64,000 nucleotides of DNA, taken from NCBI GenBank assembly GCA_036172665.1, contig CM069877.1, positions 17,323,001 through 17,387,000 of the forward strand, given 5' to 3'. The DNA comes from Prosopocoilus inquinatus. Its lineage: Eukaryota > Arthropoda > Insecta > Coleoptera > Lucanidae. Under the pieces are notes generated by a model. The model was not told the DNA's origin. It searched no databases and saw only the letters and a program-made list of their open reading frames with translations. Numbering within the stretch: position 1 is the stretch's first letter; the number at the start of each line of letters is the position of its first letter. Positions 1 to 64,000 of this stretch are shown here, piece after piece. The position numbers and the translations under genes are program-made.

Positions 1-106
1 ATTTCGGAAAAAATGAATTAAAAAAATATAAAATTTAACATAAAACATATTCATAGCATCTTCAATTTTTTTATGCAAAGTGTAAATCTTTTTAATCGTA
101 ATAATA

Positions 107-296
107 TACAGGGTGTTCCATTTAAAGAAACTTAAGTTAAGATTATATCTCGTTTATCCGATCATCAATTGTTTTTCTGTAAGCACACGGAGAAACTTTG
201 AATTAGTCCCTATAAGTTTTGTATTAACCATTTTGTCCTGAAATCAAAAATGAAGAAGTTAAATGGGGTAGGAATTCTCGCGTAGTCACCCTGTAC
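107..296. repeat. Short TIR element, ACAGGGTG family
   Basis: The segment starts TACAGGGTGTTCC and ends CACCCTGTA, so short inverted termini bracket about 190 bp of AT-rich non-coding sequence. The same kind of start recurs in the window near 28533, 31013, 58739 and 63645. I read it as a non-autonomous element of a multi-copy family and see no coding capacity. Confidence 0.45.
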
Positions 297-412
297 AACT
301 TTTTTTAAGAAATCGTGAATTTTCATCCACTCGATTAAGAATTTAACTACAAAAGGTAACAAGGGTTACTATTAGTTTTAATATGATAAGACGGAGGTGA
401 AAAGAAGATAAT

Positions 413-1080
413 TTGAATGTCAGAGTACCTGTCGTAGTGCCCATTCTCTTCCAACAAAACAAAAAGCAAAGATTAACATCTGCTAAAATACATACTAGTT
501 GGCCCTTGGAGGAATGGAAGCATGTTTGTTTTATTGACAAGGCAAGGATTCAACTTTGGAAGCCGGACGGACGAAGTAAGGTATATAGAAGAGTCAGAGT
601 GTTATTACAGCTGTAATTTGGTTAATAATATCAGCAAATTGGAAGTTGTGAAATAATTTTTTGAGGAGGTTTAAGTTGGTAGGCACGTACAGAGTTTGTG
701 GAGGTTAACGGAAGAATGACAGCTCAAAGATATATTGAAGATATCTTACAAGAGTATGTTGTGCCCTATGTTGGAATTATAGTGTTTGAGAGATTAGTGT
801 TATTGCACGGTAAACCTCGCCCCTAGATAGTAGCTGCAGTAATACAGTAACTTGATGAGGCCTCCGTACAGCCCCGATTTTAACCCGATCGTGCATTTAT
901 GGGACATTTATGAGAAAAAAGGATTCGGCACAGAAATCCGGCTCCTACGACCAGAAATGAACTTAGAACTGCTGCGAAAGAAAAATGGGAATTGATTCCC
1001 CAATAAAGTATCCAAAACCTTCCTTTCGGCCTACCCGGAAGAATTAGGGCAGCCATTCAAGCTCGAGGAGGAAACACGTG
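413..1080 (+). pseudogene. Tc1-like transposase relic
   Basis: Two blocks in the right order are recognisable from a Tc1-like (DDE) DNA transposase. At about 461-600 the reading frame gives a block around RIQLWKPDGR, the conserved region after the first catalytic Asp; the usual SDES motif reads IDKA here. At 699-780 a second block (MTAQRYIEDIL, YVVPY) follows, and at 861-908 a frame reads PPYSPDFNPIVHLWDI, the block normally carrying the third catalytic acid; the usual Glu is Val here. Frames change between blocks and stop codons interrupt them, so the copy is dead. No terminal repeats were identified. Family assignment rests on motif order only. Confidence 0.7.
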
Positions 1081-1640
1081 CTACAGCAATTCATTTGTTT
1101 TGGTATAGATACGTTCTTATTAAAACTGTTTAGTTATTAATCATGTGTTATTGTTCTGCTAAAGTTCCTTGTTCAATAACTTGCGTTGTGGATCTTATAT
1201 TCCAAGGATTATTTGCAATTTCCTTGAAAAATAGATTAATCCAAGCTTAAAACCAACGATTCAGCACGGTTATATCCTTATTAATTCTTAAACAGAAGAA
1301 TAAATAAACTACACAAAAATATGCAATATTTTTATCCATTAAATGAAAATTGACAGATCTATATCCTATTTAATGAATCCAGAAAACTATAAAATATGTC
1401 ATTTAAATTTTCAAAAATCAATACGTTTATTAATAGCATTCGACGACATTTTAATTTTACACATTTCTATGAAAAGCCTTTTAAAATATTAGATTCACAG
1501 TGTAAAATGTCAGTATTATCAAAAACAAAGTTATTATTATTTACCAATGAATACTCTACAAGCAATGAATGATTTTGATTGTCTTTTATGGATATGATAT
1601 TTATGTTAGTTTAAACGTGCTTTTTTTAAATTTTTTAAAG
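1081..1640. other. No gene recognised
   Basis: AT-rich sequence with no supported reading frame, RNA gene or paired repeat. Confidence 0.5.
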
Positions 1641-1652
1641 CTTATAATTACC

Positions 1653-2585
1653 AACATATAAAATAGCGACACCTTACTATCGCTTTTTGACCTAACATTG
1701 CAGTAGGATAGACAAATTGAAGCGGGATTTGCTCCTAATGAGTCCCCCATGCAAGGCGGCCATGCTTGCTGTCAAAGCATAATGAAAGATTTTAGAAAAA
1801 TTTTGTGCAAATCGTTTTTGATTGCAGTGAGAACCTCGAGCAGCCTCTGGACAGCTGTTTCAGCCCTGCTGAAGAAGCCCCAAGCAGGGCTGAAACAGCT
1901 GTCCAGAGGCTGCTCGAGGTTCTCACTGCAATCAAAAACGATTTGCACAAAATTTTTCTAAAATCTTTCATTATGCTTTGACAGCAAGCATGGCCGCCTT
2001 GCATGGGGGACTCATTAGGAGCAAATCCCGTTTCAATTTGTCTATCCTACTGCAATGTTAGGTCAAAAAGCGATAGTAAGATGTCGCTATTTTATATGTT
2101 CATCATTCTTACATCGCAATTGCGAATAAATTGGGCAGGTCGTTTTTGGTCTGCAGTGGGAATGTCGAGCTACGTTTCTGCTGAAGAAGCCCCAAGCAGG
2201 GCTGAAACAGCTGTCCAGAGGCTGCTCGAGGTTCTCACTGCAATCAAAAACGATTTGCACAAAATTTTTCTAAAATCTTTCATTATGCTTTGACAGCAAG
2301 CATGGCCGCCTTGCATGGGGGACTCATTAGGAGCAAATCCCGCTTCAATTTGTCTATCCTACTGCAATGTTAGGTCAAAAAGCGATAGTAAGATGTCGCT
2401 ATTTTATATGTTCATCATTCTTACATCGCAATTGCGAATAAATTGGGCAGGTCGTTTTTGGTCTGCAGTGGGAATGTCGAGCTACGTTTCTGCTGAAGAA
2501 GCCCCAAGCAGGGCTGAAACAGCTGTCCAGAGGCTGCTCGAGGTTCTCACTGCAATCAAAAACGATTTGCACAAAATTTTTCTTA
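1653..2585. repeat. 312-bp satellite-like array with a head-to-head junction
   Basis: Two structures overlap. First, 1653-1870 and 1883-2100 are near-perfect inverted arms of 218 bp around a 12-nt spacer. Second, from 1871 rightward the sequence is a tandem array of period 312: the string GAAGAAGCCCCAAGCAGGGC starts at 1871, 2183 and 2495, and the last copy is truncated at about 2585. The array is bracketed by a 13-bp direct repeat, CTTATAATTACCA, at 1641-1653 and 2582-2594, which looks like a duplicated insertion site. ORFs reading through it on both strands are symmetry artefacts. Related copies lie at 39195-39840 and 40631-40854. Confidence 0.85.
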
Positions 2586-2861
2586 TAATTACCATGTAAC
2601 CAGTAATTTTTAAGCGTGTTTTGTCAATTATTGCTATTGTTTCTGACTGTCATTGCATAAAAGTTACCTTCCCACTATCGGCAAACGAAAACAAATCAGC
2701 TGCTAGTTCAGCGTTTCTCAAACTTTTATGTTTCACGATTACCTTTTGAACTGTGTCGTGATACCCTCTTTCCTTCACCATCGAATTTCGAACTTGAACA
2801 CTGATGCTAAACGACTGTCAAATGCTGTGTATTTTTTTAATATTTCAGACTCATCATTAGA

Positions 2862-4030
2862 ACAGTCTGTATATTATAGTATATTTGAATATCCATTTCT
2901 ACGTGCTTTCCAACCATACCATATTTTGTCGTCTTAAGAATGATAACTTGTGAATTATTATTATTATTTCTGTATAATCAACTTAAGAAACGGTTGTAAA
3001 ATATTATCATTCGTCTCACAATCATTTAAGATATTTATCTACACAGTTTATCGCAGTTTTAGCGATGTAAAAAAATACGAAATAAATTCAAGAACTAAAG
3101 GATTGTTTCGGGATATTGAAGATAGTAACGCAGCTGTCGAAATACGTATCTACGATTACAAACAAATTGTGATAAGAGAACATCTTTTTTTTTTATTTAC
3201 ATATATCCTCATAAAAGAAGTCGAGAGAGAAACCACTGACAGGCCACTTCAAAGCATTACCACGTTCATTTCAGCGATTATCCAACCGATTCGTATATGT
3301 TCTTGCATGACAGGAATTACCTGAAACAAATCGTTCAGTTCCTGAATTTATTTCCTACTTTTATTTAAATCCCTAAAACTACGAAAAACTGTATGGATAA
3401 ATATCTTAAATGATTCTGAGACGAATGAGAATATTTTACAGCACATTTCTTTAGTTGATTACACAGAAGTAATAATAATTCACAAGTTATCATTCTTAAG
3501 ACGACAAAATATGGTATGGTTGGAAAGCACGTAGTAAGGGCTATTCAAATATACTATAATATAATGGGTGTTCCATTTGAATAAAATGACTAATTTTACA
3601 ATATGCGAACTGAATCGTAGTGTTGTTGAAGTTTAAAAATATTGAACACTGTAAAAGTAGAGAGATTTAGAAATATTTTGGTCTAAGGTTGATTGTAGTA
3701 TCACTAAAATTGACAATTTGATAGATGATCAAACATGACCCACTTTCTTGCGTAAAATTACAAATAATTCAGTAAATACTAACAATAAGTAAGTGTAATG
3801 TTATATCATTTTTATCGTCTATACAAGGGCTAATCGAAGCTGCAATAAAATATATGGTGTTTAATTTAAAAAATTATAAATTAGGTTTCTAACTTATTAC
3901 ATGTATATCTGTATATTTGAAAATATTTTTAAAATGTGCGAAATGGAAACTCAAACAGCTTTTGACATTTTCTTGATAAATTGAATTTAAAGGGGCATTT
4001 TTGGACTTTTCCAGAACGGATTCGTGTTTC
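2862..4030 (-). mobile_element. Foldback/long-TIR element, same family as 31013-32047
   Basis: About 245 bp at 2862-3110 recurs inverted at 3312-3558; both arms contain CCAACCATACCATATTTTGT and the Leu-Arg-free AT-rich sequence around it. The sequence from about 3110 to 4030 matches, in reverse, most of the element at 31013-32047, and ends with the same terminal block (TTTGGACTTTTCCAGA). The spacer at 3117-3160 holds a decayed copy of a Penelope-type hammerhead sequence. There is no intact protein. I infer a non-autonomous element duplicated on itself. Confidence 0.6.
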
Positions 4031-4680
4031 GTGTATAAAATTGTTGTTGTTGTTACATGGAATCCGCGTACAGGTGTGCCTTAGGTACACGTTTAAAACC
4101 GCATACTCCAATATTAATAGGCGATAGCCGACTTGATTTTCAACTAACTTTTTGCATACCTTAATTATATTTGACCTTCTCATTGTGAAAGTACATTGTT
4201 TTTACTATTTAACGCACATAAAGCTTTATTAAACTTAACACAGATTTATGTCAAAGCAGATGCGAAACTTGTAAATTGAATTACCGTCTTGCCAAGGTAG
4301 ATTTAATCATTTTCAAAAAACCGTCTTAGTAAAATGGTGTTTGAATTTAAACCCATTTTTATTGTACTGCAGACCACTGTATCCAATACATTTGAAGATT
4401 TTATGCAGCAGAAAAAATTTAAAAAAATATTTTTAAATAAATTAGAGTATTTACAATTGTTTTTGTCATAAAAACGATGATAATTAAACATAGGATTTTG
4501 AATAAAAGATCAAACTTAATTACAGTTTTGATAAGCCGAAGAGCCAACAAACCCCAAGATAAAGTAAGTAAAGCACCTAGCGGTGATAGAACTTAAGCTC
4601 CCTGTTTCTTACAAGCGGGGCTCTATTTCATAAAGTAGTAAATCAATTTATGATCTAATTCACGGCCTGCTTCACAATAG
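4031..4680. other. No gene recognised
   Basis: AT-rich sequence without a supported coding region or repeat pair. Confidence 0.45.
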
Positions 4681-4970
4681 GTGTTTTCGTTTCATAAGTG
4701 ATCTGAACTCGAAGTGATCTGAACTGATCTGATCCCAAGTGATACTACGCCGACATGAAAAGACCAAGCAAATATATTATTAAACTCCTAACCTCAAACA
4801 CCTAACTGATCAAAACTGACCCTTCAATTTCTCGGTGCTTCAGCGATAAGGGGAAGGTCGATTAGCGTTGCTAAGGTTCAATTCACTTTAAACGAAACGA
4901 ATGCTTAATGGTCAAGCGGATCAGATCTGTTCTAGTCGGTGCTACTCCGCTTGTTGAAACGAAAACCGCT
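4681..4970. repeat. Possible short TIR element
   Basis: The left end reads GTTTTCGTTTCA and the right end TGAAACGAAAAC, an inverted pair around about 290 bp of moderately GC-rich sequence with several GATCTGAACT-like repeats. No coding capacity. The short termini make this tentative. Confidence 0.35.
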
Positions 4971-5559
4971 AATATTAACAAAAATTCAAAAGCCACTTGA
5001 TGAACTTTTCAGTTGTGCAGTCGTTATAAAGGGTAAACGTTCCTCTACAAAAAGTAATTGGTTCTACGTTAAAAAGTACAGTCGCGGCATTTGAAAACTT
5101 ATACACTTTGACAGATATAATGTTTCGGCGGTGTAAACTGATCGTAAATCTGAAGTTTCTGAACGTCAAATAAATCACCCTAAATGCTGCTACGGATTTG
5201 TCAAATTTGACACTGATATCAAAATGATAGATGAAGGTTTGATTTACGCAATGCAAAATGACGAATTTTTGACATTGATGTCAATTCTCAGTGTACCAGT
5301 TTTCAAAAGCCGCCCAAAACGCGGCAGAATTTTGAAAAACACCCAGTAGCGCCTAAATTCGGTACAAATTTCTCTCTTAATCAGTTAATCTTACATCTCT
5401 TTAATTCTTACGCGCCATTGAAAACTCGTAAATTCACTCCATGTAATTCACCTTAGTTAACTAATATATTGTTGGAAATACGTTCATTAAGAGCTAAAAC
5501 CCTTCACAGTTTTAAAACAAAATTCAGCCCTCAGTGGGAGACCTATAAATCTATCCGTA
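4971..5559. other. No gene recognised
   Basis: No supported reading frame or repeat. Weak matches to LINE-like sequence may begin near the right edge. Confidence 0.4.
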
Positions 5560-6400
5560 ACTGTTCGGCATACTTATGCATATCGAAAAGAAAGATCCAT
5601 TTACTTTAAATATCGAATTAATAAAATACAAAATCCTAAAAGATTGCGGCTAGAATTAAGGAATAATGATATTTATAAAAAAAATTCAAACACTACTTTA
5701 ATTCCTGAGCATTTACGCGACGTTAATAAAATGAACGATAGCTTTGTTAATCTTGAATCTCCCCCTAATATAGATAAGTTTGGTCAATTTTTGCAACAGT
5801 AGCACATGTTGAAATTTTACATAATTAGTCAAATTCTCGGAAATTACCGATGGTGAAATTTTAAAGGTTTAATGTCACTTAAAATCCTCTTACGGGCATG
5901 GTGGTATAAATTTACAAATGATTAAATTATGTTGTCATTATTTGGTACCGTATATTACACACATAATTAATTTCCGTATTACAGAATCTGTAATATCCCT
6001 GTTATGGAAAATTGGTCGAGTTAAACCTACTTCAAAGAACGACATCCCTTCAAGCTTTAAAGATCTCCGTTCCATTTCAATCTTGCCAACTTTATCTAAA
6101 ATATTAGAAGAAGGTAAGACAGCTTCGAGAATAGTTATCAGCAAATAATCTGACAAGTGTTCATTTCGATTTCCGGTAGTATTGGCGTTGTAAACAAAAT
6201 ATTTTTTCAAGCGCATGTCGTAGCTTAACTTTACCAGTTTTAACACTGCGACAAACGTTTTTCGAAACAAAGGTTTTTACAGGTAATGCTACCGGATTTC
6301 GAAATGAACACTTATTAGTCCCTGCTAAACAGTCCGGATTTAGACCAGGCCATAGGTATGGCACCGCCTTGCTGGATATTACGGATATTATATACACTGC
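5560..6400 (+). pseudogene. Non-LTR retrotransposon (LINE) reverse transcriptase, 5' part
   Basis: The region carries the linker and first third of a LINE ORF2 reverse transcriptase, broken by frameshifts. At 5690-5790 the translation contains LIPEHLRDVNKMNDSFVN, typical of the pre-RT linker. At 5918-6110 it reads through LWKIGRVKP and KDLRSISILPTLSKILE, the RT motif 1-2 region. At about 6325-6375 the block QSGFRPGHRYGTALLDIT follows, the RT region before the first catalytic Asp. A 157-bp MITE at 6156-6312 sits inside. The rest of the RT (SHNILLSILHHIGLE onward) reappears at 9270 in the same orientation, so both pieces may be one element split by later insertions, including the Tc1-like relic at 6646-7480. 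Confidence 0.75.
6156..6312. repeat. MITE nested in the LINE
   Basis: AGTGTTCATTTCGATTTCCG at the left and its near-perfect inverted copy at the right (ending GAAATGAACACT) bracket 157 bp with no coding potential. It interrupts the LINE RT between the KILE and QSGFRPG blocks, so it inserted after the LINE. Confidence 0.65.
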
Positions 6401-6645
6401 TCCAGTAAATTTACGCACCATGCAATAAAATAAGAAATTTTCGATTTTTTTTTCAAAATTTACAGAAACTGGCATTCCTATCAAATAGCTACGCATACGA
6501 GATTCATTTTCCAACATTTATTTACATTTGATTCCATAAAATTAAATCACATGTGGATTCATTAATCACTTTAAATTTTAATATTTAAATTTAGATTTTA
6601 TACTTAATACTTTATTGTTTTTTGTGTTCGTATTTCTTCGTCATT

Positions 6646-7480
6646 ATGTCACACGAATTTCGAAATTTGACCAATGAAAAATGTACTCAAGTAGTGGTAA
6701 TGTTAGAATAAGACCGAAGCTCTCATTGAATAGGAAGAAGATTTAGTGTGTCCCAAATCTCGGTGAGCCGAATGGTGTGAAGGTATAGAGAGATTGGTAT
6801 TCTCAAAGGGCTAGGAAAGGCAGACATAGTGCAGCAACCCGTGTTTAGACCATTTTTTGACACGTTTTGCTTTAGAATAGAGGTTCGTTACAAGCAAAAA
6901 TTTCCAATTTGAAGTAAAGGAATTGCGTGGGGCTCCATTTAGCATCTGAACTGTTTGTTAACGTCTTGGGGAAGCTAATTTGATATATCAGGTGTCTGTC
7001 CAAGGCCAGCCTTGCCTACAGAACATCACAGAGATCACTTGGAATTTGTTAAATTTCATCTGATTTGGTTACAGGACGATTGGAGTTTAGTTCTCTTTAG
7101 AGACGAATCTAGATTTTGTTTTTAGAAGAATGGTAGACGTGTTCGTGCATATCAACGACCAAATGACCGGTATGCTCACTGCAACGTTTGAATACCACAC
7201 TATCTTGCTGAAGCCCTTTTATGGCGTGAGTAGGAATTTCTTCGATAGCGCGGACTTATTGGTGTTACATAATGGGAATCTTAATGCCTTTCAGTTTGTG
7301 TCCTGTATCGGACGCATTTCTTTATTAAAGCAAGATAATGTTCGACGCCAACGTGTTCGGAAAGTTCAAAACTGCTTAGAGGAGTTTGAAATCAATGCCA
7401 TGGTTTATCCATCAACGAGTTCAGACCTCAGTCCCATTGAGCGTACGACGCACACGAGGTAGGCGTCTGAAAACACTCTG
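6646..7480 (+). pseudogene. Tc1-like transposase pseudogene
   Basis: An ATG at 6646 opens a frame with a helix-turn-helix-like N-terminus (RRFSVSQISVSRMV), followed by stops. Catalytic-core blocks appear in order: WLQDDWSLVLFRDESRFCF near 7063-7120, with the first Asp; GRRVRAYQRPNDRYAHCNV near 7130-7190; NGNLNAFQFV near 7270; and YPSTSSDLSPIE near 7405-7440, which holds the third acid (Glu) of a DD34E-type transposase. The frame changes several times and the middle Asp block is poorly preserved, so this is a dead copy. No clear terminal repeats were found. It lies in the gap between the two LINE pieces. Confidence 0.75.
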
Positions 7481-7691
7481 AGAGATTATCCGAACCAAGT
7501 TAATAGCTTGGAATAGGTGGGGCGTTGGAACAAAATGACATAATTGCGGTTATTTTATGTGTAGATCAGGAGAGAGAGCCAATTCCCATGTAAATTTTTT
7601 GTCCACGTAATATGACGTAGTAGGACTTAGTAACGTATTTATCTGTTGCGATGGCGCCACTATTCTACGCGCCTTTTTAATTTAAATAATT

Positions 7692-7832
7692 CTTTAGGTT
7701 TTCTTCTCCATACATTCATTTAAGTAATACGTTATATTCTGCAAAGACTCTAATATGCTATAATATACATTACAAGTCTTTACAGAATATAACGTATTAC
7801 CTAAATGAACGTATGGAGAAGAAAACCTAAAG
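7692..7832. repeat. Palindromic element, about 55-bp arms
   Basis: The left arm (7692-7750, starting CTTTAGGTTTTCTTCTCC) is repeated inverted at 7778-7832 with only a few mismatches, leaving a spacer of about 27 nt. It is a compact foldback MITE or hairpin, without coding capacity. Confidence 0.7.
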
Positions 7833-8630
7833 AAACGGAAAATCATGCTTAAATTATGATATTTACTAGATTTTAAGCTAACAAAACAAACCACATATTA
7901 TTCTCAAATTACTATATTTAACTGCAAGTCATAACACATTATTTGTACATTGTTATTCATGAAGTTCATAATTTATGGAAATGCTTTCAAAATTGCAATT
8001 CAATACATTCTTTCTTGATCCGTACACATTATTTTTGACTTTAAGTGTGAATATCTTCAAAATTATTGTAAATTAAACTTCTTTTTTAACAATTTTTATT
8101 CAGAATATTGTACTTTGACCAACTTTAAATTTTATAAATCAGCTAATCACTCACACATAATAATACTTGTTACACTTTAATAAAATTATTTAAAGTGATT
8201 GTTTCATAGTTGTAGCTCCTACCTTCTGCACTTTCATTGGTATTAAAATGTAGGCAGGTAATACGATGTGGGATCTCCGTATTAATTTAATCGTCCTGCA
8301 TTCATGTGCTGGATGCAGATATCTGTAACAATTTATATTTTACTGCAGTTGTTAATTTGGTAAAATAAAAACCTTATTATGGATTATTATGATGCTAACG
8401 GTAATGCTAACTTTTCATCAGTGTGACGTATACACATCTTCTTGCATCGAAATTGTCACAGGGCTTCGTTACCTAAATTAACGGCCCCAATTCCAAATTG
8501 AAGGAAATTTGGTCTGATTGGAACATGAATTCCATCCAATAACTACACATTTAAATCTTTTTTTACAGATCTTGCGAGGTCCATTTTTCTCAAATTCTGT
8601 TTATTTAGAGACTGGTCACACAAAAATAAT
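7833..8630. other. No gene recognised
   Basis: AT-rich stretch; no supported ORF, repeat pair or RNA gene. Confidence 0.45.
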
Positions 8631-8855
8631 TTAATCATCAACAATGTTTATTTGACGGACTATTTGATTTAACCCATTATATTTGTGCCAGTTCTTTAAT
8701 TTACTTAAACGATCACGATCTGCGCCATCACTAAAGTAATTGACATTGACAACATGTGACATTTCATTCGCGCCAAATTTACAATTACTCCGAGCGCCAT
8801 CTCTGCGGATAAATACGTTACTACAACATGCTGGACAAAAATTTTCAATTGCCAA
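8631..8855 (-). other. Short cysteine-containing ORF, unassigned
   Basis: A 74-codon minus-strand frame starts MAIENFCPACCSNVF and contains CPACC plus one further Cys. It is more GC-rich than its surroundings, but there is no splice context, paralogue or motif that I can name. It could be a fragment of a retrotransposed gene or chance. I would not call it a gene without expression support. Confidence 0.2.
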
Positions 8856-9229
8856 TAAACCTCTCTCCTGGTGTGGATCGTCGATAACAATCTGTTATTC
8901 CAAATAGGGATGGAAATACATTGGTGTCATTTATTTAAAAAAATTTCCGATTTTTGATTTTATTGGTTTTAATTGTTTCTTTTTTACTTGTAGATGATGC
9001 TTTTATAACACATTAAACAATTGTTACCAAATTATTTCCAATCAACGTGAACCGTTTCAAATTTTAAATAAAGCAAACGGAAAATCTTATTTTACTGAGT
9101 GGTGCGTTTCTTGGAGCAGGGTATTTAAAGCTTTGGATATTGGCAAGTAATGTCCAATTCAGGAAAGAATACATGCACGTCATACCCGGATCTCTTCTAT
9201 TTCAGGTGGTTGCACTACGTTAATCAACA

Positions 9230-9825
9230 CTATGCAAATTTTTATGTATCGGAAATGCATCATTAAATCAATTTAGATATGATCAGTCATAATATTTTAT
9301 TGTCAATATTGCATCATATTGGATTAGAGAGACAGGTAGTGGAATTTTTCAGAAATTATCTAACCAATAGAAGTCAAATAGTTACTCTAGAGGACGAAGT
9401 CTCGAATATACTGCCAATGACCAAAAAAGTATCTCAGGGTAGAGTGAATGGCCCTTTTATTTTCGTGATACGTATGCCTTTCTTTTTCAATAACATCGAC
9501 TGCAATTACTATCAATTTGCAAACGATACTCAATTGTACCTCTCATTTAGCCCATCTGATATACACGTGGCCGTAAGTCCAATAAATAATGATTTGACCA
9601 AAATCGTAGAAGCTGTATATTTATAGTTGTGCGATGTTTAGGTGAAAAAATGAAATCTTATTTACTAAAAATGGCGCCTTTCATGAAAAATCGCCTTCAT
9701 ATGCATGTATTTGTACTTATGATCGTTTATCGCGTAGTATTAAGGATGATTTTCGTTTTAAGAACCGCCTCAAACGATTTCTCAAAGATCATTGTTTTTA
9801 TGCTGTCCAGGAGTTCCTGTCTTAA
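9230..9825 (+). pseudogene. LINE reverse transcriptase, 3' part of ORF2
   Basis: The frame from 9279 reads ISHNILLSILHHIGLE, then FFRNYLTNRSQIV (RT motif 4 region), a decayed PQG block (KKVSQGRVNGP), and YYQFANDTQLYLSF, where the catalytic FADD is FAND. After a frame change the end of ORF2 is visible at 9717-9825: YDRLSRSIKDDFRFKNRLKR followed by a block ending QEFLS and a TAA at 9823-9825. This is the downstream half of a LINE whose upstream half probably lies at 5560-6400. The changed catalytic residue and frameshifts mark it as dead. Confidence 0.75.
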
Positions 9826-10094
9826 ATGTATTTGTATTGTCTATGTATTGTTAGAGTTATGCATAAAAATTCACGGACCCATTGATGCAGTGGACGGTAA
9901 CTTACATCGGCACGAGTTGGCTGCCCTGACGTGGTCCCGGTGCTTCCTTGTACTTACGATATCAACGAGACGGGGAATGCAGTGGATTAGATCCGATAGT
10001 TCTGAATCAGCTATTGTAGAGCCCATACGTCCTCTTTTATCAATAAATTTATGTCGTTTAAATTACCTTCATTACCACGATTCCAACAGCAGTA
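9826..10094 (+). repeat. LINE 3' untranslated region, first part
   Basis: Sequence following the ORF2 stop, with no coding signal. It is interrupted by the mariner element at 10095 and appears to resume at 11341. An ORF of 171 codons running through it is not supported by any motif. Confidence 0.5.
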
Positions 10095-11338
10095 CGTGGG
10101 CAGCTGGAAAAGTTTCTGGAAACGGTATGAAAAAACGCATATGAAATTTGGTAAATAGTATCATTGTTTTTCGAAGTATTCGCCTTTGACGTCAATACAC
10201 TTTTGCATACGCTCGAACCAATTTCTAAAGCACGTTTTCCACTCTAAAGATGGTACCTTAGAAACCAGTGTCCGGAATGTTTCAACCGCTGCTTCAGCCG
10301 ACGAAAATCGCTCACCACGCATTTTATTTTTGATATTTGGGAACAAAAATAAATCATTAGGTGATAAGTCAGGTGAATAGAATATGGACAATGAGTCATT
10401 AATTCAATATTATTGTTGGACAAAAAATCAACTGTTTGACGGGCTGAGTTAGAGCTGGCGTTGTTATGATGGAGAATAATTCGTCGATTTCGATGGTTTC
10501 TTCTTATTTGATCGATTACTTCCGGCAAACAAATTGTAGTATACCAATCAGCATTCACGGTTTTTCGATCCTCTAAAGCCACGGTTGCTACATGTCCAGT
10601 TAGACCAAAGACACAAGCAATCATTTGCTTCGCAGCACTGCGTGAACGGACAACTTTTGTTGGTTTTGGTTCATTTTGAAATACCCAAACGGTAGATTGT
10701 TGTTTACTTTCTGGCTCGAACGAATAGATCCACGTTTCGTCACCAGTAATGTTGTTATAAACTAATTTTGAACGACCTCCAGTGAATTTCTTGAGCATTT
10801 CTTCGCACCATTTGAGACGACCCTGTTTTTGCGCTTCTGTTAAATTATGTGGAATCCAACGACTGCAAAGCTTTCCTTCGTTCAAATGACCATACAATAT
10901 CTGGTGTATTGCTTTCATGTCAATGCGTAAGGATGCTTGAATCTCATGGTATGTTGCATGTCGATCTCGCTGAAGCATTTCACACACAACATCTACATTA
11001 GTGGCAACAACAAATGTTGGTGGACGACCTTCACGAAATTCATCACTGAAAGAGGTACGTCCACGCTAGAATTCGGCAAACCAATTACAAACACTGCTCT
11101 TTGATGTGCTTCATCTCCAAAAGCCAAAAAATCATGGCACGAAAATTTTCACGTGAGATTTCCATGTTTACACAAAATTACTTTTTTTCGAATGCTGTAC
11201 AAACAAAACTAGTTCACTTGGATAGGAACTGTTAATAGAATTATAGGGGAAAGACGTCAAATTTTTCAAAAATGACAGTTGATAAACGCTAACAATTCTA
11301 GACCTACTAGATTCCAGAAAATTTTCCAGCAGCCCACG
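10095..11338 (-). mobile_element. mariner transposon, full length but defective
   Basis: A 1244-bp element with 27-29-bp terminal inverted repeats: left CGTGGGCAGCTGGAAAAG..., right the inverted near-copy ending CAGCCCACG. TA dinucleotides flank both ends (10093-10094 and 11339-11340), the standard mariner target duplication. It carries a single transposase gene on the minus strand (10161-11165). It sits within the LINE 3' region, so it inserted later than the LINE. Confidence 0.9.
10161..11165 (-). pseudogene. mariner transposase (DD34D type), inactivated
   Basis: Cut-and-paste transposase acting on the element's own TIRs in the nucleus. The start is ATG at 11165 (MEISRENFRAMIF), and the end is EYFEKQ plus TGA at 10161-10163, so full length is preserved at about 345 codons. 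The first catalytic Asp survives in TGDETWIYSF. The second is lost: the usual HHDNASSH reads HHNNASSN. The third block is split by a frameshift near 10380-10400, where one frame has PYSIHLT and the other YSPDLSPNDLFLFP. The N-terminal 60 residues also contain stops and shifts. The internal 247-codon frame (10244-10987) is the longest uninterrupted part. Catalytically dead by sequence. Confidence 0.9.
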
Positions 11339-11340
11339 TA

Positions 11341-11480
11341 CATGTTCTTATTTTTCTCTTGTTTTTATCCGACCATGTCAACTATGCCATGCAATTACAT
11401 ATGTCCTGTTTTATGTTATTTGCGCAACTGTGAATACGAATAAATTATTATTATTATTGCTATTATTATTATTTGTACTA
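11341..11480 (+). repeat. LINE 3' end with TTA-rich tail
   Basis: The sequence continues beyond the mariner insertion and ends in AATAAATTATTATTATTATT-like simple repeat, the kind of tail found at LINE 3' ends. Assignment to the LINE rests on position and tail only. Confidence 0.5.
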
Positions 11481-11482
11481 TT

Positions 11483-11683
11483 AAGGCCACCACACACCAT
11501 GCATTTTACCTTACGTTTTGCTTGCACAGTTTTCAAGCTTCAAGCAAAACAGAGCGTTTTATGAGCTTAAAACGATAGACGTGATAATTATTGTCTATCC
11601 TTTTAAGCGTGCTCCGTTCTGCTTGAAGTCTTAAAACAGTGCAGACAACACCTGAGGTAAAATGCATCGTGTGTGGTGGCCTT
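11483..11683. repeat. Palindromic MITE, copy 1
   Basis: The left end TAAGGCCACCACACACCATG and the right end (CATCGTGTGTGGTGGCCTTT) are inverted copies, and the pairing continues inward through ACCTTACG/GTAAAATGCAT-type blocks and AAGCAAAACAGAGCG. About 200 bp, no coding capacity. A diverged copy is at 12311-12520. Confidence 0.75.
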
Positions 11684-12310
11684 TAGAAAGTGGGAAATCG
11701 ATTCACCTTCGAAGGAGTGCGTGCCGTAAATCTCTCGGTGTGGATTTTACGAGACATCATGCTCGGAAAACATCTGAAACTCGCTGGCAGCTGTGCCGTC
11801 CGCTTGTTAGCGGGCGGAGGCGATCGATATCAGTACCGATTGACTCCGACGGAAACGTACATCGTCGAGGAGCAGAGAGGATCCTTTAATTTAATTTCCT
11901 TTCTCGGGGATGTTGTGCGCTCAAAATGTTTGTTTCTGCTTTGGGGATAATGAGGAGGGCGAATGTCTCTTTCGTTTCATTTCATTTCTGTGTATTAGTT
12001 TCAAGAAGTTCGAAACGGCCGGCTTCGTTAGAGAGCGACGGGGGAATCTCTAATGAGACTGCGAATCGATCGAATTCGAAACATAAGAAAAAAGAGGAGT
12101 GATCACGTTTTCGTTTTCGGTTGTCGCTCTCCTTGCCCGATTTACATAAGATTCCAATGGATTAAGATAGAGAAAGAAAAAAGAAAGGAAATCATAAAAA
12201 TACACATAGAGGCGGGGCGATTTTAAAAAGAAGAAAAATACCCTAAGGTATAAAACTCGATGGGATTTAGAAATTGGAAACGATTTGATCTCGCAATTTT
12301 TGCCGTCTTT
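11684..12310. other. No gene recognised
   Basis: Unusually GC-rich for the window between 11690 and 11890, with open frames on the plus strand (75 and 86 codons) that overlap each other and resemble nothing I know. No splice context was convincing. Confidence 0.4.
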
Positions 12311-12520
12311 TAAGGCTACCACACACCAAGCATTTTATCTTACGTTTCGCCTGGATAGTTTTTAAACGTCCAGCAGAACGGAGTATTTTGATGACGACGA
12401 CAACGATAGACATGACCTTTCATTATCTACGTTTTAAGCACCACATGCTCCGTTTTACTTGAAGTTTAAAAACTGTGCAGGCAAAACGTAAGGTAAAATG
12501 CATCGTGTGTGGTGGATTTA
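12311..12520. repeat. Palindromic MITE, copy 2
   Basis: Begins TAAGGCTACCACACACCAAG and ends in the inverted equivalent (CATCGTGTGTGGTGGATTTA). The interior matches the copy at 11483-11683 with many substitutions, so the two insertions are of different age or have diverged since. Confidence 0.7.
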
Positions 12521-13030
12521 GAGGTGAATATCAGCGTCCGTCTTCTCAGCGGCAGCGTTCCATTACATTATCCTTCGTAAACAAATGAGAGATGGGCCCG
12601 TATAAAGGACAAGATAACCAAAGTCGCATACTTTAATCGTATTGCTTCTGTTTTCGAGCATGGATATACGAGAAGACACGACGGAGATTTGCTTATCGTC
12701 GGCTTTACAACATTTTTCACGTCTACTTGTTTATGAACGTGATCATGACTTACGATTTATTACAGTTAAACAAAACAAAAAGTTACGTTTACAAGGGTGG
12801 GCACGCGGACGTCGAGCGGAGCGCCATCTGTTATCCAATAATTTTCAAGCAACATCATTTCATTACGTGAAGTGGAATGTTTTTCTAATTAAATAAAGGT
12901 TTGCTCTAGAAGCAGAATCGATTCTGATGACGTTCGAACTATTCGAACTGCATATTAGACATTCAAAGGTCGTCCCAGTTTCTTTGAGGGGTGTAAAAGG
13001 CAGTGTTAACCCGATTTTTTGCAAGCAGTG
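12521..13030. other. No gene recognised
   Basis: No convincing coding region. An 84-codon plus-strand ORF at 12642 has no recognisable motif. Confidence 0.4.
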
Positions 13031-13106
13031 TCTCGACTTGTTAATACATATACAGGGTGTTGCATTGATGAACGCAACACCCTGTATATGTATTAACAAG
13101 TCGAGA
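13031..13106. repeat. Perfect 33-bp palindrome with 10-nt spacer
   Basis: 13031-13063 (TCTCGACTTGTTAATACATA...) is exactly repeated inverted at 13074-13106. The arms contain the TATACAGGGTGTTGC terminus of the element family at 29000-29494, and the sequence after it (to about 13300) matches the interior of that family. Confidence 0.85.
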
Positions 13107-13300
13107 GACAAGAGTAACACAAATTACGCTTCAAGATGCAACTGTCTGTGCAGTTTGAGAATGTTGAATGCGCTCAGTTTCAAGATATATTAAAAAAGAT
13201 TCAGTAACTAAATTCAATTTACATCAAACTATCAGTACGGCCTTGATCAATAATTGTGAAAACTGGACAGATGAATAATAAATTTAGTCGTTTTTCAAAA
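13107..13300. repeat. Remnant related to the element at 29000-29494
   Basis: Blocks such as CAGTAACTAAATTCAATTTA and GGCCTTGATCA recur in both places in the same order. Non-coding. Confidence 0.5.
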
Positions 13301-13741
13301 GAAAATTACAAAAAGTTTTCATTTTCAATCATTCACCGCAAATAGAAAGAATTGAAAATTAATAAAAAAAATACAGTCCGAAATTGTATTTAATAAAGAA
13401 CGCGTTAAACAGATTTTTCGATAACCATATTATTGATTTAGATCAATTTACATATTACTAAGTTGAGGTATCAGAAAATATAAATCTGTTTATCTATCAT
13501 TTTATAAACATTATTGCTTGCAAACGGAATTCTCTTTTACTTTAAGAAAATACATGCAATACATACAAATCAATCCGCTAGATAAATAAAATGAAGCAAA
13601 TGCTTTGACTTCAATTATTAATTTTTTAATGCTAATTTCTTGGATAATTATCATTTGTAAATCATTATCCAATTCCTCTTTTAAACAATCTAACTATACT
13701 ATGAGCACAATAGTTTAGAATTCAATTTTCTCCAAATATTT
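13301..13741. other. No gene recognised
   Basis: AT-rich flank of the LTR retrotransposon; nothing supported. Confidence 0.45.
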
Positions 13742-13745
13742 GCTA

Positions 13746-14748
13746 TGTAAACAGGCGAAATTTCTAGCATGAATTATTTTCCTTCGAATATCATGTAGCG
13801 TATTAACTTTATTTTTTTTTATTTCTGCATAAAGAAATTTGAGTAGCAGAATCAAAATTTTATTAAACTCCAAATGAGCATGCAGTCATAACATCCTTTC
13901 TAGATAACGGTTTATTTAGCTGACTGGCATGAGAAAATCCGCGTGATTGAGCGTGTGAAACGCGGGGGAGTTCTTAAAACAATCCTCCCGGCGAAAAGTT
14001 GAAGGAAGGTAATTACGGCTTAAATCAGTCGTCCTTCGGCCCTAAATTAAGTCAGACGTGGTTTTGGTCAAAATTGTGAATGTAAATGTAACTTCGGAAA
14101 ATTAAGAGTTTTGGTGGGTGAAAAGTGAGGTGGTAGAAGCCCCCGAAAGGAGAGCGAGCCCCTGTCATCAACGTTCCGGAAAATAAAAGAAAGAGGATCT
14201 CTATTGCAGCGTCTCCCTGCTTAACAGGTAGGAAAATGATAGTTGTTCAGTGTTAATTCGTACCATTTGGTTTGGAGGAAAATCCTCAAAGTAGTTCCGA
14301 CATTTTTTCCCTTTATTCTTTAATTGTGATTTGTCTTGTTTTTATTTGTAAATTTAAGGTGTCGAATATATTCCTTTTTCACACCTTCAAGGGACTTTTA
14401 TTTCATTTTGGCGTCGTAATCAATTAATCATTTCTTTTTTTTTAATTTTTTTTATTAAAATTGTATATAAAACTCGTACAGTTCTAGAGTCAAGAACTAA
14501 CGCTTCCGACTTTAATGCCAAGAGTAAAGAGAGCCCTATTAATTACGTGAGGGTAGAAATTTCAATTCTTTGTTTGTATCATATATATTCTTTATTTTGG
14601 GCCCGATGCCCCGTGAGCCATTAATGAATGCATCGGTGGTGGCAGCGTAATAATCATTAATAGAAATTTTCTTTAATTTTTTGTATTAAAAATTTAATCC
14701 CTCATTTAATATAACTCGGCTCCTTTACCCAGAAAGGCCGCGCCTACA
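13746..14748 (+). repeat. 5' LTR
   Basis: Begins TGTAAACAGGCGAAAT and ends GGCCGCGCCTACA. By eye I found no difference from the 3' LTR, and the lengths are equal. A TATA-like element lies at 14464-14470. Confidence 0.97.
14464..14470 (+). promoter_or_regulatory. TATA-like element in the 5' LTR
   Basis: TATATAA, about 280 bp before the LTR end, is the best candidate core promoter for genomic RNA. The equivalent in the 3' LTR is at 25960-25966. No transcription start was mapped. Confidence 0.4.
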
Positions 14749-14751
14749 AAA

Positions 14752-14769
14752 TGGTGCCAGCGGTGTGGG
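14752..14769 (+). other. Primer binding site, tRNA-Leu-like
   Basis: TGGTGCCAGCGGTGTGGG lies 3 nt after the LTR. It starts with the TGG complementary to the CCA end of a tRNA. The sequence is close to the 3' end of leucine tRNAs as I recall them; the tRNA assignment is an inference. Confidence 0.7.
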
Positions 14770-15839
14770 ATTAATTATTTGCTTATAAAATATTGGCAGC
14801 GCTGTGTGAAATTTCTGTTAATTAAAAGTAATTTGTATTTTTTTTTTGTTTTCCGTTCGAAATTCATTCAAATGGACCTAGAATGAGTACGAGTATTTTG
14901 TGTGTTTCTTTTCCAGGTAGTGTATTAAATAAACTACGGTAAAAACTAAATAAAGCCCTCATCATAATAATTGTTTTGAGAAACCCCTATAGCGGAAGGC
15001 AAACGCGTAATCGCGGAGTGTAACGTGCGATCGTAGACGTACACAGTACGATTCAGACAGCGCCATCTTGGTAGCTGCCTAACGTCGCGACGGCGACCGG
15101 AACGCACGGGAATTCGACCGACGCTCGTATGCAGCAGGCGTCGCATCTAAGGCGCGTACAAACCAAACGACGTATAATAGGAGTTAGATTAAAAGTAAAT
15201 TAGAAATTCAAATTGTTTTTCGTTAATTTAAATATTTTTTTTTCTATACACAAAGTATTTTCCAATCATTTTTTTTTCTCTTGTAAACATTTTTTTTAAA
15301 TTCACCTTAATAATTTTTTTAAATGTAATAACATAACTTGATTAATTCATAAAGTACAGTCTCCTTTAATTTTTTTTTTTTTAACTGTACGCCAACGCTA
15401 TATAAATAACTCAAACCACAACGTTGTTTTATTATTTATTGCGAACGTTGAAGTTTTCGTGTTTTCTTGCGCGATTGAATTATTTTCGCTGACGGAAGAT
15501 TGCCTTTTCGCCTTGTTTTTTTTAAATTAATTAATTAATTTTTTTTTTCTCATTTACTAAATGGGGTATTCATAAAGTCAATTAAATTCTTTTGTTGTTC
15601 TCTCTCATATAGTTTGTTTTCATTTTTTTAGAATTACTTATAAAAAGTTAGTTTTCTTTTTGTTACTACTTTCATTTAAATTCACTTTCAATTAAAGGGC
15701 TAATTTAAACTAAACTTATAAAATAAACGTGAAATTAGTGAGTTTAGTGAAATAATTAATTAATCAGGTTAAAGGTGAACCTGGAAAATCAGTTATTTTT
15801 ATTTTATTTTATTTTTAACAAAGAGTGAGGTATTTAAAA
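14770..15839 (+). other. Untranslated leader of the retrotransposon
   Basis: About 1.07 kb without a supported ORF. A GC-rich patch at 14990-15160 stands out in an otherwise AT-rich leader and is a reasonable place for a packaging or dimerisation structure. Long T-runs follow at 15230-15560. Confidence 0.5.
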
Positions 15840-17240
15840 ATGGCAGAAGTAGAATACGATTTTGTGGACGCAATTGATAATACTTTAGAAGCAAATATTC
15901 TCCCCGTGGATGATGTTAACAATGCAATAACACAACCACCCTCAATGAATTTAGCAAGTTTGCGAACGATTGGGCAAACCCTTGTTGGCCTCCCCGAATT
16001 TTCTGGAAAACCTGGTGAAAATATAAAAGAATTTTTCCTGAAATTACGTCAACGAGCGGACATAGATGCGTGGACGGAGCAACAAACCCTAGCTGTCGCA
16101 AGATATCAGCTAAAAGGAGAAGCTTTCCAATACTTGGAATTGGAATCACATTTATTATCATCGAATGTGACATACGCTGATTTTAAAGCTGCCTTGATAA
16201 AACGATACGAAAAGAAGGTTTTACCGGGTGAAGCTTATTTGAAACTCCAACGATGCACGCAAGCCGCTCGCGAAAGGGTTGAAGATTTTTCCATCAGAGT
16301 AAAGAGAGCAGGCAAGAAACTTCTAAAAGAAAACCTGGCCCTGGTGGAGTCAAATCAGCCAGCTGAACGAGACGCCGTGATAAAAAGACATCAGCGAGAC
16401 CTGGCTGAACAATTCAAAAGAGGATTGGACCCGGAATTACTGAAGATGATCATCCTGGATCTGAACCGGAATCCTCGTCGGTCGTTTGAAGAAGTGATCG
16501 AACTTGCCCAACAAGCAGAGACGAGTGGGAGAATGTTAAAACAGATGAACAGATTGAACAACCTCTACGTCACAAATCGGAACATGAACCTCTCGGAAGA
16601 AGATGATGAAGAAGAGTACGGTTACGAGGAGATTCGAAGCTCTCAAAGGAACTATCCACCTCAATACCACGAGAACACTCGTTGGGTCAAGAAACCAACC
16701 GGCTACTCAGAACATTGGAACAATAGATTTCCTACTGGGGAAAATTTCGCCGAAACACAAAACGAAAGACCCAGGAAAGTAACATTCGCAAGGGACTATG
16801 CTCAGGTCACGACGAGTAAAGATAGTTTCCCTCTAAATCATCAATCGGGTACTAAGTACCAGAAAGGATATCCAAGGGCGTACGGAGAAACTCCAACCCC
16901 GCAATATCCTAGAACTTATCCGAGCATAAACGAAGGAAATTCAGCCTCGCAGTATTCCAGAACATATCCAAGGAAATATGGGGAAAATCAAACACGGAAC
17001 TTTCGTGAGAAAAGACCTGACGCTTACCCGAGGAACGACCAGCAACACCAAAGGAATTTTAGGAAACAAGTGAAATGTTTCAGGTGTTCGAGGATGGGAC
17101 ATTATGCATCCGAATGTAAAGTATCGGTTAAACAACCGGGGATGTTAAGAGTAGGGAGCCAGACTAATAATACGAGGTCTTTAAACTACAGAGGTCCTTT
17201 GCAGAACCCCGAGGTCAAAGGACCTTACCGAAGAAATTAA
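15840..17240 (+). CDS. gag: Gag polyprotein
   Basis: Structural protein that assembles the cytoplasmic particle and binds genomic RNA. I start it at the ATG at 15840 (MAEVEYDF), giving 466 residues; five upstream in-frame codons begin with GTG and are unlikely to be used. The N-terminal half (about residues 45-210) resembles the retrotransposon capsid domain, with a charged helical series around LPEFSGKP, WTEQQTLAVARYQLKG and YADFKAALIKRYEKK. Residues 273-276 are PPQY, a PPxY motif of the kind that recruits Nedd4-family ligases. Residues about 330-400 are Tyr/Pro/Arg-rich with imperfect repeats (YPRAYGE, YPRTYP, YPRKYGE). A single zinc knuckle CX2CX4HX4C is complete at C413, C416, H421, C426. 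The last 70 nt overlap pol in the -1 frame. Confidence 0.95.
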   Translation: MAEVEYDFVDAIDNTLEANILPVDDVNNAITQPPSMNLASLRTIGQTLVGLPEFSGKPGENIKEFFLKLRQRADIDAWTEQQTLAVARYQLKGEAFQYLELESHLLSSNVTYADFKAALIKRYEKKVLPGEAYLKLQRCTQAARERVEDFSIRVKRAGKKLLKENLALVESNQPAERDAVIKRHQRDLAEQFKRGLDPELLKMIILDLNRNPRRSFEEVIELAQQAETSGRMLKQMNRLNNLYVTNRNMNLSEEDDEEEYGYEEIRSSQRNYPPQYHENTRWVKKPTGYSEHWNNRFPTGENFAETQNERPRKVTFARDYAQVTTSKDSFPLNHQSGTKYQKGYPRAYGETPTPQYPRTYPSINEGNSASQYSRTYPRKYGENQTRNFREKRPDAYPRNDQQHQRNFRKQVKCFRCSRMGHYASECKVSVKQPGMLRVGSQTNNTRSLNYRGPLQNPEVKGPYRRN

Positions 17241-20200
17241 AAATTACGCTCCCACACGCATATACGGTCGAAGAGGAAGGAAATAAATGTATCATCCTAC
17301 CGAAAGTATTTGGTCACACAGCTACAATGCTAGTGGATACTGGAGCCTCTTTGACCATATTAAAAGAAGAGTTTGTTCGGAGGATCGGGGCCCGAACTAA
17401 ACCAGAACCACACGTTGTTTTCCGCGGAATTTCAGGAGACGAAGAGCCATGTTTGGGATCAATTGTGTTACCACTCCGGATAGGAAACAGGAACTACGAT
17501 ACCAAGTGCATGATATGCTCGAACTCAGTAAACCTGAATATGGATGGCCTTCTTGGTAGAGATTTTCTTCGAGCCAACAGCGCATCAGTCGACTATGGGG
17601 AAAATGTCCTCAGACTCGGAAAGGAAAAGGTGAAGCTCTTAAGTTATGATGATCTGAACGATCAGGATTATGACGATGCTTACTCTCTACGTCAAGAAAA
17701 TGGCTGGGAATCCAACCGCAGAAGAAAGCAGGCTAACTTCCGAGAACCGGACCGAAACGGATTTACAAAATCCAAGAGATCAACAGGATCTGGAAACCAG
17801 AATAAAGGAATGAAGCCGAAAAGCAACGGAATAACCGAACTGGGCAGGTGTGAGGAAAGACGCAATCAAACATGGTCTCACACCAGACGAAATACAATTC
17901 CGAGAAGAAATACGGAAATAGCAGAGCCCAGTTATAGCGGTGTAGTGCGGAACAGAAAAGGAAGATCCTTGAAGAGGGAAAATTTTGAACTAGTGAAGGA
18001 AAGTAGAGAACCGCGTAGTAAGGAAATACGCGAAGTCGGCGGAAAAATGGAAAAGAAGAATGCCGAAATAAATGAAGTCTGTGGCGATTTGTTTTCAGCT
18101 CCAGAAGAATACTCTTTGGCCCATTGTGTAGCAAAAGATCTCCACATGAGCAAAGGGATCGCGGTAGAATTCAAACAAAGATTTGGACGCGTGGAAGCTT
18201 TAAAGAAACAAAACACTCAAGTTGGCGGAGTAACAGTCTTGAGGGACAACTTGCTCCGAGGAAAGCACAGATTCATTTACTACCTTGTGACGAAAAATCA
18301 AAGTCAAGATAAACCTACCTATGAATCCTTAGAAAAGGCAATAGTAAGTCTACGGGATCACTGTCTACAGCACAGAATCCAAAAGTTAGCAATGCCAAGG
18401 ATAGGATGCGGGTTGGACGGACTTAATTGGGAAGAAGTCATAAGGATTATAAGAAGAGTGTTTGCCGAAACCGGAATAAGCATCTTAGTTTATGCTCTGG
18501 TAATAGATAATGGTCGGCAAGAAAACACTAGAAACAGGCACGTCAAGGAAGGTACAAATGAAGTACAGATCGAAAGTGCTGAAAGGAAGCAAATGACACA
18601 CCACCGTAAAGAAGTGGAAGAAGTACATAGAAGTGGAGGTAAAGATAGAAAAGTAATAAAGAAGGAGACTCTAGAGGAAGATCGCAAGTCGTCACCGTCA
18701 CCACCAATGATGGATGATGACCAGGATGAAGCAGTTGGTGGCTGCCAAGTCCGAATTAAAAATGCGACCGACATTCCTCCAAGATGTCAAATGTTGTGTA
18801 CTGCTGTGCAGGGAATGATCAACCCTGGACAGGATTTAATGCTGGAACCCGCTCAGTTACTCATCCATGGACTTATAGTAGCGCGTACTGTTTCCAAGGC
18901 CGGACGTGAAGTACCCGTTTGCATAATGAATATCACCAATGAAAGGCTGAGAATACCGAAGAACACGGTAGTAGCCTACGGTGAGAGAGTAGATGTGTCT
19001 GAAAACCCAGGAAGGGAAAGGAAAAAAAGAATCCCCATAAATAAGGTAGACCTGAGGAAAGCCGGAATCCTAGAAAAATTGGAAATTGAACATCTGAGTA
19101 ATGAAGAGAAAAATAAATTAATAAAACTAGTTCAAGAATACGGCGACATTTTTATGGGAAAAAATGTGAAATTAGGATGCACGCACGAGGTGAAGCACAA
19201 GATTATTACAGAAGATGTGCCACCTATAACCAAAGCGCCCTACAGAGTGCCATACAGTCAGCGGAAGGAGCTCCAGAACCAGATCGGAGAAATGATAGAA
19301 CAAGGAGTGATTAAAGAGTCCTCCTCTCCTTGGAGTGCGCCGGTAATTATGGTAAAGAAGAAAGCCGCAGAAGGTGAGAATAAAATTCGCGTTTGTATAG
19401 ACTACAGGGCACTGAATTCCATCACCAAGCGAGACTATTTCCCATTACCAAACCTCCAGGAGACTATCGATCAACTAGGGAATGCAAAGTTCTTTTCCAC
19501 GTTGGATCTGGCAAGCGGATATTGGCAAGTGGAAGTGGACCCGAAGGATAGGGAGAAAACAGGATTTTCAACTCCCGATGGTCACTATGAATGCCTAAGA
19601 ATGCCGTTCGGACTGGCAAATGCTCCAAGCACCTTTCAAAGATTGATGTATTCAGTGATGTCGGGATTGACCGGGGACAAATGTTTGGTATACCTCGACG
19701 ACATCATCGTGTTTAGCAAAACACTAAATGAGCATTTGGAAAGGTTGACCGAAGTGTTCGAAAGGCTCAGGAAAGCCAATTTAAAGTTGAAGCCGTCAAA
19801 GTGTAGGTTTTTAGCCAGAGAAGCTAAATATCTGGGACATGTTATATCTCAACAGGGAGTGAAACCGGACCCCGAGAAATTAAGTGTTGTGAAAAATTAC
19901 CCACGACCAAGAACCGTGAAGGACATCAGAGCTTTCTTAGGATTAGTGGGATTTTATAGGAAATTTATCCCAGAGTTTTCACACAAGGCAATCCCCTTAA
20001 CATCGCTCACGAAGAAGGATGTTGAGTTAGTATGGACACAGGAACAAGAGGACGCGTTTGAATACCTAAAAGAAAGGCTTTGCAGTCCACCAGTCCTGAA
20101 ATACCCTAATTTTGAGGAACCGTTCATACTGGCTACTGATGCTTCTGGAACAGCTATCGGCGCTGTGCTAAGTCAAAAGGAAGGTAAATATGAAAGACCT

Positions 20201-22921
20201 ATAGCTTATGCCAGCCGACAACTCAACAAAGCCGAACGAAATTACGACGTGACTCAACAGGAGTGCTTAGCAGTTGTTTGGGCTATTAAACATTTCAGAT
20301 GTTACCTCTACGGGACGAAATTTACCATCTACACGGATCACAGACCGTTAAAATGGTTGTTCTCATTAAAAGACCCAACATCGAGATTAGCCCGATGGGC
20401 TTTGCTCTTGTCGGAATACAACTTTACTATAGAGTACAAGCCAGGAACGAAAAACAACAACGCTGATGCCATGAGTCGGTTGCCAAAGGTTGGAGAGCAA
20501 CAACAAAAACAGGAATTTCAAGGAAATCAGGATCATGAAGTAAGACCAGAGAAGAAAAGACGAATGACAAACCTCCATATATTAAATGATGCCTTAAAAA
20601 AGGAGCAAGATCGAAAGGTACGACGAGAAATAGAAGTGGTGGATGAAATCACCGAGGTTGTATACGAAGAAAGAAGGAAAGCTATAGTAACTTCGCCTAA
20701 AGAACTTGGGAAGAGAGAAGTTAATAATGATCAAAAGAAAATCCTGAAGAAAAGTAAGGGAAGTGTGAACCCTAAATGGGAAGCTAGAAACGTAACAGTT
20801 CCAATTGATGTTCAAGTCAAAATCAAGAAACACGACGAAGATCTCAGCGATAGTGAACCAGGAGGTCGTAAATACGAGAGAACCTTCTCGCAATTGGGTC
20901 GAGAAAAGACGGAAGGATATAAAGAATATCAAGAATGGGCACGAAAAACCAGAGAACAAGATCGAAGAAAAAAACCGATCAGAATAAGCCAGCCTCAGGA
21001 AATAGTACAACAAGAAGTTGAAACGCATCCAATTCTGAAAAGGAGTCGAGTTGATGTTGAAGAAACACCCATACCATACCTGAACAAAGAAGCCATAGGA
21101 AAAGAACAACGGCAAGATACAGTGTTGCAGAAACTACGTGGTCAAATACAAGAACAGCAAATGGAGGATCCGTATTACATCGACGAGGACGGAGTTATAT
21201 TCCGAGTTAGACGAGGTGGGGAAAGAAATGACAGAATTGTCATTCCAAAGAAATTGGTAAAACAGTGCATTCACGATTATCATGACCTACCATACGCAGG
21301 ACATCAAGGCGTACCAAAGACCTTAAGACTCCTACAAGAGCGGATGTACTGGAAAAACATGGAAGATGACGTCAAGGATTATGTCCAAAAATGTCATTCC
21401 TGTAATGCACGAAAAACACCTACCAACAGGAGACCAGCCCCATTGCAACCGTTTTGCGAAGTGACGTACCCGTTCGAATTAACAGCTATGGATATAGTGG
21501 GACCGCTAGTTACTACAGATCAAGGTAACAAATACGTATTAACATTCCAAGACTACTTTACGAAGTATCCGGAAGCAATACCTTTGCCGGACCAGAAAGC
21601 GGACACTGTAGCTCGAGCATTTGTAGAGAATATCGTCGCTAGACACGGAGTGCCAAGAAAGTTGTTGACAGACCAAGGAACCAACTTCGTATCGGAACTT
21701 ATGAAGAACGTGTGTAAAATCCTAGGAATTAAAAAGATCCAGACAACTCCATACCACCCCCAGAGTAATGGAATGATAGAACGAACACATCGAGTTCTGA
21801 AAGATATGCTGTCTCACTACGTTACGAAATCGCAACGGGATTGGGATGAGTGGATTCCTTATGTGTTAATGGCCTACAGAGCCAGCATCCATTCTTCTAT
21901 TGGAGAGACACCATATTTTCTGCTTCATGGAAGGGACATGAGACTGCCTAATGACGACGATCTTACTTCTACCAGACAACGATACGACTACAGTGAAAAC
22001 TACGCTGCAGAATTGGTAGCGAGGTTGAACTCAACCTTTGAAGTCGTACGAGAAAAACTCAAGAAATCAGCAGGACAGCGGGAGAAACAGTACAATAAAA
22101 AGACAAAACCCACCGAATTCAAACTCGGGGATAAAGTCTACTTGTACAACCCAGCGGTAAAACCCGGTCTGTCGAGAAAACTGAGTAAACAGTGGGAAGG
22201 ACCGTATCGAATAATCGAAAGGTTAGGTCCTGTAACGTACAAGATCGCCAGAATAGGGAAGGACGAAGAACAAACAGTCCATGTCAATAGGTTTAAATGG
22301 TATGAAGATGGAGACGAGATTCGAAATGTACCCCAACCTCAAGGACATAAAGAGGATGCACCAGATCAAGAAGATTCAGACAATCCAGAGTCAAAGAGGG
22401 AGTCTGAGGAAGACTTAATGGTTCCCGGAAACTTTGAAGAGTTGGAGAGAGCATATTTTGGTGGAGTACCAGCGCCGTTTCCGCAGGAAAATGTAAACGC
22501 TCCAGAAGAAGTGGAACCATGGATTGGAACACCGGTGTCAATGAGGGACGAACCCCAAGCACCTCGTGTAGTAAACTTCAATCCTAATGTACTGAACGAA
22601 ATTCCCGAAGACTACCAAATACAAAATGAAGAACCACCCGAATTGGTGGAAGAAGATAGTTTCGAAGAGGAGGATGAAACGGAGAACGAAGATTCGGCAG
22701 AAGTTCAGGAAAATCAAGGACAAACCCCAGAAAGCGATAATGTCAAAGGAACAGCTGGAAGTAGCGGACATCGCTATGGTACAAGAAGTAAAGGCCCTGC
22801 AGAATCACAGCCATGGGTCATGCCGAAAACATTAATGGTAAATAGCGGATACCCTGAAGTAAAGAAAAGCTTCAAACCGCACATAAATTATCAAAATTTA
22901 GATGAAATCACTTTGGCATAA
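17171..22921 (+). CDS. pol: Pol polyprotein: protease, macrodomain, RT, RNase H, integrase
   Basis: Made by -1 frameshifting. Its frame opens at 17171; the first internal ATG is 17327 (residue 1 in this numbering; 1864 residues to the stop). Aspartic protease: LVDTGAS at 2-8, GLLGRDFL near 74-81. Basic linker, then macrodomain at about 250-391. Connection region (IPPRCQ to VVAYGE) at about 473-553. Reverse transcriptase from about 637, with Asp727 in LDLASGYWQ and YLDD at 789-792. RNase H: Asp938 in ATDASG, then a TDHRPLKW block. A Lys/Arg/Glu-rich linker of roughly 200 residues follows. Integrase has an HHCC finger starting at H1316, ending KCHSC; catalytic Asp1389, Asp1449 and Glu1485 (D-D-35-E); and a GPY/F module at G1625-Y1627. 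No chromodomain. The last 220 residues are acidic and unassigned. Confidence 0.96.
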   Translation, partial: YEVFKLQRSFAEPRGQRTLPKKLKITLPHAYTVEEEGNKCIILPKVFGHTATMLVDTGASLTILKEEFVRRIGARTKPEPHVVFRGISGDEEPCLGSIVLPLRIGNRNYDTKCMICSNSVNLNMDGLLGRDFLRANSASVDYGENVLRLGKEKVKLLSYDDLNDQDYDDAYSLRQENGWESNRRRKQANFREPDRNGFTKSKRSTGSGNQNKGMKPKSNGITELGRCEERRNQTWSHTRRNTIPRRNTEIAEPSYSGVVRNRKGRSLKRENFELVKESREPRSKEIREVGGKMEKKNAEINEVCGDLFSAPEEYSLAHCVAKDLHMSKGIAVEFKQRFGRVEALKKQNTQVGGVTVLRDNLLRGKHRFIYYLVTKNQSQDKPTYESLEKAIVSLRDHCLQHRIQKLAMPRIGCGLDGLNWEEVIRIIRRVFAETGISILVYALVIDNGRQENTRNRHVKEGTNEVQIESAERKQMTHHRKEVEEVHRSGGKDRKVIKKETLEEDRKSSPSPPMMDDDQDEAVGGCQVRIKNATDIPPRCQMLCTAVQGMINPGQDLMLEPAQLLIHGLIVARTVSKAGREVPVCIMNITNERLRIPKNTVVAYGERVDVSENPGRERKKRIPINKVDLRKAGILEKLEIEHLSNEEKNKLIKLVQEYGDIFMGKNVKLGCTHEVKHKIITEDVPPITKAPYRVPYSQRKELQNQIGEMIEQGVIKESSSPWSAPVIMVKKKAAEGENKIRVCIDYRALNSITKRDYFPLPNLQETIDQLGNAKFFSTLDLASGYWQVEVDPKDREKTGFSTPDGHYECLRMPFGLANAPSTFQRLMYSVMSGLTGDKCLVYLDDIIVFSKTLNEHLERLTEVFERLRKANLKLKPSKCRFLAREAKYLGHVISQQGVKPDPEKLSVVKNYPRPRTVKDIRAFLGLVGFYRKFIPEFSHKAIPLTSLTKKDVELVWTQEQEDAFEYLKERLCSPPVLKYPNFEEPFILATDASGTAIGAVLSQKEGKYERPIAYASRQLNKAERNYDVTQQECLAVVWAIKHFRCYLYGTKFTIYTDHRPLKWLFSLKDPTSRLARWALLLSEYNFTIEYKPGTKNNNADAMSRLPKVGEQQQKQEFQGNQDHEVRPEKKRRMTNLHILNDALKKEQDRKVRREIEVVDEITEVVYEERRKAIVTSPKELGKREVNNDQKKILKKSKGSVNPKWEARNVTVPIDVQVKIKKHDEDLSDSEPGGRKYERTFSQLGREKTEGYKEYQEWARKTREQDRRKKPIRISQPQEIVQQEVETHPILKRSRVDVEETPIPYLNKEAIGKEQRQDTVLQKLRGQIQEQQMEDPYYIDEDGVIFRVRRGGERNDRIVIPKKLVKQCIHDYHDLPYAGHQGVPKTLRLLQERMYWKNMEDDVKDYVQKCHSCNARKTPTNRRPAPLQPFCEVTYPFELTAMDIVGPLVTTDQGNKYVLTFQDYFTKYPEAIPLPDQKADTVARAFVENIVARHGVPRKLLTDQGTNFVSELMKNVCKILGIKKIQTTPYHPQSNGMIERTHRVLKDMLSHYVTKSQRDWDEWIPYVLMAYRASIHSSIGETPYFLLHGRDMRLPNDDDLTSTRQRYDYSENYAAELVARLNSTFEVVREKLKKSAGQREKQYNKKTKPTEFKLGDKVYLYNPAVKPGLSRKLSKQWEGPYRIIERLGPVTYKIARIGKDEEQTVHVNRFKWYEDGDEIRNVPQPQGHKEDAPDQEDSDNPESKRESEEDLMVPGNFEELERAYFGGVPAPFPQENVNAPEEVEPWIGTPVSMRDEPQAPRVVNFNPNVLNEIPEDYQIQNEEPPELVEEDSFEEEDETENEDSAEVQENQGQTPESDNVKGTAGSSGHRYGTRSKGPAESQPWVMPKTLMVNSGYPEVKKSFKPHINYQNLDEITLA
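17180..17225 (+). promoter_or_regulatory. -1 ribosomal frameshift signal, gag to pol
   Basis: The heptamer TTTAAAC at 17180-17186 lies in the gag frame as T TTA AAC, exactly the register required for -1 slippage. After a 5-nt spacer, AGGTCCTTT (17192-17200) pairs perfectly over 9 bp with AAAGGACCT (17217-17225) around a 16-nt loop. The pol frame is open from 17171, so slippage here yields a Gag-Pol fusion. I did not find a clear pseudoknot partner for the loop. Confidence 0.88.
18074..18499 (+). other. TARG1/OARD1-like macrodomain within Pol
   Basis: Pol residues about 250-391. Sequence features of the TARG1 (OARD1) branch of macrodomains are all in order: GDLF (253-256), LAHCVAKD, MSKGIAVEFKQRFG, YYLVTK with Lys323, KPTYESL, and MPRIGCGLDGLNWE with Asp364, ending ILVYAL. 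From established knowledge, TARG1 removes ADP-ribose from acidic residues and uses a Lys and an Asp (K84 and D125 in the human enzyme, 41 residues apart). Here Lys323 and Asp364 are also 41 apart, so hydrolase activity is plausible. The domain lies between protease and RT, flanked by basic low-complexity linkers, consistent with an insertion that spares neighbouring domains. Function in the element is unknown; countering host PARP activity is my inference. Confidence 0.9.
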
Positions 22922-23837
22922 TGTGTAAATGTTTTTTTTTATTTTATTTCATTTTCACCCTTTTTATCTCTTATCCAACCCCTACAGTCCTTTATCTAGG
23001 AGAATGATAGACACAACAAAAATGTTTTGATTTGTTATGCAAAATTTCAAAATTTTGAGAAGAACTATGTGTTCTTGATTCATTTGGGTGTTCGATTAAA
23101 TATTTAAGATGAAGATCAATGGTTTAGTCTAAAAATTTATCAAAATTTAAGGGACGATTGATTCTTTTTGTATTTAAACATTTTTTTACAGTTCATTTTG
23201 TTATTAAAAGGGAGTTTAGCTTCCTAAAGTTAATTGTAACGGAGAATTCCATTATTTATTTAATTTTGTTTTGGGTTTTCAAAAATTTAAAAAGGGATTA
23301 GAAATTCTTTTTCTAGTGATGTCTTACTTTTCTTTGTGTCACTTTTCCGTAATGGATAATAATTCAGTTGGGATACATAAAAATAAAATAACGGGGAGCT
23401 CCATTACTAAAGTTTGTTTCTTAAGTGAAATCTTAGAATTTGAGGAGGAAATATTTTGATCTATCTTATTTCATTATTTTATTTGAGTAATGACTGTACT
23501 TTCGGTTTGTCAAAAGTTTACACGTACCAGAAATGGATTGGTAATTTTGAATAGATCCGTTTATTTTAAAACTTGGCCGACAAAGTACATTCTTCCTTTC
23601 TTAAGCGTGGCTTGAAAGAGTAAGAAAGGATGTCAGGCCCCTTGAGTAGTATGTAGAATAGAAATATGAAGAATGTTAGGGAATTATGTGATCCCATTTA
23701 AAAAAAAAAAAAAACCTCAAAGAAGTTCTTGTAAACGTATTTATAGGGCGAAAGAAAGAATAAGAGTACAGAAGCATTTACCGCGAGCAAAAATTTACTT
23801 TATCAACGAGCACGCATTAGGCAGACGAAGAAAATAA
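22922..23837 (+). other. Non-coding spacer between pol and the third ORF
   Basis: About 916 bp, AT-rich, with only short ORFs (such as 62 codons at 23271) and an A-run at 23701-23715. The third ORF is therefore too far away for reinitiation and probably needs a spliced or separate mRNA. I could not choose a splice acceptor with confidence. Confidence 0.5.
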
Positions 23838-24416
23838 ATGGTTGATAATTCGTATGTTAAAGGAGAAGCCAGAGACACCATGCAGAAAACAGAAGACGCT
23901 TGCGCACGGATTCTTCTCACTCGCCATCAAGTAAAAGAAGTTGTAGGAAACGGAGGTGTCCGTATCGCAGCCATAAGAAACAAGTCGAAAGCTAGAATCT
24001 ACATTTGTTCTCAAATGGAGGAAGAAGAACTTCGACTCCTACAGATCAAGGGAACCGTACTACAAGTAGAACGGGCAGTGAAAAGCCTCTTGAAGGAGCT
24101 ATATAAACACTCATTGGAGACCCTGTACGAAATGGACGAGAGTGGTGTCCGAATCCGGTCTAGAGTGTCCCTACGGCTCCTGCTCCTTGAAGAAATAACA
24201 AAGCGATGGGAAGGACCCCCATGTGTCATCAAACCCCTTCTGAAAAGTAGAGAAGTATCGTGGAAGGAAGAAGGTGTCTTCCCAAATTCTACGGAACAGG
24301 CAATTTATATTGCCGGTGACTGGGCAAAAGTTGCTGAGGCCATCCGACAAACCCTCGCGACTCACCGTGTATGCCGGCGCTTTGTCAAAGACCCAGTACT
24401 CCTTTACGTCCCATAA
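23838..24416 (+). CDS. KH-domain protein encoded in the env position (ORF3)
   Basis: 192 residues from the ATG at 23838 (MVDNSYVKG). Residues about 23-90 fit a type I KH RNA-binding domain: a first strand (ARILLT), a helix (HQVKEVV), the invariant loop as G37-N38-G39-G40 within VVGNGGVRI (the family's IGxxGxxI), a variable loop (MEEEEL), the strand LLQIKGT, and a C-terminal helix (LQVERAVKSLLKEL). The segment 155-173 (AIYIAGDWAKVAEAIRQTL) looks like the last strand and helix of a second KH unit, but its GxxG loop is not visible. There is no signal peptide or membrane segment, so this is not an envelope protein. Expected role: binding element or host RNA. Reads as intact, with 3' sequence of the element following. 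Domain call by eye. Confidence 0.82.
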   Translation: MVDNSYVKGEARDTMQKTEDACARILLTRHQVKEVVGNGGVRIAAIRNKSKARIYICSQMEEEELRLLQIKGTVLQVERAVKSLLKELYKHSLETLYEMDESGVRIRSRVSLRLLLLEEITKRWEGPPCVIKPLLKSREVSWKEEGVFPNSTEQAIYIAGDWAKVAEAIRQTLATHRVCRRFVKDPVLLYVP

Positions 24417-25228
24417 AAAGAATTAGCCAGATGCACTAAGAACAAACATCGAACCTGATGTTCGCCTGAAGCATGTCGTACGAAATTATAATTACATATT
24501 TTCTTATGTCAATTTTTTTTTGTTTATTTTTCTTTCTTTGTTATATTCATTAACCGAAATTTTGATTGTACTATAATAGAGATACTATTATTCTTTCCTC
24601 GCATAAACTTTAGTTTAAATACCTTTTATTTCACTGTTTTTATTATATTGTAATCTAAGAATCTGATACTCGTTTTTTTTGTTATATGTAATCTTTGACA
24701 TGGAGACAACCTGACATGAGGCAACCTCCACACACAACCATGAGCCAGCCAGTAAGCACCAAAAGGTCCTGAGTCGTTAGTTACGTGATCCGGAAGAGTA
24801 GGCGGCTGTTGAACCGACCCACCTCAACATGGACACAAACTATCTCATTCGAACCGATCAAGACGGTGTTGCTGAAAGGCACCGCCCTGCACAAAGGAAA
24901 CCAGACCTTCATCACATATCTAAGGGAAGGACTGACCTAGTCATCCAGCAGGATATTTGTAGAAGAAAGGACCTGAGAACGTGGTGCCCGGCCGAATAAG
25001 CTAACATTATCGAAAAGAAGCTGAAGTCTCGAACAATTGGTGAAAAGTTATACCATGAATTATTGTGTTGTGTCCTATGCCATTTTGCCTCATGCTATTT
25101 TTTATATTTGTTCTACGTTAACTGATTTAAAACTTTTGTAATTAATGTATTTTTATGATTGTAAGGGACCCTGTAACAGAGACCTCTGCTAATTCAAAAG
25201 ATATTGACCTCGGGTCAACACTTTTACT
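24417..25228 (+). other. 3' untranslated region of the retrotransposon
   Basis: About 810 bp with no supported ORF. A GC-richer stretch at 24710-25020 might be the remains of another coding segment or an RNA structure; I could not assign it. Confidence 0.45.
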
Positions 25229-25241
25229 AAGGGGGAAGGGA
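25229..25241 (+). other. Polypurine tract
   Basis: AAGGGGGAAGGGA immediately before the 3' LTR, the primer for plus-strand DNA synthesis. Confidence 0.92.
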
Positions 25242-26244
25242 TGTAAACAGGCGAAATTTCTAGCATGAATTATTTTCCTTCGAATATCATGTAGCGTATT
25301 AACTTTATTTTTTTTTATTTCTGCATAAAGAAATTTGAGTAGCAGAATCAAAATTTTATTAAACTCCAAATGAGCATGCAGTCATAACATCCTTTCTAGA
25401 TAACGGTTTATTTAGCTGACTGGCATGAGAAAATCCGCGTGATTGAGCGTGTGAAACGCGGGGGAGTTCTTAAAACAATCCTCCCGGCGAAAAGTTGAAG
25501 GAAGGTAATTACGGCTTAAATCAGTCGTCCTTCGGCCCTAAATTAAGTCAGACGTGGTTTTGGTCAAAATTGTGAATGTAAATGTAACTTCGGAAAATTA
25601 AGAGTTTTGGTGGGTGAAAAGTGAGGTGGTAGAAGCCCCCGAAAGGAGAGCGAGCCCCTGTCATCAACGTTCCGGAAAATAAAAGAAAGAGGATCTCTAT
25701 TGCAGCGTCTCCCTGCTTAACAGGTAGGAAAATGATAGTTGTTCAGTGTTAATTCGTACCATTTGGTTTGGAGGAAAATCCTCAAAGTAGTTCCGACATT
25801 TTTTCCCTTTATTCTTTAATTGTGATTTGTCTTGTTTTTATTTGTAAATTTAAGGTGTCGAATATATTCCTTTTTCACACCTTCAAGGGACTTTTATTTC
25901 ATTTTGGCGTCGTAATCAATTAATCATTTCTTTTTTTTTAATTTTTTTTATTAAAATTGTATATAAAACTCGTACAGTTCTAGAGTCAAGAACTAACGCT
26001 TCCGACTTTAATGCCAAGAGTAAAGAGAGCCCTATTAATTACGTGAGGGTAGAAATTTCAATTCTTTGTTTGTATCATATATATTCTTTATTTTGGGCCC
26101 GATGCCCCGTGAGCCATTAATGAATGCATCGGTGGTGGCAGCGTAATAATCATTAATAGAAATTTTCTTTAATTTTTTGTATTAAAAATTTAATCCCTCA
26201 TTTAATATAACTCGGCTCCTTTACCCAGAAAGGCCGCGCCTACA
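25242..26244 (+). repeat. 3' LTR
   Basis: 1003 bp, starts TGTAAACAGGCG and ends GCGCCTACA, same length and apparently the same sequence as the 5' LTR. GCTA follows, completing the target duplication. Confidence 0.97.
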
Positions 26245-26535
26245 GCTAGTTTTATTTAAAACAGTTCAAGCAAAAGCGGTTGCTTCGTTTTATCCATCAG
26301 ACCATTTTGGGTGAACCCTCTTAATAAGAAATGAAACCATAAACGGACAAATAAGTGCTTTAATCCTAGAATATAGAAGAAGAAGAAGAATAGAATTACT
26401 TGATTTTTTCATTGTGTTCAATTCTGTTATATAAATATTTTGGAGACTATTTATACTTTATTTGTGACTATTTGCACATATACGAACCTTTTTAAGCGCC
26501 TAAAATAGTTTTTTTTTAGTGCCTAAACTTCCGCA

Positions 26536-28528
26536 GTCTAATTATCATCGTAAACGAAAGAATTGAATTCTAGTAATAAGTTCTTATGTACGCCATATTT
26601 GAAAAATGTGATATGACATTTTTTGCTCATGTCATATGAGACGTGGACAATTCCACGGTAATATCAGCCTGAGGGATAATTTAGAATTTTTAGCATTAAT
26701 TGTCCAATTTTTCGTAAACGATTAGCAAAAACGTTAAATCTCAATTTTCTGTATTTATTTACCCTTAATAGTGTCCAAATAAAATTATACTTATATTTTA
26801 AACCAAGGTAACAATGTTTATGTAGTTACAACAACAAGTAGTGTTGTCTTTTATATTAAGTATTCAAATAATAAAAATTACACTTGAAGTACAAGAGAAA
26901 AACATTACAAAGTTTTTATCCTCCGTATAAATGACAAAAACATTTGTAATTCCTCTTTTAAGACAATTAATTATCACTTAAAAATTTACAATCTCTTTCT
27001 GCAAATATTTTTTTATTTATTTTAAATTTTTTAGATAGCTATGTTACTTTGTGCTAACGTCACTTATGTCACTTAAACTATTATTATTAACAAATATTCA
27101 CCGTCACGTAAACTATTTCACAAACAACGCAAACAAATTTAAAATGTAATAATAACAAAAAAATTAAAGAAACGTATTTATTGTTGGCGATTAAATATTT
27201 AAAGTATGTGGTGATTTGCAATGACTATTACATGCATTTTTATATTTTCAAAGCAAAACTTTCTTCTATTAGTTCCCTAGGATGTGCGAACTTTTTGACG
27301 ATTAAATACATTTAAATTGTTTGGTCGTCGAAGGAAAAAACTTAACCTACTCGCACATCTTCTGTCTCCATTCAATGACAATTAGAAGCATCGCAGCCGC
27401 GCAAGATGGAAGGGGTGAACAGTACATTCGGTGTGAAAAGCGTCCGTACTAAGTGGGCCCAATTCTTAAGCTTGATTATATCGTATTTTGTCCCAATTAA
27501 GGATCGGACATTCCTAGGATATCTGGTAAAAACCAATAACAAGATAAACAAAGCAGCGGCGTAGATTTCAACGTTGCCGCTAAGCGGTTTATATGCCCGA
27601 GACACCCTCATCCTCACGCTCATTGCATCAGAAGCAACCATTTGATGTAAAATACGTGTATAACAAAATTGCCTTTATAGTTTCTTTCAAATTAATAATT
27701 ATGAAAATATTATAAATATTTAATGTAACTTTTAAAAAGACTGACATAATACATTTAATTCATATCAATTATAGCGCAGTCACTGCAAAAAGAATGCAAG
27801 GTCATTTGGGAATGATTCGGTGATGTAAACAAATTTTTATATCCAGTCGACCAGGACTGTAGTGGTTACTGCGTTCCGCATAGACTTCTCGGGCTTCGAC
27901 TGGTTTACAGTTTTGTTTTTACAGGGCAGACGCATTAAAGATTCGAATTTTTTCCGACTATGATCGCTTCAGCAAATTAGCAGTTCCTCGTATACATGTT
28001 TAACGAAACCTTCCGCCTAAAATACGCCTAGGTCTGGTCCTAACCCAATTATATTAGTCAGTAGTTATTAGCAGTTATTAGCAGTAAATAACTTAGTGCA
28101 GTCAGCATAGCATTGTTTTATACTCGTTTTGTTATGGTTAAAATTATCTAAAATTGTATTATATCGTTTTAAAATGCGTATAAGACAACTATATATCATT
28201 TTACCAAATTTGGAATGCATATGATGAATTTTACAATGTTATCTGTACTACGTTATCTACTAAATTGCTACTGCCTTTGTCTAATGAAGTTAGTTTGTGA
28301 TAAAAGGTAGTTTAACAGACGTGGGGGTGGCAAAATAATTTATTACATTGCACTTGTAAATCATTTGAGGTGGCTAATGAATGAAATCGATATTATTAAA
28401 GTTAAAAATGAGACGCTCCTTGTTAATTTTAACTGGGCATATCTCAGTTACATGACATTTTTCAAATATGGCGTACATGAAGACTTATTTCTAGAATTCA
28501 ATTTTCTTTCGTTTACGATGATAATCTA
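26536..28528. mobile_element. Possible 2-kb TIR element
   Basis: About 85-90 bp at 26536-26625 (TAATTATCATCGTAAACG..., ACGCCATATTTGAAAAATG) is repeated inverted at 28440-28528. The interior is AT-rich with no transposase; it contains a fragment of another MITE (27378-27470). It may be a non-autonomous element or two unlinked terminal fragments in opposite orientation. Confidence 0.5.
27378..27470. repeat. Fragment of the CCAGGGAAAAG-type MITE
   Basis: Blocks ACAGTACATTCGG, AAAAGCGTCC and AATTCTT occur in the same order as in the complete copy at 52214-52459. One terminus only. Confidence 0.55.
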
Positions 28529-28532
28529 CAGG

Positions 28533-28715
28533 ATGTTCCATTAAAAGAAAACATGTAACAAAATATATCTCGAGAACTTCACATTTAGTTGTTTTTCTGT
28601 TTTCATATTTGTAATGAGCAGAACAGGTCAAACAAATTTGCTAATTTGAACGACTCTGTAGCTCTAAAAATAAGAAAGTTAGCAATGGTGACGACTTACT
28701 TTGAACTAGGGTGTA
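28533..28715. repeat. ACAGGATGTTCC-type short element
   Basis: Starts TACAGGATGTTCCATT, contains TAGTTGTTTTTCTGT as does the copy at 107-296, and ends at AGGGTGTACA. Non-coding. Confidence 0.4.
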
Positions 28716-28999
28716 CATCGCCGGCCGAATGGTCACAGTGTAAGCTCCGATGCATGTTACTGTGACTTTTGGTTACTTTTGGGTACAAAGTAGCTTTTCA
28801 ACAGGATGAAATGGATATCTGGAGTGAGAAAGCTGTGCATTAGCGTCTCGTTTTCGCAAGGCAAACAGTAGCGTGCTTCGTCACGTTTTCTTTCGCAAAA
28901 TTTGCTGTTGCGTTGCCTTGGCCTCCGTCCAATACATTTGACTTAATAACTCGCGGGTCGTGGGCCGGCTTTGTACGAGAAATTTTTAGCAAACGTTTT

Positions 29000-29494
29000 T
29001 ATACAGGGCGCTGCATTTTGAAACGCAACATAGGAAATTCCATGTTCCATATTGGCTTCCCTAATTATTTTACAACAAAATTCCATTAGGTTTTTTAAAG
29101 TACTTTTCAAGATGAATCTGCTTGTGAAGCTTAAGAATATTTCATACACTGAGTTTTAAGATATTTAAAAAATATTCTGTAACTAAATTCAATTTATGCC
29201 AACTTATCAGCACAGCCTTGATCAGTGATAGTGAAAGCTGGACAAGTAATTAATAAATATAGTCGCTTTTGAAAAAGATTGATAGAAGAAACTTTACCAG
29301 TAATTTATTTTAACATTTACTGATCAAGGCCGTGAACGAAAAATTCTCAAACTTCACAGACGGATTCATTTTAAATAGCACTGTAGAAAACCTAAATGGA
29401 AATTCGGAAAATAATTAGGGAAGCCAATATTCGAACACCTTTCAATTAACATTGGATTTCCTATGTTACGTTTCAAAACGCAGCACCCTGTATA
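29000..29494. mobile_element. TIR element, about 85-bp termini
   Basis: Left terminus TATACAGGGCGCTGCATTTT, right terminus the inverted form ending CACCCTGTATA. The pairing extends inward through AGGAAAT and AATTAGGGAAGCCAATAT-type blocks. About 495 bp, no coding sequence; the interior is shared with 13107-13300. Confidence 0.75.
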
Positions 29495-31010
29495 ATCATG
29501 CGAACGTATTTTTCTCTAAATTATAAGAAGCGCCTGACGAGATATCACGCATGCTGTTACAAGTGGATGTGGAATGCACATCTCTTTCTGATCGCGAGCG
29601 CTTTTCTCTTGCGCTCTCGGCCTAAAGGAAAACAATTGCCGCAATAAAAGCTTCTGCCAAATAATTTCCGCTTTTACAGCCTGACGACAGCTGCTTTTAT
29701 GCGTGCTGCACGTAACATCGTGAATTTATTGTTTTGGCGAAAAATAACTCGAGTCCGTGCACCGATTTACAATCAGACAAAGCGAGCTAGTTAACAATAA
29801 GGGGGTAAAGATGCGTTTACACGACAGCACGCCTCAGGGACTTTCCTGAACGCCACGCCAGGAATTAAACCTGCATATCTCTCCGCTAATTATCGAAGCT
29901 TCCATGTCTTTGTAACGTGACTGCTTTGACTGGTATTAATTATCAATTAAAGTCGCGTCCTGGAGGTGCGTATTAATTTAAGCTGATTAAACCATTGAGG
30001 TATGAAATGGAATTTCAATTGTTCCGTTTTTTTTTTGGGAAAGCCGTTCTCGACGAGAAATTCTGTAATTTTCACCTAAAAGCTCACCAAAAAGTTCGAC
30101 AAAAATAGCGTGCAGGCTAAATTCACTGAAAATAGCGGTGACATTAGAGGTAACTGACCGAATATTTCGGTACATTTAGACCGTAGGCTATTTGCACTGA
30201 CATTTTTAGTTAATCTAAAAGACAGTTTATTTAAATTGTATTTATATTTCTAATACGGACTAAGCAAGGTAGTTTTATTTCTTTATTTATTAGCAATTCT
30301 GTATTATCAAATCTACAATTAATTAAAGGACAATAATAATAAGATGAAAGAAAAATAGCAATTTTTTGAGGTATACGAGCATTAGAATTGCAGATAACTA
30401 AATTTTCTTAGAAATTTATCTTTGAGAATGCAGACAAAACTGTAAATGGTGTGTGAATGAGTATGAATAAATAAACAGAAAAACAGGTCCTTTGTTTGAA
30501 ATTTAGCAATTAGTTAATTTCAACTGTAAGCATTTCTTATAGTATACTTAAGTTCTCGGATTATTTATAAATGTCAATATTTCCTTGAGATTTAACAGAT
30601 AAACGTAATTGTGCCCCTTGTTTTTTGTTTATTTTCTTGAAATATTGTTCTTGTCAGTAGTTCTAAATGTAAGAGCAGATTCCTCCAAACCGTAAGCTTC
30701 AGACCAATACAAGTTGCATTTGTTAGAAACAGAATTTAACGAGCTATTCGAATGTGTTAATTTATATAGGGCATTCTATTTAATTTTTTTGAGAAATATA
30801 AACTTTTAAATTTCAATTTTTTCTGTGCAAACGTACATAAAAAATTTTGCTCTTATTCATAGGGATTATTCTACACGATATTTATAATTAGTTAGGTACA
30901 ATAAATATATTTTTTTATCCGCTAATTATGAATAAAATACCTAGCTCTTAAATTCAATTGAATAGTTGTAGATTGCGGATGGTTCTATTTAGGCCTATAG
31001 TTTCTTAACT
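29495..31010. other. No gene recognised
   Basis: No supported coding region. The GC-richer stretch at 29560-29800 looks like single-copy sequence unlike the surrounding repeats; no function can be read from it. Confidence 0.45.
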
Positions 31011-31012
31011 GT

Positions 31013-32047
31013 ACAGGGTGTCCCAAGCCTTTGGAAAAGTCCAAAAATGTCCCTTTAAACTCATTTTATCAAGAAAAAGTCTTAACAAAAGTTGTGTAGG
31101 TTTTCATTCCGCATAACGTAAAATTATTTTCAAACATACAGGTTGTTCATTTAATAAGTTACAAACTTAACTTTTTATTTTTTAAATGGAACACTACATT
31201 TTATTGCAGTTTTGGTTAGACCTTGAAGAGACGATAAAAATGATATAACATTATACTTACTTACTTGTGGTATTTACAGAGTTATTTTTAATTTTATGCA
31301 AAAATGGGTCGTGTTTGATCGTCTGCCAAATTGTCAATCTTAATGATACGACAATCAACCTTGGACCCAAATATTTCTAAATCTCTCTACTTTTACAATA
31401 TTCATCATTTCTAAAAAGCTAGCGACTATCAACAACACTACAATTCAGTTCGCATATTGTAAAATTAGTCATTTTTTTCAAATGGAACATCCTGTATATT
31501 ATAGTATATTTGGATAGTTCTACGAGCTTTCCAACCATACCATATTTTATGGTCTTAAGATTTATAACTTGTGAGTTTTCTACAATCAACTTAAGGAACG
31601 TGCTATAAAATATTTTCATTCGTCTCAGAATCATTTAAGATATTCATTTAAATTTAAATAAAAATAAATAAATAAATTCAGGAACTGAACGATTTTTTTC
31701 AGGTAACTCCTGTCATGTAAGTACACATTACGAATCGATTGGATAATCGCTGGTTAGAACGTGGTAATGCTTTGAAGTCCATGGTTACCCGATTCGTCTC
31801 TCGACTTCGGGATATGAGTAAACAAATGAAAAAATATTCTCCTATCACAATTTGTTTATAATCGTAGATACGTATTTCTACAGCCACATCACTATCCTTA
31901 AGTTGATTATAGAAAAGTGATAATAATTCACAAGTTAAATTATGCGGAATGGAAACCTACACAACTTTTGCTAAAACCTTTTCTTGATGAAATGAATTTA
32001 AAGGGCCATTATTGGACTTTTCCAGAGGTTCGGGACAACCTGTACAT
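31013..32047. mobile_element. Long-TIR element
   Basis: About 105-bp inverted termini: left TACAGGGTGTCCCAAGCCTT..., right its inverted copy ending GACAACCTGTACA, with matching inner blocks (GTCCAAAAATG, AAAGTTGTGTAGGTTTTCAT and inverted equivalents). About 1035 bp with no intact ORF. Its interior at 31845-31905 carries an inverted, decayed Penelope-type sequence (GATACGTATTTCTACAGCC). Related in reverse to 2862-4030. Confidence 0.75.
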
Positions 32048-32452
32048 ACGTTACAATGCTTTAGAAAATTCCGGAATAATTTCATTATATCTTGTAACTG
32101 GATTTTCGATAAGTACTCCTCATACACATCGATTTTAGTTTATTCTTGTCCACATTTTGAACTTTCATAGATGATGCTAGTGAAGCAGCGAATATGACAC
32201 TTTCAGTGTTTTTTGTAACAGCACCACAAAATTTTTAAACGAAATCTTCTAGATCTTCTCTTTCTGATTGCGGCAATATGCCATATTGCGAGGGCAGTTT
32301 TTTTTATTTTGCGGTATGGAGTGGCGGTGAAAAAACAAGCTTTACAATTTTTACTATTAATTTTGAACATTGTGAACAATTTCTGAAAGGTCAAATTTCA
32401 TACCAGTATTTCACATAGCGGTTTCACTATAGTTCATCAAATTATTTGAAAG
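32048..32452. other. No gene recognised; probable 5' part of the mariner relic
   Basis: Contains a short perfect palindrome, GCAATATGCCATATTGC, near 32275. Its right part may be the untranslated end of the transposon that follows. Confidence 0.35.
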
Positions 32453-33555
32453 ATGTCGAATATCTAGTTACGGGCGGTTATTAAATTTCTCACAAAGCAA
32501 CGGAAAAGTGTAGATATCATTTTAGACGAAATGAGAACTGTTTACGGAAATGCCTGTCCTGGAAAAGTATGATTTATAAGTGGTCACGCTTATTTAAACA
32601 AGGCAGAGAATCCTTAGAAAACGCCCTGGAAGACCAAGTGACGTGATCACACATCAAAAGTAATATCGCATTGATTGTTGTAGGCAGAGACAACCACTGA
32701 GACGTCTGACTCAATAGCAAAATTTTATTCGCTCAAATAAATTGGTCCACTGTAAAATGAAATTGACCAATGACGTTGTTGGCGCGAAAAATGTAACAGC
32801 TGCACTATGTTACAGCTACGTCTACCTTTTATTTCGTAAGACAAAAACAACGCATACCACAGAAATATGTGACAAACAGAAATAGCGCATATCTGGTAAA
32901 AGCGAATAAATTCACTAGGGAAGTTATCCGTCTCAGTGGTTGTCTCTGGTTGTAGGCAATATTTGGAGCTCTGTAGAGACAATTAGGCAGACGTTATCAA
33001 CAGAATTGTGACTGGGGATGAAACATGGGCTCATTTTATGATCCTTAATGAAAAGAACGGTGCCATGGCATGTGAAGGGTGAACCAGCCCCAAAGAAATT
33101 CAAAGTCCAGCAATCGGTTGTAAAGGTAATGGCAACTCTCAAGGAATTCTGTTTGTTGATTACAAGCCTAAGGAGCACATTACGCAAACATTTTAACTCA
33201 TTTGTGGGAGGCAACAAAACAAAAAATAGGCGAGGAAAGTTGGAAAAAGGTATTTCTCCTACTTCACGATAATGCGCCTGTTCATAAGGCTCGCGTTACC
33301 TTATCTGCTATGGTGTTGTGCAGGTTTGAAGAAATTTTTCATCCCCCATAGGTTCGTGAAATGGCTCCAAGCGACTATTTTTTATTTCCCAACCTAGAAA
33401 GGACCTTTGTGGAAGACGCTTTGAGGACAAACTGTCATTGGAAGCCGCGGTAAATGAACATTTTGCAAACAAATCAGAAAATTATCTTTTTGAGGGTTTA
33501 CAAAAACTAATACAGAGATGTAATAAATGTAGAAAAATAAAAAAATTAAATTAAG
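32453..33555 (+). pseudogene. mariner transposase pseudogene interrupted by a hAT MITE
   Basis: An ATG at 32453 opens a decayed frame with the mariner N-terminal HTH region (LRAVIKFLTKQRKSVDIILD). After the MITE at 32685-32948 come the core blocks in changing frames: VTGDETWAHF near 33010 (first Asp), WHVKGEPAPKKFKVQQSVVK at 33063-33122, VDYKPK near 33160, LLHDNAPVHKARVT at 33254-33295 (second Asp present), EMAPSDYFLFPNLE near 33360 (third Asp), and AAVNEHFANKSENYLFEGLQ near 33450. All three catalytic acids of DD34D are still readable, but indels and stops break the frame many times. Terminal repeats were not resolved. Confidence 0.85.
32685..32948. mobile_element. hAT-type MITE nested in the mariner relic
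   Basis: 264 bp with 20-bp perfect TIRs (CAGAGACAACCACTGAGACG) and an 8-bp target duplication, GTTGTAGG, at 32677-32684 and 32949-32956. An 8-bp duplication with CAGAG termini is the hAT signature. No coding capacity. It must postdate the mariner copy. Confidence 0.92.
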
Positions 33556-35088
33556 AAGTATGCTTCTCTTTACAATTCCGCGAATTAAAAAAAAAAAACA
33601 CCCCTCGTATTACTATCTTTTTATATTACCATTTAACTGATAAAAACGATCAAAAATTGGATCAAAAAGGTAAAGCTGTGTTTAAAAATGATAACGTTAC
33701 AGCAAGAAATTCGTTTGTTCTAAAATAGCTCTTTTTTAAATTAATAATACGAGTTTTGTGCAGGATTTTATTATCACCTGGTATAATTGGCAAAGATGTT
33801 TTAATGTTGTCTAATAATTAAAAAAATAGAATTCGTTTTTGAAAGAAACTGTTTCAATTTTTAATTAATTTATTTAATCAGTATCGGAATCGTGCGAATA
33901 TTTTTCCCATGCATTATGTGTCGAGATATTAAAGTTTCCAACAGATATGCATGCGCAATATGTATCTACCAATAGAGCTAAGGTAGAAACTACTTGCCGA
34001 CTATTAAAACAATAATGGGTGACACGAAAGTTTTCGGACAAAATTGTAAGTAGTAACAGCAAATGTTTACACCCGGCGCTGTGTCCCAGAATTGGTTAAT
34101 TTTATTAATCATCGTCATCAAAATGATCAAATAATGTTCTGGCCTGATCTGACTTCTAGTCATTATACCAGACAACAAGTCAATGGCTTGAAGCCAATAA
34201 CATACCTTTCGTGCCGCAAAGAGATCATCTTCCCAACCTACCTTAGGCAAGTCCTCTTGAAACTTTTTGATCTTGAGTCACAACGCTTGTAATTTGAGAT
34301 AACTGCTAAGCAGCAACTAATTCATAATTCATAAATTCGTCAATCCATGATTGCTTCAAATAACAAAAAAATATGAAGTCAGCGGCGTAATTGGTGGAAC
34401 GTCATTCGTCAGCCACAGCTAAACAATTTTGATTCCGCTAGATATAAAAGTATAAGCGCATTCCACGTCATTCCCGCAACGTACCCATTCCCGCAGTCCC
34501 GCGTTAGTGTGCGCAAACCTTCCCGGTCGACTTTTCTCTAAATTATTGAATGCGCCCCGCGTTTTTAATCTTGGCCGAAAGATGATCGCCGGCATCTTTC
34601 GAGCGCCGCGAATAAATAAAATGCGGCGCAGACATAATTTAAGCAAAGTATAAATTGAGTTTTAATAATTTAATACGCGCATACTATTTACGGCAGTTCT
34701 ATTTCCAGTGGCATTAACCTCTTCCACTAGTTTATTTATGACATATTCCTTCTTGTCTTATCTTGCGTTGTTCAAGATAAAGGAAACGGCGCTTCGCTCT
34801 CATAACTTAAAACTTAAATTATCACAAAACATTTCGGTCTCGTTCGACAAATCCAGAAATATAAAAGAAGTTACTCAGAAGTAATAAAATCTAGATTTGT
34901 TTCCGCTTTAGTCGATAAATCTGATTTTGTAGATCCAAATTTTGTTTGATCCAAAGTCGTATTTTTTCAAGCAAAACTCCCATTGCATTTTTCAATTTCC
35001 AAATCAATTTTAGCCTCAATTTCATGTCACACCATGGACCTAATAAAAGCGGTTCTCGAGTTGTCCGCAAGATCTAACAGTTAGAACT
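33556..35088. other. No gene recognised
   Basis: AT-rich in the left part; GC-richer at 34430-34630. No ORF with recognisable motifs. Confidence 0.45.
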
Positions 35089-35222
35089 CTAGGCCCAGTC
35101 TTTCCATCTCTAAGTAACTTTACTCGTTAATTTATTCCCATAGTTACAATTGTAGAGACAATTGTTTCTATAGGAATTAATCAACAGTTAAAGTTACTTA
35201 GAGATGAAAAAACCGGGCCTAA
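35089..35222. repeat. Palindromic MITE
   Basis: AGGCCCAGTCTTTCCATCTC at the left is mirrored inverted at the right; the shared core CATCTCTAAGTAACTTTA and the following ~20 bp also pair. About 134 bp, non-coding. Confidence 0.75.
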
Positions 35223-35239
35223 AACCGTTTGACCTACAC

Positions 35240-36497
35240 CAATAGTCTAAGATCCCACTGCAACTTTTCGCCGTTCATCTATTTTAACGAAACACGTTTT
35301 TAATGAAAGATTACGTATAGAGGCACACAACACGACCGGGTTGCCTTGCAAAATCTTGCCGTAAGTATCTTTAGTTGGCGAAGTTTTAACAATTTCTTTT
35401 CCGATATTTTCGTTCATTTGTTGGGACAGTAAATGATGTGTCATTAAGTGAAGAACGATCTAAAGAACTCGAAAAAACCTGGTTGTTCTCAGCCTGCCGC
35501 AAGTCACTTGCAGCCAGGTGTAAAAGGGACCTCTTTCGTCGATCATCTACGTTCATCAGGTATGGAAACCAAATTGGAGCTAAATTTGCCCTTTGCACGA
35601 TAGAGTTTGGTTGCCTACGCAAAAGTTGCCGCAACTGAAGGTTGCCAGCATTTATGTTCTCGCTGCAACTTAACATTTGTCTCAGTCTTTGTAACAAAAG
35701 TGCGAGGTTTGCGCGCAAGAAGTGCATTTTAGGTGCGGAGGACTTTAAGTACACGATGTTAATAACGTACGTAAATAAAGACTTTCAGAGAAATTATCAT
35801 AATTATTCAATTCTATCAGTTTGAAATTTTTGGTAATATTTAGTGTCCTATGCAATATATGAGCCATAGGCCACTAAATATAAATAAAAATTTTAGACTA
35901 ATAGAATTGAATAGTTACAATAATTTCTCTGAAAGTCTTTATTTACAAGCATTATTAACATCGTGTACTTATACTCCTCCGCACCTGAAATGTTCTTCTT
36001 GCGCGCAAACTCGCACTTTTGCTACAAAGACTGAGAGAATTGTCAAGTTGCAGCGAGACCATAAAAGCTGGCAACCTTAAGTTGCGGAAACTTTTGCGCA
36101 GGTAACCATACTCTATCGTGCAAAGGGCAAATTTAGCTCAAATTTGGTATAAAATTTGTTTCCATACGCGATGAACGTAGATGATCGACGAAAGGGGTCC
36201 CATTTATACCTGACTGCAAGTGACTTGCGGCAGGCTGAGAGGCGGCAACCAAGTTTTTTCGAGTTCTTCAGATCGATCTTCACTTAATGGCAGCTCATTT
36301 ACTGCCCTAGCTAATGAACGAAATTATTGGAAAAAAAAAACCTGTTGAAACTAAGTAAATTAAAGGTACTTGTGGCAAGATTTTCAAGGCAACCCGGTTG
36401 AGTTGTGTTCCTCTGTATGTAATCTTTCACTAAAATCGTGTTTCGTTAAAATTACAGACGAACGTAGAAAAGTTACAGTGGGATCTCATACTACAAT
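35240..36497. repeat. 1.25-kb inverted duplication (foldback)
   Basis: The left arm at about 35244-35835 is repeated inverted at about 35865-36497, with a central loop of about 30 nt. Matching pairs include GATCCCACTG/CAGTGGGATC at the outer ends, GCCTGCCGCAAGTCACTTGC and its inverse, and CACGATGTTAATAA near the centre. Identity is high but with many point differences and small indels. ORFs of 122 codons (minus) and others inside lack motifs and occur because of the symmetry. Origin is unknown. Confidence 0.8.
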
Positions 36498-36503
36498 GAT
36501 GTA

Positions 36504-36767
36504 ACACATGAAATCAGGCTAGGTTTCACTAAGAAAAAATGCAATAAAATGTATAGGTTGTGTATGAAGGAAATACATGTTTGATTTATATGTATTTAGT
36601 ACGAGTATATGCAAATTGTGTGAGATTTGTAATCGCAAATGAAAAATCTTGTTCTTGATTTGTTTCATTACCAAGATATGAAGCAAATTCGCCTTTTTAC
36701 ACGCACAACCCCTACATTTTATTGTATTTATAAATGTGTGAGTCAGTTCTAGCGTGATTTCATGTGT
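36504..36767. repeat. MITE with TA flanks
   Basis: Inverted termini ACACATGAAATCA/TGATTTCATGTGT, extending inward (ATAAAATGTA, GGTTGTG), flanked by TA at 36502-36503 and 36768-36769. 264 bp, non-coding; TA duplication suggests the Tc1/mariner superfamily. Confidence 0.7.
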
Positions 36768-36769
36768 TA

Positions 36770-37385
36770 TACTAAGGATTTAGTAGGAGCGACTTTAAAA
36801 TTATTTGCGTGATTTAAAAATTAGAACTAGGAAATCACTCATGCTAAAGTTGTATTGCGTGGTGCATGAATTTGGGTTAGAATTTACTCAGGAGTTCAAG
36901 AATGCAATTAAATGGAGGGGTTTGTTTGAAAAAGATAAGAGTTATATAATTTTGTGCCTTGATAGTTTTTACTTTACAATTTTTTCATCAAATAAAAAAA
37001 TAAGTTTTACATCGAATTGATCAGCTATCATAACAGGCTAATTTATTGTGTCAAAAGTTGTTTAGCAATAATATTTTTCCTCAATACAATTAGCTGTTTG
37101 AAGGTGTTATTTATTTGTTTAACGGCTGGTATCGCTTTTAATTTAAATGTACAAATTGTCATCGTGCCAGCTTTGTTGTACTGCGAACTGAATATGCACA
37201 TACAATGTGGTACTGACAGTCAGGTTAATTTAGGCTTTTCATGGTTAAACTTGGATGTCTGTTACAAGGTAAAAATTCTTTCCCGTGTATATTGCTAGAG
37301 TGCCTGGTAAAATACTTACAGTAAGGCCTCTAGTGTGAATGTTTAGAAACTTTTTACACTATGAATAAAATTTACACAAACAATA
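36770..37385. other. Two unassigned short ORFs
   Basis: Plus-strand frames of 71 (36805-37020) and 93 codons (37017-37298) overlap by four bases. Neither has a recognisable motif, and nothing in the surroundings supports a gene. I list the interval as unexplained. Confidence 0.25.
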
Positions 37386-37386
37386 C

Positions 37387-39125
37387 TACAGGCTGTCCAT
37401 TTTTCGAGCCCGATCATGGGGATCTCACTTATCTTTAGAGATCGGTTAAATTAGGTCAAAGTTGCGTATTTTCATGTTAATTAATAATCTGAAAAGCAAT
37501 TTAAATTATTCCTTTTCGTTTTGAAGATATTGAGAAAAAACTAAAATATTTCATTTTCGTTTTTATTTTTTAAATCGAAAACCGATAAAGCAAGACATTT
37601 ATAACTTACACATTATTAAGGCACTTTTTTACGGAGAATCTAAATCTGTCATTACGTTTACCCGAGATGTCAAAGTTGTAGAGATACGACAGTCAAATTT
37701 TTTTCTCTTAAGGGCGCCATATTGGATTTTCATATTTCTAAACAAAGATTTTTTCTCTGATTCTAACAATGTATTACACATTACGGTTGATTTGACTTTT
37801 TGATCAAAATTTCTATTTTTTGATTTTTACGAAGAGCGCTGTGGAAAATCAAGATTTTGACACTTTGACATATGGCGCCGGCTTAACCAACTCAAAACGC
37901 GGAAGAAATTCTGCACTCTTAAAAATCAATTAATTTTTATAATATTCTTATTGCAAACAGCCCCCACTTTAAGTACAAAACAATTCTTTGGGTTTAACAA
38001 GACAAAATCCAGTCAATTTTACATACCACGCCAGGTGGAGAATTCTGATAAAAACATAAGAATCGTCATTGGAAAATCCATATCCATAACCCCACAAAAA
38101 GTATCTTAAACTTTGTAACATTTTGTATTATAAATTTGTTTTTCATTGTACCTACCCATCAGAAAATAGTCAGTGGGAGACAAATCTGGCCCTCTGCTGG
38201 CCAGCTGATGCCTCCGTTATTTCTTTTTAGGAAACGTTTTAGTTAAACAATCACCAGCTCAGGCATCATAAGAGAGCAAGCCATCTTATTGAAATCAACT
38301 GTTTATCAATGTATTTCATAACAAACCTTTTTACTTAGGAAAATTTAGGTATCCATATGCTTGAACAGCTACTCATCATTGGTGACTTTATATTCGGCTC
38401 GTCCGCATGGGATCATATCACAATTTGAAGGAAATTTGTGTTTCCTTCTAGCTGGCTTCTTATAAATGTGCAATATTTTATTGGTCATTCATTATCTCCG
38501 GGCAGAAGAAGTTCCATTTTCCATTTCAATCTTCATACCACTTAATCTGGTAGCTTTAAAACAAAGAATTGTTGAGCTATATGGCAGGATTATTTTGCAC
38601 TGAAAGCAGGATTTGTTTACAATTAAAATATTACGACATTCAAGCTTTTAGAAAATCGATTTCAATTGATCTAGCTAGCGCCGTGTAAGTGTCAACATCT
38701 TGACTGTTTTCACAGCGCTCTTTGTAAAAATTAAAAAATTGAAATTTCGGTCAAAAAGTCGAATCCACCATAATGTGTGATACATTGTTAGAATCGGAGA
38801 AAAAGCCTTTATGTAGAAATATGAAAATCCAATATGGTGCCTATAAGAAAAAAGAAAGTTCACAGTCATATCTCTACAATTTAGACAGCTTGGGTAAACG
38901 TAATGACAGATTTAAATTCTCCATAAAAAAGTGCCTTAATAATGTGTACGTTATAAATGTCTAGCTTTATTGGTTTTCCATTTAAAAAATAAAAACGAGA
39001 ATGAAAACTTTTAGTTTTTTTCAGATTATTAATTAGCATGAAAATACGCAACTTTGGCCTAATTTAACCGACCTCCTATCTCTTAAGATCCTCAGGCTTT
39101 GGCTCGAACAATGAACAGCCTGTAT
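37387..39125. mobile_element. Long-TIR element with a transposase relic
   Basis: Starts TACAGGCTGTCCATTTTTCG and ends with the inverse (GAACAGCCTGTA). Inverted arms of about 480 bp each (37387-37880 and 38670-39125) pair along their length, for example AAATACGCAACTTTG/inverse, GTAATGACAGATTTA/inverse, and ACACATTATTAAGGCACTTT/inverse. The roughly 760-bp interior holds a minus-strand transposase fragment near 38145-38245. Total about 1740 bp. Confidence 0.8.
38145..38245 (-). pseudogene. DDE transposase fragment inside the long-TIR element
   Basis: On the minus strand, frames read RRHQLA then GPDLSPTDYFLMG, corresponding to the block (SPDLTPLDFFLWGYLK-like) that carries the third catalytic acid in an insect mariner-like transposase group. 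Flanking sequence is too decayed to follow. The same group is represented at 47088-47309. Confidence 0.6.
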
Positions 39126-39194
39126 ATTCACTCTGCAGGCCAAGTTCATGACATTTTACTCTATATTTATCGATGAACAGATAAAGCATCCTAC

Positions 39195-39840
39195 GATCGC
39201 TTTGACTTGACATTGCAGTAGGATGGACAAATTGAAGCAGGTTTGCTACAAAATAAGTCCCCCATGCAAGGCGGCCATACTTGCTGTCAAAGCATAATGA
39301 AAGTTTTCAAAATTTTGTTGCAAATCGTTTTTGATGGCAGTGAAGACCTCGAGCAGCCTCGGTACAGCTGTTTCAGCCCTGTTTGGGACTTCGTCAGCAG
39401 AAACGTAGCTCGAAACTTCCACTGCAAACCAAAAACGACTTGACCAATTTATTCGCAATTGCGATGTAATAGAGATGCAAGGAAAAGAATTCAGGTCACT
39501 TATTCCGAGAACGGTACGAAAATTTAGTACTCGGACTGTATTAGCTTCGCCCACAACGTGTGAACGCTCGCGTTGCATTCCTTCCCCTCCCACTCAATAA
39601 CATTTCGATGCATCACATCGGAGGCCGCAGAAAGGTGGCAGGAGTAAATAGTACATTCGGAGTAAAATGTATCCATCACTAAGTAGCCTGAATTCTTTTC
39701 CCTGGTGATGAACAAATGAAACAGCGGCATCCTGCGATAGCTTTTTGACCTGATATTGCAGTAGGATAGACATATTGAAGCGGGTTTGTTGCATAATAAG
39801 TAACGCGAACTTGCTTGCTGTCAAAGCGTAGTGAAAGTTA
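39195..39840. repeat. Satellite-like repeat, second locus, split by a MITE
   Basis: Matches the 312-bp unit at 1871-2494 in reverse orientation: 39195-39477 and, after the MITE at 39478-39705, 39706-39840. Shared strings include TTGACAGCAAG in inverse, CCCCCATGCAAGGCGGCCAT and CTCGAGCAGCCTC. More diverged than the first array. Confidence 0.8.
39478..39705. repeat. CCAGGGAAAAG-type MITE, nested
   Basis: Inverted termini CAAGGAAAAGAATTCAGG and CCTGAATTCTTTTCCCTGG. It interrupts the 312-bp unit between GATGTAATAGAGATG and TGATGAACA. The complete relative is at 52214-52459. Confidence 0.8.
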
Positions 39841-40630
39841 CATGGCTGTTATGAGTTGCATTGAGCTCCGTACTTATTCAGTCATTTTTACCTAAGTTTT
39901 AGGGTGTGATTATTTTTTTTTTAATTTCTTTCTAAAGTGCTGTGAGTGGAGCTATGTAAAGCTTAGGTGGAGTACGCGCTACAGTCTAGGCCGACTAAAC
40001 ACGAAATTTCAAAAAAATCATTAGGTGCTTTCTTTCGCTCACAAAATCGTGATTCAAACGTGTTTTGATTCAGAAACTGACATTCTTTTCTTTGAATCCC
40101 TCTAATTTTAAAACTTGTTTGGATTGAATTATGGTTATTTACAAATGAACTGTCAATCAAAAATTCAAGTGTGTTTTGTTGCAACAACTACGAAATTTAG
40201 GTCCACACTATTCGAAACACGATTCAAACTTTTAATCGGAAGAAAACACCTACAGTACTCGTAACAAAAGTTCACACTGACTACATTACTTATTTCATAA
40301 ATTTCGATTGAAATTTTACTCTAAGCAATTTGTAAATATTACACTGTTCTCATGTAACTGGAATTCTACAGTTTAATAATTTTGCAGTGTAAATATTTTA
40401 CACTAAAACAATTGGATCTATATGGTATATCTTTGCGCTGGTTGCTTGAAACTTCACCGTCCACGGGTTATAAGGCCGTATAGACACATTTATTTAATCG
40501 TCTGTGAAAAAAGTTTATTTGAAAAATAGGTGTGAATAAATAAAAGTCGTTATTCTTAATAGTTATTTAATGGGCGATTAATAAACTAGTTTATTACAAT
40601 ATTTTTAGTTGACCGTAAACTCTTTTTTTT
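39841..40630. other. No gene recognised
   Basis: AT-rich sequence, nothing supported. TTTTTAGTTGACCGTAAAC at about 40605 has an inverted near-match at about 40994-41012, so an unnamed TIR element may contain the satellite copy that follows. Confidence 0.35.
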
Positions 40631-40854
40631 AGAAAAATTTTGTTCAAATCGTTTTTGATTGCAGTGAAAACCTCGAGCAGCCTCTGTACAGCTGTTTCAG
40701 CCCTGCTTGGGGCTTCTTCAGCAGAGACGTAGCTCGACATTCCCACTGCAAATAAGTCCCCCATGCATAGCCGACTTGCATGGGGGACTTATTAGGAGCA
40801 AATCCTGCTTCAATTTGTCTATCCTACTGCAATGTCAGGTCAAAAAGCGATCGT
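40631..40854. repeat. Satellite-like repeat, third locus, head-to-head
   Basis: A left piece in one orientation (40631-40767) meets a right piece in the opposite one (40777-40854). The junction is the 17-bp inverted pair AATAAGTCCCCCATGCA at 40751-40767 and its inverse at 40777-40793. Confidence 0.8.
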
Positions 40855-41339
40855 AATTTTATCTGTTCTTTTTTTTAGACAAAATTATAATAAATAAGTC
40901 GCAAAAACAGTTACTTAATGAAAAAGAGTGTATTAATGAACTCTATTAATACATCGTTTTTTAAACAAAATAATTCATTAATATCGAAATCAATAAACGG
41001 TCAACGAAAAACTTAATTTGATCACTTAAACCTAATATTCCGTACACTAATTTAAGTAAGTCTCTGTGACTATTATTGCTTATGTCAATGTCGCGTTGTG
41101 TTACTGATTAACTCCCTGATTAACCCCCTTGTTGAGGAATTTAAAAAGTTTTTCATATCAGCATAATTCTGGGGTGGTAAATCGTAATTCGATGCTGCTA
41201 ACGTAAGTAAGGTAAGCGATTGGTTGCCTCCGGAAATGGATATTCCTAAAAAAAAAACCTATTAGAGGTGGTATTCATTTTCTGCGAATTTAAATAACTC
41301 AAGAGAGCGCTCGAATGTTTTTAAGAAGGACCGCCCGCA
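40855..41339. other. No gene recognised
   Basis: AT-rich; contains a small hairpin (TGTATTAAT and inverse) near 40930-40955. Confidence 0.4.
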
Positions 41340-41721
41340 CACGCTTAAAAATCCCAACTAAATTTTTGATGTCAGAACTAATTTTTTAGTGAAAATAATT
41401 TCAGGTGATGGTGTGTTAGTTGTGGAAACAGTGTAATATTCGTGATGATTTTTGTTTTCAGCAACAAAATAAAAGTTGCTGAAACTAATTTTGATATTTC
41501 TTAACAATGAAAAAAGTAATGACAGCTTATAAAAAAGCAGAAATAACTAAATTTTTATTTTATTCAACTAAACCACCTACAACTAATTTGTCTTATTTGT
41601 CACAAGCACATTGGAATTTCTAAAACGATTTTTATAGCTGTAGGCGTCAAGTAAGTTACGGTAGCATAGACATTGCAACAAAACAAATTATAATTAAATT
41701 ACCATGTAATTTTTAAGCGTG
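41340..41721. mobile_element. CACGCTTAAAAAT MITE, short copy
   Basis: 382 bp with 13-bp TIRs, CACGCTTAAAAAT and its inverse. The interior matches in reverse the right part of the 860-bp element at 55422-56281 (for example GTGATGATTTTTGTTTTCAG and AAGTAATGACAGCTTATAAA). CA flanks both ends. Non-coding. Confidence 0.85.
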
Positions 41722-42381
41722 CACCCTGACAAAACATAATAAAAACATTACGTGAAACATGCCCCGTTGTTGATGAAGATTTTACCTACTAAATACGGTT
41801 AGATGGGCAGGTTACAAGAATTTTTCCTTTGAGTTATTGGACAAAATTTACAAGAAATTCTATGTGTTATAGATGACTATGAATAAGTAAATTTACGAGA
41901 ATATGCGCACAAATTAAACATATAAAAATATAAATGCCAAAAATTATAAACTAGAAAAGAAATGAAAATTATTTGTTTCGTAACGAAACAATAGGATTTA
42001 GTACAAAATAATTACTCTAATTTCTTACGTTGTAAATAGCATATAACTGGGAAACAATTTTTAACGAAATTTCTGTTGAGTTAGATTTATCAGCTGTTTT
42101 AAAGTTAGGCAGGTATGCTGATTGAAGTTAGTTTTCTTCTATCACGTCAAGTTCCTTTTCTACAGCTTAAATTAATGGAAAAATGTTTACCTTAGCAAAA
42201 ACAAACAATCTGTTTAGCGAAACGTCGAGATAAGGTAAATAAAAGTTATATTTTTAGCTGTTCTAAGGTGCTTTCTTTCTTTTATATCCCTGTAATTATC
42301 ATGAGCGAGAACTATAACTGGGAAAATAAACTTAATGTATATAGTATATAGTATATGGTTAAAAAATCTTTACTACTTGTA
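41722..42381. other. No gene recognised
   Basis: AT-rich sequence with no supported features. Confidence 0.45.
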
Positions 42382-42990
42382 CAGGAATGCTATAAAGTTT
42401 TCGGAATATCAGACAGATCACTGCCAGTAGTAAATATTGTGCTTTGCGATTATGAACCTTACGGCTTCTACAACGATACTCTCCGCCTCGATAATAAAAC
42501 CAGCCATGGCAAACACAAGGATTTAAAATAGACACGGACGTATTCAGCCAATTTGAATACTCTCTTAGTGCTAGAAAGGCTTTCATTAGTTGGTTAGTAA
42601 ATTTAACAGAGTTTATTTTATAACATGTGTAACATTGTGAAACTGAAATTTCTGAAACTATAACAATTGAAATTATATGTCAATGAAATAAAATCTATTA
42701 TTTTTTGTAAATTATTTATTATTTTGCTACTAATTAATAGCTTTGTTGAGCAGGACTTCATTGTAAAAGTTTCAGAAATTTTAGTTTCATAATGCTCATA
42801 TTATTTACCAACTAATGAAAGCCTTTCTAGCACTGAGTCATCAAGTTGGCTGAATATGTTCATGTCTATTTTAACTTCTTGTGTTTGCCATATTTGGTTG
42901 TAAAAGCCGTAAGGTTAATAATCGCAAAGCACGATATTTACTATTGCCAGTGATCTGTCTGGTACTCCTAAAACTTTATAGCATCACCAC
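42382..42990. repeat. Foldback element, about 250-bp arms
   Basis: The left arm at 42382-42660 and the right arm at 42765-42990 are inverted copies (CTATAAAGTTTT, CAGACAGATCACTG, GTGCTTTGCGATTAT, CTAGAAAGGCTTTCATTAGT). The left arm has about 28 extra nt. The 75-codon minus ORF in it lacks motifs. Confidence 0.75.
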
Positions 42991-43139
42991 CAACACCAAA
43001 CAATTTGATTTACAGTAACTATACATAGCCTTTATATTATTCTCTGTGAACATATACTAGGTAATTTTTTCCTTTTTTTTTCTTTTGTGTGCGCATTTTG
43101 TGTGATTTTTGGAACGGAGAGAGAGAGAGGATATCCTGA

Positions 43140-44635
43140 AGCTTGAAAAGTTCACGTGATAGGCAAAAACTGGGTCATTTCTGAACTCAGATGCCAAAAG
43201 TCAGGTGTCAGATATAAGGCAACAAAATTTATGCTGCCCATTGTATTGGTAAATAACAGGCAACAGTGAAATGCCAATTGTGGTGAAACATTATTATCTG
43301 ATCTTGAAAACAATCTTAGTAATTTTCATCAGATTATTGAAAAATATTCTAGTTGGTGTACTGAATATTAGTTTTTTTTAAGAAGTTAAGTCTGAATACT
43401 CTGAATCACTAAAAATAATTTTATATCCGTAGATACATATCAGAATTGTTTTCAAATAAATGGTGAATATTTTGAACAAGTTCAATGGACCGCAATGGGA
43501 AACTGTCACCGTTTTTGGCCAATTTATTTATGGGTAAATTCGAAAAAGAGATAATGATCAGTATTTTCCAAGAATTTTGTTACGTTATGTGGATGACATT
43601 TTTGCTATTTTTGATACCAAGAATGTGATCTGGAGGATTTTATAGAAAAATTGAATTCAAAATTTGATAGTATTAAATTTACTTACGAAAAGGAAGAAAC
43701 CGGTGCGATTCCCTTTTTAGACACTCATATCATTAGAAACAACAAGAATGAATTAGAAATCGACATTTATCGTAAAGATACAAATACAAGCCGGTTTATA
43801 ATTAATGAATCTCAACATTCTGTACAACACAAATTCGCGGCTTTAAATTTTTTAGTAAATAGATTACTCTCTTTTCCACTTACTAAACCCCGATTTGTTA
43901 AAGAACTTAATTATATTAAAAATGTTGCGGTTCATAACTGTTATACTCGCCAAATAGTAGATCATTTAATTAGGAAGATTAGCTGTAGGAAACAGGTTTA
44001 AAAATATCTTTATGTGTATCTAACTAATTATAAATATCGTGAAGGGGAGGAGGAGTATTCCAGGAAAAAGTAAGGATTGACCTCAATTTATAATTTCCTT
44101 TCCATACTACTTATTACTAGTAAAATAAAATTAAACAAGAAACTGAATTTAATTACGGTAAATTTAATGATTGCCAGTCAACTTCATCTCTAGGAAAATT
44201 TGTTAAAATGCCTTTCGATCCGTTTTGCACCAAAGGTTTAAAACATATTTTTAACAAAATAACAGTACCATAAAGAATTTATTGGGAAACCCGAAAGATA
44301 AAGTTGATGTTGAATAGAAATCTGGAATTTATGAAATTAAGTGTAACGAATGTACTAGTAAATATATTGGACAAACAAAAAGAAATATATTAACACGTTT
44401 TAAAGAACATTTAAGTCACTACAGGTACAACAGATTTGAGAAATCAAGTGTTGCACAACATATTTACAATACAGGACACAGTATTATTAAGGATAATTTA
44501 AAACACATTAAGGAAGTTTCAAATAATAGGTATTTAAATTCTTATGAAAGTATTTTTATTCGGAAAAATAAAAACAATTTAATGAATTCAGACAATGGAC
44601 AAATACCTAGTTCCGTATTATTTGATTTACTCTAA
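43140..44635 (+). pseudogene. Penelope-like element: RT end plus GIY-YIG endonuclease
   Basis: Penelope-like retroelements encode one protein with a telomerase-like RT and a C-terminal GIY-YIG nuclease. Around 43480-43570 frames read TAMGN-like and LSPFLANLFMGKFEKE-like RT blocks, then YVDD at 43586-43597, the RT catalytic motif. The longest open part (43651-44001) starts MNSKFDSIKFTYEKEE and includes IPFLDTHIIRNN and DIYRKDTNTSRFI, the RT-to-connector region. After a frame-broken stretch, 44324-44635 gives GIYEIKCNECTSKYIGQTKR, with GIY at 44324-44332 and YIG at 44363-44371 plus the CX2C pair, then a RFKEH block, ending in TAA at 44633-44635. Frameshifts make it non-functional; the N-terminal part is missing or unrecognisable. 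Confidence 0.85.
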
Positions 44636-45900
44636 TTTGTAGGTTGTTATTCGACGGTTCATATTTAGATGTATATGATTATGATTATCATTATTATTTT
44701 TTAGATCTTAAGTCAAAAATCGGCCGCTAGATGTTATGTTATGTCAAAAGTCATCCGCAAGACGTCGCTACCTAAATCATATATAAAGGGGTGTTGGGGA
44801 CAGTTAAGCGGATTAGCACTGGATATCTGATAAGGAGAGGATTCTCCGAGATAAAATGTTCCTAAAGTGCTCTTAACTTGTGGTGTGTGGGTGTGATTTG
44901 CTCTCATCTGTTGGTTGTTTTTTGACGATTTATACATAATATATATATTTTATTTTATTTTTAGGATTTTTAGGTATCAAATAACAGGTAATTATACACT
45001 TATTTATTCGTTAGAATAAGAAATTTTTTTTCGGGTCTTTGGACTATTTATTTCCGTATTTCCACGTTGTTTGGTTATTATATACAGTGATCCCCAGATA
45101 AGTCGGGCCATATGGGAAATTTCTTTATTACTGATTTCTCAGAAAAAATTATTCTTTATGAAAGCACCTGCATCTCTCCAAACTTAAAATGCACGTATCA
45201 AAGTTTGAGTGCCTCCTGTCATATACCGACGTAATCAAAATATTTGAAATCGACATAAAAGTAAAGTACCTTTTTTTTCCACGCTACGCGGAAATTTTAT
45301 TTGGAAAAGTTACTCAGACCTATTGAGAGATCTGAAATATGAAATCATAGCAGTAGACGATAAAAAACATTTTTATGTATTTTTAAATTTTTCTTGTACC
45401 AAGGTATGTGTCATAGAATTTTGAATGTGTAGAGCTGGACTTCAAGTGTAACATAAACATACCCCGAAATTTGTCTCTTGTTCGACTATCAACTAGAAAT
45501 TATGATTAATATCATTGAAAACCATAAAAATTGTAATTTTTTGTAACCAAATCTTTTTTCCGTTGTAGGTAGCAGTGATTTCATATTTGAGATCTCATAA
45601 TAATTCTGAGTAACTTTTCCAAATAAAATTTCCGCATAAAGTGAAAAATCAAGGTACTTTACTCTTATGTCGATATTAAAATTGGGATATGTGAATTTTG
45701 AGTTAGGGAAGGGGCTTTCATAAAGAATAAATTTTTCTGAGAAATCAATAATAAGGAAATATTCCATATGGCCCGACTTATCTGTGGATCACTGGATATC
45801 TTTTAGAATGATTAGATTGTTGTTGTTTTTACATTTTTATGATTTTGTTAGGATGATTAGCTTGTTTTTAGATGTTTTTATTATGTATTAGACCTGATAT
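44636..45900 (+). repeat. Penelope-like element 3' region
   Basis: Non-coding sequence after the GIY-YIG stop, split by a foldback element at 45085-45794. The segment 45823-45880 (GTTTTTACATTTTTATGATT...) matches in reverse 47885-47945, which precedes a hammerhead-like motif, so both belong to the same kind of terminal repeat. Confidence 0.55.
45085..45794. mobile_element. Foldback element inserted in the Penelope 3' region
   Basis: Left end CAGTGATCCCCAGATAAGTC, right end its inverse (GACTTATCTGTGGATCACTG). Inverted arms extend about 240-260 bp inward (TTTTCTGAGAAATC, GGAAAAGTTACTCAGA with inverses), leaving a short central loop. 710 bp, no protein. Confidence 0.85.
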
Positions 45901-46951
45901 CAGGGTTATTTTGGTTGATGTAGATTGCGTGTCCGAAGACAAATCATAAAATTAGTTTTTATAAAAAAATCTTCCACGAAGTCAATTTTTTGAATATCAT
46001 TATGAATAACGTCTGATATTAACTCGATATATCACCAAAGGCCATTTACATAAAACTCCTTCATATCTCCCGCAAAATGAAAGCGATAAATTTTCCTGAA
46101 ACAAGTCGATTAGTCGGGCCGCGTAAGGCGGGGGCAAGGAGCGGCGCACAAAAGTTAACGTGAAACAGCTATTAAATTACGCAATTAGGTACAGTCGGGC
46201 CGGGCGTAATTCACAACTGTCATCAGGACTGAAGCTCACAATCGAACAATCGAGGCGGCGGCCCCGGAGACAATTGAAAGCTGCGAGCGCCGGAAACTGC
46301 GGCAATTTACACGTAAATGTGCTGATGGCGTTCGTTTTAAAATGAAATAAAGCCGGTCAGAAACTAACATTATCCGTTAATGTCGTCGTCGCAAACCCTT
46401 TTTTACTTCGTACGCAAACATAATCTGGGAATATGAGCGCCTGTAAATCCCCAAAACTTTACACTTCCCAGACATATAGAATTTCCTCATCCTGCCCTGG
46501 CTCTATTGCAGTGGCTAAAACGTTCACTTCCATCGAATGAATCTTTTTCTCGTTTCTTGACAACTATATTTTCTTTCTATTTTAGGGAAATTGCAGACAC
46601 CTACACACAGAAAAAATTGTATCGAAAACGAAAGCAGAAACAAATAGGAAATAGGAGATATTCGCACAGTTGTCGAACAAGACTTATCGTAATATTACTA
46701 CAATTGTCTAATATTTGCTGCAATTTGTTTCTGTCTCCATTTTGACTACAATATGTGTTGTACGAAAATGAAATTGTGTTACCTTTTACTCTTCATTTTT
46801 TTCTGTATACATACAGACAAAAGCAGCTAAATTTGCAATGATGTCATGAACAAAAATGCATCATAATAAGTTTATAGTAGTTCTGAAGCGATTTTATGTA
46901 GTTTATCTATGAAAATGAATTAACGAAAAAAATTTAAAATTGTTTGAAGTA
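45901..46951. other. No gene recognised; GC-rich island
   Basis: 46115-46345 is markedly GC-rich (GGGCCGCGTAAGGCGGGGGC, GAGGCGGCGGCCCCGGAG). The 61-codon ORF there has no motif. It resembles single-copy non-coding DNA rather than a repeat of this window. Confidence 0.4.
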
Positions 46952-47716
46952 CCGTGCCTTCAATTGAATTCCTCATTAAAGTGAGCTGTGATTTTTTTAT
47001 GAAGTTGGCGACACAATTCTACAGAAAACAGTTGTCATTAACTGTCAGTACTGATCATAACATCAAATAAAAACACAACATTAAAGTTTATAGTAGATGC
47101 TCAAAGTGCTCTCCTTCAGCTTGAATACATAAGCGTACTCTGCGTTTCATGTTTTCAAACCCGTTTGCTAAGTGTTCGGGGGTTATGTTAGCACACACAT
47201 CTGTAATGCCCGCACGAAGTTCTTCGATTGTGTGACGCGTAGTTCTAAAAACTGTGTTTTTCATGTGCAGATAAATGAAGTAATCCATAATTGTGAGATC
47301 CAATTCCAATTCCTTGCAAGAAAATTCACAATCCGATTATCGAAAAACTGCAGCAGGAAAGTCATTGTTTGATGAGCTTCTCATATTCTGTTTATTTAAA
47401 TACCCTGAGAGATGAAACCAGGTCTCATCGGAAAAGAAACACTTGTCAAGAATGTCGTCGTTGTTTAAGTTATCAAGAAATCACTGACAATATTCTGTTC
47501 TTTGAAAATCTACTGGCCTGAGTTCGTGGACTGTTTGAATCTTATATGGATAAAGCTTTAAGTCTTTTTTAAGAATAGTGTCACATGTTCCCACTGATAG
47601 CTAAACTTCTTGTGAAAGTTTCGCAATAGATTTCAGATTGCAGTGCTGCAAATCTTAGGAGAAAAGAACAGTGAAATCATAGCCCACTTTAATGAGGAAT
47701 TCATTTGAAGGTACGG
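46952..47716 (-). mobile_element. mariner-like element, internally deleted
   Basis: 765 bp with about 40-bp TIRs: left CCGTGCCTTCAATTGAATTC..., right the inverse ending TGAAGGTACGG. TA lies at both flanks (46950-46951, 47717-47718). It holds only parts of a transposase on the minus strand. Confidence 0.85.
47088..47309 (-). pseudogene. C-terminal fragment of a mariner-like transposase
   Basis: 73 codons. LDLTIMDYFIYLHMKN corresponds to the block with the third catalytic acid, followed by RTTRHTIEELRAGI, and the end RRVRLCIQAEGEHFEHLL is typical of this insect transposase group. The first two catalytic blocks are absent, consistent with the short 765-bp element. Upstream sequence to about 47650 retains scraps of the N-terminal part. 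Confidence 0.8.
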
Positions 47717-47810
47717 TATATTGGTTTCCATTTGTAAATATAAAAACATACAAAAGTATATTAGAAATTCCTGTACAGTAATTGAAATTAATCTCCGCCC
47801 ACAATAATTT

Positions 47811-47870
47811 TATATCCGTAGATACGTATTTCGGCAGCTAAGCTGCCATCTTCAGTACGCTACCAACTTA
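47811..47870 (-). ncRNA. Hammerhead-ribozyme-like motif, Penelope type
   Basis: On the minus strand: CTGAAGA, then stem II GGCAGC-TTA-GCTGCC (6 perfect bp), then GAAA, then TACGTATCTACGG. This is the hammerhead core order CUGANGA-stem-GAAA. Hammerheads are known in terminal repeats of Penelope-like elements, and the adjoining sequence matches the Penelope tail at 45823-45880. Stem III and the cleavage site were not proven. Confidence 0.5.
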
Positions 47871-48154
47871 AAAGCACTTAAAAACTTCTGAAAACAACCT
47901 AGTCATCCTAATAAAATCATAAAAATGTAAAAACTTACTTTTAAATTTAATAAATAATACGAATTGTGTTTGAAAATCAGTAAAGCATGGCAACCAGAAA
48001 TTTGCTTTTGTTTGATCCAAGCTATCATATTGAACAATGTCTGTTAATTAAATTTTTTCTTTTTAAGTTTGACAGTCCGTATCTTTGAAAAACATACTAA
48101 AAATGGTTTTGGTTAACACTTAACATAAAGCTACGTATTATGTCGTTTATTACT

Positions 48155-48496
48155 TTATGATAAATTAGATAGGAAATCAGGAATTTGGCTTGCTTTATCT
48201 TTTGTGCAGGTTGTTATTGGCAGATCTATCTTTCCCTTACAGGCTTTTATCTGGACGGCCGTGTTTTTAAACTTGGGCAACCGGCTTTTTCCTCTTGGGC
48301 GACCGTGCTTTTTCCTCTTGGGCGACCGTGCTTTTAATATTGGGCGATTGTGTTTCAGTCTTAGGCTATCGGCTTTTATTTTGGGCGACCTTGCTTTATT
48401 TACGTAATGATCCTTCGACTTGACTTTGGGTCTACGAACTTTGGGTTCGACCTTGTTGTCGAAATCATCGGTGGTCATGTTGTTTTTGGCAAGCAT
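48155..48496 (-). other. Lys/Arg/Pro-rich repetitive ORF, unassigned
   Basis: 113 codons starting MLAKNNMTTDDFDNK. The middle has imperfect repeats of the type ARSPKIKAD, ARSPKRKKHGRPRG and SRLPKFKN, produced by a tandem DNA repeat of about 24-27 bp (GGGCGACCGTGC recurs on the plus strand at 48298-48330). No domain recognised and no splice support. It could be a real basic protein fragment, a transposon-derived peptide or chance from the repeat. Confidence 0.3.
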
Positions 48497-50296
48497 TTTC
48501 GATTGGAGTTGCCTGTCACGATTCTAAGAGGGTAGCAGTGCAGCGACTGTCTGGATCCGGCTTTCAGCACTCCTATTCGTTTCGGTGTCATTTGCAATGG
48601 CCATCTTCACATGTCCAGATTGGGAGTTTACCACGACCGACCAGGAGGTGATGTAAGCGACAGACAGGTGGGAATTACTTACGGCCATTTCGCCAACTTC
48701 ACGTTGCGTTTATTCCGTTTACGGCCTTACGTTAATTTTTTAATTGTTCATTTTTGGACGCTTAACACCAGTGTTTTGATATTTTGTAAAGCTTGTTATA
48801 GGATTCGTCAATAGGTTAGTTTAATTTATTTTAGAGCTAATTTTGGTATTGTAATGTTTGGGTAAAATTTAATTTTTCGGGTACGCAATTTAAGGCGCGC
48901 ATATACTCTTGGAACATTAAGCCCACCGTACACTATACGTCGTATGGGTTGACTGACGACATTAAAGTTGTTGCATAAACTGAGTAATTTCCTTTTCCCT
49001 TGATCCTCTCCTCATCTCATCATATGATTTCGCGTTTAACTAATACCCACACCCCTCACGACTGTAGCTGCAAGCTAATTTCCTCAGCAACACGCTTGCT
49101 GATCTGCAAAGGTAGGTAGCAATTGATTATCGATATATCGTTGCCTTCCCAGGCACGAATCAAAACCCACATTACAAGTTTGTTTGGTCACCTGTAAAGC
49201 TGACATGAGCGAAGAATACCACCATTTAAATCTTTCGACTGCTTTTCATTTGTTCTTGATTAGAGAAAAGTGTGCAAATACGTTAATAAAAAAATGGACG
49301 CCGCTATTTTATCGAGCTACGAAGTAAACTTGTATTTGTTGACCTTAAACCCCTGCATATATTGCATTTTTTTATTGCTGAGTTTGTTCTGACCTGATGT
49401 CATATTTCACACCATGGGGTGTGAAACATGTGTCTAATTTTTAGATGAAACGTGAAGAGATTGGGTGCTTATAAATTGCTGGTTGGTAACTTTGCCAGAA
49501 ATTTAATACTTAGAGTTTATTAACGTTTGATGTTGATTTGATGGATCTTATATTGTCACCGGCCACTTTACAATTTTTTTGTCTTCTCTATGTTTTTGTA
49601 AAGGCCCGTAGCATTCGACTGCTGGGAATTCGGGACTGTTCGTCGCCTTCACGTCCTAATTACCCAACTGCATGAATATTGAAGCATACTATCACCCGGT
49701 CGTTTTTGCGCCGGGACGCGATTTGCATTCGACGCTCGGAACACCCAATCGTTTCCGGCTTACGTTCTCCGCCGGAAATGCATTAGTTCGCCTGCGAAAT
49801 GCAGAAAAGACCTCCTGTCCTAATCCCGAAAAGCCGCATAAGAGGATCAGTTATTTGCATGTTCCCGGTCTTGCACTAAGGCAGGCACCAATTAAACGGT
49901 TCGTCGCCGATTGGTGGATTTAAAAGAAAAAAAACTACAATCTTAACTCCAGCTCACAGCCAACTGCAATTCGAGTTTTCATTAGGTTTATGAAGAGCAT
50001 CAGGCACAAATTTATCTCTTTCCAGCTCTCTCTCGCTCAGTCTCGATTGCGCCGCTAGCAAATTGAGGAGCGATTAAGCTCTGGCTTGGATAGTGGTCCA
50101 ATGCGATTAGCAGCCTCGAACTTGGTAGTTTCGAGAACGTTTAGTTGGAAAGCGCATTAAGACTCTCCTTGTTATCATCGAGTTGACGTTGAAATATGTA
50201 ATTCGCTTCGATTTGATTCTCCATTTAAAACTGAGCCTCTATACATTTTTTGTTATTTATTATTATTAGTATAAATTAGGTTGTTGTTGTTATGGC
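48497..50296. other. No gene recognised; GC-rich patches
   Basis: No supported gene. 49620-49880 is GC-richer with an 83-codon plus-strand ORF lacking motifs. 48590-48740 is also above average in GC. These look like single-copy non-coding sequence. Confidence 0.4.
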
Positions 50297-50405
50297 CGGT
50301 TTCTAACTTTTATCGTTAGATAAAGTAAATATTGCTATTGTTACCTATGTAAGAACTAAAGGAATTTATAACTTATCTAATGATAAAAGTTTCTATAAAC
50401 CGGAC
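50297..50405. repeat. Small TIR element
   Basis: CCGGTTTCTAACTTTTATCG at the left pairs with the inverse of GATAAAAGTTTCTATAAACCGG at the right. About 109 bp. Confidence 0.55.
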
Positions 50406-50518
50406 ATTAGGCATTAGACATCTTAAGAAATACATCTTAACTTTTAATTTTGTTTATACAATTTCCTAATAATTTAATCAAAACCTTTTCATTTAAATTA
50501 TTCTAAACTTGTGCTCTT

Positions 50519-52010
50519 CTAGGAAAATAAAATAAAATTGATGAACATTTGTCTTCGAAAATGGTACTTTATAAGTAATATGTTTCCTTTTTCAGTGCAA
50601 GAACCATTTACTTTTAGTTTACTTAGAAAATTGTGCATAGAATCGAGTTGAAAATTAATATAACAGAATAATTTTAATCTTATTCTCTTCCTTCTAGAAG
50701 ATAGAATTTCCCATTTTAGTTCCCTCAGCATATATATGATACTGACGCAGTTGTTCTATGGTCGTTCCAAGCATACCCAGCTGCTTTATGCTGCAACATT
50801 TCCAGCTCTCGAGTTAAATAATATTGGTACAGATCCCAATCTTTCTGTGCAGACTCAACTTTAAAACGGATATACATATGTGGTGTAAGCATACATTTAC
50901 CAGAGTGTTTTAGATTTCTTATGGTGAAATATACAGATGTATAAGCCTTTTCTTTTCACAGTCTGTATGTGACTATTCCAATTTAAATCATTTTTAAAAG
51001 TCATATTTGCACGTATTTATCATCAGCCTGAATTCATTTCTAATTTTTATTGATGAGCCTGGAACAACATTGTAGTACCAAAAGATATTGAAACATATTT
51101 TTTTTTATTAATTTCCATTTTATTTTTATTACACCACACATGAATATTGTCTAAATTTTCTTGAATCAAAAACCGATCTTCTGTTTGTGGTGAGGTTTCG
51201 TGAAACGGTTGGTAACACTGACGGGTCACTAAAAAAGCGGGAGAACGGTGTCGCATTTTCCGGTGGTGAAGTATTATTCCGCATGTAGTAGCTTTCTAGT
51301 AAACATTTAGCCTGGATTGTAATTTTTGTTAATAAATGTATTATGCCTTTTCTAACTTTTAACATCATAAGAAAAATATCGTCCACTTTTCGGAGCCCCA
51401 ACAGTTTGTCAGAAATTTTTTTTTCTAAAATTTTACATACAATACATGTTAAACTAATTAGGCGATAAATATTACAATCAGATTTTACACCAGATTTAAA
51501 AACAGGTATAACTATTGATATCTTCCAGTCATTTGGTAAAATAATTTTCATTAATACAAATTTGAAGTAGATGCGTTAAATATTTACATACGTAATATCC
51601 TCCAATTTGTAAAATTTCGGCTGTTATATTATTATCAGTACCTGGAATTTATAAGATAAGCTCCTTAATGATATCCGCAACATTTGTTCCAGTAAAATGA
51701 AATAAATCAGAAACTTCTAATGTTTGATTTTTATTAAAATTTTGTATCGCATTAATTTTTCCATTAAAAACACTAATTTATTTAATTCTTCTACTGTATC
51801 AGTGAGATTTTCTAAGAAACGTCCATCTTTCTTTACCAAAATTTGAGAGGTTGTAGAAAATTTTTCAAACTTTTGTACAATGTGTCCATTCCAAGATAAC
51901 ATTCCAAGCATTGCTATATGAGATACAGATTCGGTTAAATGGGATGAATCACAGAGAATCAACCGGGTAAACTTATAAAATTTCAAAAATTTCCCATACT
52001 CTCGAAATTA
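50519..52010 (-). pseudogene. LINE ORF2 relic, minus strand
   Basis: Three pieces follow in the order expected for a non-LTR retrotransposon ORF2. 51986-51717 holds the linker before RT (ENLTDTVEELNKLVFLMEK). 51551-51380 has the first RT block (LPNDWKISIVIPVFKSG, then YRLISLTCIVCKILEKKIS). 51210-51080 has the late RT/thumb region (NLDNIHVWCNKNKMEINKKK). 50800-50519 reads AAGYAWNDHRTTASVS and MLRELKWEILSSRRKRIRL, matching the conserved C-terminal block of such ORF2s. Catalytic motifs in between are eroded, and many stops and shifts occur. Different family or copy from the LINE at 5.6-9.8 kb. Confidence 0.75.
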
Positions 52011-52213
52011 TACCAAAAATAAAAATAAAAGTTGACAAAGTTAATATTTTGTCACAACTTTTTTATTTGAACAGATTAAAAAAAAATTAAAAGAAATTAT
52101 TTAAACGAACTCTTAATTGGAATTTAATAGTGCTATTAGAATTTTTCCAGCTCATACTTTTTCTATGTAATGGACACCAACTTCATTTTTCCTTATGGGG
52201 CGTAAGGCGTAGA

Positions 52214-52459
52214 TCATGACCAGGGAAAAGGATTCGGGCCACTTATTTCGCGAACGGTACGAAAATTTAGTACACGGACTGTATCAGCCTTGCCTACAAT
52301 AATTTTGCGAAGTGCGAATGCTCTCATTACACTCCTTCCCCTCCCAGTCAATAACAATTTGATGCATCGGAGCTGCAGGAAGGTGGCAGGAGTGAATAGT
52401 ACATTCGGCGTAAAAAGCGTCCAATGCAAAGTGGCCTGAATTCTTTTCCCTGGTCATGA
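52214..52459. mobile_element. CCAGGGAAAAG-type MITE, complete copy
   Basis: Inverted termini TCATGACCAGGGAAAAG and CTTTTCCCTGGTCATGA. 246 bp, non-coding, same family as 39478-39705 and 27378-27470. Confidence 0.85.
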
Positions 52460-52904
52460 CATATTTAAATTTGTCTCTTCTACTTTTCATTCATACAGTA
52501 TCTGCAATAATTATTTCTAAAAAAAAAGTATTAAGAAAACGCAACAAACAAAATTTTGCTTTAATTCACGGCGGTAGGCAATGAAAAAACGAAGTAAATA
52601 AAGCAAAATTTTATGTCCACCTGTTATGACAGAGCATATAGGCAATTGAAGGTCCAAGTCAATGACGACAACATTATGATTGCTTATTCCATTTTCAACA
52701 TCCCGATTTATTACCATATTAGGTGGCCTAATTTTAATAGTACGACACTATTTTCCTAGCTGAAAACAAAATCGACGTTTCACGTCGTCTATAAATTTAA
52801 TGCGAAAATACCGACTGTTTCAAATTGAATGTGCGCTGAAAGGATATCCTAAACCGTAAGAGATACAAATTCGGTTAAATGGAAGAAAGATTGCATGAAT
52901 CAAT
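52460..52904. other. No gene recognised
   Basis: AT-rich, no supported features. Confidence 0.4.
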
Positions 52905-53815
52905 GCCCAATTCGTATTCATTAACAGAATGATTTTTTTTCTTATTTCTTCTCGAGGTATTAATGAAAATGTAAAAAAAGTCGATTATATTTTCCTCTAT
53001 GTCTTATTATAAACAATTTAGAAATTTTGATTTAACTTTCAACAGGCACTTTTTGATTCTGCATCGAACGGGGGTGGCAGAATTGATGTCAGACGTTTCG
53101 TCTTTCTACGAACATCATCAGTTTCTATTTTCTAAATACAACGTGTTTTTTTATTATTCATCATCAGTTTCTATTTTCTAAATACAACGTGTTTTTTTAT
53201 TATTCTGTTCGATAGCATTTTTTCTCCTGATTGGAATTAAAAGTTGATATTAACTTGAAACTTAAATAATACAGATTTTTGGATAAAAATTTTATTTAAT
53301 ACATAATTTAGTTATTTATATTTTTCTTAGCTACAGTGTAAATTATACTATTAATAAATTATTTACATTCGCTATATCGCTGTTGCAATAATGTACTGCA
53401 CTTACGAAAATGAAATTACGTATTAAATAAAATTTTCATATCAAAATCTGAATTACTTAAGCTTCAAATTAGTATTAACTAATTATTAAGTGTGATATAC
53501 CATTATAATCAGGAGAAAAATGTCATCGAACAAAATAATAAAAAGATATACGTTGTATTTTAAAAATAGAAAGTGATGATGAAGGTGGAAAAACGACCCT
53601 TTTGATTTCAGTTTTGCCGTCCTTATTTGAAGCAGAATCAAAAAGTACCTCTAAAAAGTTAAATCAGAGTTTCAAAATTATTTATAATAACAGAGGAAAA
53701 AAGAAAACCGACTTTTTTATATTTTCATTATTAATATCTCAAGAGGGAATAAGAAAAAAAAGCATGCTGCTAATGAAGTGAATTTGAAACACAACCAACT
53801 TTTATGATCACCCTA
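52905..53815. mobile_element. Foldback element
   Basis: Left arm 52905-53232, right arm about 53508-53815, inverted copies (TGATTTAACTTT, ACTTTTTGATTCTGC, AAATACAACGT, TTTCTCCTGATT with inverses). The right end CACCCTATATTTT is the inverted AGGGTG-type terminus seen elsewhere in the window. No coding sequence. Confidence 0.7.
53113..53204. repeat. Two perfect 46-bp tandem copies
   Basis: 53113-53158 is repeated exactly at 53159-53204 (starting CATCATCAGTTTCTATTTTC). Only one copy is present in the opposite arm of the surrounding foldback, so the duplication is recent. Confidence 0.9.
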
Positions 53816-54015
53816 TATTTTGAGTGCGTTGTTTATTTTCGATGCGTTACCGGCGGAGGCGAAAAGAAATCTGACTAATCTAATTATTTAATATCTTATT
53901 TCGGCAGAAAAAGTTTAAAAATCTGGGCTTTTATTCGCGCCGCTTCAGAGCCCAACAAAATTTTACAAAATAAGCACGCAATGAATTTATTGTTCGTGGA
54001 AGGCAAACAAAGGAA
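53816..54015. other. 3' flank of the small secreted-protein gene
   Basis: On the minus strand AATAAA lies at 53991-53986, 27 bp after the stop, a plausible poly(A) signal. Confidence 0.5.
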
Positions 54016-54017
54016 TT

Positions 54018-54339
54018 TTAGCTTCCGTATTTCTCGAAGAAGAGTTCCCACTCGAGTGTGTTCTCGCAGGACCAGCGCTCGAATTCGCGCCCTTCCATGT
54101 AGATCGTACACCAGGTGCCAGTGTGGTCCTTAAGAATGCCATTGTGGCCCGTGCAGATGCACTCGGGAGGTTGGGGAATGTTGCAGGCCATCACGTGGTA
54201 CACAAACTTGCTAACACACTGATATCCACCGGGGACTTTTTCCGGTTCGTATTCTTTCCAGCAAAAGCAATTCCTGGCCGGCTTGGCAGACGCGATGACC
54301 CACGATGCGGTAAACATCATCACCAAAGTTCGCCATGCT
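54018..54339 (-). CDS. Cysteine-rich small secreted protein, last exon
   Basis: The only convincing host coding sequence here. The minus-strand frame ends at TAA (54018-54020), followed by AATAAA. At the 5' side a splice acceptor (ATACTTTGCAG) ends at 54340 and the frame is open from there, with no good in-frame ATG context, so the start codon is probably in an upstream exon. The N-terminal stretch WRTLVMMFTASWVIASA is a hydrophobic signal-peptide core with a plausible cleavage site after ASA. The mature part has eight Cys, beginning NCFCWKEYEP and including CVSKFVYHVMAC, PPECICTGHNG and GTWCTIY, suggesting four disulfides. GC content and codon choice differ from the AT-rich surroundings. I do not recognise the family; an immune, salivary or cuticular role would be guesswork. 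Confidence 0.7.
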
Positions 54340-54722
54340 CTGCAAAGTATATTCTGTTATTTTATCAGTTATTTTGCTTTTTGACTAAAAAAAAAGTTGT
54401 ACGAATACAAGAATCACACAATAGCATGCTGCTTTATCAATTTAGGAGCTAAAGTTGTATTTTTTCATGGACAACCCTAAAGGTTGAACACGCCAAAACT
54501 TGGACACGAATAAGAACGTACTAGCCCAAAAAATACGACGCCCATTTCTCTTTTATTTTCACAAGATGTATCTAGCAACCATATGAATAAAATTTGACAG
54601 TTACTATTTTTCACTGTTCATTAGTTGTCATCATGAAGAGCTGTCAACTTCTACAACGCCCAAGTTATTTTGCAAGAACATATCAAATATCCTTTATTGA
54701 GTTATAGAGCTGTGAAAAAAAA

Positions 54723-56510
54723 TTGAAGTTTTCTCAATCAACTGTCTGCTCCGTTTTAAAAAAGTATGGAGAACGTTTATCAGTGGAAAGAAAGCCAGGG
54801 GAAAGTGGGGGTAAGCAAGGAGTGAAGGATAAAAAGAAGGAGAAACGAGCCCTAAGACTGTTTGCTTCTAATCCAAAGCTGTCATCGCGCGATGTTGCCA
54901 AAAAGATAGAAATGTCGCAATGGTATGTGCAAAAAGTCAAACGCAGAGCTGGTTTGAAAAGTCACAAGGCCCAAGCTGCCCCTGATCGCGACGCTAAACA
55001 AAATTTAACTGGGAAACGTCGAGCTAGAAAATTGTATGAAAATTTTCTCACACGATACGAATGCGTTGTGATGGATGACGAAACGTACGTTAAAGCAGCC
55101 TTCAAACAAATACCAGGGCAAGAGTTCTGCGCAAGTAAATATCGTAAAGATGCGCCAGAAGATTGTAAACTGAAAAAAAGATCAAAATTTTCCAAAAAAT
55201 TTTTAGTTTGGCAAGCCATTTGCAACTGTGGAAAAAGAAGTCGGTCATTCATCACTACTGGGACAATAAATCAAGAAATTTATAAAAGTGAATGCTTACA
55301 AAAACCACTTTTGCCCTTTTTAAAACAACATAACGTACAGCCATTGTTTTGGCCCCACTTAGCTAGCTGTCACTATTCCAAATCTGTAGAAGAGTGGTAC
55401 GAACAGAATAATGTTACTGTACACGCTTAAAAATTATACAGTGAGAATCTTGTAACGCTGCACATAGACGAAAATTACGTGATCAGATAATACATTTCTG
55501 AATCATGTAAAATTGCACATAAAGGTTTTAACATTACGTTGCTATAGTTACTATTCAATTCTCAATGCTGAATCTTTTAAAAACTGCACATAGGAAGTAT
55601 TAAGGAAGGGAATAATTGATCTATCCTGAAATTTTGCGGTAAATAACGCAAAGACCTCTGTCAATGAACTTCATCTGAAAATAATGTGCACCTACATTTT
55701 TACTTTTTCGGTGGTTGTATGCATTTTACAATAAATTAAGAGAACAATTTAATTCAATCTGACAATTCAAAATCAGTAGTGTCATTACTCATTACTAACA
55801 ACGCACGGTAACCATGGCGAAGAAAACAAATTTGGAAATAATAATGTAATAAAGCTTCCATTGATGAATACTATGTGCAGTCTTATAAGATTCTCAGTGT
55901 ATGTTAATTTCAACTATAATTTTTTTGCTGTATTGTTTATGCTATCGTAACTTCCTTTTTAGTCAGAAAACTTGACGCCTATAGTTATAAAAACCGTTTT
56001 AGAAATTTAATTGTGCTTGTGACAAATAAGACAAATTAGTTCTAGGTGTTTAGTTGCTTAAAATAAAAATTTAGTTATTTCTGCCTTTTTATAAGCTGTC
56101 ATTACTTTTTTCATTGTTAAGAAATATCAAAATTAGTTTTCGCAACTTTTATTTTGTTGCTGAAAACAAAAATCATCACGAATATTACACTGTTTCCACA
56201 ACTAACACACCATCAGCTGGGACTATTTTCACTAAAAAATTAGTTGTGACATCAAAAATTTAGTTAGGATTTTTAAGCGTGTAGTTCCCAAAGATTGCAA
56301 TCCCCCGAACAGTCCTGAACTTAGGCCAATTGAGGAATATTGGTCCGTTGTAAAGGGTATATTGAAGAAAAAGGATGGGTAAGCAAAAGTAGTGACAGAT
56401 TTGCAAAAATAGTGGTCTTGGGCGACGAAACAGATTAGCGACGAGAACGTGCAGCACCTTATGAGTCGAATCCGACGTAAAATGCGTTCTATGGTATGTG
56501 GTCTTAAGTT
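54723..56510 (+). pseudogene. Tc1/mariner-type transposase, interrupted and mutated
   Basis: The first 235 codons (54723-55430) run from an HTH region (FSQSTVCSVLKKYGERL, then LSSRDVAKKIEMSQWYV) into the core: CVVMDDETYVKAAFKQIPGQ with the first Asp, KKFLVWQAICNCGKRS, TTGTINQEIYKSECLQK, and LFWPHLASCHYS, where the usual WPDLASCHYS Asp is His. At 55422 the 860-bp element begins. Coding resumes at 56284 with VPKDCNPPNSPELRPIEEYW, which carries the third acid. Removing the insertion and one TA puts both parts in one frame. Stops follow at about 56381 and in the C-terminal part (SDENVQHLMSRIRRK). An upstream frameshift separates the likely start near 54632. The lost Asp alone should abolish activity. 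Confidence 0.88.
55422..56281. mobile_element. CACGCTTAAAAAT TIR element, long copy
   Basis: 860 bp with 13-bp TIRs (CACGCTTAAAAAT and inverse) and a TA duplication at 55420-55421 and 56282-56283. The right half matches the 382-bp copy at 41340-41721 in reverse. The left half is specific to this copy and has three spaced TGCACATA-like motifs. Non-coding. Confidence 0.9.
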
Positions 56511-56645
56511 GTAATTGTTGTAAATATCATTTACGTACATTATATAACAAAACTAATTAAAAGTATATAATTTTGTTTGTTCAATTTATAATTTTTTGTT
56601 TATTCATTATTTTAAGTGTCCAAGTTGTGACGTGTTCAACCTTTA

Positions 56646-57143
56646 GTATACATATTATTGCATTTTTGAATTCTCGAGTTAAATTTAGCCGAACTTGATA
56701 TGTTGCACCGTGAGACTAAGATGAACAGTTTCAGATGAAAAAATTAACCCGAAACCCACTGGTCCCGTGATGCGATACATCATTTCAGGTTAGAATGCGA
56801 TGCTGAATTCAAATATCCCATAACATACAGGACCTTCATCAGAAGTCGTTACAATAGCCAACTTTCTTATTTATATTTATATTTATTTATATCCTTAAAT
56901 TAGAAACATTTTAAGACTTTTTCTCCTCGATTTTTTGGTACCTTTGGAAAGGCAATTTGAATCTTGAAATTTGAAAGTGTCGTAAATACATTCTCTTAAA
57001 AATAAATGAAAGGCCACCGAAATAATTTTTTTTCAGAAATTCGAAGATATCTCAAAAAGCGTTACATACAAGCATAGGGAAGCCTTAAGAATTTTTACTT
57101 TGAATAATATGCAGAATCAGAATTTGCGATAAAAAATATAGTA
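56646..57143. other. No gene recognised
   Basis: AT-rich, no supported features. Confidence 0.4.
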
Positions 57144-57500
57144 TTCCGTTTAAAATAAGAAAGTTATCGACGACTTCCGGTATAACCGGAAGTGACATAA
57201 AAGGGAACATATTTAGTTTGAAAGATCACTTCATCCAAGGGCAGCGTATTAATTTTCAATGTGTTTGTATGTTCCTTTACCCGAAAACTTTTAATAAACC
57301 ACTCAACTAGGGAGAGCCTGTATACCGGTGTCTCACGCCTTGCGTCCACCTTTCCAAAATCTTTATTTTTAATCGATTTACATGAAGTTTGGAAACAGTA
57401 AATTAAGCAAAAATGGAATTTTCTCACATACTGTTGATCAACATAGGACTTCCGGTTTCGCCGGAAGTGATATCAACTTTCTTATTTTAAATAGAACATC
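57144..57500. repeat. TIR element with ACTTCCGG palindromes
   Basis: TTTAAAATAAGAAAGTT at the left and AACTTTCTTATTTTAAA at the right are inverted, and each is followed inward by a palindromic ACTTCCGG-CCGGAAGT block. The right end (ATAGAACATCCTATATA) is the terminus type seen in other short elements here. The 87-codon minus ORF inside has no motif. Confidence 0.6.
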
Positions 57501-58003
57501 CTATATATTTTTATATGTTTGAAACCTACGGATAGAGAGCTATTAAGGTATATAAATGTTTTCGATCTAATACGATCAAGTATTTCGAGAAAATCACGTC
57601 TTTGATTTTATTTTGATTTTTAACATTTTATAAGATTTGAAATTTTCATTACATCGTAACTGATTTATAATTATTAAATAGAAGCAAATGAGAATTAAGT
57701 CGGCAATATATCATCATGTGGTCAAGTATAAACATAAAAATTCGTACATAACCTCAGTAATTTGTTTCATGTTTCGTGTATCTGACAGTTGTATGTCACT
57801 GTAGTTATCTTGACCGTAAAGTGAGTCGTACTCTAAATTCAATTACTTCCTAATTTCATTCTAGCAATCCGAGAAGTAATTATCAACAAACTAAATAAAA
57901 GAACCTTTTACCGTTTTTATTGCATGACGTTTCATTTAAATTTCTGTTTGGCGCCACTACCATTGCCATCTCAATACACATCCAGGCCTTTAGGCAGCAA
58001 TCA
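57501..58003. other. No gene recognised
   Basis: AT-rich, no supported features. Confidence 0.4.
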
Positions 58004-58264
58004 TTACAGACACACGTAATGTTCTCCAACGGACAAAAAATGCTTTATTGAAATAGTAGTTCTTCGTTGTGTAGATAGTAATTTAGCCAAAATATAATAA
58101 CTATCGTAATAATTCTCATATTCTTCACGAGAGCATCCCTTACTCTTATGCTTGGATTCAATCAGTTCAGCCAACGAGATATACGTTGCTTTATTGATTT
58201 GCGCCTTAAAACGCTTTAACAAGTTTAACAAGTGTTTTCTAGTATAATATGAACAATATGACAC
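58004..58264 (-). other. Possible coding exon, unassigned
   Basis: An 86-codon minus-strand frame is open from a plausible acceptor (ATTTAAGACTTCTACAG ending at 58264) and lacks its own ATG context. The predicted peptide (SYCSYYTRKHLLNLLKRF, then AELIESKHKSKG and YENYYDSYYILAKLL) is helical and has normal composition. No homologue recognised. It could equally be a decayed fragment. Confidence 0.28.
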
Positions 58265-58267
58265 TGT

Positions 58268-60070
58268 AGAAGTCTTAAATTAAAATACCTGTCAAATCTG
58301 GTAGCGTTTTTTTTGTATTCTGCTAATTACTAGTCTCCATGGACATGTTTTGTGATAAAAACTATTGAATACGTCTACCCCATCTTTTACGGAGCAATTT
58401 TATTTGCATGTATTTAATCGACCATCTAAATATTATGATTTCAGTATGCAAAAAAATTGAAAGTGTCGTTTAAAATACTGATTGAGCTTTTCTACATGCG
58501 CCATGAATCAAATCCAAATGATCGATCCTGTTTTCCTTTTTGATCAACGATTAATGTAACTGAGCACTTCTACAACAGTTTGGGCATTTGAAATTTAATT
58601 TAGGATACAAAATGTGAGCACCAAAAAAATATAAATCAAGCAATTAATAAATGGTCTTTGATGTTTTTTTTTTCTATTTTTAACGAGCGATATATTTTGT
58701 ATATTAAATAATAAGTTTTACTAAGTAATAAAAGTGGACAGGGTGCTCCATATTTAAATTTCTTATTTTTAAATAATCACTCAGTAATTCAATAATTTTC
58801 AATGGCCAGTGATTCTAACGAATCGACAAGTATATCACGTTCCGCATAATCAAAAATATTGCATTTTCGGTAACTGTCGCAACGAAAAACTCAAATAGTA
58901 TTTAGGCTGTTACTTTATTATCGACAAAAGTGTACTTACTGAATTATGAACCAATGTTGGTTAAAATAACAGATCAGTTAGAAAAAAGATGCTCAGTCAG
59001 TATTTTGAGATATAATGTAGAAGTTTGTTATGCTCATGTTCGATAATTCTGTTGCTATGTTAGTATTAATTTGTAGATCTTGTTTTATAGACCAACTGGT
59101 TTATTTGAGGAATAAAAATTTAAACATAGCTTGTTTAGATAAATTAATGCACATTTACTAAGATCAAAAATTTATTTATAGCAGATTTAAAAATTTCCCT
59201 TTTCTGTACAAACATCGATAAAAATAATAAAATATCACATTTGGAAAAACGTCATAACCCCTTTGTCGTTCTATGTTAATTTCTGACGGCCTGGTGTAAT
59301 GTCAAGATGGCAATGCCATTGCTCGTGGCAACATCTACCTTTTTTGACGTCATTACTAGCAGTGACGCATTATGCTTGCTTCGTGACGGGAAGTGTATAT
59401 GTAAATTTATTTACTTAAAATTCTGGAATAGAAATGCAATTTGGTTTATTTTTTTAGTTATAATGTAAAATCACATTATGCTTTAAGTAAAGCCCTTGAT
59501 AGGATTAATTAATCTTATCTCAACGAAAGGGATATAAGGTAGTTTTAAAGGATAAAATTGAGAGAAGTCAATCCAGTAAGTCTAGTCTAATGAAGAGGAG
59601 TACGACCAAAATCAGGTGTCATTCTAGTCAACAAAATTTCTGTTCGCCAGTGTAATATGTTATTAACAGAGATCCAAGTTTCACGGTAATAAATCTGAAT
59701 GTTTCGCAGCTAATAGCAAATAGCTTTTACTGTAACAACAAAACGCATGAATTGCATAAATTAATATGTGCTAATATACGTACAATTCCATTTTGTATTT
59801 CCGGCCGGAACGCACAAATACACGTCGATTTCACAAGTGTACGTTAAGAAGTATTTACATTCATTACCCGATAGAGAATGAGTATATCAAGACGGGCGAC
59901 GTCAGCCGTCCTAAATAATTAAAGTATTCTGTTATTCTGCTTGCTGTATACTCACCTCAACGTAAGAGTCAAGTAAGTTAACTGAACTTACGTGCGTGCA
60001 ATCGACGACGGTGCGATTAAACATAGCTCAAATAAAACTCTATTGATATTATTCCGGTGTAGGAGGTTCT
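58268..60070. other. No gene recognised
   Basis: AT-rich; a short GGGTGCTCC-type element start lies near 58739. Nothing else supported. Confidence 0.45.
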
Positions 60071-60074
60071 TTTT

Positions 60075-60370
60075 TTTTTCTTTTCGAATGTTCACTCCTG
60101 GGGTCGGCCACCTTTACAACGGGTCAAATCTGACGCACTAAGTCGAAGCAAACCGCCCCGTCGCTTCCTCCCCGCAGGGGCACTCGGATACTCGGAGTTG
60201 ATTGCAGGGTTAATCGCTGTCCGGATATTATCTCCCACGCACGCCACTGTTTCAACCCAAAAAAGATAGGTGTATCTCTCCCAGCAAGGGCATGTTCCAA
60301 GGACCAGTTCTTCGCCCAGGGCCCAAGCAAGACAATATTAGGAGAAGACTGTGATGGCGTAGGGTTAACA
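60075..60370. other. GC-rich island, unassigned
   Basis: Sharp rise in GC relative to both sides, with a 68-codon minus ORF (60124-60330, containing LPLRGG-like and WRAWE segments) but no motif I can name. It could be a fragment of a GC-rich retroelement or single-copy sequence. Confidence 0.3.
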
Positions 60371-60532
60371 GCTTCATTCTAAAGATTCAAACGGAAGTAA
60401 CACATGCTGAAGTGCAAATGCCATTTAGGGAAGAAAAGAAAAAACAATTGGGCATCGCGTCACCAAAATAATTATTTATTTCATTCTTCACTTGTTTTCG
60501 TTCAAACAAAAAATATGAATAAAAAAAAAAAG

Positions 60533-60634
60533 GTTTCATAAGACGTGATTTTAGCGCATGCGTCCAGTTTTAGAAAACGAGTCGAAGACGATTTCTCTAA
60601 ACGGACAAGTGCGCCAAAACGTCTTATGAAACGT
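60533..60634. repeat. Imperfect hairpin element
   Basis: TTTCATAAGACGT at the left and ACGTCTTATGAAA at the right, with imperfect pairing of the inner blocks (TTTTAGCGCATGCGTCCA versus the inverse of GGACAAGTGCGCCAAAA). About 102 bp. Confidence 0.6.
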
Positions 60635-60797
60635 GTATTTTATAGTATTTTTTCTAATTTAGTGCTTAGACAAGGAAAAAATTAAAAAAATCGGCGTTAT
60701 TTTGGAATTTTTGTTTTGTTGGTGGCGATTGACGCTTAAAATAATGTCAAACAAATATCGGTTTAGAAGGTTATGCATGTAATTATATATTTTGACA

Positions 60798-61040
60798 ATT
60801 TATTAACTGTTTTAGTTATGTTTTTGTAATGTAGGATGCTAGAAAATAGAGATAATTTCAAATATGTATAACAAAACAAATAAAATATTGCCGTAAAAAG
60901 TTTTTTCGAAAAATCAAAAATAAAGATTTTTCCCGACTTTTTAGCGGTCACTGTATATTTTGTGAGTTTATACAGTATTTTAGTTACGTTTCTGTAATTT
61001 AAGATGCTAGAAAGCAGAGGGAATTTCAAACATGTATTAC
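60798..61040. repeat. Diverged direct repeat, period about 168 bp
   Basis: 60798-60870 and 60966-61040 share TTTTAGTTA, GTAAT and ATGCTAGAAA blocks in the same order and spacing (TTAGTTATGTTTTTGTAATG versus TTAGTTACGTTTCTGTAATT). Non-coding. Confidence 0.6.
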
Positions 61041-61145
61041 TTGGGAGTAGGTTATTATTTGTAATTTGATATTTGAACAAATCTAGCAGCGTATGTTGCC
61101 ACCAACCTGACAATATAAAATTTCGGATGCTTTAATATTTTACTT

Positions 61146-61176
61146 TATGAAACTCAAATGACTCTTGAGTTTCATA
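61146..61176. repeat. 12-bp perfect hairpin
   Basis: TATGAAACTCAA (61146-61157) and its exact inverse (61165-61176) around a 7-nt loop. It could be a terminator-like or binding-site palindrome; no nearby gene supports a role. Confidence 0.6.
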
Positions 61177-61245
61177 ATGTAGCTCATTAAAGCACCGAAA
61201 TAGAAAAAAAAACAAGTTTACAGCTTCATGCGTTCTATTGCGAAA

Positions 61246-61395
61246 TTCCGCCGTCCGGCGGATTTAAGTAATCTTAACCCACAAGTCCGCCGAAAATTTA
61301 ATTAAAATGCTCAAGTACGGCGGAATTTTACTCTAACAACTAATAAGACCGCCAACCGGCGGACTTTATCCAATAAAATGCTTTAATCCGCCATT
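61246..61395. repeat. Cluster of CCGCCG/CGGCGG motifs
   Basis: Within 150 bp of AT-rich DNA: TCCGCCGTCCGGCGGA, GTCCGCCGAAAATT, ACGGCGGAATTT, ACCGCCAACCGGCGGAC and TCCGCCAT. Copies are in both orientations and are separated by A/T-rich stretches. Confidence 0.7.
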
Positions 61396-61680
61396 CTATG
61401 AAAGGTTAAAATGGTACGCTGTTTGGGAACGTATAAATGATATTGAAGAAAGCTAAGTAAGAGAGTCGATAGCTAATGTATCAAAACGTCGCACATTGGG
61501 GCCAAATAGGTCTGTAGTTGGTGAAAAATAAATTAATGCATATTTTGCTAAAAAATGATGAATAAAACCAGTCTAAAGGTTTAAAACTACTTACTTACTA
61601 AAAATAATGTTTTTTCACCATTAATTTTCGTTATCGCTCTCGCTTAAGATTGAAGACTGTTCATGTACAGTTCTTTTTTT

Positions 61681-62241
61681 ATATTTTGCGCCCTACTGGG
61701 GGGCTTTATTTTAAGAGCTATGAAAAAATTTAAATGAAGAAGTTATAGGACTTTATATCTATTATCTTTCAGAGTTATTACAAAAACCAAAAGAACACTG
61801 CAAAGTAGAGAAAAAATACAATTTTTGTTTTTTTTTGTAATGGAACAGTCTGTATATTGTTCGCTAAGATGAAAGATTACTGTCTCCTGATATCAAAAAT
61901 GTATAATATGGGGATTTTTGGAAGAACCGTTCAAGATATAATTAATTAATATTTTAAATATTTAATTTATTGAATTCTAACTTCAAATATCTCACAAACG
62001 GTTCTTCCAAATACCAATATATTAATATTTTTGAAATCAGAAAGAAATGATCTTTCATCTTAGTAAACAATACACTGGATGTCCTATTTAATGAAACAAA
62101 AATTGTTTTTCATTCTCCACTAGTGCGTTTTTATTTCCTGTGATAACTTTGAAAGATAATAGACATAAGACCCTCCAACTTTTGTATTTAAAGTTTTTCT
62201 CTAGCTCCTAAAATAAATCCCCTAGGTAGGGTGCAAAATAT
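61681..62241. mobile_element. Foldback element, about 260-bp arms
   Basis: Ends ATATTTTGCGCCCTACTGGG and the inverse of CCTAGGTAGGGTGCAAAATA. Inner pairing includes CTATTATCTTTC, GATGAAAGAT and ACGGTTCTTCCAAA with inverses. 561 bp, no protein. Confidence 0.8.
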
Positions 62242-63640
62242 AAAAAAAACTGCACAACATTTTCTGTCTTCAGATATTTTTGGAGATGCGAATAATGGTA
62301 AAGTGTCTTTCGAAAATGATTTTCAACTTTTTTTTGCTGGTTTTTGTAAATTTGGTACTAGAGGATCCGACGATATTAATTATAAATTGAAAATAATATA
62401 TTTTCTTGGAGAGTACTTTAATCTCAATATTATTTGCTAATGTAGTCTACTACTAATTCGTATAGCGGGTAAATTTTTATTTCGAGCTAGGACATTGTAA
62501 TTTTTTATATGACGACAACTTTCAATTCTAAACCACATTTTCTGTTGACATTTTTCTGTACCTTTTAAAATGAGGACACTTTACTCTTAAGTTATCTCAT
62601 TTTTCGGTGTCTACATGTATACCATGAAATATAAATTTCACCTGATATTTCCCAATTTGATTTTAAGGAATGCGAACCGTTCCAGCATCAATAAAGTTTA
62701 ATGACAGGTGATAATAAAGAAAAATTTCATTGGTAGCACATTTTTTTAAAGACACTGTATATTAAAATGGCACAAACATGTGCAAGATTTTATTCTTTTA
62801 GCGATTAAATATGTCTATGTAAAACAGAAATATTCTTCAATTTTAGTCCGAACTTACCCGGAAACCTACTTTATGATTAATGTTTTGCAAGTAACTCCGC
62901 GAGTATTAATATTACATATGTGTACTTTTCCTGTTTATTACGTTTTCATTATGAACGCGATATAAAAGAAGAATATGTAGGTGGCACACTAACTTCATGC
63001 CATAATAAACACAATTCCAAATTTTTAACAAGAACGAACAAAATAAATTAAAAACACTGTTAAATGTTGACTAAATTAGCCGCCCAAAACTTACTAGTTT
63101 GGCACAAAAATGTAGGACTACATGTAGTCGTGTGCTCTCCCCGAACCACTATTATGTAAGCGGGGGTATGTAGTATTGTTTGGAACTAGGATCATTAGCC
63201 TACTGCATTATTTTATTTTTCGAGTTTTCGCCACTTTTTATAGGAAAAAACCCAATGTGCGTCGGTCTACCGAGCAAGTATTCGCGTTTCGATTCCCGGA
63301 CGGTATTCGATTTTTTGTCTTTTTTGATAACATAAAAATGAGTGACTATTTGAGTGTGTTTAATGTCCGCGCGCGCGGGACAAAGTTCAGGAATGTACTG
63401 TTCACGTAAAATAACTGTAAAATAATAGTAAAAGAAAACTCAAATATAATTCGATTTTCATTTGCTTTCGAGTTGTAACGTTTTAACAAATTTTACCTTA
63501 CATAATATTTTTTTCTCACTTGAAGTATTCAGATCAGAAGGTTCCCTATTTGTATAGTTAGTTATCGATAAATACCATGTACAAATTTTCAACGCCCTGT
63601 AAGTTTTCCTTATAATCTAATAGGCCATTCACCGTAAATC
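62242..63640. other. No gene recognised
   Basis: AT-rich. A 14-bp perfect palindrome, GACTACATGTAGTC, lies at 63116-63129. Short plus-strand ORFs (61-77 codons) have no motifs. Confidence 0.45.
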
Positions 63641-63644
63641 TTTA

Positions 63645-64000
63645 TACAGGGTGATCAAAGTTACTGGCGCACTATTGCTAACTTCTTTATTATTAGAGCT
63701 ACGATATCGTTCAAATTAGCAAAAATTAACTGTTTTTACACGGGATTACAGTGGTGATATCAAAGAATCAATGCATATCGCTTTCTCAAAATACTATATA
63801 TATATATATATACAGCGTGGAAACTAAATAGCGGATAAAATCCATAACTCCGTTAATATTTGTAATAAAGCAAAAATCTAAAAGGGGTATAGCGATTCAA
63901 ATTACAGCGCATAAGAAGAAGTATATTTTGAGATATTTTCATGAATTTTTTTTAAGTTATGACGTCATCAAGATTTTTTTTAAATGACAACCTATATTTT
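63645..64000. repeat. ACAGGGTGATC-type element start and TA microsatellite
   Basis: TATACAGGGTGATCAAAG opens another member of the short-TIR families of this window; (TA)n lies at about 63796-63812, followed by TACAGCGTGGAAAC. Cut by the window edge. Confidence 0.4.

Follow-up and report, generated by a model that had tools for sequence, protein, structure and literature searches.

A TARG1-type macrodomain in the Pol of a young Ty3/gypsy retrotransposon from the beetle Prosopocoilus inquinatus, possibly an eraser of ADP-ribosylation

Retroelements are known to carry captured cellular enzymes that act on nucleotides, as dUTPase domains ride in retroviral Gag-Pol. Macrodomains in parasitic genomes are also well known. 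Those of corona-, toga- and iridoviruses are termed MacroD-type, and viral macrodomains counter antiviral PARPs (PMC7729036); TARG1-like homologues occur in viral genomes as well (PMC4245714). Among retroelements, the epsilon-like endogenous retroviruses of ray-finned fish bear macro domains (Basta et al. 2009, as cited in PMC4977317), which are encoded there in additional ORFs (PMC4977317). The cellular reference for the domain described here is human TARG1 (terminal ADP-ribose protein glycohydrolase, also OARD1 or C6orf130; structures 4j5q, 4j5r and 4j5s), a stand-alone protein in which Lys84 attacks C1'' of the distal ribose and Asp125 resolves the lysyl intermediate (PMC6397177), and which frees acidic residues and the terminal phosphates of DNA and RNA of mono-ADP-ribose (PMC8053099).

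Here we describe a TARG1-type macrodomain inside the Pol of a Ty3/gypsy (Metaviridae) element, an arrangement that is apparently new. The element lies in a window of 64,000 nucleotides of the P. inquinatus genome (assembly GCA_036172665.1, contig CM069877.1, forward-strand positions 17,323,001 to 17,387,000), and all coordinates below count from the first letter of this window. A preliminary description of the locus knew of no gypsy lineage with such a domain. This holds within the literature that we searched (titles and the starts of abstracts, with few subscription journals), where no report of a gypsy-pol macrodomain was found, but the fish viruses are a precedent for retroelements as such. 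The beetle element shares with them a macro domain in a retroelement and differs in holding it inside pol rather than in an additional ORF, and in its reverse transcriptase (RT), which is of Ty3 type rather than retrovirus type. As with the viral macrodomains, a parasitic genome here encodes a macrodomain for ADP-ribose, although one of TARG1 type and within a retroelement Pol, unlike the MacroD-type domains of corona-, toga- and iridoviruses. Compared with the retroviral dUTPases, the captured enzyme and its chemistry are different.

The element (13746-26244; 12,499 bp) is an LTR retrotransposon of Ty3/gypsy type, complete and young. Its LTRs (13746-14748 and 25242-26244, both on the + strand) begin with TG, end with CA and are identical over 1003 of 1003 bp, so the insertion is recent. 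Comparison of the flanks identified a 4-bp target-site duplication, GCTA, at 13742-13745 and 26245-26248. A putative primer-binding site that begins with TGG lies 3 nt past the 5' LTR (14752-14769, +), and a polypurine tract abuts the 3' LTR (25229-25241, +). Thus, the LTRs, target duplication, candidate primer site and polypurine tract that characterize Ty3/gypsy elements are all present. Blastn searches (E 1e-5) with the LTR, macrodomain, RT and KH pieces revealed no second copy elsewhere in the window.

The coding part is likewise of Ty3/gypsy type, and all of its features lie on the + strand. The gag gene runs from its first ATG at 15840 to 17240, in a frame open from 15819; its product has a CCHC zinc knuckle scoring over the Pfam cut-off, and matches to the Ty3-capsid and Retrotrans_gag families that fall under theirs. 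The pol ORF is intact from stop to stop (17171-22921, first ATG at 17327), with no stop within. Pfam places in it an aspartic protease (17327-17572; PF13975, 4e-09; PF13650, 4.9e-09), whose N-terminal part lies upstream of 17327, RT and RNase H (19355-20419; RVT_1, 2.6e-38; RT_RNaseH, 3.5e-45), the H2C2 and core domains of integrase (21242-21760; 2.4e-21 and 2.6e-14) and an integrase p58 C-terminal domain (22202-22297; 7.5e-11). The order protease-RT-RNase H-integrase is that of Ty3/gypsy Pol, and the nearest solved structure to the RT is Ty3 RT (4ol8; E 4.4e-98, 332 bits), with at most 144 bits for the listed retroviral-type chains, which include no epsilonretrovirus. In Gag, Pol order, LTRs and RT the element therefore resembles described Ty3/gypsy elements, and it differs from them in the macrodomain with its linkers between protease and RT and in a third ORF with a KH domain.

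The pol frame lies at -1 relative to gag and overlaps it, and the overlap contains a slippery heptamer, T TTA AAC in the gag frame (17180-17186), one of two in-frame heptamers of this type in gag. Four nucleotides past it, a putative frameshift-stimulating hairpin (17191-17226) consists of an 11-bp stem with a 3-bp stem on top; its folding energy is -17.9 kcal/mol (z -4.94), which none of 200 shuffles equalled. Heptamer and hairpin together make a strong candidate for a -1 frameshift signal. The simplest expectation is that Pol, with the macrodomain in it, arises as a fusion to Gag, and by analogy with other elements of this kind the fusion would be packaged.

The macrodomain itself spans pol residues 242-391 (18050-18499, +), as delimited by Pfam, the PDB match, alignment and fold. 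The Pfam Macro profile matches at E 9e-10, scoring 39 bits where the cut-off is 22, and a phmmer search of the PDB returned human TARG1 4j5q at 2e-39 (138 bits) over pol residues 245-391. The next class in that search, DarG, reached 42 bits; TARG1 is the closest match in the PDB by both sequence and fold, with DarG, ALC1 and other classes behind. The TARG1 pattern TKx(30,35)Px[IL]GxGxD, as given in PMC6397177, matches pol 322-364 and none of 20,000 shuffles of the pol protein. Overall, these results agree with what had been proposed from the letters alone, namely a TARG1-branch macrodomain between protease and RT: the motif blocks GDLF (pol 253-256), LAHC (from 264), YYLVTK (ending at K323) and GCGLD (ending at D364) are where they had been read, and the catalytic Lys and Asp are 41 residues apart, as in human TARG1. 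The span first given, 18074-18499, is right overall and off by about 8 residues on its N-terminal side. The sequence evidence thus supports the assignment of this pol segment to the TARG1 branch.

Other explanations of the segment were considered and dismissed. Within the limits of a single assembly, the open frame across the segment, a match that extends over 147 residues at E 2e-39, the matching LTRs and the target duplication speak against an assembly artefact or a chance motif. Another macrodomain class, such as DarG, is rejected among solved structures by the score gaps.

The predicted fold points the same way. An AlphaFold2 model built from a 77-row alignment has a pLDDT of 90.9 and lies 1.0-1.1 angstrom from TARG1 in its complex with ADP-ribose (4j5s), which supports a TARG1 fold for the domain. 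We searched the BFVD with this model; among the best 50 of 1059 matches, the top one was Kadipiro virus VP8, at 49% identity, and the others included a CRESS-virus protein, proteins of thrips flavi-like, negev-like and virga-like viruses, many proteins of phages, and two of iridescent viruses (44% and 38%). None of these 50, many of which are unnamed, carries a retroelement name. For VP8 and the other BFVD entries the likeness is by fold match alone. Within these best 50 of 1059, the matches at 30-49% identity in Kadipiro virus, thrips flavi-like and negev-like viruses, a CRESS virus and iridescent viruses hint that viruses may have gained the macrodomain repeatedly.

How far the active site is preserved was assessed with two alignments. 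On alignment A1 with human TARG1, 12 of the 14 ADP-ribose contact residues named in PMC6397177 are kept, including human D20, T83, K84 and D125; the two changes (human numbering) are S35 to Ala, a replacement also found in 8 of 76 relatives, and L47 to Glu. Alignment A2 comprises 77 rows, the window and 76 relatives from bacteria, phages and IMG/VR that were selected among loci L006-L154. The catalytic pair, K323 and D364 in pol, is present in all 77 rows, and the TARG1 pattern is matched by 64 of them. Because patterns on the MGAGIA loop or on PRIGCGLD had been used to fetch these loci, the Asp is constant in part through the selection itself; neither pattern contains the Lys. Loop 1 reads MSKG in pol and MGAG in human TARG1: human G41 corresponds to S275, whereas Gly stands there in the other 76 rows and in human, although the fetch pattern permitted Ser at this place. 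Pol also has a 5-residue insertion ahead of the catalytic Lys relative to human TARG1. The Lys and Asp are thus kept, as read earlier, while the catalytic competence suggested from them would be tentative, given the two altered contacts and the changed loop glycine.

To see where the domain sits relative to an ordinary pol, we used L155, another gypsy pol and the sole locus from the viral_contigs scan with one RT pattern. Its RT is 49% identical to that of the window over 233 residues, and it has neither a macrodomain match nor a TARG1 pattern. Both share a protease-RT connector, approximately at 18746-19000 (+) in the window, placed by motif position, with its extent and likeness judged by eye. 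From protease end to connector there are 45 residues in L155 and 406 in the window, 361 more, and the connector-to-RT spacing is 216 and 210 residues, respectively; these distances rest on reference motifs chosen by eye and on one comparator. They fit an insertion, after the protease and ahead of the connector, of the domain together with charged linkers. We also searched 154 loci (L001-L154: 5 phage records, 69 genome_contigs and 80 viral_contigs) with gag, protease, linker, RT, RNase H, integrase and KH, and none matched at E 1e-3. This absence says little because the genome_contigs are bacterial and archaeal and the RT-pattern scan of the viral_contigs gave one locus. Similarly, single-sequence scans of the viral_contigs with the macrodomain and with the RT gave no match.

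Regarding the source of the domain, TARG1-like matches were common in phages (79 records, the best at 43.5% identity) and plasmids (50 records, the best at 39.9%). In a tree of 78 sequences, the window joined L075 at 99/77 and human TARG1 came next, at 94/80, with one Bacteroidetes row joining outside at 92/88; the tree has 143 columns, an unsettled bootstrap, no starred set with the window, and no arthropod TARG1. L075 is an IMG/VR contig of 78.8 kb that encodes, at 512-1033, a TARG1-like protein standing alone, with 49% identity to the domain in gypsy; the neighbouring ORFs, judged by eye, suggest a eukaryote or a large virus of eukaryotes. The window, L075 and human TARG1 all have Tyr ahead of the catalytic loop, at a place where Asn is found in 73 of the 76 aligned relatives. 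Because of this shared Tyr and the grouping with human TARG1, the most likely source is the eukaryote-type TARG1 branch, directly or via a virus. The more specific proposal of a virus, of arthropods or others, that already carried a TARG1-like macrodomain would be compatible with any function, and we regard it as possible though on the unlikely side. It gains from Kadipiro virus VP8, the best viral fold match, which equals human TARG1 in closeness (49%), and from the IMG/VR contig L075 being the tree partner; it loses from human TARG1 being nearer to the window than L075 by both path and identity, from the limits of the tree, and from the possibility that viruses and retroelements captured host genes separately. 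Capture from the host, as first put forward, would be one candidate origin; the tree puts the domain with human TARG1 and the IMG/VR contig without starred support.

The same element holds a second unusual gene. Errantiviruses have env after pol, at the place taken here by a third ORF of 192 aa with a KH RNA-binding domain (23838-24416, +; KH_1, 9.3e-12), the sole ORF of at least 110 aa between pol and the 3' LTR; no intact env follows pol. Its nearest solved structures are PCBP2 and hnRNP K, and a single-sequence structure model was poor (pLDDT 41). Our literature search found no report of a KH-domain ORF in such elements. Outside the element, the window contains a mariner-type Transposase_1 fragment (10247-11065, -) and an RT fragment (9267-9623, +), both just under the Pfam cut-offs, and a tandem repeat of a 312-bp unit (1866-2583; 2.3 copies, 99% alike). 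Two further open frames have no Pfam match at 0.01: a cysteine-rich one of 112 aa (54021-54356, -), perhaps one exon of a host gene whose product is secreted, and one of 240 aa (54708-55430, +) that resembles a Tc1-type transposase by eye.

What the macrodomain does for the element can be framed by analogy. Since viral macrodomains counter antiviral PARPs, counter-restriction would be its most likely role. We lean, with slightly better than even confidence, towards a TARG1-type hydrolase domain that undoes PARP-dependent restriction of this young element. Frameshifting by -1 on the heptamer T TTA AAC would yield Gag-Pol and supply the macrodomain at the dose of Pol; the domain would be packaged in the particle beside RT and integrase; as in human TARG1, Lys323 would act as nucleophile and the resulting lysyl-ADP-ribose would be resolved by Asp364; and mono-ADP-ribose would be erased from Gag, Pol, cDNA or RNA ends, or nearby host proteins, blunting restriction ahead of integration. 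The departure of loop 1 from the family (G41 to S275, S35 to Ala, L47 to Glu) counts against the hydrolase reading, and few viral TARG1-like homologues are said to keep all essential residues (PMC4245714). The host pathway is uncertain for two reasons that also count against counter-restriction, namely that the PARPs named in an Aedes study number only three (PMC10223269) and that the main form of ADP-ribose in the Drosophila damage response, linked to serine, was not removed by Drosophila TARG orthologues (PMC10238386), and because TARG1 is patchy in invertebrates, with flies having it and the honey bee having lost it (PMC4245714); the insect TARG1 sequences of one survey come from flies and mosquitoes only (PMC6397177). 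No report of PARP-based restriction of gypsy was found by a search whose wording misses the bracketed spelling.

The altered loop-1 glycine, S35 and L47 are the main ground for keeping a binding-only alternative, which we consider unlikely. The domain would then read mono- or poly-ADP-ribose with little catalysis and guide integration to chromatin that is PARylated because it is damaged or active, much as the chromodomain serves for targeting in chromoviruses. Chromodomains sit at the integrase C-terminus. Here the macrodomain shares Pol with integrase but lies far from that end, and a Pfam scan of 22202-22918 (E up to 0.01) returned Integrase_p58_C alone, with no chromodomain. Human TARG1 gathers at damage sites in a PAR-dependent manner (PMC8053099), which speaks for such targeting; the Lys-Asp pair, needless for a pure binder, is nevertheless preserved, and the TK and GxGxD motifs still surround it. 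An in-frame segment taken up passively or very recently from a TARG1 source and tolerated with no benefit to the element is also improbable in our view. It draws on the single copy examined and on the identical LTRs, owing to which intactness shows a young insertion only. Against it, pol is open across a gap 361 residues longer than in L155, and the A content of fourfold sites in the macrodomain (38%, 52 sites) resembles that of protease (37%), RT (38%) and integrase (41%), as would fit a long residence. That signal is weak: gag (30%), the KH ORF (33%) and the whole window (33%) differ from the pol domains, so composition is too weak as a clock.

Extended from this element to a lineage, the preferred hydrolase reading becomes more tentative: that an arthropod gypsy lineage carries an active TARG1-type hydrolase in Gag-Pol, undoing ADP-ribosylation by the host of the particle or of nucleic-acid ends, falls somewhat short of an even chance. 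What is known of ADP-ribosylation as a mark against viruses comes mainly from the PARPs of vertebrates and from viral macrodomains. If the proposal is true, a retroelement would join the parasites that carry macrodomains near to TARG1, such as Kadipiro virus (a fold match, at 49%). It would also mean that PARP-type ADP-ribosylation restricts retrotransposons, perhaps in invertebrates, that LTR elements, like RNA viruses, evolved erasers against it, and that this element offers a compact system in which to test such restriction.
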